Below are positions 1 through 35,417 of a stretch of DNA of 35,417 bases, piece after piece. How positions within the stretch are numbered: the stretch's first letter is position 1; each line of letters opens with the position of its first letter. The DNA is from Candidatus Bathyarchaeota archaeon (GTDB lineage Archaea > Thermoproteota > Bathyarchaeia > TCS64), in NCBI GenBank assembly GCA_017883585.1, contig JADGNG010000031.1, positions 1 through 35,417 of the forward strand, written 5' to 3'. Made by a program: the position numbers and the translations under genes. The notes under the pieces are model-generated. The model saw nothing but the letters and a program-made list of their open reading frames with translations. It had not been told where the DNA came from and made no database searches.

Positions 1-1498
1 AGTCGTACATTTCCTCGGCGTCCTCGGGAACCTCGGCGAGGCCCATGAGTATGCCGGAGGTCTTTCTGATCTCGTTTAGAACGTCGTCGCCGGTTCTGCC
101 GGTCTCGACTCTAGGCCCTTTGATCTGTGCCTCCGCCTCAGCGTCGCGACGTTCCGTGTTCGCTTGGTCGATGTCAGCTTTCAGTTCCTCGATGCGGCGC
201 TTGAGGCGGCCCCTCTTGTCCTTGAGTAGGGCGAGCTGTATCCTGCCTTCGACGTGCTGATCGGTGGCGGCATCGATCCTGACACGTAGAACCTCCATAT
301 CCTCGGTCGCTCGACTCACAGCGACCTCAGCGTCGCTTAGCTGCTTGCTGAGCTGCTTGATCCTAGACTCAGCATCTCCCCTCTGGGTGATGAGCTCACC
401 GCTCCACCCGTCGAAAGTCTCTGTCTGAGTCTTTTCGAGCTCCTCTATAATCTTGAAGTAGTCATCGAGCTTGGTTGGGCCCTTCTTGAGGCGCTCCCTG
501 AGGGTCTGAGCGGTCAGTTCGAGCTTCTTCCTCTGCTCACCGCTCGTGCCGAGCATCTTATTTATGCTCTGGATGCGGTCCTTCGATGAGTCTATGCTGA
601 ACTCACTTATGCCGAGGGCCTTCTCGGCCTCGACTCGGCGCTCTATGAACTCCATCCACTGACCGCGTAGCTGCTTCAGCACTTCGTCGCTATCAACGAC
701 AGCCTTGCTGAAGTGGTTCATCTCCTCCTCTGCGGCGTAGAGGTCAGCGTCTACCTGGTCTAACTCCTGTTCGAGCTCCTTTACGTTGCCCTCTAGTTGG
801 ATGACTCTGCTCCACGCCATCTCGCGTTGCAGGAAGTTCATGCGAGTCTGGAACTTCTTCTTCTCCTGCAGGCGCTCGTTCTGCTCGCGCCAGTACGCGA
901 GGGTCTCGCGTGCGCGGTCGAGTAGCTGACCTAGGCTCTGTTCCTCGCTAAGTATGCCGCCGAGGCGCTGCTTTGCCTCGACGACGTCCCTACGGAAGGT
1001 GTTGAAGCCGACGGCCTCCTCGAGCATTACGAGGCGCTCCTGCGGGCTGAGTTCTGCGAAGCGGCCCGGCATGTTCTGGTGCATGATGATGAGCATGTTG
1101 TCGGGGTCGAAGCCGAAGCCCTGTAGGAGCTCGACGACCTCGGTCTTGGATACGGTGCGCTGGTTGAGTTCGAAGGTGTACTTTCCGTCGCGGCGGATGT
1201 TGCGGGCGAGACGTACCTCGTCGACGTTGAAAGCAGGGACTGGGCGCCTGCCGTTCTCGCGTGGGCTGTTGTCCAGGATGAGGCTGACCTCCGCCTGGTC
1301 CTGCTCCCAGCGTATTAGATCGCTGAGCTTCTTGCTCCTCTCCGTGTATGTGTCGCCGAGGGCGACGCAGATTGCGAGGAGGAAGCTGCTCTTCCCGGCG
1401 CCGTTGGGGCCGCAGACGACGTTGACGCCGTCCCTGAGTGGTATGCGTGCGTACTCGTAGGACATGAAATTCTTGATTATGACTTCCTTGATCAGCAT
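1..1498 (-). CDS. SMC-family ATPase, N-terminal head and start of coiled coil (partial)
   Basis: I translated this reading frame directly; it is open from the ATG at 1498 to the left edge, about 499 codons. The N-terminus gives MLIKEVIIKNFMSYEYARI and then a Walker A motif GPNGAGKSS at residues 30-38. A Q-loop region follows near residue 140 (MHQNMPGRF) with the SMC-type LSPQERLVMLEEAVGF. From roughly residue 170 the sequence is a long heptad-rich coiled coil. The hinge, second coil and Walker B/signature half lie outside the window. SMC proteins are ATP-driven DNA-tethering machines in chromosome organisation and repair. The compact head (short stretch before Walker A, then AICVALGD and a DLIR segment) recalls Smc5/Smc6 and Rad50 more than canonical SMC, but that is a judgement by eye. 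A TATA-like TTTAAAAATA lies about 40 bases upstream on the minus strand. The gene is divergent from the dipeptidase. Confidence 0.88.
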   Translation of the reverse strand, partial: MLIKEVIIKNFMSYEYARIPLRDGVNVVCGPNGAGKSSFLLAICVALGDTYTERSKKLSDLIRWEQDQAEVSLILDNSPRENGRRPVPAFNVDEVRLARNIRRDGKYTFELNQRTVSKTEVVELLQGFGFDPDNMLIIMHQNMPGRFAELSPQERLVMLEEAVGFNTFRRDVVEAKQRLGGILSEEQSLGQLLDRARETLAYWREQNERLQEKKKFQTRMNFLQREMAWSRVIQLEGNVKELEQELDQVDADLYAAEEEMNHFSKAVVDSDEVLKQLRGQWMEFIERRVEAEKALGISEFSIDSSKDRIQSINKMLGTSGEQRKKLELTAQTLRERLKKGPTKLDDYFKIIEELEKTQTETFDGWSGELITQRGDAESRIKQLSKQLSDAEVAVSRATEDMEVLRVRIDAATDQHVEGRIQLALLKDKRGRLKRRIEELKADIDQANTERRDAEAEAQIKGPRVETGRTGDDVLNEIRKTSGILMGLAEVPEDAEEMYD

Positions 1499-1642
1499 CC
1501 GCGGCGCCTCTGGACTCCTGTGTCTAACAGTCCTCTATTTTTAAACCTACCCCGTTTTTTTCCGGTGGGGCGGATGAAAGTGAAGGTAAAAGGTCGCCCT
1601 TAAACCTTTTACATGGATGTTATGACGTTTGAGGGGATTGTG
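1499..1642. promoter_or_regulatory. Divergent promoter region between SMC-like gene and dipeptidase
   Basis: Two TATA-like boxes face opposite ways. On the minus strand TTTAAAAATA (1536-1545) sits about 40 bases before the SMC-like ATG. On the plus strand CTTAAACCTTTT (about 1599-1610) sits just upstream of the dipeptidase. A Shine-Dalgarno-like GAGGGG at 1631-1636 lies six bases before the ATG at 1643, which favours that start over the in-frame ATG at 1613. Confidence 0.55.
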
Positions 1643-2656
1643 ATGGTCAAGCTCTCTAAGAGGCAGGAGGCGGAGGCGATGCGGATACACGGTGAGGCAC
1701 TCGTCGTCGACACCCACTGCGACACGTTGATGGAGTTCATGCCCCAGCGCTACGGGCAGCCCTCGGCGAGGAAGCTCGGGCAGCGGAGCGATAAGGGGCA
1801 CCTCGACCTCCCACGCATGAAGGAGGGAGGCGTCGACTGCCAAACCTTCGCCATGTACACGGGGCGCCGCGAGGGACAGCCAGATGCGCTCCTTACAGCG
1901 ATGCAGATGACCGATATATTCTATCGGGAGATGGAGGAGAACGAGGAGGGGATAGTCCCAGTCACCTCAGTCAGGGAGATACTTGCCGCCAAGGAGGTGG
2001 GCAAGTGTAGCGGACTCCTCTCCATCGAGGGCGGGGAGCCGCTCATGGGAGATCTCGGTGTGCTACGCAACTTCTACAAGCTGGGGGTCAGGATGCTCAG
2101 CTTCACTTGGAATTGGCGTACACCCTTCGCGGACGGACAGGCCGCGTCCCGCACCGAGAGCAAACTCACTGATTTAGGCGTAAAAGCAATCGAGGAGATG
2201 GATCGCCTCGGAATGGTCCTCGACACAAGCCACTTAAGCGACACCTGTTTCTGGGACATCGCCGACGTGAAGAAGGGCCCGTTCATAGCGAGCCACAGCA
2301 ACAGCCGCGTCATCTGCGACCACAAGAGGAACCTGACTGACGACATGTTGCAGGCACTCACGGACCACGGCGGGGTGACGGGGATGAACTTCGCCCCCGA
2401 CTTCATCTCGAAGGATGGGGCCACCGTCGAGAAGCTGGTGGACCACATCGACTACATCGTGAAGAGAATAGGGCCTGACCATGTTGGTCTCGGTTCCGAC
2501 TTCGATGGCATAGGGACGCCCCCAGTGGGACTCGAGGACGCCTCGAAGATGCCGAACATCACCCGTGAACTTGTCCGCCGTGGCTACGCCGAGGAGGATA
2601 TAAAGAAGATTCTCGGCGGGAACCACCTCAGGGTTCTCGGCCAGGTCCTCAAGTAG
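1643..2656 (+). CDS. Membrane dipeptidase family (peptidase M19)
   Basis: A 337-residue zinc hydrolase of the renal/membrane dipeptidase family (M19), which cleaves dipeptides including D-amino acid or non-standard ones. The first metal motif HCD is at residues 25-27 (VVDTHCDTL). Further family motifs are FTWNWRTPFADG, LDTSHLSD, IASHSNSR and VGLGSDFDG near the C-terminus. Length is normal for prokaryotic members. There is no signal peptide, so the enzyme is probably cytoplasmic. An alternative ATG at 1613 adds ten residues but lies too close to the TATA box, and the SD-like GAGGGG supports 1643. Its substrate cannot be read from the sequence, and no neighbouring gene suggests a pathway. Confidence 0.93.
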   Translation: MVKLSKRQEAEAMRIHGEALVVDTHCDTLMEFMPQRYGQPSARKLGQRSDKGHLDLPRMKEGGVDCQTFAMYTGRREGQPDALLTAMQMTDIFYREMEENEEGIVPVTSVREILAAKEVGKCSGLLSIEGGEPLMGDLGVLRNFYKLGVRMLSFTWNWRTPFADGQAASRTESKLTDLGVKAIEEMDRLGMVLDTSHLSDTCFWDIADVKKGPFIASHSNSRVICDHKRNLTDDMLQALTDHGGVTGMNFAPDFISKDGATVEKLVDHIDYIVKRIGPDHVGLGSDFDGIGTPPVGLEDASKMPNITRELVRRGYAEEDIKKILGGNHLRVLGQVLK

Positions 2657-2722
2657 TGTCACATGACGGCGATATTTCTATCAACCCCAGTGCCCCATTG
2701 TTGAGAGTCCCCTCTTTAATGG

Positions 2723-2780
2723 ATAAATTATATCAACTTTGTATAACAAAGTATATATGAATTACAAAGTACTCTGTAAT
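2723..2780 (+). promoter_or_regulatory. TATA box with two inverted-repeat operator candidates
   Basis: A TATA-like ATAAATTATA lies at 2723-2732. Just downstream are two inverted repeats. ACTTTG-TATAA-CAAAGT spans 2736-2752, and ATTACAAAGTACTCTGTAAT spans 2761-2780, a palindrome with one mismatched pair. Both are built from the half-site CAAAGT/ACTTTG, spaced in the first and back to back in the second. They cover the expected transcription start and the leader of the membrane protein gene at 2794. The adjacent winged-helix gene at 3389 is the obvious candidate repressor, giving autoregulation; that link is inferred. Confidence 0.65.
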
Positions 2781-2793
2781 CAAGGGATTAGGT

Positions 2794-3405
2794 ATGGGCG
2801 ATAACATAGACCTCAAGGAACTTCAAAAGAAGGCGATGTCCTCCTTTCACGAGGATGGAATATTTGATATAATGATCGGGCTGCTAGGGTTAATGTGGGG
2901 CTTCTCCACCTTCACTGACGACTCCGCGCTGGGCGTCATCTGGATCGCCGTTGTGATACCTAGTTACTGGTGGCTGAAGAGGGTGTATACGCTGCCGAGG
3001 ATCGGTTTGGTCCGGTTCTCGGGGCGTAAGAGCGGCGGTGTGCCTAGGGCGCTCGTGGCTGGTCTAGTCGGTGCAGCTGTCGCGGTTAGCTTCGCGGTTT
3101 GGTTGTCGGCGACCCTGACGACCCGTCCGTTCTACTATTACTTCATCACCGATTACTGGGGGATCATAACGGGTGTGGGCGCCGCGGTAGTAGGCGTCTT
3201 TTATGCGCGTGTGGCCTATATGCCGAGGCTTTACGTCTACTCTTTTCTCGCGCTCGTGCTGATCGGTAGCGCCCAGTATTCGGGGCTGCCCTTTGGCATC
3301 CACCTCATAGCCTTGGGGGCGGCGGTCCTCCTCTACGGCGGTTACCTCCTCAACAGGTTCATTGACAAGTACCCGGTGCAGGTGGTCGATGGTCAAGTTG
3401 GCTGA
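2794..3405 (+). CDS. Hypothetical multi-pass membrane protein paired with winged-helix regulator
   Basis: A 203-residue protein with a short polar N-terminus (about 25 residues, DLKELQKKAMSSFHEDGIF) followed by roughly five hydrophobic segments near residues 27-47, 48-65, 88-110, 118-145 and 148-190. I do not recognise a named family. The arrangement of an amphipathic N-terminal stretch and then a helix bundle, co-encoded with a small PF13601-type winged-helix protein, is often seen in prokaryotes, but the function is unknown. The gene overlaps the regulator by 17 bases and both probably sit behind the operator-bearing promoter just upstream. Its role may be sensing or transport, but nothing in the sequence settles this. 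Confidence 0.8.
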   Translation: MGDNIDLKELQKKAMSSFHEDGIFDIMIGLLGLMWGFSTFTDDSALGVIWIAVVIPSYWWLKRVYTLPRIGLVRFSGRKSGGVPRALVAGLVGAAVAVSFAVWLSATLTTRPFYYYFITDYWGIITGVGAAVVGVFYARVAYMPRLYVYSFLALVLIGSAQYSGLPFGIHLIALGAAVLLYGGYLLNRFIDKYPVQVVDGQVG

Positions 3406-3700
3406 GCCCCCAGCAGATGGGATCGACAGGGTGATCCACGAGCCGGCGAGGCTTATGATCATGGCTCATCTATATGTGGTGGATTCGGCGGACTTCCTCT
3501 TCCTGATGAGGCAGACGGGGCTGACATTCGGGAACCTGTCGAGCCACATGGCGAAGCTAGAGGGGGCGGGGTACATCGAGGTTGTGAAGGACTACGTGGA
3601 CAGGAAGCCCCACACTATGCTAAGGATGACTCCCAAGGGCAGAGGAGCCTTCGAGGAGTACCGCCGCGAAATGGATAGGCTCTTCAAGGGGCTGCCCTGA
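3389..3700 (+). CDS. Winged-helix DNA-binding regulator (HTH_34/MarR-like)
   Basis: A 103-residue winged-helix protein. RLMIMAHLYVVDSADFLFL leads into the recognition helix TGLTFGNLSSHMAKLEGAGYI, and the wing follows (VVKDYVDRKPHTMLRMTPKG). This is the pattern of the PF13601-type single-domain regulators that act as dimers on inverted repeats. The open frame extends upstream to 3362, but ATG 3389 gives the usual short lead before the first helix. It begins inside the end of the membrane protein gene, implying translational coupling. The predicted target is the pair of inverted repeats at 2736-2780 (inference). No metal-binding cysteine cluster or ligand-binding domain is present. Confidence 0.88.
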   Translation: MVKLAEPPADGIDRVIHEPARLMIMAHLYVVDSADFLFLMRQTGLTFGNLSSHMAKLEGAGYIEVVKDYVDRKPHTMLRMTPKGRGAFEEYRREMDRLFKGLP

Positions 3701-3754
3701 GCCCTCATTACCCTTAAATTGGTCCCGGTCTTCCAGTTGCCTTAGGTGTAAGGT

Positions 3755-4468
3755 ATGCCGACAGCTGGGAAGGTCTTCGTCTCCACTGAGTACAAGAAGC
3801 TCGCCGACGTCGCTGCGGCACTTGAGGGGCACAAGGTCGAGGAGGAGTACGCCGAGGGTGACTTCAAACTAACCCTGCTCACCGAGGTGGCGAACGTGAA
3901 GGTGACGGAAGGTGTCCTCACGGGGCTCTATAGCTACGACCACGTAGTCTACAACTACCACCGTGGCAAGGTCCTCCCCGCCGCTGCGACGACGGAGGTC
4001 CTCTTTAGCATGAGCGAGTACGATGGCCGCGTCTTCCTCGTCGTCGTCGACAAGAAGGCGATCGCTAACAGGATAGCGAACAGGCTCAGCGAGATCGCAT
4101 TCGGCGAGATGGGAGTGATAGTCGAGGCCCGCATACTCCCCGAGACGATGAAGAAATTCCACATCGCCAACAAGGAGGGTACCAAGGTCATCTTCTTCGA
4201 GAACCTGGACATCCCCAATATAAACAAGCTCAGCCTTTATGGTCCAGACCTCGTCGACACGAAGCTCTTTAAGGAGTACGATAGCATCGGCGACCCCTGG
4301 TACGTGTTGGCGAAGAGCAAGAAGTTCGGCTATACGGTTGGGCTCGTACGCGACGGCTCGGTAACGATCTTCAACACGGTGGATCAGGGGCAATACCTTC
4401 AATACGTGCGGGAGGACGTGATCCCAATGACCCAGCCCCCAAGGGTTAGGAAGGATGAGGAGGAGTAG
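3755..4468 (+). CDS. Hypothetical protein upstream of TusA-like carrier
   Basis: A 237-residue soluble protein that I do not recognise. It reads as mixed alpha/beta, with predicted strands KVFVST, FKLTLLTEV, RVFLVVVD, TKVIFFENL and SVTIFNTV, and no cysteines, membrane segments or obvious catalytic motif. The acidic tail ends with RKDEEE. The start is supported by AGGTG at 3744-3748, six bases before ATG, and a TATA-like TTAAATT at 3714-3720. The stop codon is followed after two bases by the TusA-like gene, so the two are almost certainly co-transcribed and may work together in sulfur trafficking; that link is guilt by association only. Confidence 0.82.
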   Translation: MPTAGKVFVSTEYKKLADVAAALEGHKVEEEYAEGDFKLTLLTEVANVKVTEGVLTGLYSYDHVVYNYHRGKVLPAAATTEVLFSMSEYDGRVFLVVVDKKAIANRIANRLSEIAFGEMGVIVEARILPETMKKFHIANKEGTKVIFFENLDIPNINKLSLYGPDLVDTKLFKEYDSIGDPWYVLAKSKKFGYTVGLVRDGSVTIFNTVDQGQYLQYVREDVIPMTQPPRVRKDEEE

Positions 4469-4470
4469 GG

Positions 4471-4695
4471 ATGGTAGACAAGAATCTTGATTGCACAGGG
4501 CTCTTCTGCCCAGAGCCGGTATTCCGAACGCGCATGGCCCTAGACGAGCTGGCATCCGGCCAGACCCTCGAGGTACACGCCGACGACCCCGCTGCTTACG
4601 AAGACCTCCGAAGGCTAGCGGAGCGCCTCGGCCACACCGTCGTCTCCGAGAAGAAGGACGGCGATGAGACCGTCATAGTCATAAAGAAGAAGTAA
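4471..4695 (+). CDS. TusA/SirA-family sulfur carrier protein
   Basis: A 74-residue protein with the family signature DCTGLFCPEPV. The CPxP motif has its sulfur-accepting cysteine at residue 13, and a second cysteine lies at residue 8. The rest follows the two-layer TusA fold, ending VIVIKKK. TusA proteins carry persulfide sulfur between enzymes for tRNA thiolation, cofactor synthesis or sulfur metabolism. The gene begins two bases after the preceding unknown gene with a strong purine-rich GAGGAGGAG just upstream. It is followed by an IscS/IscU operon about 110 bases on, so a shared role in sulfur delivery is plausible. TusA normally takes sulfur from an active IscS, yet the IscS here looks inactive. 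Confidence 0.92.
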   Translation: MVDKNLDCTGLFCPEPVFRTRMALDELASGQTLEVHADDPAAYEDLRRLAERLGHTVVSEKKDGDETVIVIKKK

Positions 4696-4807
4696 GCACA
4701 GAGCAAGCTCTATTCTATAAACTTCGCTCAATGCACAGTAGCACAGTACAAGCTCTCTCTGAACCCTTTTAATCCGCCAAACCCTCAATCAATATAAGGT
4801 GAACCAT

Positions 4808-5974
4808 ATGAAGGCCTACCTCGACAACGGCTCAGGGGCACCAGTAGATCCACGCGTCTTACAGGAGATGCTCCCCTACTACATCGAGCACGTCGGCAAC
4901 CCGAGCAGCTTTCACAGCGAGGGCTTCAAGGCATTAAAAGCAATCAATAGAGCACGCGAACAGGTCGCTGCCTTCATTAACGCCGACCCAACAGAGATAA
5001 CTTTCACTGCAAGCGCCACCGAAGCCACAAATCTAGCCATAATCGGAACCGCAAACCGCTACAAGAACAAGGGCAACAGAATCATCTCAAGCGCCGTCGA
5101 ACACATAAGTACCGTAAACATCTGCAAGGACCTCACCCGAAGCGGCTGGGAGTACGAGCAGGCATCAGTAGACCGATACGGCGTAGTCAACCTCGACATA
5201 CTCGACCAACTCACTACTGACAAGACCGTCATCGTCACCGTTATGGCCGCGAACGGCGAGATAGGCACCATCGAGCCCATCAAGGACGCCGCAGCCATCG
5301 CCCACGCCAAGGGCGCCTACTTCCACACAGACGCAACCGCAGCCCTAGGCAAGATCCCCCTAGACGTAAAACAACTTGACACAGACCTCATGACCCTAAG
5401 CAGCAACGATATAAACGGCCCTAAAGGCGTCGGAGCCCTTTACGTCAAGAAGACCATCCGCCCACGCCCAGTAATCATAGGCGGAGGCCAGGAGCAGGGC
5501 ATGCGCAGTGGCACTGAGAACACACCCGGCATAGTCGGCTTCGGTAAGGCTGCCGAACTCGCCCAGCAGGAGCTGACCGAGGAGTCCAAGCGACTCACCG
5601 AGCTACGCGACCACCTAATCAAGGGACTAACAACAACCATACCTGAGGCTCACCTAAATGGCCACCCAACAAACCGTATACCAAATAACGCCAACGTCCG
5701 CTTCAGCTACATCGAGGGCGAGGCACTCACCCTAAGCCTTGACGACGTCGGCGTCCAATGCAATACCGGCTCCGCATGCGCCGCTAAGACTCTCGAACCA
5801 AGCGCCTGCCTACTCGCGACCGGTCTCAAACCCGAGGACGCCCACGGAAGTCTCGTATTCACCCTCGGGAAAGCCAATAATAAGGAGCAGATCGACTACG
5901 TCATACAGGTGCTACCCGACATAGTCAAGCGCCTACGCGCCATGTCGAGCATAACCCCACAGGAGCTAAAGTAA
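4808..5974 (+). CDS. iscS: IscS/NifS-like protein lacking the PLP-binding lysine
   Basis: A 388-residue class V aminotransferase-fold protein closely resembling NifS/IscS. It has DNGSGAPVDP at the N-terminus, SATEATNLAI, SAVEHIST, GGGQEQGMRSGTEN, and the mobile active-site cysteine C324 in NTGSACAAK. The key segment normally reading S-H-K-x-Y-G-P-K-G is here SSNDINGPKG: codons 5405-5410 encode Asn200-Asp201, so the lysine that binds PLP is absent. The PLP-contacting glutamine in the HxDAxQ motif is also changed (HTDATAALGK). The same Lys-to-Asp change is known in Archaeoglobus fulgidus IscS (D199), reported to lack desulfurase activity and to act as a partner and cysteine ligand for IscU. ATG 4808 follows AAGGTG by six bases; a GTG at 4799 is the alternative. 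It is coupled to iscU. Confidence 0.93.
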   Translation: MKAYLDNGSGAPVDPRVLQEMLPYYIEHVGNPSSFHSEGFKALKAINRAREQVAAFINADPTEITFTASATEATNLAIIGTANRYKNKGNRIISSAVEHISTVNICKDLTRSGWEYEQASVDRYGVVNLDILDQLTTDKTVIVTVMAANGEIGTIEPIKDAAAIAHAKGAYFHTDATAALGKIPLDVKQLDTDLMTLSSNDINGPKGVGALYVKKTIRPRPVIIGGGQEQGMRSGTENTPGIVGFGKAAELAQQELTEESKRLTELRDHLIKGLTTTIPEAHLNGHPTNRIPNNANVRFSYIEGEALTLSLDDVGVQCNTGSACAAKTLEPSACLLATGLKPEDAHGSLVFTLGKANNKEQIDYVIQVLPDIVKRLRAMSSITPQELK

Positions 5975-5975
5975 A

Positions 5976-6359
5976 ATGTACAGCGACAAGGTCATGGAGC
6001 ACTTCAAGAACCCACGTAACGTCGGAGAGATATCCGATGCCGACGGAGTAGGAACCGTCGGCAACCCCGTCTGTGGCGACATGATGACCATGTACATAAA
6101 GGTCAAGAACGGAAAGATCGCCGATATTAAGTTCAAGACCTACGGCTGCGGCGCCGCTATAGCGACCAGCAGCATGACAACCGAGCTCGCCATGGGTAAG
6201 ACCGTCGAGGAGGCGGACAAGATCACGCGCCAGAGCGTCGCCGACGCCTTAGATGGCCTACCACCAGTCAAGATGCACTGCAGCAACCTAGCATCAGATG
6301 CGCTCCATGAGGCGATAAAGGACTACAAGAAGAAGCAGGAGGAGGAGAAGAAGAAATGA
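5976..6359 (+). CDS. iscU: IscU/NifU-N Fe-S cluster scaffold
   Basis: A 127-residue IscU-type scaffold on which [2Fe-2S] clusters are assembled. The three ligand cysteines are C33 (GNPVCGD, with the accompanying D35), C58 (TYGCGAA) and C102 (KMHCSNLA). The N-terminus MYSDKVMEHFKNPRNVG is typical. The IscU LPPVK motif, the HscA/DnaK recognition site, is kept (LPPVKMHC). The tail is highly charged (KKKQEEEKKK). The start codon lies one base after the iscS stop, so the two are co-translated. In A. fulgidus the degenerate IscS and IscU form a complex with the cluster bridged by the IscS cysteine; the same arrangement is likely here. Confidence 0.96.
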   Translation: MYSDKVMEHFKNPRNVGEISDADGVGTVGNPVCGDMMTMYIKVKNGKIADIKFKTYGCGAAIATSSMTTELAMGKTVEEADKITRQSVADALDGLPPVKMHCSNLASDALHEAIKDYKKKQEEEKKK

Positions 6360-6493
6360 ATGAAAAGGTAGAAAAATGTCCGATGTGTGGTCTCCCAAAG
6401 GGGGAGGACTGCGACTTGATGGTCGGCAAGGGTGAGGCGAAGACCCTCGTCTGTTGTTGTGAGAGGCTACAGAAGAAAAACGTTAAGAAGTAG
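6356..6493 (+). CDS. 45-residue cysteine-rich peptide translationally coupled to iscU
   Basis: A short open frame whose ATG overlaps the iscU stop codon (ATGA at 6356-6359). It encodes 45 residues beginning MNEKVEKCPMCGLPKGEDC, with cysteines at 8, 11, 19, 33, 34 and 35, and ends in a lysine-rich tail. The CPxCG knuckle plus a later CCC triplet suggests a metal- or cluster-binding mini-protein. The overlap with iscU is the strongest evidence that it is translated, since it implies reinitiation on the same mRNA. I do not recognise a family. It could be a zinc ribbon, an Fe-S acceptor or a sulfur/persulfide relay; these are inferences from composition and position. Confidence 0.72.
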   Translation: MNEKVEKCPMCGLPKGEDCDLMVGKGEAKTLVCCCERLQKKNVKK

Positions 6494-6505
6494 CGCCGCG
6501 GGGTA

Positions 6506-7123
6506 ATGACGAGTACCCCTGAGGGCCCTTATTTGGACAGATTAAAGTTAGCTTCACGCCTCTCCGCGGCCCTCAATGCGCCATTAATCACGGTCATAAC
6601 TTTCATTCCACTGATCTTCCTAAGTGGTATCGGTGACGCCCCTCTCCTCATCGCGATAACGAGCTTCTTCGGCTGCATACTCCCACTCGCCATGGTCTAC
6701 GGCCTCCTCAAGCTCGATATCATCAAGGATTTCTACGCTTATGAGAGGAATACTCGATTCATCCCCTTCCTCTGGACCACATTCTTCTACCTCCTCGGAA
6801 CGATCAGCCTCATTCTCGTCTCCGCGCCATCGGCCGTAACGGCGCTCATGGCGTGCTACTTCGTCAACGGCTTAGTGCTTATGGTCATCACGATGAAGTG
6901 GAAGATCAGCATACACGCCAGCGGCATAACGGGCCCCTTCACGGCGCTCGTCTACCTGCTCGGCGGGGTAATGCTCCCCCTCCTTCTCGTTGTGATACCC
7001 GTCGCTTGGGCGAGGGTTGAGTTAAAGGCTCACACCATAATGCAGGTGACTGTCGGCGCCATCCTAAGCTGCGTGCTTACATGGCTACAGATGAGTTTCT
7101 ACTTGCACAGGTTGTTCATCTAA
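6506..7123 (+). CDS. PAP2-like integral membrane protein
   Basis: A 205-residue membrane protein with about six hydrophobic segments. The loop motifs recall the type 2 phosphatidic acid phosphatase superfamily: YERNTRFIP at about residues 89-97, KISIHASG near residue 131, and WARVELKAHTIMQ near 168-180, matching the R-x5-H pattern. The canonical PSGH is not exact and the residue after the final histidine spacing is Gln rather than Asp, so it may be a divergent or non-phosphatase member. PAP2 enzymes dephosphorylate lipid phosphates or polyprenyl diphosphates at the membrane. It begins 12 bases after the Cys-rich peptide and could be on the same transcript, though no functional link is evident. 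Confidence 0.72.
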   Translation: MTSTPEGPYLDRLKLASRLSAALNAPLITVITFIPLIFLSGIGDAPLLIAITSFFGCILPLAMVYGLLKLDIIKDFYAYERNTRFIPFLWTTFFYLLGTISLILVSAPSAVTALMACYFVNGLVLMVITMKWKISIHASGITGPFTALVYLLGGVMLPLLLVVIPVAWARVELKAHTIMQVTVGAILSCVLTWLQMSFYLHRLFI

Positions 7124-7129
7124 ATACGA

Positions 7130-8305
7130 CTAGACGGCGAGGACTTTCTCACCCATCATCTGGCCGAAGGCGTACGCCCGCTTCGTTTCGTCCCCGTTTG
7201 GCTTGAAGACAAAGTCTATGTCGCTCTCGACCATCTGGATGCCGCTTGCTTGCATCTCGGTCTCAACCACCTTCTTCGCCCCGCCTGCCCAACCGTAGCT
7301 GCCAAAGGCGGCACCGATCTTGTTGACGGGCTTCAACCCGTGCATATAGGCGAGGAAACCAGCGACGGTTGGGAAGATGTGGTTGTTGAGTGTTGGTGAC
7401 CCGACGATAACTGCCTTCGCATCCAGAATGTCAGCTATTACGTCGCTGCTCGGACTGGTTCCGAGGCAGTGTACCCTCACTTCAACCCCCTTCGAAGCTA
7501 TTCCATCGGCTATGGCCCTCGCGAGGATCTGTGTGCTCCCCCACATGGTATCATAAACCACGACGGCTCGCTTTCTGCTCACACCCGCGACCCACCCCTG
7601 GTAGGCGGCTAGAATCTTTCCCGGGTCCTTCCTCCACACAATTCCATGGCTTGGGGCGATCATCTCCACCTTCACCCCCTCCAGCGCCTTGAGGGCGCGT
7701 GAGACGCTCCTCCAGAGAGGCATCAGGATGTTCGCGTAGTATGTTGACGCCTCCTGCATGAGCTCCGCCTCGTCGACCTCGTCGTCGAAGCGGCCACTCG
7801 AGGCGAGGTGTTGCCCGAAAGCGTCGTTGCTGAAGAGTAGCTTCTCCTCAGGCATGTAGCTCACCATCGAGTCGGGCCAGTGGGCCATTGGTACTGGCAC
7901 GAAGGTGAGGCTCCTCTTACCTAGCTTGAGTGACGGCGTCTTCTCAATGGGTGTCGCTTTAATGTCGTCACCGTAGTACTTTCTTAGTGTGTTGACACAG
8001 CGCTCCGTCGCGATCATCTCCGCATTCGGGCAAGCCTCGAGGAGCCTTCGAATGCTCCCTGAATGATCAGGCTCCGCGTGATTTGCCACAATGTAGTCCA
8101 CCTTCTTCGGGTCGATGACCTCTGAGATCCTAGTGACCTGCTCCTCTGCGAACGGGGCCTTGACGAAGTCGATGAGTGCGACCTTCTCGTCGACGACTAG
8201 GTAGGAGTTGTAGCTGCTCCCCCTGTGGGTGATATAGCTGTGGAAGTTACGTATGCACCAATCCACGGCGCCAACCCAGTAGATGTCCTCCTTAATTTGC
8301 GTCAT
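7130..8305 (-). CDS. Flavodiiron protein (A-type flavoprotein / FprA-like)
   Basis: A 391-residue two-domain flavodiiron protein. The N-terminal metallo-beta-lactamase-like domain carries diiron ligands H76-x-E78-x-D80 (NHAEPDHSG), then AHWPDS, SNDAFGQH and APSHGIVW. The C-terminal flavodoxin domain begins at about residue 247 (VVVYDTMWGSTQILARAIADG) and binds FMN. Length matches class A members, and there is no extra rubredoxin domain. These enzymes reduce O2 to water, or NO to N2O, protecting anaerobes; in methanogens FprA uses F420H2. The electron donor here is unknown, but an F420-type oxidoreductase lies elsewhere in the window. It ends head-on with the PAP2-like gene. Confidence 0.96.
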   Translation of the reverse strand: MTQIKEDIYWVGAVDWCIRNFHSYITHRGSSYNSYLVVDEKVALIDFVKAPFAEEQVTRISEVIDPKKVDYIVANHAEPDHSGSIRRLLEACPNAEMIATERCVNTLRKYYGDDIKATPIEKTPSLKLGKRSLTFVPVPMAHWPDSMVSYMPEEKLLFSNDAFGQHLASSGRFDDEVDEAELMQEASTYYANILMPLWRSVSRALKALEGVKVEMIAPSHGIVWRKDPGKILAAYQGWVAGVSRKRAVVVYDTMWGSTQILARAIADGIASKGVEVRVHCLGTSPSSDVIADILDAKAVIVGSPTLNNHIFPTVAGFLAYMHGLKPVNKIGAAFGSYGWAGGAKKVVETEMQASGIQMVESDIDFVFKPNGDETKRAYAFGQMMGEKVLAV

Positions 8306-8349
8306 GAAACTTACCTTCGAGTTTTCGAAGGAAGGAGTGAATAAAAGCG

Positions 8350-9255
8350 TTATGCGCTTGGGACCTCAACTTCGAGGAAGTCACTCGCCACAATCGTGTA
8401 GGGGAACACCTTCACGGCTACCTCGAGCAGGGGGGAGACATCACCGTACCGGCTGCTGATGTGTGTCAGGATCAGATGCTTTACCCTCGCCTGAACAGCG
8501 ACCCCTGCGGCTTGGCTGAAGGTCGTGTGACCGTCCTCCTTAGCCCGTTCAATCATGTCGTCGGCGAAGGTCGCTTCATGTATTAACAGATCAGCACCCG
8601 ATGCAAGTCGAACTATTTCCTCGCTGGGCCTCGTGTCACCTGTATAGATAATGACTCTTCCACGACGTGGCGCATCAGCCACGTCCAGTGACTTGACGAT
8701 GCTCCCCGACACACCGACATCCTCCCCCTCCTGGAGCCGCTTCCAGAGCGTCCCCTCGGGGACACCGAGTGCCCTCGCTCTCTCTGGGTGAAACCTACCA
8801 GGCCTCGGCTTCTCCTTGATTGCGTAGGCCCATGACTCGAGCCTATGATCCCCCCTGCATACCTCCACGTTGAAGGAGTGCCCTTCGAGGACAACCCCGG
8901 GCTCGCCGATCTCGTGAACCGTGACTGGGAAGGCGGGGCCACCGAGAGTATTTGATACGCCCTGCAGGAAGGCGTGGAGCCCCCTCGGGCCGAATATTTC
9001 CAGACTCTCCTCCCTCCTCTGGAGCGTCATTGACTGTAGCAGGCCGGGGACACCGAGGACGTGGTCGCCATGGAGGTGGGTAATGAATATCTGCTTGACC
9101 CTGCTAAAGCCGATGTGGGCGGCGACCATCTGCCTCTGGGCTCCCTCGCCGCAGTCGAGAAGTAAGACTCCTTTACCGATCTTGACCGCAACGCAGGACG
9201 AGCTCCTCTCGGGCGTGGGTAGGCTCCCGCTTGTCCCGAGAAAGACGACCTTCAA
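8350..9255 (-). CDS. rnz: Ribonuclease Z (tRNA 3'-end endonuclease)
   Basis: A 301-residue short-form tRNase Z, which removes the 3' trailer from pre-tRNAs. The N-terminus FLGTSGSLPTPERSSSC and the metal motif THLHGDHVLGVPG are diagnostic, followed by YTGDTRP, LIHEATF and LTHISSRY. The start appears to be TTG at 9253-9255, with an AGGAG nine bases upstream; no in-frame ATG or GTG fits better. A TATA-like GTTTTAAACC lies at 9291-9300. It follows the thioredoxin reductase gene but has its own promoter. Confidence 0.95.
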   Translation of the reverse strand: MKVVFLGTSGSLPTPERSSSCVAVKIGKGVLLLDCGEGAQRQMVAAHIGFSRVKQIFITHLHGDHVLGVPGLLQSMTLQRREESLEIFGPRGLHAFLQGVSNTLGGPAFPVTVHEIGEPGVVLEGHSFNVEVCRGDHRLESWAYAIKEKPRPGRFHPERARALGVPEGTLWKRLQEGEDVGVSGSIVKSLDVADAPRRGRVIIYTGDTRPSEEIVRLASGADLLIHEATFADDMIERAKEDGHTTFSQAAGVAVQARVKHLILTHISSRYGDVSPLLEVAVKVFPYTIVASDFLEVEVPSA

Positions 9256-9303
9256 CCACGCCCGCTCCTGTGCCTCAAGAGATGCCCCGCGGTTTAAAAC
9301 ACC

Positions 9304-10221
9304 TCATCGAACCGGCTGGGTCTCGAGCCAATGCATGGCTTCAAGAGCCGCAGCGCAGCCGCTCCCACAGCTTGTCACCACCTGGCGGTAGTCCATATCC
9401 ATTAGGTCCCCCGCGACGTAGACCCCCGGCTTCCTAGTCTTTACCCCGAATGTCTCAAGGTTGCCCGACTCGTTCATGTCCAAATATCCCTTGAACATGA
9501 TCGTATTGGGGTTCCAGCCAATGGCTAGTAGAACGCCCTCGGCGTCGATTACGCTGGTGGCTTCGGTCTTAAGGTTCCTCAGCCTCACCTGCTGGACCCG
9601 CTTCTCCCCGATTATCTCATCAACGACGGTGCTGTATAGGAATTTGATTTTCGGTTCACTCATCGCCTTGTCGGTGAGGCACCTGCAGGCGCGTAGCTCG
9701 TCCCTCCTGTGGACGATGGTCACTTCGGAGGCGAACTTTGCCAAGTCTATTGCCTCCTGTACGGCTGAGTCTCCTCCCCCGACGACTACGACCTTCTTGT
9801 CCTCGTACAGGATAGCATCGCATGTGGCGCAGACGAAGACGCCTCGCCCGAATAGGTGGTCCTCGCCTGGAACACCGAGCTTCCTGTGGGTCATGCCCAT
9901 GGCTACGATGATAGACTTCGCCTCAAGGAGCTTCTCGCCAACCCAGATCTTGTATGGTGTGGAGGTGAAGTCCACCCGAGTAGCCTCGGCGTCGAGGAAC
10001 TCCGCCCCGAACTTCTCCGCGTGCGTCTTGAACCGATCCGAAAGCTCTGGTCCTGTGAGCCCCTCGGGGAAGCCGGGGTAATTGTCGACCTGGTAGGTTA
10101 GTGCTATCTGGCCACCGACCATTGGGCCGATTACCACGAGTGTCTTGAGCTTACCGCGGGCTGCGTACATCGCAGCTGTGAGACCCGAGGGGCCCGCGCC
10201 GAGGATGATGACGTCATACAA
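9304..10221 (-). CDS. trxB: Thioredoxin reductase
   Basis: A 305-residue low-molecular-weight thioredoxin reductase. The FAD-binding GAGPSGLTAAMYAARG is at the N-terminus, the redox-active pair is CATC (FVCATCDAILYEDK), and the NAD(P)H-binding VVVGGGDSAVQEA follows. The C-terminal FAD motif is GVYVAGDLMDMDYRQV, a divergent form of the usual GDV. The start is TTG at 10219-10221, since the nearby ATG is out of frame. The gene follows the thioredoxin gene after 12 bases, forming a complete disulfide-reducing pair. Nicotinamide specificity was not assigned. Confidence 0.95.
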   Translation of the reverse strand: MYDVIILGAGPSGLTAAMYAARGKLKTLVVIGPMVGGQIALTYQVDNYPGFPEGLTGPELSDRFKTHAEKFGAEFLDAEATRVDFTSTPYKIWVGEKLLEAKSIIVAMGMTHRKLGVPGEDHLFGRGVFVCATCDAILYEDKKVVVVGGGDSAVQEAIDLAKFASEVTIVHRRDELRACRCLTDKAMSEPKIKFLYSTVVDEIIGEKRVQQVRLRNLKTEATSVIDAEGVLLAIGWNPNTIMFKGYLDMNESGNLETFGVKTRKPGVYVAGDLMDMDYRQVVTSCGSGCAAALEAMHWLETQPVR

Positions 10222-10233
10222 CGCGGTGTCCTC

Positions 10234-10575
10234 TCAGATGCAGTCCTTGATGATGTTCTCGATCGTCCCGAGGAGGTTGGTTACTGTTTCGAGCCCGACT
10301 ATCTCCCCTTTCTCGATGCCCTTGCAGTAGACCTTGAAGGTGGGTGTTCCTATGACACCCTTGTCTATTGCGAAGCGGCGCGCCTCCCTGCTCTCCATGA
10401 CGTTGAAGCGGAGAAGCGTCGCCCTATCACCCAGCTTCTTGGGGATCTCCTGAACCGTCGGCTCGATCTTCTTGCAGGTTGGGCAGGACTCGTGCCAGAA
10501 CTCGACTATGACCGGATTCTCCGGCTTCACAACTCGGCTGTCCCAGTCGCCGTACTGGAGGTTCTCCCCGGACAA
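10234..10575 (-). CDS. trxA: Thioredoxin
   Basis: A 113-residue thioredoxin. The active site is C31-P-T-C34 (EFWHESCPTCKKIEP), rather than the common CGPC, and the cis-proline segment is GVIGTPTFKVY. It lacks signal or membrane sequences. The only usable start is TTG at 10573-10575, because an in-frame TGA lies two codons before it. A TATA-like GGTTAAATCC is at about 10608-10617. Together with the downstream reductase it forms a two-gene redox operon that likely supplies electrons to cytoplasmic disulfide reductions. Confidence 0.92.
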   Translation of the reverse strand: MSGENLQYGDWDSRVVKPENPVIVEFWHESCPTCKKIEPTVQEIPKKLGDRATLLRFNVMESREARRFAIDKGVIGTPTFKVYCKGIEKGEIVGLETVTNLLGTIENIIKDCI

Positions 10576-10627
10576 TTCGTTTCACTTGGTGAGAGTCGGG
10601 AAAGGCCGGATTTAACCCGTTCCCCGG

Positions 10628-10969
10628 TTATGCCTCGGTGAAGTTGAGGGTGCCGTCGGTTATCGAGAGCTCGTAGAGCATGTTCGGGTAGGGTTTGAGG
10701 CGGAAGCTCTCTAGTTCCTCACCAGTCAGGATCAGGGTGAGCTTCATCTGCTCATAGTCCTTACCCATGCCGGGCATCACATTCTGGAAGCTCTTCGTGA
10801 CCTGAACTATCATCTGCCCGATCTCCTCCGGGACGTCGGGGTTGGTCATCATCATAACGGGTGGGCGCTGCCTGACCTCGACGAAGTCGATCTGGAAGCA
10901 CTCCCTCCCCTCCATGTCCTTCACCGACTTGACGGACTGGACCTTGATCTTGATCCTGGAGCTGATCAT
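10628..10969 (-). CDS. Small conserved protein, possibly arcadin-1-like
   Basis: A 113-residue soluble protein. The longer frame reaches 11023, but ATG 10969 has a GAGGAG six bases upstream and removes an unlikely His/Ile-rich leader overlapping the PRPP synthetase gene. Strands IKIKVQSVKSV and CFQIDFVEV precede a proline/methionine-rich segment. The C-terminal half (KLTLILTGEELESF, then YELSITDGTLNF) resembles the pattern I associate with arcadin-1, a small partner of archaeal crenactin. That resemblance is from memory and weak, and no actin gene is in the window. It may otherwise be an uncharacterised small-protein family. Confidence 0.75.
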   Translation of the reverse strand: MISSRIKIKVQSVKSVKDMEGRECFQIDFVEVRQRPPVMMMTNPDVPEEIGQMIVQVTKSFQNVMPGMGKDYEQMKLTLILTGEELESFRLKPYPNMLYELSITDGTLNFTEA

Positions 10970-11015
10970 GGTCTTCTCCTCAAGAAATGGGTGGATGTGT
11001 ATAAAGGATTGGGAG

Positions 11016-11906
11016 CTACTCAAGTTCCTTCAGCTTGTTAGCAATGAGCCCCGCGACAGAGACCCTGCTGAATGGGGTCTCGATTGTGTTGGTTGCGATG
11101 ATGGGGTCGGCACCTGCCTTCCTAATTTTCTCCTCCGTTCCCGGCATGTAGAGGACATGCGTACACGCTGCAGCGACCCTCTCTGCACCCTGAGCCATGA
11201 GGGCTTCGACGGCTTTCGCCATGGTTCCGCCGCTGCTGATCATGTCATCGAATACCACCGCTCTGCGCCCAGAGATGTTGAGGTCTTTGACCGCCATCGT
11301 AATTTCGCCTGTCTTGCGGTCGCGTGTCTTCTCGAAGAAGTTGTAGCCTCCCTCGAGGACCTTTGAGGCGTCTTCGGCGATGTAGATGGCGCCCTTGTCT
11401 GGTGAGAGGCTGTATGCTTTGTCGAAGCCCTCCTTCTTGAGGTACTCAGCTAGCAGGGGTACCGCGGAGAGGTTGTGGAACCTGACGCGATGCTTCCGTT
11501 CGACGTCCCGGGTTGAGGTCTCGTTGTGAATGTTTACCGTTACGAGGTCGGTAACGCCTGAGCATTCTAGCAGGCTGAATATGACGTCGAGACTAAGCGC
11601 CTCCAGTTCCGTGAACCGTTTATCTTGGCGAGCGTAAGCGAGGTAAGGGACAACGGCTACTATGTCCTTGGCGCCAAAGTCCTTCGCTGTCCTCGCCATG
11701 AGAAGGAGCTGCATGAGCCTAGTGTCCGGGTTGGGGGCCGTGGTCTGGACGATTACGACCTTCTCGCCGAACACTGGCTTGGTGAACTTAATATAACTCT
11801 CCCCGTCGGGGAAGACGCGGTGCTCGACGGGCTGTGGCTCTACGCCGCACCGCTCCGCTATCCTCCAGCCGAGTCCTAGAGAAGAGGGACCGGGAATGAC
11901 GATCAT
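11016..11906 (-). CDS. prs: Ribose-phosphate pyrophosphokinase (PRPP synthetase)
   Basis: A 296-residue PRPP synthetase making phosphoribosyl pyrophosphate from ribose-5-phosphate and ATP for nucleotide, histidine and tryptophan synthesis. It starts MIVIPGPSSLGLGWRIA, typical of the archaeal short class. Other motifs are the flexible-loop region PYLAYARQDKRFTE, NIHNETST, and the PRPP-binding VVFDDMISSGGTMAKA. A TTG at 11930 would extend it by eight residues, but a TATA-like CTTATCTA at 11931-11939 about 30 bases before ATG 11906 suggests a leaderless mRNA starting there. Confidence 0.95.
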   Translation of the reverse strand: MIVIPGPSSLGLGWRIAERCGVEPQPVEHRVFPDGESYIKFTKPVFGEKVVIVQTTAPNPDTRLMQLLLMARTAKDFGAKDIVAVVPYLAYARQDKRFTELEALSLDVIFSLLECSGVTDLVTVNIHNETSTRDVERKHRVRFHNLSAVPLLAEYLKKEGFDKAYSLSPDKGAIYIAEDASKVLEGGYNFFEKTRDRKTGEITMAVKDLNISGRRAVVFDDMISSGGTMAKAVEALMAQGAERVAAACTHVLYMPGTEEKIRKAGADPIIATNTIETPFSRVSVAGLIANKLKELE

Positions 11907-11930
11907 ACGGGGGAGGGATAGGTGCAACAA

Positions 11931-11940
11931 CTAGATAAGC
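11931..11940 (-). promoter_or_regulatory. TATA-like box for PRPP synthetase, probably leaderless mRNA
   Basis: GCTTATCTAG on the minus strand lies about 30 bases before the ATG at 11906. No Shine-Dalgarno sequence precedes that ATG, which fits a leaderless transcript. Confidence 0.45.
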
Positions 11941-11946
11941 GGAGCC

Positions 11947-12747
11947 CTAGACGAAGGTGAAGAGCAGTAAAAGGCCGGAGATTACGGCGGCGGCTGCCCA
12001 GACCCTCTTGTCCCAGTTGAATATCTTCATCCCGTCAAAGATACCGAAGGGGATGAGGTTGAAGAGGGCTAGAAAGGCGTTTATTTCTATGCCGTAGACG
12101 GCGAGCCCTCCTAGCAGGCTAGCTGGTGTGATGAAGAAGATGACTAGGTAGATGATGGCTTGGGCAATGTTTGTGGCGGGTCCAGCGATGGAGATTTTGC
12201 CGTACTCGTTTTTATTCATTAAGCCGGCGATCATCACCGCGCCTGGGGCGACTATCATTATCGGCAGAACTGACGTCTGAAGAAGGAAGAAGGAAAGGAA
12301 TGTGAATAATAGCCCCATTGTGCTGAGTCTGAACTCTGCCCACATGCCCAGTCGCTGAGCGGCGAACTTGTGAGCGAGCTCGTGAAGGATGAAGGCTCCG
12401 GCGAGTATCGAGACTACACCTATGACGAACAGGGGGTCAATTGTGAAGTAGCTCCATATCTTGAAGAAGGGGAGGGTAATGATGACGAGCAGCCCTATGG
12501 CTAGGTCGCGTAGCTCCTTCTTACTGAACCAGTATGGGCGTATGATTCGGCTTGTAGAGTAGTTGCCGTAGAAGCCGCCTGAGGTTGTGTACTCACCGAC
12601 CTGAACGTTCTTTTGCTTCGTCTGGTCGTACTTGCCCGTGCAGTCGTGGAACTCTGGCAGCCTGTGCTGCTCGCAGAAGTAGCCCCCACAGTAGTTGCAT
12701 CTAAAGGGCATGTATGTCTCTACGCCGCACTTTTCGCACTTGACCAT
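11947..12747 (-). CDS. AN1 zinc finger fused to site-2-type membrane metalloprotease (M50)
   Basis: A 266-residue fusion. The N-terminus is a complete AN1 finger, with cysteines/histidines at 4, 7, 17, 20, 25, 28, 34 and 36. After a linker come about five to six membrane segments with the zinc protease motif HELAH at 122-126 and the second motif NLIPFGIFDG at about 230-239, in place of the usual NxxPxxxLDG. Site-2 proteases cut transmembrane or membrane-associated substrates. AN1 domains bind ubiquitin-like or chaperone-linked partners in eukaryotes; here the finger probably recruits cytosolic partners or substrates. The gene stands alone, downstream of the E1 operon. Confidence 0.93.
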   Translation of the reverse strand: MVKCEKCGVETYMPFRCNYCGGYFCEQHRLPEFHDCTGKYDQTKQKNVQVGEYTTSGGFYGNYSTSRIIRPYWFSKKELRDLAIGLLVIITLPFFKIWSYFTIDPLFVIGVVSILAGAFILHELAHKFAAQRLGMWAEFRLSTMGLLFTFLSFFLLQTSVLPIMIVAPGAVMIAGLMNKNEYGKISIAGPATNIAQAIIYLVIFFITPASLLGGLAVYGIEINAFLALFNLIPFGIFDGMKIFNWDKRVWAAAAVISGLLLLFTFV

Positions 12748-12810
12748 CGGGCCGTCTCCGAATTAGGCGGGTGGCGCCACTTTAAGACTTTACTGACGCG
12801 GAAAATGGGG

Positions 12811-13782
12811 TTATGCCGCTGCCTGCTTTATGGCGGTGACGATCTTCTCCTTGCTGGGTAGTAGCTCCTTCTCAAGTCTTGGATTGAAGGGTAGTGGGAT
12901 GTTGGGTGTAGCGACGCGTATAGGCGGAGAATCTAGGCTCTTCAGCGCCTTCTCCGCAGCCAGTGCGACGATCTCGCCGCTGAAGCCGTAGTGGAGATAG
13001 TCTTCGTCGACGACTACGAGGCGCCCCGTCTTCTTAACGGAGTTGACGATGGCCTCCTCATCGAGTGGAACGAGGGTGCGCGGGTCGAGGACCTCGACGC
13101 TTACCTTGCCCTTTAGCTCGTCCGCCGCCTTTATCGCCTCCTGAACCATTAGGCTCGTGGCGACCACAGTGACGTCCTTTCCCTCGCGGACGAGGTTAGC
13201 GACGCCGAGTGGGACTTCGTACGCCTCCTTCGGAACCCATCCCTTGACGGGGTAGAGGAGGCGGTGTTCCATGAATATCTTGGGGTTGGGGTCGCGTATG
13301 CTGGCTATGAGTAGCCCCTTTGCGTCGTATGGGTTACTTGGAACAACGACCTTGAGGCCCGGCATGTGTGCGAAGAGGCCGTGCAGGCTCTCGCTGTGTG
13401 TGGCTCCGCTGCTGGTGCCAGCGCCGGTGAGAACTCGTAGAGTCATAGGGACGTTGACAGCTCCTCCGCTCATGTATGTGCTCTTTGCGAATTGGTTTAG
13501 TATCTGGTCCATTGCGACGAGGCCGAAGTCCACGAGCATGAGCTCGACGACTGGGCGGTAGCCTGCGATGGCGGCTCCTACGCCGGCGCCTATGAAGGCG
13601 GTCTCGGTGATGGGGGCGTCACGGACGCGTTCGCGTCCGAACTTCTCCTTGAGTCCCTTCGTCGCCTCCCTCCACTGGCTTGAGACGTTCTCCCCGAAGA
13701 CGATGACCTTTGGGTCGCGTTCCATCTCGGCGAGGTGGGCCTCGTTGAGGGCCTGTCCGAAGGTTATCTCGCGGGTGGGCAT
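12811..13782 (-). CDS. 2-oxoacid/acetoin dehydrogenase E1 beta subunit
   Basis: A 323-residue transketolase-like subunit: ITFGQALNEAHLAEMERDPKVIVFGENV, then DAPITETAFIGAGVGAA, LMLVDFGLVAMDQI, and a C-terminal transketolase domain (DVTVVATSLMVQEA, VEVLDPRTLVPLDEE). It pairs with the alpha subunit to form the thiamine-diphosphate E1 component. The ATG overlaps the alpha stop (ATGA at 13779-13782 on the minus strand), so both are made together. No E2 lipoyl acyltransferase or E3 dihydrolipoamide dehydrogenase follows, so the acceptor is unknown. Pyruvate, branched-chain oxoacids or acetoin are all possible substrates. Confidence 0.93.
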   Translation of the reverse strand: MPTREITFGQALNEAHLAEMERDPKVIVFGENVSSQWREATKGLKEKFGRERVRDAPITETAFIGAGVGAAIAGYRPVVELMLVDFGLVAMDQILNQFAKSTYMSGGAVNVPMTLRVLTGAGTSSGATHSESLHGLFAHMPGLKVVVPSNPYDAKGLLIASIRDPNPKIFMEHRLLYPVKGWVPKEAYEVPLGVANLVREGKDVTVVATSLMVQEAIKAADELKGKVSVEVLDPRTLVPLDEEAIVNSVKKTGRLVVVDEDYLHYGFSGEIVALAAEKALKSLDSPPIRVATPNIPLPFNPRLEKELLPSKEKIVTAIKQAAA

Positions 13783-14729
13783 CAGTCTACCTCCTTGTAG
13801 ACGCAGGCGTATGCCTCATCTGGTGTCGGCTCGGGGCTTTTGAGTGCGAAGTCGACGGCTTTCTGCACCTTCGCTGCCTCCTCTGCCCTGATCTGTTCAT
13901 CGACCTTTTTGGGTATCTTCTGCTTGAGGAGGTCTATTGGGTCCCATTGCTTCTCATTCTCGTTGGATTCTAGGTGCCCCTCCAGGTTGCCTTCAAGTTG
14001 GTGGACCTTGAACTCTAGGAGTGTAGGGCCCTTGCCGGCGCGTGCGCGTCTTATGGCCTTGCCCGATGCCTTGTAGACCTCAGTTATGTCCCAGCCGGTG
14101 TGTGTGCTCCCAGGCATGGCGTAGTTCTTCGCCCTGAGGCTGACTTTGTCTATGCTGAGCTGGGGATAGTCTATCTCGTGGCCTAGCATGCGCTGGACCT
14201 CGGGGCTGCTGTTCTCGCATACGAAGACTATGGGTAACTTCCAGCAGGCTGCGAGGTTCAGGGTCTCCTGTACGCCTCCCTGATTGCTTCCGCCTTCTCC
14301 GAAGTAGGAGACGGCGACGTTTCTCTTGGCCTTGAGCTGGTCGGCGAGGGCGTAGCCAGCGGTCATGGGGACGCTTCCCCCGACGATGCCATTCGCGCCG
14401 AGGGCCCCGACGCTCGGGTCAAAGGTGTGGTATGGACCGGCCTTGCCGTGGTTGAATCCGGTCTCCTTGCCCATGAGTTCGGCCATGAGTTTGTCGAGGT
14501 CGCATCCCTTTGCTATGAGGTGGCCGAGGGCTCGGTGGGTGCTCCCGATCTGGTCGCTCTTCCTGAGGTGAATGGATACCCCAGCGGCGACGGCCTCCTG
14601 ACCTGTGTAGAGGCCGAAGCGGGCTGGTATCTTGCCCTCCTTCGTCAGTCTGCGGACTGCGTTCTCGAATGTCCTGATTCGGATCATGACCCGGTAGAGT
14701 TCAGCTGTCTTTGCGTCATTTAGGCTCAA
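13782..14729 (-). CDS. 2-oxoacid/acetoin dehydrogenase E1 alpha subunit
   Basis: A 315-residue E1 alpha subunit. Thiamine diphosphate binding is seen in FGEGGSNQGGVQETLNLAACWKLPIVFVCEN. The segment GPYHTFDPSVGALGANGIVGGSVP resembles the acetoin-dehydrogenase type (GSMH-x-DPS-x-G-x-x-GANGIVG), with GSMH replaced by GPYH. That leans towards acetoin dehydrogenase AcoA or a related oxoacid enzyme, not firmly. The start is TTG at 14727-14729; the next in-frame ATG would remove the conserved first helix. It is the first gene of a coupled pair with E1 beta. Confidence 0.92.
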   Translation of the reverse strand: MSLNDAKTAELYRVMIRIRTFENAVRRLTKEGKIPARFGLYTGQEAVAAGVSIHLRKSDQIGSTHRALGHLIAKGCDLDKLMAELMGKETGFNHGKAGPYHTFDPSVGALGANGIVGGSVPMTAGYALADQLKAKRNVAVSYFGEGGSNQGGVQETLNLAACWKLPIVFVCENSSPEVQRMLGHEIDYPQLSIDKVSLRAKNYAMPGSTHTGWDITEVYKASGKAIRRARAGKGPTLLEFKVHQLEGNLEGHLESNENEKQWDPIDLLKQKIPKKVDEQIRAEEAAKVQKAVDFALKSPEPTPDEAYACVYKEVD

Positions 14730-14842
14730 GGTTGCTCTGGGGATGTTATGTGGTCTAGTGGATTTAGGATTTCCTGCGCTCGAAAATAATGAGCTACGAT
14801 GTTTGCCTTAAACTATCTTTTTGGACCCTGCTGGTCTTCAGT

Positions 14843-15079
14843 TTACGGTTTCTGGGGTTTTGTGTCATTGATTGTCTGTGTCCCTTTCGGGAGGATGGCT
14901 TTCACGCGCCCGACCTTGCCGTCGGTTAGACGGACTTTGATGCCGTGAGGGTGGAACTGGCTGCCGGTCAGAAGTTCTTTTACCATTCCGCGAGTTAACT
15001 TCCCTGTCGCTTGGTCCTGTTTCAAGACTATGTCGACAGTGTCCCCCGGGTGTATCTCACTCCTCTTCGTTCCAGCCAT
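14843..15079 (-). CDS. YwbE family protein (DUF2196)
   Basis: A 78-residue basic protein. The pattern R-x2-IHPGDTVDIVLKQDQ-TGKLTRGMV, then HPHGIKVRL and GKVGRVKAI, is that of the YwbE family, small KOW-like beta-barrel proteins found in bacteria and archaea with no settled function; nucleic-acid binding has been supposed from the fold. The gene stands alone between the E1 operon and an opposite-strand transporter, with its own short upstream region. Confidence 0.92.
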   Translation of the reverse strand: MAGTKRSEIHPGDTVDIVLKQDQATGKLTRGMVKELLTGSQFHPHGIKVRLTDGKVGRVKAILPKGTQTINDTKPQKP

Positions 15080-15183
15080 AGGGTTCCCGATGCATTGTGT
15101 CTCTCCGCGTTTAAATTAAGTGCGGAGCGGGCATCTTCAATAAGCTAAACTGTTCTGGAAGATACCTGAGAGTCGAGCCCCGC

Positions 15184-16425
15184 ATGGTAAACATCCGATT
15201 ATTCGACGAGTACAGAAACATCCCGCGGGAGGCAAATTATCTAATCTACTCGATGATCTTCCCGAACCTCGCTTACGGCATGTTCTACATGGATCTCCCC
15301 TACCTCCTGACTCAGGTGAGGGGCATCTCCACTGGGTTCATGGGGGCCCTGATAACCATAATGGGGGTGTCGATGGTTGCGTCGAGCATACCATTCGGCA
15401 TCCTCGCCGACAGGTTCAGCCGGAGAAAGATACTCATCTTCGGCAATATTGTTGCCAGCGTCACGATCTCGGTATTCGCGCTCACGGACAACCAGTTTAT
15501 CCTGTTGGCCGCAGCCCTCTTGGAGGGCGTATCGGAGGCTGCTTTCTCATCCTCAGCCAGCGCTTTACTGGCTGACAAGGCGACGGACCAGAAGAGAAAC
15601 AGCGTGTTCTCCTTCTCGGGATTCACTGGGAATCTGGCCTTCGGCTTTGGCGGGCTTATAATCCCCGCCGTTGTGGTCTTCGAGATGCTTGGCTACAACG
15701 TGCAAGAGTCTCACTCCATCCTATACGTAATCGTGGTCGCGTTGAGCCTCGTCTCCACAATTTTGATACTGAAAGTCACGGAGCCAGGAGAACCACATGT
15801 AGGGGAGAAGATGACGCTTAGGAACATCTACCCTAAGAAATCTGGCGGAGTCTTAGGTAAGTATCTCTTAACAAGCGTCATAATCGCTTTCGGGGCGGGC
15901 CTGATAGTGCCCCTGATGTCTGTCTGGTTCGGTTACCGATTCGGCATCTCCGACACGCTCAGCGGCCCGATCCTTGGTGCATCAAGTCTTTTAATCGGTG
16001 TAGCTACTCTTGCCTCGCCTCTGATAGCCAGAAGGTTGGGTACCATCAAGGCCATAGTCGTCACCCAGGCCGCCTCGACCCTCTTCATGTTCTTTACTCC
16101 ACTGGCTCCCGAGTTCGTATCTGCGAGCCTGGTCTACTCCCTTAGGAGTCTGTTGATGAACATGGCTAGCCCGTTGCAGCAGTCGATGATAATGGGTATG
16201 GTCCCTGAGGGGGAGAGGGGGATAGCATCAGGGATAAGCTCGGCGATGTGGAAGCTGCCGAACTCACTCAGCACGTTTATTGGGGCATGGCTGCTGGGTT
16301 TGGGTTTGCTCTCGGCGCCGTTCTACATCGCGAGCGTTTTCTACCTGGTCTCTATCGCTATTTTCTGGTTCTTTTTTAGGAATATGAAGATGCCTGAGGA
16401 AATGCTTTCTGTGGTTAGAAATTAG
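15184..16425 (+). CDS. Major facilitator superfamily transporter
   Basis: A 413-residue transporter with about twelve hydrophobic segments. The MFS motif A-like loop is GILADRFSRRKILIFG near residues 73-88, between helices 2 and 3. A central loop at about residues 195-220 (VTEPGEPHVGEKMTLRNIYPK) separates the two halves. The substrate cannot be inferred; the charge-poor helices resemble drug or sugar exporters only generally. No partner gene is adjacent: the upstream ywbE-like gene is divergent and a tRNA lies downstream on the other strand. Confidence 0.93.
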   Translation: MVNIRLFDEYRNIPREANYLIYSMIFPNLAYGMFYMDLPYLLTQVRGISTGFMGALITIMGVSMVASSIPFGILADRFSRRKILIFGNIVASVTISVFALTDNQFILLAAALLEGVSEAAFSSSASALLADKATDQKRNSVFSFSGFTGNLAFGFGGLIIPAVVVFEMLGYNVQESHSILYVIVVALSLVSTILILKVTEPGEPHVGEKMTLRNIYPKKSGGVLGKYLLTSVIIAFGAGLIVPLMSVWFGYRFGISDTLSGPILGASSLLIGVATLASPLIARRLGTIKAIVVTQAASTLFMFFTPLAPEFVSASLVYSLRSLLMNMASPLQQSMIMGMVPEGERGIASGISSAMWKLPNSLSTFIGAWLLGLGLLSAPFYIASVFYLVSIAIFWFFFRNMKMPEEMLSVVRN

Positions 16426-16480
16426 GCACACGTTCCGAAAAATAAGTATGAATTTGATTAGTGTATTTTTGAGTTGATTT

Positions 16481-16591
16481 TGGCGGGCCCGGAGGGATTT
16501 GAACCCTCGATCTCCGGCTTAGAAGGCTTGCGCGTCGGCGTCGGGTTTCAGCGACCGACTAGGCGCCTTATCCTGGCTTGGCCACGGGCCC
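16481..16591 (-). tRNA. tRNA-Arg (anticodon UCU) with intron
   Basis: Read on the minus strand from 16591. Acceptor arm GGGCCCG pairs with CGGGCCC, followed by G73 and an encoded CCA (16481-16483). The D arm is GCC...GGC, and the anticodon loop CTTCTAA has UCU at 16521-16523. The variable loop is AGATC, and the T arm is GAGGG-TTCAAAT-CCCTC. Removing 33 bases (16528-16560) leaves a normal 75-base tRNA plus CCA. The mature sequence closely follows the archaeal tRNA-Arg(UCU) pattern. The intron lies at position 29/30, inside the anticodon stem, instead of 37/38. The predicted mature stem has a U29-C41 mismatch. Confidence 0.92.
16528..16560 (-). other. Intron of tRNA-Arg at non-canonical position 29/30
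   Basis: The exon-intron junctions can form a relaxed bulge-helix-bulge. A GCGC helix (exon bases 24-27 with the intron 3' end) is flanked by the three-base bulges CTA and AAG, with an inner GTCGG/CCGAC helix. Cutting after the second bulge base on each side gives a 33-base intron. The outer helix is weak (G-C, A·C, A-U), so the exact splice sites are tentative. Confidence 0.65.
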
Positions 16592-16611
16592 CACCGTCTT
16601 GAGGAGCATCC

Positions 16612-16626
16612 CCTCTTTTTAAGAAT
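16612..16626 (-). promoter_or_regulatory. TATA box of tRNA-Arg
   Basis: TTCTTAAAAAGAGG on the minus strand lies about 25-35 bases upstream of the tRNA 5' end at 16591, the usual archaeal distance. The remaining bases up to 16779 show no further feature. Confidence 0.6.
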
Positions 16627-16779
16627 GATGCGTGCGCGTGCTGTTTCAGTAGTAATAAGCGTGCTAGTTTAGGTTAAGATGCAAGGCGTTAAAGTTGGTT
16701 AGAATGAGTACCTGAGGCAGCGATTCAACGTTTTCGAAGAAAAATTGCAGAATGGGATTCCAATAGCCTAAAGGTTCGA

Positions 16780-17289
16780 TTACCATGATCCAGCGTGGAT
16801 CCTGTCCTGGATGTAACGGTTAGCCGGTGGCTTCTCCTCCATCGGATGGCCAATTGAGATTATGCAGAGTGGTTGTATCTTATCCGGTATGTGAAGCAAG
16901 CCCTTAACGCCTTTGACCAGATTCTCGTTCGGGTAGACCCCCAACCAGACGGCACCGAGGCCAATAGCTTTTGCAGCGAGTAGGATGTTCTGGGTGGCTG
17001 CTGAGCAGTCCTGCACCCAAAAGCCAGTGCCGCCGTCCAGTTCGCTGTCCCCGCAGACAATTATTGCGAGGGCCGCCTGTTCCAGCATCTTGGAGTAGTT
17101 ATGGAACTTCGGTATCTCTAGTAGCGTCGCCCTGTCCCTAACAACAACAAAGTGCCAGGGCTGTCTGTTATGGCCGCTTGGCGCGGCCATGCCCGCCTCT
17201 AGCAGGCGCTTCAGCTCAGCGTCCGTGACGGGTTTATCTGAGTACTTCCTGATGCTCCGTCTCCCGAGTATCGCTTCCATTGCTTCCAT
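16780..17289 (-). CDS. Nitroreductase family protein (copy 1)
   Basis: A 169-residue FMN-dependent nitroreductase-fold protein. FMN-phosphate-binding RRSIRKY lies near residues 10-16, with PSGHNRQPWHFVVV and the C-terminal GHPMEEKP. Length is at the short end of the family, like NADH-oxidase-type members. It lies five bases from the stop of a related upstream copy and shares an mRNA with it. GGTGA four bases before ATG 17289 supports the start; a second ATG three codons later is possible. The physiological substrate is unknown. Confidence 0.92.
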   Translation of the reverse strand: MEAMEAILGRRSIRKYSDKPVTDAELKRLLEAGMAAPSGHNRQPWHFVVVRDRATLLEIPKFHNYSKMLEQAALAIIVCGDSELDGGTGFWVQDCSAATQNILLAAKAIGLGAVWLGVYPNENLVKGVKGLLHIPDKIQPLCIISIGHPMEEKPPANRYIQDRIHAGSW

Positions 17290-17293
17290 GTAT

Positions 17294-17800
17294 TCACCAC
17301 TTCTCCATGTGTACTATCTCGGTTATCGGCTTCTTGGCGTGTTGCCCCGGCTTCTCGTCAGGAAGACCGAAGGGCACCACGGCGACCACAGTGGCTTCCT
17401 TCGGGATACCGAACTCCCTCTTCACTTCTTCTTCCTTGAAGTCGCCAATCCAGCAACTGCCGACGCCCTGTACCTCGGCGGCGAGGACCATGTTCTGGAG
17501 GGCTATGGTTGTGTCCACGATGCCCCACTTTCGGCTCGTGTCGTCGAATGGGAGGGAGACACCGATGACGACAAATGATGAGTCCTTGACGAAGCCGCTC
17601 CACCTCCCTCCGGAGAGCTTCTCCTTCGCGGCTTGGGCATCAACGACTATGAAGTGCCAGGGCTGCTTATTGGAGGCGCTGGGTGCCTGCCTCCCTGCCT
17701 CGAGTATCTTCTCCTTGACTGCCAGGGTTACGGGCTCCTTCTTGTATTTGCGTATGCTCCTCCTCGCCAGAATCTTGTCTATGCAGCTCAGAATATCCAC
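17294..17800 (-). CDS. Nitroreductase family protein (copy 2)
   Basis: A 168-residue paralogue of the following gene: ARRSIRKYKKEPVT, then PSASNKQPWHFIVVDA, and the ending GLPDEKPGQHAKKP. The start is GTG at 17798-17800. The two copies share the same layout but only moderate identity, which indicates an old duplication rather than a recent one. Members of this family bind FMN and reduce nitro compounds, flavins or quinones, or act on iodotyrosine-like substrates; the role here is not evident. Confidence 0.92.
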   Translation of the reverse strand: MDILSCIDKILARRSIRKYKKEPVTLAVKEKILEAGRQAPSASNKQPWHFIVVDAQAAKEKLSGGRWSGFVKDSSFVVIGVSLPFDDTSRKWGIVDTTIALQNMVLAAEVQGVGSCWIGDFKEEEVKREFGIPKEATVVAVVPFGLPDEKPGQHAKKPITEIVHMEKW

Positions 17801-17869
17801 CGGTTATCTGAGTGGGCCTCTGGTTTTTAGGGTAATCGCCTATATCCCGGGGGCGGTGCTGGTTCATCT

Positions 17870-18244
17870 ATGGAGGTTCTCGTGGAGCGTGGGCTCCTCG
17901 GCGAAATGCTGATGTTCGCCAAGGAGAGGCACCCGAAGGAGGCGGTACTTATGCTCAGGGGGAAGGCTTCTAAGGAGTCTATTACCATCACCGACTACCT
18001 CTTCCCACCATACGCGACGACGAACAGTGTCTCAGCGAGCTACCCTATCCACATGCTCCCAATCGACTTCTCCATCGTAGGTACTGCGCACAGCCATCCC
18101 TCGGGCTCGCTTCAACTCTCGGCGGTGGATATGAACAACATGTATGGCCGGATCAGCGTGCTGATGGGCTTCCCCTACGGGCTCGGGGACGTGGCGGCCT
18201 TCAACAAGCAGGCGGAGCGCCTCATCATCAGGGTCACAGACTAA
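17870..18244 (+). CDS. JAMM/MPN+ metalloprotease
   Basis: A 124-residue single-domain JAMM protein with a full set of zinc-site residues: E24, then H74-x-H76-x7-S84-x2-D87 (TAHSHPSGSLQLSAVD). This is the same fold as the Rpn11 and AMSH deubiquitinases and archaeal deconjugases of SAMP-type modifiers. Bacterial relatives cleave other peptides, so the substrate is uncertain. The gene is followed after 48 bases by nep1 on the same strand and may be co-transcribed. No ubiquitin-like partner is in the window. Confidence 0.92.
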   Translation: MEVLVERGLLGEMLMFAKERHPKEAVLMLRGKASKESITITDYLFPPYATTNSVSASYPIHMLPIDFSIVGTAHSHPSGSLQLSAVDMNNMYGRISVLMGFPYGLGDVAAFNKQAERLIIRVTD

Positions 18245-18292
18245 CCATGCCGTGATACTGTTATTATTCGGGCCTCCCCTATCTTTCCCAGA

Positions 18293-18970
18293 ATGCTCAA
18301 CCTCCTTTTCGTCGAGTCCTCGCTGGAGCTGGTACCGCGGAAGATAGCCCGCCACCCATCCGTCACGCGGAACGCGCAGAGGGAGGGGAAGAACCCCGAG
18401 GGGGTCCTTCTAGACCGGAGCCTCCACCACCACGCGATGCTGAACCTACCCGAGGCTGAGAAGAGAGGGAGACCGGACATCATCCACTTCTGCCTCCTCG
18501 AGGCACTGGGGTCTCCGCTCAACAAGTCGGGGAAGCTCAAGCTACTCGTACACACCCTCAATAGTGATCTACTCGAAGTTTCCCCCGAACTGAGGCTGCC
18601 CCGCGACTGCTACAGGTTCAGGAGCCTGATCGAGCAGCTTTTCGCGGTGAAGCGCGTCCCGCCGGAGGGGACTCCATTAATCACCTTTTCTCGGAAGAGC
18701 CTCAGCGACGTAAAGGCGGATGTGCACCCAAGTCGTACTGTGGCGCTAACGAGCCACGGGAGAGCGAGGAAGCTCAACAACCTCTGTATGGACCTAGCCG
18801 CTGAAACCAACCCGCTCGTCCTAATCGGAGCCTACCCGAACGGCCCGATGAGGGAGGAGACGCTCAAGGAGGCGGACGAGGCCGTCAGCATCTACCCTGA
18901 GGCGCTTGAGGCCTGGGTTGTGACCTCACGCCTCATTTACGAGTACGAGAAGGCGACTGGGTTAGAGTAA
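18293..18970 (+). CDS. nep1: Nep1/Emg1 16S rRNA pseudouridine N1-methyltransferase
   Basis: A 225-residue SPOUT methyltransferase of the Nep1 family, which methylates a pseudouridine in helix 35 of 16S rRNA during small-subunit assembly. Diagnostic segments are the N-terminal FVESSLELVP, LDRSLHHHAM, GRPDIIHFCLLEALGSPLNK, and a C-terminal knot region with LIGAYPNGPM. Length matches archaeal homologues. The stop overlaps the end of the opposite-strand HAD gene by nine bases. Confidence 0.95.
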   Translation: MLNLLFVESSLELVPRKIARHPSVTRNAQREGKNPEGVLLDRSLHHHAMLNLPEAEKRGRPDIIHFCLLEALGSPLNKSGKLKLLVHTLNSDLLEVSPELRLPRDCYRFRSLIEQLFAVKRVPPEGTPLITFSRKSLSDVKADVHPSRTVALTSHGRARKLNNLCMDLAAETNPLVLIGAYPNGPMREETLKEADEAVSIYPEALEAWVVTSRLIYEYEKATGLE

Positions 18971-19594
18971 GCGTCCAGCGAACTCGTTCAGGTCGTGTAC
19001 CACGTCCTCGCCGTTCAACTCCCCTGTTCTGTCGAGGTGGAAGGCTTTGACCCCGAGCTGTTTGGGTGCTTGGTAGTCGAACTCGGCGTGGTCTCCGACA
19101 TGTGCAAGCTCCGTCGGCTCAATCTCGAGTATCTCACAGACTCTCTGGTAGAAGTCGGGTGCCTTCTTGACGGCTCGAAAGTCAGTGGGGGCGGAGAAGA
19201 CCCTGCTGAAGGGGTACTCAATGCACTCTAGTTGTATTTTGAGGAACTCCCTGATGGTGTTGCTGCAGACGATGAGGGGGTAACGCTTCCCGAGGCGCGT
19301 GAGGGCGCTGGGGACATCGGGGTAGACGTTGCACTCCTCCTTGCGCCTCTTCGGGAGGTCCCGCCAATAGTGGGGGAGACCGAGGCGCTTCCACCAATAG
19401 CCCACGTCATACCACTCCGGCTGCCCCTCGCCCACCTCCGCGTACTCGGCTAGGACCCTCTTTCTCGCCTCCTCAAGAGGGAGGCCGTGCGCCTCCGCGT
19501 AGAGGGCTGGGATGTCCCCCTCCCAGATCTGCTTGCTGTAGGCGTGGTCAACGAGGGTACCCTCCATGTCGAAGCTGACCACACGTATCGGCAT
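18962..19594 (-). CDS. HAD-superfamily hydrolase
   Basis: A 210-residue haloacid dehalogenase-fold enzyme. Motif I is SFDMEGTLVD, with the nucleophile Asp at residue 9 and Glu, not Asp, two positions on. Motif II is IVCSNT, and motif IV is HVGDHAEFDYQAPKQLGVKAF. A cap domain fills residues about 20-90. The D-x-E pattern also occurs in enolase-phosphatase E1 (MtnC/MasA), but the rest is more like generic phosphatases. The substrate is unknown. The gene converges on nep1 and is divergent from the BKACE gene, with an intergenic space of about 90 bases. Confidence 0.9.
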   Translation of the reverse strand: MPIRVVSFDMEGTLVDHAYSKQIWEGDIPALYAEAHGLPLEEARKRVLAEYAEVGEGQPEWYDVGYWWKRLGLPHYWRDLPKRRKEECNVYPDVPSALTRLGKRYPLIVCSNTIREFLKIQLECIEYPFSRVFSAPTDFRAVKKAPDFYQRVCEILEIEPTELAHVGDHAEFDYQAPKQLGVKAFHLDRTGELNGEDVVHDLNEFAGRLL

Positions 19595-19682
19595 ACCCTA
19601 TCCGGTGCGTAACTCGCTGAAAAACACGGCGGCGACTCGCAACCGTTAAACTCGGTTGAGTCACCCAGTATATAGAGTTCTT

Positions 19683-20534
19683 ATGGCGAAGATGATTATC
19701 ACTGCGGCGTTGACGGGCGGGGAGCCGGTGCATAAGGGGATGACGCCCTACGTGCCGAGTTCCCCCGAGGAGATTGCGGAGGAGACCTACAAGTGCTGGG
19801 AGGCTGGGGCCTCCATAGTGCACCTTCACGCGAAGGACCCGGTGACTGGTAAGCCGGCGGCGGACCCCAACCCCTACTTCAAGCAGTACGCGAAGTTGAT
19901 CAGGGATCGCTGTGACATCATCATTAACATGACGACTGGGGGTGCGCGCCCTACGACGGGGGAGAAGCTCGACGAGATGGTGAAGGAGAGGTGCGGCCTA
20001 GGCGCGGAGATGATGAGCCTCAACATGGGTACCATCAACCTCTGGACGCCCCCATACGAGAACGTATTCATGAACGAGATACCACGGATTAGGCGGTGGG
20101 TTGGGTACATGTACGAGGCGGGGGTCAAGCCGGAGCTCGAGTTCTACGACACTGGGATGATAAACGCGACGAAGATGCTGGTGAAGGACGGTGTGCTGAG
20201 GGAGCCACTTCATGTGCAGTTCGTGATGGTGGGGACGACGGGGTGGTCCCCTACGCCGAAGGCCCTCATGTATGGGGTGGAGCAGATCAACCCGAGCTGG
20301 ACGTGGAGCGTCTGCTCGCTTGGGCGGACCCAGCTCCCTATGGGGGCGTTTGCGATGACCCTCGGCGGCCACGTACGCGTCGGCTTCGAGGATAACATCT
20401 ATATCCGACACGGGGAGCTGGCGAAGAGCAACGCCGACCTAGTCAAGAGGATCGTCACAATCGCGGAGGCGCTCAACATTGAGGTGGCGAAGCCTGACGA
20501 GGCCAGGAAGATGCTCGGCCTCCCCAAACCCTAG
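19683..20534 (+). CDS. Beta-keto acid cleavage enzyme (BKACE, DUF849)
   Basis: A 283-residue zinc enzyme of the BKACE family, whose founder Kce cleaves 3-keto-5-aminohexanoate with acetyl-CoA to give acetoacetate plus a CoA ester. The fold and motifs fit: TAALTGGEPVHKG, the zinc ligands H47-x-H49 (IVHLHAKDP), DIIINMTTGG, and the Gly-rich VGTTGWSPTP. A TTG at 19656 would extend it by nine residues, but ATG 19683 gives the usual family start. No other lysine-fermentation genes are near, so the beta-keto acid substrate is open. A CoA-transferase pair lies 4 kb away and could handle a product. Confidence 0.93.
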   Translation: MAKMIITAALTGGEPVHKGMTPYVPSSPEEIAEETYKCWEAGASIVHLHAKDPVTGKPAADPNPYFKQYAKLIRDRCDIIINMTTGGARPTTGEKLDEMVKERCGLGAEMMSLNMGTINLWTPPYENVFMNEIPRIRRWVGYMYEAGVKPELEFYDTGMINATKMLVKDGVLREPLHVQFVMVGTTGWSPTPKALMYGVEQINPSWTWSVCSLGRTQLPMGAFAMTLGGHVRVGFEDNIYIRHGELAKSNADLVKRIVTIAEALNIEVAKPDEARKMLGLPKP

Positions 20535-20608
20535 ACTTTTCACGCAAGACGCTCGCGCCGTTGCCGCTGCGTTGAGCGTAATGTAAGACTCCAACACGCG
20601 TGGAGGCA

Positions 20609-20744
20609 GGGATCATCTGGGGGATCATTTTAGGGTGCGAGGGATCATTTTGGTTCCGGTTTTAAAGCTGTAAGGTGCTCTGAGGATCAGTAGGGGATCG
20701 ACAAAGGATCGATGGGGGATTAAGCAGGGATCAATTGGGATCAT
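20609..20744 (+). repeat. Clustered GGGATCAT / GGATC direct repeats
   Basis: The octamer GGGATCAT occurs at 20609-20616, 20621-20628, 20641-20648 and 20737-20744. Related GGATC-containing copies start at 20684, 20695, 20706 and 20727, all in the same orientation, and a GGGGGATTA variant is at about 20713-20721. A reverse copy (ATGATCCC) lies at 20927-20934. Spacing is irregular (12, 20 and about 10 bases), so this is not a CRISPR. It may be an array of protein-binding sites. Confidence 0.7.
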
Positions 20745-20926
20745 GGAGCTCTCCAAATACTAGCTAGCCAGGGGCTGCGTAAGTCGGTAGGACACGAAAT
20801 CCTCTGGGAGAGAGGAGTGTTCTAAAGGAAAAGACATAGGCAAGACTGATACAGAATGATAGATCATTATTGAAATCGATCTCTCTCGTATTAGTTTTTA
20901 TTATTTTGATCCCCTGCTTGATATGA

Positions 20927-20951
20927 ATGATCCCATATATATGGGACGATC
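20927..20951. promoter_or_regulatory. Perfect palindrome containing a TATA-like core
   Basis: TCCCATATATATGGGA at 20931-20946 is a perfect 16-base palindrome whose centre, ATATATAT, could bind TBP. It overlaps a reverse copy of the GGGATCAT octamer at 20927-20934, with a further GATC at 20948-20951. If it is a promoter, transcription would begin near 20960 and run through the 21000-21027 inverted repeat, well before the next gene. A non-coding or long-leader transcript is possible. Confidence 0.5.
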
Positions 20952-21160
20952 ACTTTTTTATAAGACCGTCGCATTTCTTATCTTGATGCTATATCTGATC
21001 CGATGGTGTCTCAACTACCGTCATCGGCCTGGTCGCAACTATATTTCCGAGTTTAGGGGAGAGTCGCGCGCGCATAACAAATCACTTTTTAGCCCCTCGT
21101 AAATCCTCCGAATAATTAATATCCCTTGCTTCCTGATATTCATTCAGAAGGTTGTAAAAT

Positions 21161-22138
21161 ATGGCTGTAAAGATTACGCCAGAGTACATAGATCTACTCA
21201 ACGGAGCCGTCGAGAGGGAGATTCAGGTGAGCCTCCAGTATCTCCTCCAGCACGCGAAGATTGAGAAGCTGATGAGGAAGAAGCTTCCTGAGAACATACT
21301 CCTCGACAAGACCACATACGACGCCGTCGGCAAGTTCCTACGAGAGATCGGTATAATGGAGATGAAGCACGCCGCATCCATCATGGAGAGGATCTATTAC
21401 CTCGGTGGTCAGGCGACAACAATGGCGAAGAAACCCGTAATCGGCGGCTCCCTCAGCGAGTTCGCGAGGCTCGGCGTCGTAGCCGAGGAGGAGGCCCTCG
21501 TCCTCTACAGACAGATACTTGAGGCCACAATCGAGAACGGGGATTACGAGACCCGTGAGCTCTTTGAGAAGATCTACGGTGAGGAGGAGGGACACCTCTT
21601 CAAGTTCCAGGAGTACGTCCACATGCAGGACGAGTCGCAGGAGGAGACGGGGAAGCTCAGCGAGTGGAGGAAGGTCTTCACCGATGACTACTTCGCCCTC
21701 CTCAACAAGGCGGTGGCCAGCGAGATCATGGCCATCATCCAGTACACGAACCAGCACGAAAAGGCCGCGTACCTGAAACTGAGGGGGAGGGAGACGCCCC
21801 TCGAGGTGGTCACGGACAACAACAAGGCGAAGGCAGTGAGCGAGCTCCTAAAGCCCATCTTCATGCAGGAGATGGACCACCTGGAGAAGATATCGGAGCG
21901 GATTTACCTCCTAGAGGGAGAAGCAGTGGTGATGCCGGATCCATTGCCAAAGGTCGGTGACACACCAGACGACTTCCTCGCACTCGACCACGCCGCGGAG
22001 AACGACGCCATCCTCCTCTACCGGAAGATCATTGAGGAAGCGATGAAGCGCGGAGACACGATAACGAGGCGCATGTTTGAGGACATAGTGATGCAGGAAG
22101 AGCAACACTACTGGACGTTCGACGACTACGTCAGGTAA
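21161..22138 (+). CDS. Tandem double-domain ferritin-like (bacterioferritin-type) diiron protein
   Basis: A 325-residue protein built of two homologous ferritin-like four-helix bundles. Domain 1 (about residues 1-155) has E20, E67-x2-H70, E109 and E142-x2-H145. Domain 2 (about 165-325) repeats these as E187, E236-x2-H239, E279 and E312-x2-H315. Each half therefore keeps a full bacterioferritin-type diiron ligand set. Family members are usually about 160 residues with one domain. Likely roles are iron oxidation and storage or peroxide removal. GAAGGT eight bases before ATG supports the start, and T-rich tracts follow the stop. The GATC-repeat region lies directly upstream and could control it. 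Confidence 0.92.
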   Translation: MAVKITPEYIDLLNGAVEREIQVSLQYLLQHAKIEKLMRKKLPENILLDKTTYDAVGKFLREIGIMEMKHAASIMERIYYLGGQATTMAKKPVIGGSLSEFARLGVVAEEEALVLYRQILEATIENGDYETRELFEKIYGEEEGHLFKFQEYVHMQDESQEETGKLSEWRKVFTDDYFALLNKAVASEIMAIIQYTNQHEKAAYLKLRGRETPLEVVTDNNKAKAVSELLKPIFMQEMDHLEKISERIYLLEGEAVVMPDPLPKVGDTPDDFLALDHAAENDAILLYRKIIEEAMKRGDTITRRMFEDIVMQEEQHYWTFDDYVR

Positions 22139-22142
22139 GACC

Positions 22143-22171
22143 TTTTTATTTAGCCTCTTTTTCGGGTTTTT
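22143..22171 (+). terminator. T-tract terminator after the ferritin-like gene
   Basis: Three TTTTT runs (22143-22147, 22159-22163, 22167-22171) directly follow the stop at 22138. This is the usual archaeal intrinsic termination signal. They overlap the 3' end of the convergent methyltransferase gene. Confidence 0.55.
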
Positions 22172-23013
22172 ATACCCACGCAGAGTACATAGCCGATGTA
22201 TTTACTCGTCTCCTTATCGTTTATCAGAACTTTCTTTGTCCCGCTTATCGCAGTGAAGCGTCTCCGCATCTCCCCGCTCCTAAGAGCGTAAACGAATAGT
22301 CTCCAAAGTGTGCCCATGAGCTTGCGCCAGCCCCCGAACTCCTCAACCATGCTCCCCGAGTAGGGCTGCTGCTGGGAGTTGGGGTACTCCTCCAGCTTAA
22401 TGGCGTCGAATCCTGCAGATTCGAAGGCTTGATGCCAAGTCCCAGGACTGCGGAGAGTGAAAGGCAGCTGGGTCAGCTCGCGGAAAACCCTCTCATTATC
22501 ATCAACCTTCAACCTGATCTCGGAGGGGACGTTCTCGGCCCTGTACATCTCATTCACGCCGAGGCAACCGCCATCCCTGAGAACCCTGACGAACTCCTGG
22601 AATGCCTTCGTGGAGTCGAGGAACTGGGAGACGAAAACGGTGATAACGGCGTCGAATGTAGCGTCGGGGAAGTCGAGGTGATAAGCATCCCCAACTTTGA
22701 ATGTGGCGCGATCAGCGAGACCAATCTCCGCCGCCCTCTTAGTCGCTTGCTGTACCATACGCTCTGCCATGTCTATGCCCACGACGGTGCACCCGTACTT
22801 CTCGGCGAGGTAGCAGGCGTTTGCCCCTGTTCCACAGCCTATCTCAAGTACCCTCGTCTCCCCAGTTATTTGGCACAGCTCGGCGAGGCGGTCTATGCTG
22901 GCGAATCCCCCAACGTTGAAGAAGGGTATGCCTATGTAGCCCATAAAGTCGTAGTAGCCGAGCTTCTCGACCTCCTCAATGCTCAACTTGTCCAACATCT
23001 TATCTTCTCCCAT
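22150..23013 (-). CDS. Class I SAM-dependent methyltransferase
   Basis: A 287-residue Rossmann-fold methyltransferase. Motif I is VLEIGCGTGANACYLAE, motif II VVGIDMAERMV, motif III the GDAYHLDFPDATFDAVI stretch, and post-motif VLRDGGCLGVNEMY. The C-terminal third is rich in aromatic and basic residues (GGWRKLMGTLWRLFVYALR) and may form a membrane-facing or substrate lid. The substrate is unknown. The first ATG is 23013. A second at 22998 is preceded by GGAGAA six bases before it and may be the true start. The gene stands alone, convergent with the ferritin-like gene. Confidence 0.9.
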   Translation of the reverse strand: MGEDKMLDKLSIEEVEKLGYYDFMGYIGIPFFNVGGFASIDRLAELCQITGETRVLEIGCGTGANACYLAEKYGCTVVGIDMAERMVQQATKRAAEIGLADRATFKVGDAYHLDFPDATFDAVITVFVSQFLDSTKAFQEFVRVLRDGGCLGVNEMYRAENVPSEIRLKVDDNERVFRELTQLPFTLRSPGTWHQAFESAGFDAIKLEEYPNSQQQPYSGSMVEEFGGWRKLMGTLWRLFVYALRSGEMRRRFTAISGTKKVLINDKETSKYIGYVLCVGIKTRKRG

Positions 23014-23118
23014 TGCGAGTACACGAGATTCAGCTTACCCTTAATGAATGACTAAACGCTTGTTCAACTGTGGATTAGGCATTATGGGTTATATTGCTCC
23101 GCCATCAACTCAGGTGTG

Positions 23119-24066
23119 ATGGCTCGCTTAGACTTCGGACTTCAGATCGAGCCCCAGTACGGATTCAGTTATGAGGGTATCCGAGTAATCGCCGAGGAGG
23201 CAGAGCGACTGGGCTTCGAGTCTCTCTGGGTCTCAGACCACTTTTTCCTAACACCCGAGTCGGTTGAAACACCTTGCCTCGAGTGTTGGACGACACTCGC
23301 CGCACTCAGCCGAGACACAAAAAAGCTCCGCCTCGGCGCTATGGTCGCCTCCCAGAGCTATCGGAACGCCGCCCTCGCTGCGAAGATGGCTGCGAGTGTC
23401 GACAACGTGAGCGGGGGAAGGCTCAACTTTGGGGTCGGCGCGGGGTGGAAGGAGGCAGAGTACTTAGCCTATGGGTACCCGTTCCCCCCGCCTGACACCC
23501 GCATCAGACAGCTCAACGATGCTCTCGAGATCGCGAAGAGGATGTGGACGGAGCAGAGGGCCACCTACGAGGGCAGGTACTACAGCATCCACGACGTCAT
23601 CTGCGCCCCGAAGCCAATTCAGAAGCCACACCCGCCCATCTGGATCGGCGGCACCGGCAGCTTCACCTTAAAGATCGCGGCGCGCCACGCGGACGCCGTC
23701 AACTTCGCGTGGACCATCACAGTCCCCCAGTTCAAGGCCAAACTCGAAGAGTTCAAGGGCTACTGCGAGGCGCGCAGCAGGGAATACACAAGCATCCGCA
23801 AGTCCGCCGGCCTCATGATCACGATGGCGGAAGACAAGGACGCCCTTGCCACCAAGCTACGGGAACGCGAGACCCGAGCCAATACGCCCTACATGAAGTA
23901 TCTAGCTAATCAGCCAGCCAATCTCGTCGGCACAACCGATCAGGTCGCTGCCCGCATCAGGGAGTACACGGCCCTCGGCGTCGATCACTTCATCCTCAGG
24001 TTCCACTTCGGGGAAGAAATCGAGGGAATGAAGCTCTTCAAAGAGAAGGTTAAGCCCCAGCTCTAG
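23119..24066 (+). CDS. Luciferase-like oxidoreductase, probably F420-dependent
   Basis: A 315-residue TIM-barrel enzyme of the bacterial luciferase-like superfamily: DFGLQIEPQYGFSYEGI, ESLWVSDHFF, GAMVASQSYRN, LNFGVGAGWKEAEY, KPHPPIWIGG, and the C-terminal HFILRFHFGEE. In archaea and actinobacteria such proteins commonly use coenzyme F420 for hydride transfer, which is inferred here. The substrate is unknown. ATG 23119 is preceded by GTG, an alternative start, and an AGGTG overlaps it. The stop shares CTAG with the convergent CoA-transferase beta gene. Confidence 0.9.
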   Translation: MARLDFGLQIEPQYGFSYEGIRVIAEEAERLGFESLWVSDHFFLTPESVETPCLECWTTLAALSRDTKKLRLGAMVASQSYRNAALAAKMAASVDNVSGGRLNFGVGAGWKEAEYLAYGYPFPPPDTRIRQLNDALEIAKRMWTEQRATYEGRYYSIHDVICAPKPIQKPHPPIWIGGTGSFTLKIAARHADAVNFAWTITVPQFKAKLEEFKGYCEARSREYTSIRKSAGLMITMAEDKDALATKLRERETRANTPYMKYLANQPANLVGTTDQVAARIREYTALGVDHFILRFHFGEEIEGMKLFKEKVKPQL

Positions 24067-24845
24067 CCGATGACGATCTTATTCGGGTCAAGCTCCTCCC
24101 TGAGTAGGCGAAGTTCCTCTGAGCTTGGCATCTCTGTCGTCGGGACATCTTCGGGGATTATGAGCTTGAAGCCCGTGTTATCGACAATATCCTTCACTGA
24201 TACACCGGGGTGGGTGGAGACGAGGTTCATCCTCTTCGACTCTGTGTCGAAGCCCATGACGCCGAGCTGGGTGATAACCCTGTAGGGCCCCGTGTTGCGG
24301 GGCAGCCCTGCCTTCTCCCTCGCGCCGGGCCCTGAGAGATAACCGGGTGTTGTTAGGTAGTCGAGTCTCTCTACGAACTTGCGCGTGTCCTGACGCATGA
24401 GGACAATTGTGCGCCAGCAGAGACTACCTAGGTCGTTGGCTCCCCCGCTCCCGGGTAGGCGTGTCTTAGGCTGATCATGCTGCCCGATACAGGTGGTGTT
24501 GAGGTTGCCGAACTGGTCTATCTGGGCAGCGCCGAGGAAGCCGTAGTCGATGTGGCCGAGCTGGGCGCAGCTCATCACGTAGTCCATACTCGCCGCCATC
24601 ACGGCCTTGTAGAAGGTTCGGCTGTCACCCACGCTGATGGGTATCGCTGGTATCTTGGGGCCAATTCCCCCAGCCTCGAAGACGACGAGGAGGTTCGGGG
24701 CGTGCGTCCTCTGCGCTAGCATCGACGCTATGATGGGGAGTCCAGTGCCGACGAAGACGGATTTGCCGTCCTCAAGGACCCTGGATGCGGCACACGCCAT
24801 AAGCTCAGTTGGGTTGTATGCCAAAGCATTCACCTCTTCGCCCAC
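24063..24845 (-). CDS. CoA-transferase beta subunit (glutaconate CoA-transferase-like)
   Basis: A 260-residue subunit B of a family I CoA-transferase: VFVGTGLPIIASMLAQRTHAP, and FEAGGIGP with the Glu at the position of the catalytic residue. Then come DYGFLGAAQIDQFGNLNTTCIG and a C-terminal HPGVSVKDIVDNTGF. It should transfer CoA between an acyl-CoA and a carboxylic acid together with the alpha subunit. Start codon choice is GTG 24845 or GTG 24833; the latter overlaps the alpha stop as GTGA and is attractive. The gene ends head-on with the luciferase-like gene. Glutaconate, 3-oxoadipate or acetoacetate substrates are all possible. Confidence 0.9.
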   Translation of the reverse strand: MGEEVNALAYNPTELMACAASRVLEDGKSVFVGTGLPIIASMLAQRTHAPNLLVVFEAGGIGPKIPAIPISVGDSRTFYKAVMAASMDYVMSCAQLGHIDYGFLGAAQIDQFGNLNTTCIGQHDQPKTRLPGSGGANDLGSLCWRTIVLMRQDTRKFVERLDYLTTPGYLSGPGAREKAGLPRNTGPYRVITQLGVMGFDTESKRMNLVSTHPGVSVKDIVDNTGFKLIIPEDVPTTEMPSSEELRLLREELDPNKIVIG

Positions 24846-25861
24846 GGGGCCGAGAGCGGCTCCTCAAGCCTCTCCAGCCTCCGCAGGTACCCCATCTTCT
24901 TCTCCCCGCCGACGAGGGCGACGTACTCAGCGAAGTCCTCGACGGGGTAGACGTACTTTTCGAGGTACTGCTTCACACCATCCTCGCTTCTGCTGAGCGC
25001 GAGCCACTCCGCCATGTGCTCCTCGTCGCTATAGTAGAGGAGCGGCATGTTCCCCGGGTGGCTCCCATAGGGGACCTCGCAGACGGCGTCGACCGTGAAG
25101 AAGGGAATGACTGTGCGGTCGGGTGCCGCCCTAATCTCGTCCTCGGGCACAATCTCCTCCGTGGTGATTATGAGTCTCTTCGCCGCCATCGCAAGCTCCT
25201 TGTCCTCGATTATCGTACCGTCGATCTGACAGTTCCCATACTTGTCGCAACGGTGGACGTGCACGAAGGCAAAGTCTGGGTAACAGGCGGGGATTAGGCA
25301 AATGGGCTTCCCCGTGTAGGGGTCCTCGACGACCTTCGAGCTGCTGTGCTTGAAGGTGTCCGTCCCCATCATGACCCGCGCGGGGAGCCAGGGGAGCCCC
25401 ATCGCTGCCGCCTTAAACCTCCACTGGAAAGCAGCATTACTCAGCTCCGCCACGATCTTGACCTTCCCGCCCTCTACGGCGCGGCGACCCGCGGGGCTGA
25501 GCCCGCGTAGCTCGTGACCGAAGGCGTAAGCACACTCAACCCGGTCTACGACACCTGAAGCTATGAGGACATCCACGTCGTGCACCGCAGTCTTCCCGGC
25601 GATGGCGAGGTTCCTCCTCCTCTGTCGTATCATCTCGTAGATGCCCGCCATGCTGACGCGCACGTGGCCGAAGCCACCCATGGCGAGGTATCCCCCATCA
25701 TAGGTGAATTTCGATATCGCTTCCTTGATGGGCATAACCTTGTCGGTAAGCTGCCTGCTCTTCTTCGTCGACATCCAGTCCCGGGCGTCGTCGGGGTCCA
25801 TCCAGGCGAGCAGCTCGCCTCTGCCCTCTTCAAGCACCTTCAGGCTTGGGACCCTCCTCAA
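24830..25861 (-). CDS. CoA-transferase alpha subunit (glutaconate CoA-transferase-like)
   Basis: A 343-residue subunit A: the family region DKVMPIKEAISKFTYDGG, then LAMGGFGHVRVSMAGIYEMI, RRRNLAIAGKTAVHD, AFGHELRGLSPAGRRAVE, LPWLPARVMMGTDTFKHSS and DFAFVHVHRCDKYGN. An extra N-terminal segment of about 35 residues (EEGRGELLAWMDPDDARDW) precedes the canonical start; I recall similar extensions in relatives. The start is uncertain: TTG 25861, GTG 25837 (overlapping the cupin stop) or a later ATG. It is the middle gene of a cupin, alpha, beta set, all overlapping. Confidence 0.9.
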   Translation of the reverse strand: MRRVPSLKVLEEGRGELLAWMDPDDARDWMSTKKSRQLTDKVMPIKEAISKFTYDGGYLAMGGFGHVRVSMAGIYEMIRQRRRNLAIAGKTAVHDVDVLIASGVVDRVECAYAFGHELRGLSPAGRRAVEGGKVKIVAELSNAAFQWRFKAAAMGLPWLPARVMMGTDTFKHSSSKVVEDPYTGKPICLIPACYPDFAFVHVHRCDKYGNCQIDGTIIEDKELAMAAKRLIITTEEIVPEDEIRAAPDRTVIPFFTVDAVCEVPYGSHPGNMPLLYYSDEEHMAEWLALSRSEDGVKQYLEKYVYPVEDFAEYVALVGGEKKMGYLRRLERLEEPLSAPWAKR

Positions 25862-26240
25862 TGCCGACGGGCACGGGCTCAGCGGGCTTCGACTCCTCCT
25901 CCGTGAAGAGGTTGAGAATGAATAAGGCGAGCGGTACCGTCCCTGGGTTGACGAACCTATGCCCCTCCCCGGATGGTACGGTGACTATCATCGCCTCACG
26001 CAGCTCCTGGGTAGCTTCCTTCGTCTCGATCTTGCAGCTGCCAGTGAGGACGACGGCGACGTGCTCCCGGACGTGGCTGTGGAATGCCGTGTGCCCACCC
26101 GGGCTTATTCGGAGAATCCTGCTGCTGAACGCCTTGAGGTCCACCCTCTTCAGGACGACATCCACGGAGTTGACGCCCTGGGAGCCCTCCTCCCTCTCTG
26201 GCTCCCCCGGCTCCTCATTGAGCTTCCTCACCCTGATCAA
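25830..26240 (-). CDS. Small cupin-domain protein
   Basis: A 136-residue single cupin. The first motif is seen in GGHTAFHSHVREHVAVVLTGS, with histidines and a glutamate in the usual metal-ligand pattern. The second is PSGEGHRFVNPGTVPLALF. The C-terminal tail is proline/glutamate-rich (EEESKPAEPVPVGIEEGP). The start appears to be TTG at 26238-26240. It heads the CoA-transferase operon, overlapping the alpha gene by up to 32 bases. Its role could be as a sensor, isomerase or stability factor for that pathway; nothing more specific is visible. Confidence 0.88.
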   Translation of the reverse strand: MIRVRKLNEEPGEPEREEGSQGVNSVDVVLKRVDLKAFSSRILRISPGGHTAFHSHVREHVAVVLTGSCKIETKEATQELREAMIVTVPSGEGHRFVNPGTVPLALFILNLFTEEESKPAEPVPVGIEEGPKPEGA

Positions 26241-26336
26241 TTAGTTCACCGATGAACCAGTTAGGGGGAGGCGCGCATTTCATACTTTGCATCCCCCGGT
26301 GAAGAGTTTAACCGGCGCAGTGGCGACTCTTCAACG

Positions 26337-27500
26337 GTGAGCACGGTGAGCATCCTGATCGGTACTTCGGGGTGGAGCTACGACGAGTGGATAGGCCCAT
26401 TCTATGATAAGAAGCAGGGAATGTTCACGAACTACACCAAGGTCTTCCGGACGTCGGAGATCAACAGCACCTTCTACAGCTACCCCACCGAGCGCCTAGT
26501 CGAGGGGTGGACGCGCAACGCGCCTCCAGGATTCGTCTTCGCCACTAAGCTCCCCCAGCTCATAACCCACGACAAGTGGCTCAAGCTCAGCGAAGGCGTC
26601 GAGGATGACATGTGGAGGTTCATCCACCTCATGCAGCCCCTAGCCGAGAAGCTTGGTCCAATACTCATTCAGACCCGCCCCATGTTCACCTACAAGGAGA
26701 GCGCCGGCGACCTCGAGAAGTTCCTCGAAATCCTCCCTAAAAACCACGAGTGGGCGATAGAGTTCCGCCACGACAGTTGGCTTAGGAAGGAGACATATGG
26801 GATACTGGAGAAGAACAACGTCGCCTACACTATCGTGGACGAGCCGCTGCTGCCCCCGGAGACGCACGTCACCGCCGACTTCGCCTACATCCGCTGGCAC
26901 GGGCAGGGCAAGCGCTTATGGTACGACTACGAGTACACGAAGCCTCAGCTGGAGGAGTGGAAGCCGAAGGTTGAGGAGGTTGCGAAGAAGGCGAAGAGGA
27001 CCTACGGTTACTTCAACAATCACTTCAACGCCTCCGCGGTGAAGAATGCGATAGAGTTCCTGCAGAGCATGGGGACAGCCTCCCCGGAGCAGGAGTCGGC
27101 CCTCGCCAAGATCAAGGAGCACAGGAGCGGCGCCTTCCGCCCCGGGGGCATCCAACCCCTCGAATCCTACAAGGAGCAGGAGGAGGGGCTAAGCGTCGCC
27201 GACCTCCTCACCCACTTCACAGATAACGGTCGCCTCTCCCGCGCTGAGCAGATGCCTGAGGAGGTAAAGATCACATTCAGCACCAAGGACCTCATCAAGG
27301 CGAAGATTAAAGACTACACCATCGAAGTCGACCTGTCCGGCAAGGTCCTCCGCCACGACTGCGACGACTGGAAGAAGACCACAGACAGGAAGCGGATGTG
27401 CAAGCACGTCGACAAGTTCTTCCTCAGCCTCCCACCGGGGCAAGCACGGAAGATCCTGGAGAAGATCTGGGAGCAGAAGGACGACTGGACCTTCGAGTGA
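26337..27500 (+). CDS. DUF72 (YecE-like) domain fused to a C-terminal SWIM-like zinc motif
   Basis: A 387-residue protein. Residues about 1-245 are a DUF72 TIM-barrel-like domain (LIGTSGWSYDEW, EINSTFYSYPTE, FVFATKLPQ, EWAIEFRHDSW, FAYIRWHG, TYGYFNNHFNASA). A charged linker follows. Residues about 310-387 hold KVLRHDCDDW...RMCKHVDKF, reading H340-x-C342-x12-C355-x-H357. That is close to the SWIM pattern CxC-xn-CxH with the first Cys replaced by His. DUF72 function is unknown; SWIM domains bind nucleic acid or protein. The start is GTG at 26337 or 26346, the latter with GGTGA five bases before. It lies 33 bases upstream of the rhamnulokinase gene. Confidence 0.88.
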   Translation: MSTVSILIGTSGWSYDEWIGPFYDKKQGMFTNYTKVFRTSEINSTFYSYPTERLVEGWTRNAPPGFVFATKLPQLITHDKWLKLSEGVEDDMWRFIHLMQPLAEKLGPILIQTRPMFTYKESAGDLEKFLEILPKNHEWAIEFRHDSWLRKETYGILEKNNVAYTIVDEPLLPPETHVTADFAYIRWHGQGKRLWYDYEYTKPQLEEWKPKVEEVAKKAKRTYGYFNNHFNASAVKNAIEFLQSMGTASPEQESALAKIKEHRSGAFRPGGIQPLESYKEQEEGLSVADLLTHFTDNGRLSRAEQMPEEVKITFSTKDLIKAKIKDYTIEVDLSGKVLRHDCDDWKKTTDRKRMCKHVDKFFLSLPPGQARKILEKIWEQKDDWTFE

Positions 27501-27502
27501 CG

Positions 27503-27512
27503 CGTTATATAC
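27503..27512 (+). promoter_or_regulatory. TATA-like box before rhamnulokinase, probably leaderless
   Basis: CGTTATATAC lies about 26 bases upstream of the GTG start at 27534. This is the distance expected when transcription starts at the first codon. It indicates that the rhamnose genes have their own promoter, separate from the DUF72 gene. Confidence 0.5.
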
Positions 27513-27533
27513 TGAATCCACGTTTTCTGTTTC

Positions 27534-28997
27534 GTGTCTCGGTATCTGGCCTTCGACCTCGGGTCCTCTAGCGGCAGGGCCATGCTCGGGGTGCTAGGTG
27601 ACGACGATAAGCTCGCCGTCTCCGAAGTGCACAGGTTCCCTAACGGCCCTGTGAACATCGACAGGCACGCACACTGGGACACAGGTAAGCTGCTGACTGA
27701 GGTGCACGAGGGCTTACGCCGGTGCAGGGGCGACCCAGACAGCATAGGCGTGGACTCGTGGGGCGTAGACTACGTCCTACTAGACGAGAGGGGCAGGATG
27801 AGGAATCTACCCTACTCGTACCGAGACAGTCGGACAGAGGGTGCTATAGAGGACTTCGCGAAGAAGATACCTCTGAAGGAGCTATACGAGCGAACCGGGA
27901 TACAGGTGATCATATTCAACACCCTCTTCCAACTCCAAGCCGCCATGAGGGATGAGCCGAATACACTCCGTTCCGCAAATCGTCTGCTCATGATCGCGGA
28001 TTACTTCAACTACCAGCTCACTGGCGTCCCCGCGTCGGAGTTCACCCTCGCATCGACGACCCAGCTCGTCAACCCGTGGAGCCACAGTTGGGATGACGAG
28101 GTCATATCTACGCTCGGCATCCCGAGGAGACTCTTCCAGGGGATAGTCGAGCCAGGGACTATACTAGGTAAACTAAACAGGGAGACGCGCGACGCGACTG
28201 GTTTGGGGAACGTCCCCGTCGCCGCTGTGGGGTGCCACGACACGGGCTCCGCCGTCGCCGCGGTCCCCGCCGAGGGGGATGACTTCGCCTACATCAGCTC
28301 GGGGACCTGGAGCCTCATGGGCGTGGAGTCGAGGAAACCAATAGTCAACGCGGCGTCCCTCCGTTACAATATCACGAACGAGGGAGGAGTGGAGGACACA
28401 TACCGGGTGCTGAAGAACATCGGGGGGCTCTGGCTTCTACAGGAATGTCGTAGGGCTTGGGGAAGTAGCGAAAGCTACGACGCGCTCGTAGCCCTCGCCG
28501 AGGCAGCGGGGCCACACATCGCCGTCATAGACCCCGACTGGCACGGTTTCCTCAACCCGCCCTCGATGCCTGACGCCATCGTTGGATACTGCACAAAGAC
28601 GGGGCAAAAGCCGCCCCAGGGCCATGGAGAGATAATACGCATCGTACTGGAGGGGCTCGCCCTCGCTTACAGGCACACACTCACCCAGCTAGAGGAAGCA
28701 ACGGCGAGGAGAATCCGGAGGATACACATCGTCGGTGGCGGCTCGCGGAACGGACTGCTCAGCCGCTTCGCGGCGGACTCCATGGGGAGGCAAGTATATA
28801 CGGGCCCCGCGGAGGCGACGGCCATTGGTAACTTGCTCGTCCAAGCCATGGCGATGGGCAGGGTCAGGGACCTCAACCATATAAGGAAAATAGTAAGAGG
28901 CTCATCAGATATCCTTGAGTACGAACCCGGTGACACCCGGGCGTGGGACGAGGCTTACAATAAGTTCACCGAATTAAGGGAGATGAAGATTGAATGA
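27534..28997 (+). CDS. rhaB: Rhamnulokinase (FGGY kinase)
   Basis: A 487-residue FGGY-family kinase. The N-terminal ATPase motif is AFDLGSSSGRAMLG, with VDSWGVDYVLLDERG, the sugar-binding YRDSRTEG, TTQLVNPW, GCHDTGSAVAAVP, SSGTWSLMG, and the C-terminal VGGGSRNGLLSRFAADS. These match RhaB, which phosphorylates L-rhamnulose to L-rhamnulose-1-phosphate. The start is GTG 27534, close to the TATA box. The stop overlaps the ATG of the rhamnose isomerase gene (ATGA), so the two are co-translated. No aldolase (rhaD) or regulator is in the window. Confidence 0.95.
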   Translation: MSRYLAFDLGSSSGRAMLGVLGDDDKLAVSEVHRFPNGPVNIDRHAHWDTGKLLTEVHEGLRRCRGDPDSIGVDSWGVDYVLLDERGRMRNLPYSYRDSRTEGAIEDFAKKIPLKELYERTGIQVIIFNTLFQLQAAMRDEPNTLRSANRLLMIADYFNYQLTGVPASEFTLASTTQLVNPWSHSWDDEVISTLGIPRRLFQGIVEPGTILGKLNRETRDATGLGNVPVAAVGCHDTGSAVAAVPAEGDDFAYISSGTWSLMGVESRKPIVNAASLRYNITNEGGVEDTYRVLKNIGGLWLLQECRRAWGSSESYDALVALAEAAGPHIAVIDPDWHGFLNPPSMPDAIVGYCTKTGQKPPQGHGEIIRIVLEGLALAYRHTLTQLEEATARRIRRIHIVGGGSRNGLLSRFAADSMGRQVYTGPAEATAIGNLLVQAMAMGRVRDLNHIRKIVRGSSDILEYEPGDTRAWDEAYNKFTELREMKIE

Positions 28998-30247
28998 ATG
29001 CTGAGAAGGCATACGATCTGGCTGGGAAGATCTACGCCGAGTTCGGTGTAGATGTCGAACAGGCGACTAAGAAGCTGGCGGAAAAGAGCATTTCGCTACA
29101 ATGCTGGCAGGGGGACGACGTGGCGGGCTTCGAGAAGACCGGCATCGCCCTCACGGGCGGCATAATGGCGACGGGCAACTACCCCGGCAAGCCGAGGAAC
29201 GCCGCTGAGCTCCGCGGCGACCTGGAGGAGGCGATGAGCCTCATACCCGGCCCGCACAGGGTTAACCTGCAGGCAATTTACGGCGAGTTTAATGGAAAGG
29301 TCGATAGGGACGAATTCGAGCCGGAGCACTTTGACGGCTGGGTCTCATGGGCGAAGGATAAGAACTTGGGCCTCGATTTCAACTCCACTTACTTCAGCCA
29401 TCCCCAATCAGACACTGGCTTCACCCTCAGCAGCAAGGACGAGGGGACCCGCTGCTTCTGGGTCGAGCACGCCAAACGTTCGCGTCGAATCTCGGCCTAC
29501 ATCGGTAAGCGACTCGACACGCCCTGCATACATGACCTCTGGATACCCGACGGCATGAAAGACAGCTGCGTCGACAGGATGGGGTACAGGAGACTGCTGA
29601 CGAAGTCCCTCGACGAGATATATGCGGAGAAGTATCCACAGGGACACCTCAAAGACACTCTGGAGTCGAAGCTCTTCGGACTCGGTAGCGAGTGCTATGT
29701 AGTAGGGAGCCACGACTTCTACCTCGCCTATGCGCTGAAGCACAGTCTACTCGTCTGCATCGACATGGGCCACTACCATCCGACAGAATCGATAGGGGAC
29801 AAGTTGAGCGCCATACTCCTGCAGATGCCCGAGCTGATGTTACACGTGAGCCGAGGCGTCCGCTGGGACAGCGACCACGTCCCCGTTGTCGACGACCAGC
29901 TCCGCGACACGATGCTCGAGGTCGTCCGCTGCGACGCCCTCGACAGGGTCCACCTCGCCCTCGACTACTTCGACGCTAGTATAAACAGGGTCGCGGCGTG
30001 GATCGTGGGTGGACGAGCCACCCAGAAGGCGCTGCTCTCCGCACTACTGGAGCCCCACAAGATGCTTCTGGAGGCGGAGGAGGCTGGCGACTACACAGGG
30101 CGCCTCGCGCTGCTCGAGGAGGCGAAGGCGCTGCCCCTAGGAGCCGTCTGGAACAAGTTCTGCGCGGACCAGGGCGTCCCGTCGGATCACGAGTGGATGA
30201 ACGAGATCAGAAAATACGAGAAGAATGTCCAGAGCAAGAGGCACTAG
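28994..30247 (+). CDS. rhaA: L-rhamnose isomerase
   Basis: A 417-residue enzyme, nearly the same length as E. coli RhaA. Motifs are LTGGIMATGNYPGKPRNAAELRGD, LGLDFNSTYFSHP, DLWIPDGMKDS, VGSHDFYLAYALKH, DMGHYHPTES and VRWDSDHVPVVDD, which include the metal-binding His and Asp residues. It converts L-rhamnose to L-rhamnulose, the substrate of the preceding kinase. This isomerase-kinase route is typical of bacteria; haloarchaea are known to use an oxidative route instead. The stop shares CTAG with the convergent dtdA. Confidence 0.96.
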   Translation: MNAEKAYDLAGKIYAEFGVDVEQATKKLAEKSISLQCWQGDDVAGFEKTGIALTGGIMATGNYPGKPRNAAELRGDLEEAMSLIPGPHRVNLQAIYGEFNGKVDRDEFEPEHFDGWVSWAKDKNLGLDFNSTYFSHPQSDTGFTLSSKDEGTRCFWVEHAKRSRRISAYIGKRLDTPCIHDLWIPDGMKDSCVDRMGYRRLLTKSLDEIYAEKYPQGHLKDTLESKLFGLGSECYVVGSHDFYLAYALKHSLLVCIDMGHYHPTESIGDKLSAILLQMPELMLHVSRGVRWDSDHVPVVDDQLRDTMLEVVRCDALDRVHLALDYFDASINRVAAWIVGGRATQKALLSALLEPHKMLLEAEEAGDYTGRLALLEEAKALPLGAVWNKFCADQGVPSDHEWMNEIRKYEKNVQSKRH

Positions 30248-31098
30248 ACGATCTCGTTCTCCACGCCGAGGCGGTCGAGCGCTGCCTCTAGCATCCTCTT
30301 GTCAGACCCCTTCAGCCCGCTCTCGATGTACGCTTTCTCAATGCCCCCTGCAGTCTTCGCGACCATCTGGGCGATCATCTCCTCGGTCAGCTCGGGGAGT
30401 GCGTACTTAGCGGCTATGTGTCCGAAGGCGTGTTCACGCTCCATGATGCTGAACTTGGGGCAGTAGTGGCCGCCCCCGAAGCCGATAGCCGCGGGTGCAG
30501 CCTCAACCGAAGCCACACCGTCGAGGATGGCGTCCACTAGGTACTCGCAGGCGTTGAGGTCGTCCCACTGCTCGGGGCCGCTTCCTACCTCAGCAAAGAA
30601 CATGGGAACCCTGAACTGGGTCGGGCTGTGGTGCGTCGCCTCGAGGCTAACAGGATAGCCTTGGGGAGGATTTCTGAGCAGCGCCATGTACACGTTTCTC
30701 AGGGAGTTCGGTGGCACGGCTTGTAGCTCGCGGTTGTGCCCCCCGAATATAGCCTTCCCGAAGTTGCCCGTGGCGTGGGCGGTTAGACTTGGCTGCCCGC
30801 TCTTCGACCAGTGGCGGCTCGCCACGACGAAGTAGTCGACACCCAACTCCCCCGCGAGGGCGTCGTAGTCTAGGGGATATGGATTCGGTTCTGTCGGGGT
30901 CTTGTACTCCTCTTCGGGAACGATGAACCTCGGCACGGGTACGAGAAACATATCACCTCTTGCATAGATGGCCGCACGGACCTCTGTAAAGCCCCGCCTC
31001 TTCAAAATCTCAAAGACGTTGACCCCGACAGGGTCGGCTATTGAGAGGGTGATTCCCATTTTTCCCAGTAGATTCACCAGATGCGAAGAATAATCCAT
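30244..31098 (-). CDS. dtdA: D-aminoacyl-tRNA deacylase (DtdA/GEK1 type)
   Basis: A 284-residue archaeal/plant-type D-aminoacyl-tRNA deacylase, which hydrolyses D-amino acids mischarged on tRNA. The signatures are VASRHWSKSGQPSLTAHATGN, LEATHHSPTQF, VPMFFAEVGSGPEQWDD and GFGGGHYCPKF. Compared with the usual LTVH..TGN and GIGGGHYAP motifs it is slightly divergent but complete. ATG 31098 is the first in frame. It is convergent with rhaA and shares no obvious operon; the gene upstream on the same strand is the EF-Tu-like protein, 84 bases away. Confidence 0.95.
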   Translation of the reverse strand: MDYSSHLVNLLGKMGITLSIADPVGVNVFEILKRRGFTEVRAAIYARGDMFLVPVPRFIVPEEEYKTPTEPNPYPLDYDALAGELGVDYFVVASRHWSKSGQPSLTAHATGNFGKAIFGGHNRELQAVPPNSLRNVYMALLRNPPQGYPVSLEATHHSPTQFRVPMFFAEVGSGPEQWDDLNACEYLVDAILDGVASVEAAPAAIGFGGGHYCPKFSIMEREHAFGHIAAKYALPELTEEMIAQMVAKTAGGIEKAYIESGLKGSDKRMLEAALDRLGVENEIV

Positions 31099-31182
31099 TA
31101 ATAGTTAAATCTAATGAATGAAGGTTAATTGAAAACTGAGTAGGATGTTAACCGATATTCGAGTGGACGTTGGATGCGTTCA

Positions 31183-32133
31183 TTATTCTAAGAAAACAGT
31201 ACCCGCGACCCTGAGCCTGCCGCCGTCTAGGTAGACGAGGACGGCGCGTACACCGGCAGGGTGGACGAGTGGCCTCTCAAGGGTGATGGTCATCTCAGGC
31301 CTCTTGTCCCCAGTGTCCGCGATCTTCGTAATCCGGGCGAGGTTGAGCTGCAGCCAGTGGCCGAGGTGGAGCGTGCTCCCCTCGTGGAGCTGCGCCTGAA
31401 AGTAGGGTATCATCTCCGCCTTCGCGGTTATGGTTGCCGTCTGCTTGAGGATGTCCCCGGTGAGGACAGTACCCCTGTCTAGATCCGACGCCTCTACGCC
31501 CTTCAGGGCGAGACCGACGTGGTCCCCGACGTCCGCCGTCTCGAAGTCGACGTCATGTTTCTGTATACTTCGGACCTCCGCGACCTTGTCCCCAGGTAAG
31601 ACTTTGAGTTGATCATGCTTCTTGATGCTGCCGGATTTGACTGTTGCTAAAGCGACGGTGCCAATGCCCCTTACGTTGAATGCGGACTCGACGCTGAGGG
31701 TCCCCGGCCCGGGCTGAAGCTGCCTCTGCCTCTCAGCAAGGGAGACGAGCTTAGCCCCCAACTTTATCGGGTCGTCATCCATAACCTCGTACCCCTCCAA
31801 GACCGTACCCTTCCTGAACCCCTTCAACTGGTCCTCAGTGATGTAATTTCGCAGCACTATAGTGCCCTCCTTAACACCGCAGGCGTTGATCATTAGCAGG
31901 CTCTCACCGAGGTACTGGTCTAGCTTCTCTGCCACGAGGACTGCGTGCTCACCAAAAGCAGCGGAGTAATAGAGGCTCTGAATCTTCTCCGGATACCTGC
32001 TAGGCTCCACAATCGTGATTACTGTCTCACCCTTCTTCAGGTCGTAGAAGGTCACATCGGTCTCCCCGCTCTTCTTCCCGAGCTGCTTAGAGTACTCCAA
32101 CGAGCCGATCACGGAGACGTTGAGGCTTGGCAT
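31183..32133 (-). CDS. EF-Tu/SelB-like pseudo-GTPase
   Basis: A 316-residue protein with the architecture of a translation GTPase. A G-like domain spans residues 1 to about 135, then come two EF-Tu-type beta-barrels (from about 150, SVESAFNVRGIGTVALATVKSG, then LKQTATITAKAEMIPYF and ERPLVHPAGV). The nucleotide-binding motifs are gone: the P-loop position reads GSLEYSKQLGKKS and the DxPGH position reads VEPSRYP, with no NKxD. It should therefore not bind GTP in the normal way. Such proteins are seen in archaea and may act as tRNA or ribosome adaptors; the role is unproven. Confidence 0.87.
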   Translation of the reverse strand: MPSLNVSVIGSLEYSKQLGKKSGETDVTFYDLKKGETVITIVEPSRYPEKIQSLYYSAAFGEHAVLVAEKLDQYLGESLLMINACGVKEGTIVLRNYITEDQLKGFRKGTVLEGYEVMDDDPIKLGAKLVSLAERQRQLQPGPGTLSVESAFNVRGIGTVALATVKSGSIKKHDQLKVLPGDKVAEVRSIQKHDVDFETADVGDHVGLALKGVEASDLDRGTVLTGDILKQTATITAKAEMIPYFQAQLHEGSTLHLGHWLQLNLARITKIADTGDKRPEMTITLERPLVHPAGVRAVLVYLDGGRLRVAGTVFLE

Positions 32134-32210
32134 GGTGGCTGAGGAGGGTTGAAGCGGTTTATATGGGTTGAGGATGGGCTAGGCTTAAATCGCATCCCAT
32201 CGGGTATCTC

Positions 32211-32423
32211 TTGATAACATTGGGAAGGATAGACAAGGGACAGAAGTGCACGGTGAGGAACTGCAAGAACGATGCGGTTCGCTCCGTCAACGTCGCGAAG
32301 GCGAAGGGCGCTGGCCTCGACGTCGAGGGTAAGGCCGTCTACCTCTGTGACGAACACTACAAGCAGTTCAAGAAAGGTAACAAGAAGACGGATCAGATAG
32401 AGCGGTGGCGCCACGGTATTTAA
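32211..32423 (+). CDS. Small zinc-binding protein, conserved archaeal type
   Basis: A 70-residue basic protein with a C-x4-C pair ([15 protein letters not shown]) and a later C-x2-H ([11 protein letters not shown]), enough for one zinc site, and a tail ERWRHGI. I recall similar small proteins in other archaea, but no function is known; nucleic acid or ribosome binding is suggested by charge. The start is TTG 32211 or TTG 32220. A TATA-like GGCTTAAATC lies just upstream at about 32182-32191, which would give a very short leader. Its stop (TAA) overlaps the stop of the threonyl-tRNA synthetase gene within TTAA. Confidence 0.82.
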
Positions 32424-33877
32424 CCGCTGAACTTGGGGCGCTGCTGCATGTACCTCGGCATCGGGAGCGGCCTCCACGGCTTGTCGCCGACGACACCCTT
32501 TATTTCGGCTGAGAGGTCGCTAGGCGAGTACTCCACCAGCTTACCCGTCTCCCTGATGCGTACCGGGAGCTTCTCCTTACCTGACTCCTTCTCACCGATT
32601 ACGATAGTGTAGGGTATCCACTCCTTCTCAGAGTCCCTGATCTTCTTGCTCACACTCTCGTCGCGGTTATCCACGTCGACCCTGATCTTTGCCGCCTCGA
32701 TCTCCGCGGCTGCCTTGTCGGCTACTCCCAGGTAGTCCTGGCTGACGGGGATGACGCGCACCTGGGTCGGGGCAAGCCAGAGTGGTAGGGTGGGGCGTTT
32801 ACCGACCTTCATGTCGAAGGCCGCTTTCTCGAGCAAGGCGTAGATGTCCCTCTCTATGGCACCACTTGGGCTGCAGTGAAGTATGAGGGGGTGCTTCGTG
32901 GTACCGTCCTCCTCCATGAATTTGATGTCGTACCTCTCGCCGTTCTCCACATCTATCTGGTCGGTGCTCAAGGCGCTCGCCTTGTCGAGGTTGTCGACGA
33001 AGTTCCTCTCCCACTTCAGTATGAAGTAGAAGATACGCTCCCTCCACATCTCCACGAGTACTGGCTTGCCGTGAGTCTTGACGAGGTTGACTACGAAGTC
33101 CTTGTTGTTCTGCCAGAACTCCTCGGTGAGACGCACACCGAGCTCATAGTCGGCATTGTGGATGCCTATGCCGTCGAGGACGTCGGCGCTCATCTTGAAT
33201 CGAACCATAAACTCCTCCTTCGCCTGGGGGAGGTCACGGCACATGGCGTGGACGTCCGGCATCGTGAAGCTCCTCAGCCTGCGTAACCCCGTTAGCTCCC
33301 CCTTCTGCTCCCTGCGGAAGCTGTAGCGGGTGAGCTCGTAGATCTTGAAGGGGAGATTCTTGTAGCTGATGGTGGCGTCGTGGGCCATCAGGAACTGGCC
33401 GAAGCACGCGGCGAAGCGGAGGAAGTACTTGTCGTCGTCGGATTCGATGGTGTACTGGCGGGCGGGGAAGCGGTTGAGGTAGTTGGCGAGGGTCGGGTGG
33501 TTGAGGTTGTACATGATTGGGGTCTCCACCTCCATGCCACCGTACTTGCCGACCTCCCTCGAGACGTACTCCTCGAGCAGCGCTTTGATCATCCTCCCCT
33601 TGGGGTAGTAGCGCATGTTACCGGGGTCGCTCGCGGGCTCGTAGTCGACGAGCTCCAGGGCCTTCATCATAGTGACATGCGGCGGCTCCTGGTGAACCGT
33701 TCTGTCTTTGTCGACCTCGTAACCCGCGAACTTGCGCAGGTTGTCGCGGCCCTTGAAGTTGAACTCTTCAATCTTGTGGAGCTCGCCCTCGGTGTCGAGT
33801 ATCCACCACTGTGACTTGAGCTTCTCCTCGGCCTTTAGGGCGGCGGAGACTACCTCCTCCTTCTTGTTTTCAGCCAT
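32420..33877 (-). CDS. thrS: Threonyl-tRNA synthetase lacking the N-terminal editing domain
   Basis: A 485-residue class II synthetase. Motif 1 region [18 protein letters not shown], zinc region [16 protein letters not shown], motif 2 [29 protein letters not shown], and the C-terminal anticodon-binding domain from about residue 375 ([19 protein letters not shown]) are present. Archaeal ThrRS usually has an N-terminal DTD-like editing domain of about 150 residues that removes Ser from tRNA-Thr; it is absent here. Some crenarchaea split the functions between ThrRS-1 (catalytic) and ThrRS-2 (editing), and this looks like the catalytic type. The leader upstream can form strong secondary structure. 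Confidence 0.94.
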
Positions 33878-33927
33878 TGTTTTTTACTTCCTCGTGGAGC
33901 GGGTGGCGTCCTCTACCCCTAGATATT

Positions 33928-34028
33928 GTTGTTGCCTGAGAATCTTTGGGGAGCGTCTGGGGTTGCTTTGGGCCTTTCGGCCTAGGCTGTTTGGCGGGTG
34001 GTCACCGCGCTCTCCTCTGGGCAACAAC
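33928..34028 (-). ncRNA. Candidate structured RNA / leader upstream of threonyl-tRNA synthetase
   Basis: On the minus strand, GTTGTTGCC (34028-34020) can pair perfectly with GGCAACAAC (33936-33928). Inside it GAGCG (34012-34008) pairs with CGCTC (33955-33951), extendable by two further pairs past a bulge. A GGCC-GAAA-GGCC hairpin, with a GNRA-type tetraloop, sits at 33982-33971. Nested helices plus a stable tetraloop look like a real RNA fold about 100 bases long. A TATA-like CATAAAGG (34051-34058) or TTAAAAACC would place the transcript start near 34020-34030. It lies wholly within the space between dph6-like and thrS genes, so it may be a regulatory leader or a small RNA. Confidence 0.45.
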
Positions 34029-34045
34029 GGTGAGGAGGAGGGTTT

Positions 34046-34729
34046 TTAACCTTTATGTACTTTGGGGGCAAGGTGGGCGCCTTGGATTGAGTAGGTGCCG
34101 CTCGTACCCTCCCAGATTACCTCGGCCTTCTCGATCTCCAGCCTCTTCCTGAACCAGGGAGCGTCGACGACGAGGCTCTCGTACTCCCCGCCCTCCCCGC
34201 AGACGTTTATCCCGTAGCGCTCGGCGAGTTTCGCCAGCTCCGCGGCGGCCTTCATATCGATGCGTTTGCCGAGCCAGCTTTTATCGAGGCCATTAGCTGC
34301 AACATGAACCATTATGATCTCCATCCCTGACTTGATCTCCGCTTCAAGCAGCTCCTGGGGTGCTTTGCCCCATAGGGGTGAGATGTGGGTGATCCCTAGC
34401 TCAGTGCAGATCTGGTTGACCCTGTCCCGCTGATATTTTGAGGCTATTGCGCCGCTGACGACGCCTTTCACGTCAAGTATCTCGATGAGATGCTTGAGCT
34501 CCTCGACTTCCTTCTCCTTCTCGCCACTGCTTGGGGCGGATGCGAGTGGTTTGCCCTGCGCCTCGGCGACGAGGGGGGTGAGGTGTATGTTTACTCCGTG
34601 GAACATGTAGCTGTCCTCCCGGGCGGGGCGCATGCAGGCGAATATGGAGACCTCGTGCCCCCCCTTCTCGGCGAGGTGAACCGCGTATGTACTATCCTTG
34701 CCACCGGAGAAGAGTGCGGCGAGCTTCAT
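34046..34729 (-). CDS. Diphthine-ammonia ligase-like ATPase (Dph6 family)
   Basis: A 227-residue adenine-nucleotide alpha-hydrolase of the Dph6/MJ0570 family. The PP-loop SGGKDSTYA is at residues 8-16. Conserved family segments are DVKGVVSGAIASKYQRDRVNQIC, ELGITHISPLWGK and the C-terminal GINVCGEGGEYESLVVDAPWF. In eukaryotes and archaea this enzyme performs the last amidation step of diphthamide on elongation factor 2. Length is typical for archaeal single-domain members. The gene is upstream of thrS on the same strand, after 168 bases that contain the structured RNA candidate. Confidence 0.93.
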   Translation of the reverse strand: MKLAALFSGGKDSTYAVHLAEKGGHEVSIFACMRPAREDSYMFHGVNIHLTPLVAEAQGKPLASAPSSGEKEKEVEELKHLIEILDVKGVVSGAIASKYQRDRVNQICTELGITHISPLWGKAPQELLEAEIKSGMEIIMVHVAANGLDKSWLGKRIDMKAAAELAKLAERYGINVCGEGGEYESLVVDAPWFRKRLEIEKAEVIWEGTSGTYSIQGAHLAPKVHKG

Positions 34730-34814
34730 GGCTGAACAATTCGCTGGAAGTTTATTAGATGTATGTGGGTGGCATTGGGATACAGAAAGAGGAGGGATAC
34801 CCCGTCAGTGTGGT

Positions 34815-35417
34815 TTAGTAGGATTCCTTCTTGTTTGCGTCGAACTTCAGGTATTCCTTGTTATCGATGACTGCCTTGAGGTGCTGTATTACCTCCCAGA
34901 CCTCCTGGTAGGTGGTGTAGAGCGGGATGGGGCTGAGGCGTATGGTCGTGGGTGGGCGGAAATCTGGTAGGACGCCGCGGGCCGTGAGCGCCTCGCAGAT
35001 GCGACGTGCCTCCGCATGCTCGCAAGCGACGTGGCCGCCCCGCTTCTCCGCCTCGCGCGGATTCCCCACGCTGTAGTTGTATGGCTTCTTACTAAGCAGC
35101 TCGTCTATGAGGAACATCATGTAGTCGGTGGCCTTGAGGCTCTTCTCTCGGATCTTGTCGAGGCCGGCGTCGATGATCATCTTACTGCTGGCGTAGACGG
35201 GTGAGACGCCGAAGCCTATGCCGAGGTTGCTGCCAAGGTGCCAGGAGGCTGCGTTGCCGGTGGACGTCCACTCGGCCTTGAAGTCGAACCTGTTGCCGGG
35301 GCTGTTCCCCCACCAGGTTGGTAGGCCGGGGGTCTCGTTGAAGTGGCTCCTATGGACGTATAGGCCCGCGATGGCGCCTGTGCTGCCGTTCATGTACTTG
35401 TAGTTACACCAGAGGGC
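34815..35417 (-). CDS. kynU: Kynureninase, C-terminal part (partial)
   Basis: The gene runs off the right edge; about 200 C-terminal residues are present. Just past the longest internal ATG frame, the edge sequence reads ALWCNYKYMNGSTGAIAGL, the PLP-lysine region of kynureninase with Lys in NYKYMN. Next are LPTWWGNSPGNRFDF, SKMIIDAGLDKIREKS, and the C-terminal GGHVACEHAEARRICEALTARGVLPDFR and RLSPIPLYTTYQEVW. Kynureninase cleaves kynurenine or hydroxykynurenine to (hydroxy)anthranilate plus alanine. Neighbouring tryptophan-degradation genes would lie outside the window. Confidence 0.93.
   Translation of the reverse strand, partial: ALWCNYKYMNGSTGAIAGLYVHRSHFNETPGLPTWWGNSPGNRFDFKAEWTSTGNAASWHLGSNLGIGFGVSPVYASSKMIIDAGLDKIREKSLKATDYMMFLIDELLSKKPYNYSVGNPREAEKRGGHVACEHAEARRICEALTARGVLPDFRPPTTIRLSPIPLYTTYQEVWEVIQHLKAVIDNKEYLKFDANKKESY

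Follow-up and report, generated by a model that had tools for sequence, protein, structure and literature searches.

The 35,417-nucleotide stretch of Candidatus Bathyarchaeota archaeon DNA analysed here (contig JADGNG010000031.1; referred to as the window) encodes an IscS homologue that has lost the Schiff-base lysine of cysteine desulfurases and lies beside an intact iscU. It belongs to one old clade of lysine-free proteins, termed D-type, that selection has maintained in numerous archaeal lineages. Lysine-free IscS is already known from Archaeoglobus fulgidus; what is new is the tusA-dsrE setting of these genes, and no prior report of tusA or dsrE with an archaeal IscS was found in the open-access literature. 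On balance, the evidence favours, with modest confidence, a non-desulfurase IscS that would give IscU a platform and a cluster ligand and would be fed persulfide by TusA/DsrE. The genes and diagnostic codons of the locus are as follows.

4471..4695, + strand: tusA, sulfur carrier of the TusA family; 74 aa with a CPEP motif, Pfam PF01206 at 84.7 bits.
4808..5974, + strand: D-type IscS homologue without the PLP lysine; 388 aa.
5339..5341, + strand: codon 178, Ala for the PLP-contacting Gln; the 52 D-type rows have Ala (49), Pro (2) or Val (1), and 29 of 42 Lys-type rows have Gln.
5405..5410, + strand: codons 200-201, Asn-Asp for His-Lys (the Schiff-base lysine); position 201 is Asp in 50, Glu in 1 and Gly in 1 of 52 rows, and Lys in 42 of the 42 other rows.
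5777..5779, + strand: codon 324, mobile-loop Cys, retained; invariant in 94 of 94 rows.
5855..5857, + strand: codon 350, Val for the substrate-carboxylate Arg; Arg in 0 of 52 D-type rows versus 31 of 42 others.
5976..6359, + strand: iscU, scaffold for Fe-S assembly; 127 aa, retaining the three ligand Cys, the Asp and LPPVK, PF01592 at E 5.3e-51.
6356..6493, + strand: 45-aa Cys-rich protein overlapping the iscU stop; no confident Pfam match.

The ATG start at 4808 fits a GGTGA at 4798-4802, and an alternative GTG nine bases upstream would give a protein of 391 aa. The first-pass annotation of this DNA had described a Lys-to-Asp change at residue 201, a lost glutamine, and an intact Cys324 and IscU partner, and the translation of 4808-5974 bears this out. 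Residues 198-207 read SSNDINGPKG, with Asp at 201 and SSND in place of the canonical SHK; residues 173-182 read HTDATAALGK, with Ala178 where Gln is expected (HTDATAA versus HxDAxQ); and Cys324 is kept within SACAAK. Two losses are added to that description, those of the motif His (Asn200) and of the substrate-carboxylate Arg (Val350), the role of the latter being taken from Arg371 of T. onnurineus (PMC5426080). All or nearly all of the 52 D-type sequences have lost the Lys, His, Gln and Arg, while Cys324 is invariant in every one of them. Because the Schiff-base Lys, motif His, Gln and substrate Arg are all replaced, the window IscS should be unable to take sulfur from cysteine, and this dead-enzyme part of the proposal is strong. 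As judged by the features of NifS/IscS cysteine desulfurases, it has the mobile-loop cysteine and lacks the Schiff-base lysine, the substrate Arg and the Gln; it scores 468.2 bits against the NifS model TIGR03402 (cut-off 530.75) and 380.4 bits against the IscS model TIGR02006 (cut-off 643.2), in both cases under the cut-off. D-type proteins are thus closest to cysteine desulfurase models, yet should not be counted as desulfurases.

A sequencing error at codons 200-201 was considered and ruled out, the replacement recurring in about 50 other loci. Codon 201 is GAT, at least two base changes away from Lys, and the nearest named records, both Candidatus Bathyarchaeota assemblies (L009 at 86% and L010 at 83% identity), carry the same replacement. 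Since these independent assemblies and the roughly 50 further loci share it, Asp201 is neither an error nor chance.

The rest of the pocket is largely conserved. Within the D-type clade T71, H99, D175, S198 and R233 are invariant and N149 is nearly so; D175, S198, T71, H99 and N149 are PLP-pocket residues. From its residues we infer that the window IscS is PLP-independent, and the loss of PLP binding has to stay at that strength because these other pocket residues do not vary. The same invariance, together with the nearly fixed Asp, would fit a different pocket chemistry, in which PLP or another ligand is bound non-covalently and Asp201 is catalytic, as in lysine-free PLP enzymes. This is considered unlikely, as the substrate Arg, Gln and motif His are lost as well, the A. 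fulgidus protein is reported to be inactive as a desulfurase (PMC7585200), and conservation of the pocket could be structural. An AlphaFold model of the window IscS (mean pLDDT 62 from 14 sequences) was too poor for pocket geometry; its best match was A. fulgidus 4hvk.

Phylogenetic analysis placed all 52 lysine-free sequences (50 with Asp, one with Glu and one with Gly, the mobile Cys being present in all) in one clade with A. fulgidus IscS (4eb5), with support of 100/100 and a single change on the tree. The lysine loss has a single origin within the sampled set, in which D-type genes come from the phylum of the window, other archaeal phyla being represented only by the A. fulgidus protein. 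The likeness to A. fulgidus IscS that had been proposed at first is therefore stronger than proposed, the window protein and 4eb5 falling in one fully supported clade. Between the window IscS and L009, dN is 0.087 and dS 0.928, values that indicate purifying selection. With Asp in 50 of 52 sequences, a shared clade and purifying selection, the window protein belongs with the exceptional IscS already known from A. fulgidus. Close homologues occur widely both within the class and outside it: of 251 genomes of the class, about 81 carry one (a carrier genome being defined here by a protein with 52% or higher identity to that of the window), the residues having been checked in about half. This and the conserved tusA neighbour support the earlier suggestion of a wider system. 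No D-type genes were found in viral contigs or among the best plasmid matches, all of which were below 46% identity.

These results also bear on whether the gene is a degenerating paralogue that has no function and takes no part in Fe-S assembly. The lost catalytic residues are what such decay would leave, but the strong purifying selection, the conservation throughout the clade, the link with an iscU that is intact and the only one found, and the depletion of SufB among carriers make it very improbable.

A second IscS-like group stands apart from the lysine-free clade in the tree. Its eleven Lys-containing members (L182, L183, L185-L187, L190, L194, L195, L199, L200 and L216) have Asp for Gln, Leu for the substrate Arg, and LWPGVEN or similar for RSGTEN. 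They adjoin iscU, and in several loci also a SufS-like gene or dsrE. This group looks like a parallel weakening of an IscS that accompanies IscU.

The TusA-like gene noted just upstream in the first-pass annotation is tusA at 4471-4695, whose product has both the PF01206 match and the C-P-x-P motif (CPEP) of a TusA sulfur carrier. In the window 112 bases separate tusA from iscS, with no dsrE between them, and one base separates iscS from iscU. Directly upstream of iscS, tusA was found in 38 of 52 lysine-free loci versus 1 of 26 Lys-type loci (Fisher p = 3e-9, which, like the SufB value given below, overstates the evidence because the genomes are related and the lysine was lost only once on the tree). 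Gene order kept over deep divergence is a better argument for this linkage than the Fisher tests. A dsrE-family gene (PF02635, E 2.4e-19) lies between tusA and iscS in 14 of the 52 lysine-free loci, and small Cys-rich ORFs similar to that of the window lie 3' of iscU in most D-type loci. Ten of the Lys-type loci examined had no iscU near the IscS gene. As a control, all neighbouring ORFs were grouped across 49 D-type loci. The commonest neighbours were iscU (46), tusA (37) and dsrE (16), other real families reaching at most 14; larger counts in that list were antisense or overlapping frames of iscU, tusA and dsrE. A neighbouring tusA is missing from some D-type loci, among them that of the single-contig genome G306. 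Upstream of tusA in the window (3755-4468) is a 237-aa protein with no Pfam or NCBIfam match, which adjoins tusA in a few related genomes. In two related genomes iscU (L207:4432-5994, - strand; L208:1087-2688, + strand) is interrupted by an intein with LAGLIDADG and intein-splicing domains, inserted at the first cluster-ligand cysteine and ending HN before CGD.

The rest of the genome was searched for other Fe-S assembly genes; absences are provisional, since the assembly, in 100 contigs, has a completeness of 84.65%. Apart from the window iscU there was no IscU match, and SufB was not found in this 84.65% complete assembly. SufB is rare in the family to which the genome belongs and, by PF01458, was detected in 8 of 81 carrier genomes versus 72 of 170 others in the class (Fisher p = 1e-7, overstated as above). 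SufBC has been described as universally encoded in archaea (PMC7585200); SufB was detected in only 80 of the 251 sampled genomes of the class. The search for a second, intact desulfurase that had been proposed as a check gave a divided answer: a SufS-type enzyme was found, whereas no second IscS was found in the 84.65% complete assembly, the window gene being the only match at E 1e-30 or better. Of 14 aminotransferase class V matches, the best eight comprise the window gene and seven others, whose sequences were inspected; among these seven, only a SufS-like gene keeps the Lys, the RSGHHC cysteine and the Arg. This gene (C2:11495-12676) has SGHK, RSGHHC and the Arg, and is called SufS-like because its 443.6 bits are under the SufS cut-off of 475.1. 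With an intact SufS-type desulfurase in the genome, the sulfur may in the end still derive from cysteine. No full-strength SufS was found in genomes G302, G304 and G311. At L201:10530-11723, about 4 kb from the SufS-like gene, two ORFs were recognised by eye only, one resembling an enzyme of tRNA thiolation and the other small and MoaD/ThiS-like. The genome of the window has another tusA-dsrE-type cluster, at C32. At L258:1489-3136 a second tusA in the same genome is followed by several DsrE-family genes, an arrangement like that of a sulfur relay cluster of the tusA-dsrE type.

The conservation of tusA and dsrE suggests that these carriers provide the sulfur, in the form of persulfide. In the proposed mechanism, the dead IscS would hold IscU, and Cys324 of its mobile loop would be a cluster ligand and possibly also the persulfide acceptor. 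Persulfide would reach IscS from the TusA encoded next to it (many relatives also encode a DsrE-family protein between the two), as though the E. coli transfer from IscS to TusA were run backwards. TusA itself would be loaded by the stand-alone SufS-like desulfurase of the genome or by inorganic sulfane sulfur. TusA is accordingly named only as the putative donor, on the strength of gene linkage, with TusA to IscS as the presumed direction and the SufS-like enzyme as a candidate loader. In favour of this mechanism weigh the single clade, the dN and dS values, the tusA/dsrE linkage, the sole IscU, the SufB depletion, the intact SufS-like gene and the C32 cluster. Against it weigh the E. coli TusA contacts, which are mostly not conserved (see below), the 112-base gap with no dsrE in the window, the D-type loci that lack tusA, the three genomes that lack a full-strength SufS, and the largely conserved PLP pocket.

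Free sulfide is a serious rival as the source, because sulfide serves other archaea (PMC12192291). The dead IscS would then be platform and cluster ligand only, and TusA would be nearby for another reason, such as a role in tRNA thiolation or redox control. In methanogens that have no desulfurases, the sulfur of Fe-S clusters comes from sulfide (PMC12192291, PMC10500019), the A. fulgidus model needs no persulfide donor (PMC7585200), and several D-type loci have no adjoining tusA. However, only iscU is a more conserved neighbour than tusA, which often occurs together with dsrE, and the other tusA-dsrE-type cluster of the genome could serve other sulfur pathways. Supply by free sulfide is accordingly held to be possible but rather doubtful.

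Should persulfide delivery by TusA/DsrE hold, IscS would be a receiver and not a source of sulfur. In many carrier lineages the D-type locus is the only IscU system and SufB was not detected; for the question of where their sulfur comes from, the tusA-dsrE linkage supplies a concrete, testable donor. As a tentative extension, to which we give less than even weight, a large part of the Bathyarchaeia may build Fe-S clusters with neither SufBC nor a desulfurase at the scaffold. TusA and DsrE would then deliver persulfide to a dead IscS on IscU, and its sulfur would be released away from the scaffold by a stand-alone SufS-like enzyme or drawn from inorganic sulfur.

Several known systems share parts of this arrangement. 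The Minimal ISC System (MIS) likewise has two components, IscS and IscU, without carriers (PMC12192291), but is described with a cysteine desulfurase, whereas the window IscS lacks the catalytic residues of a working one. Methanosarcina acetivorans IscS1 (MA0808), like the window IscS, is reported to be without the essential lysine and to be encoded as iscSU (PMC7585200). By contrast, M. acetivorans also has an active IscS2 as well as an IscS3, and four genes whose function is described as unknown adjoin its iscSU (PMC7585200). The E. coli IscS-TusA-IscU relay involves the same three protein families as the window locus (PMC2854127). In the E. coli complex the IscS loop cysteine is about 4 A from the TusA cysteine (PMC2854127), so that IscS-TusA contact is plausible here too; the equivalent of the TusA-contact residue R55 is invariant in D-type IscS, and those of W45, E49 and D52 are variable. 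E. coli IscS, however, is a desulfurase that gives sulfur to TusA, while the window IscS should not make persulfide, and transfer would therefore have to run in the opposite direction. The closest counterpart is A. fulgidus IscS (PDB 4eb5, 4eb7, 4hvk; D199K 4r5f), 4eb5 being the best solved relative at 434.8 bits. The two proteins have in common SSND, Ala for Gln, the mobile Cys and the IscU partner, and both have lost the substrate Arg (Leu in A. fulgidus, Val350 in the window). As summarised in PMC7585200, the A. fulgidus protein is inactive as a desulfurase and gives a cysteine ligand to the IscU cluster. The window IscS differs from that description in its linked tusA and in the dsrE of its relatives, and desulfurase assays are confined to the A. 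fulgidus protein; by analogy, the window protein most likely works as A. fulgidus IscS does.
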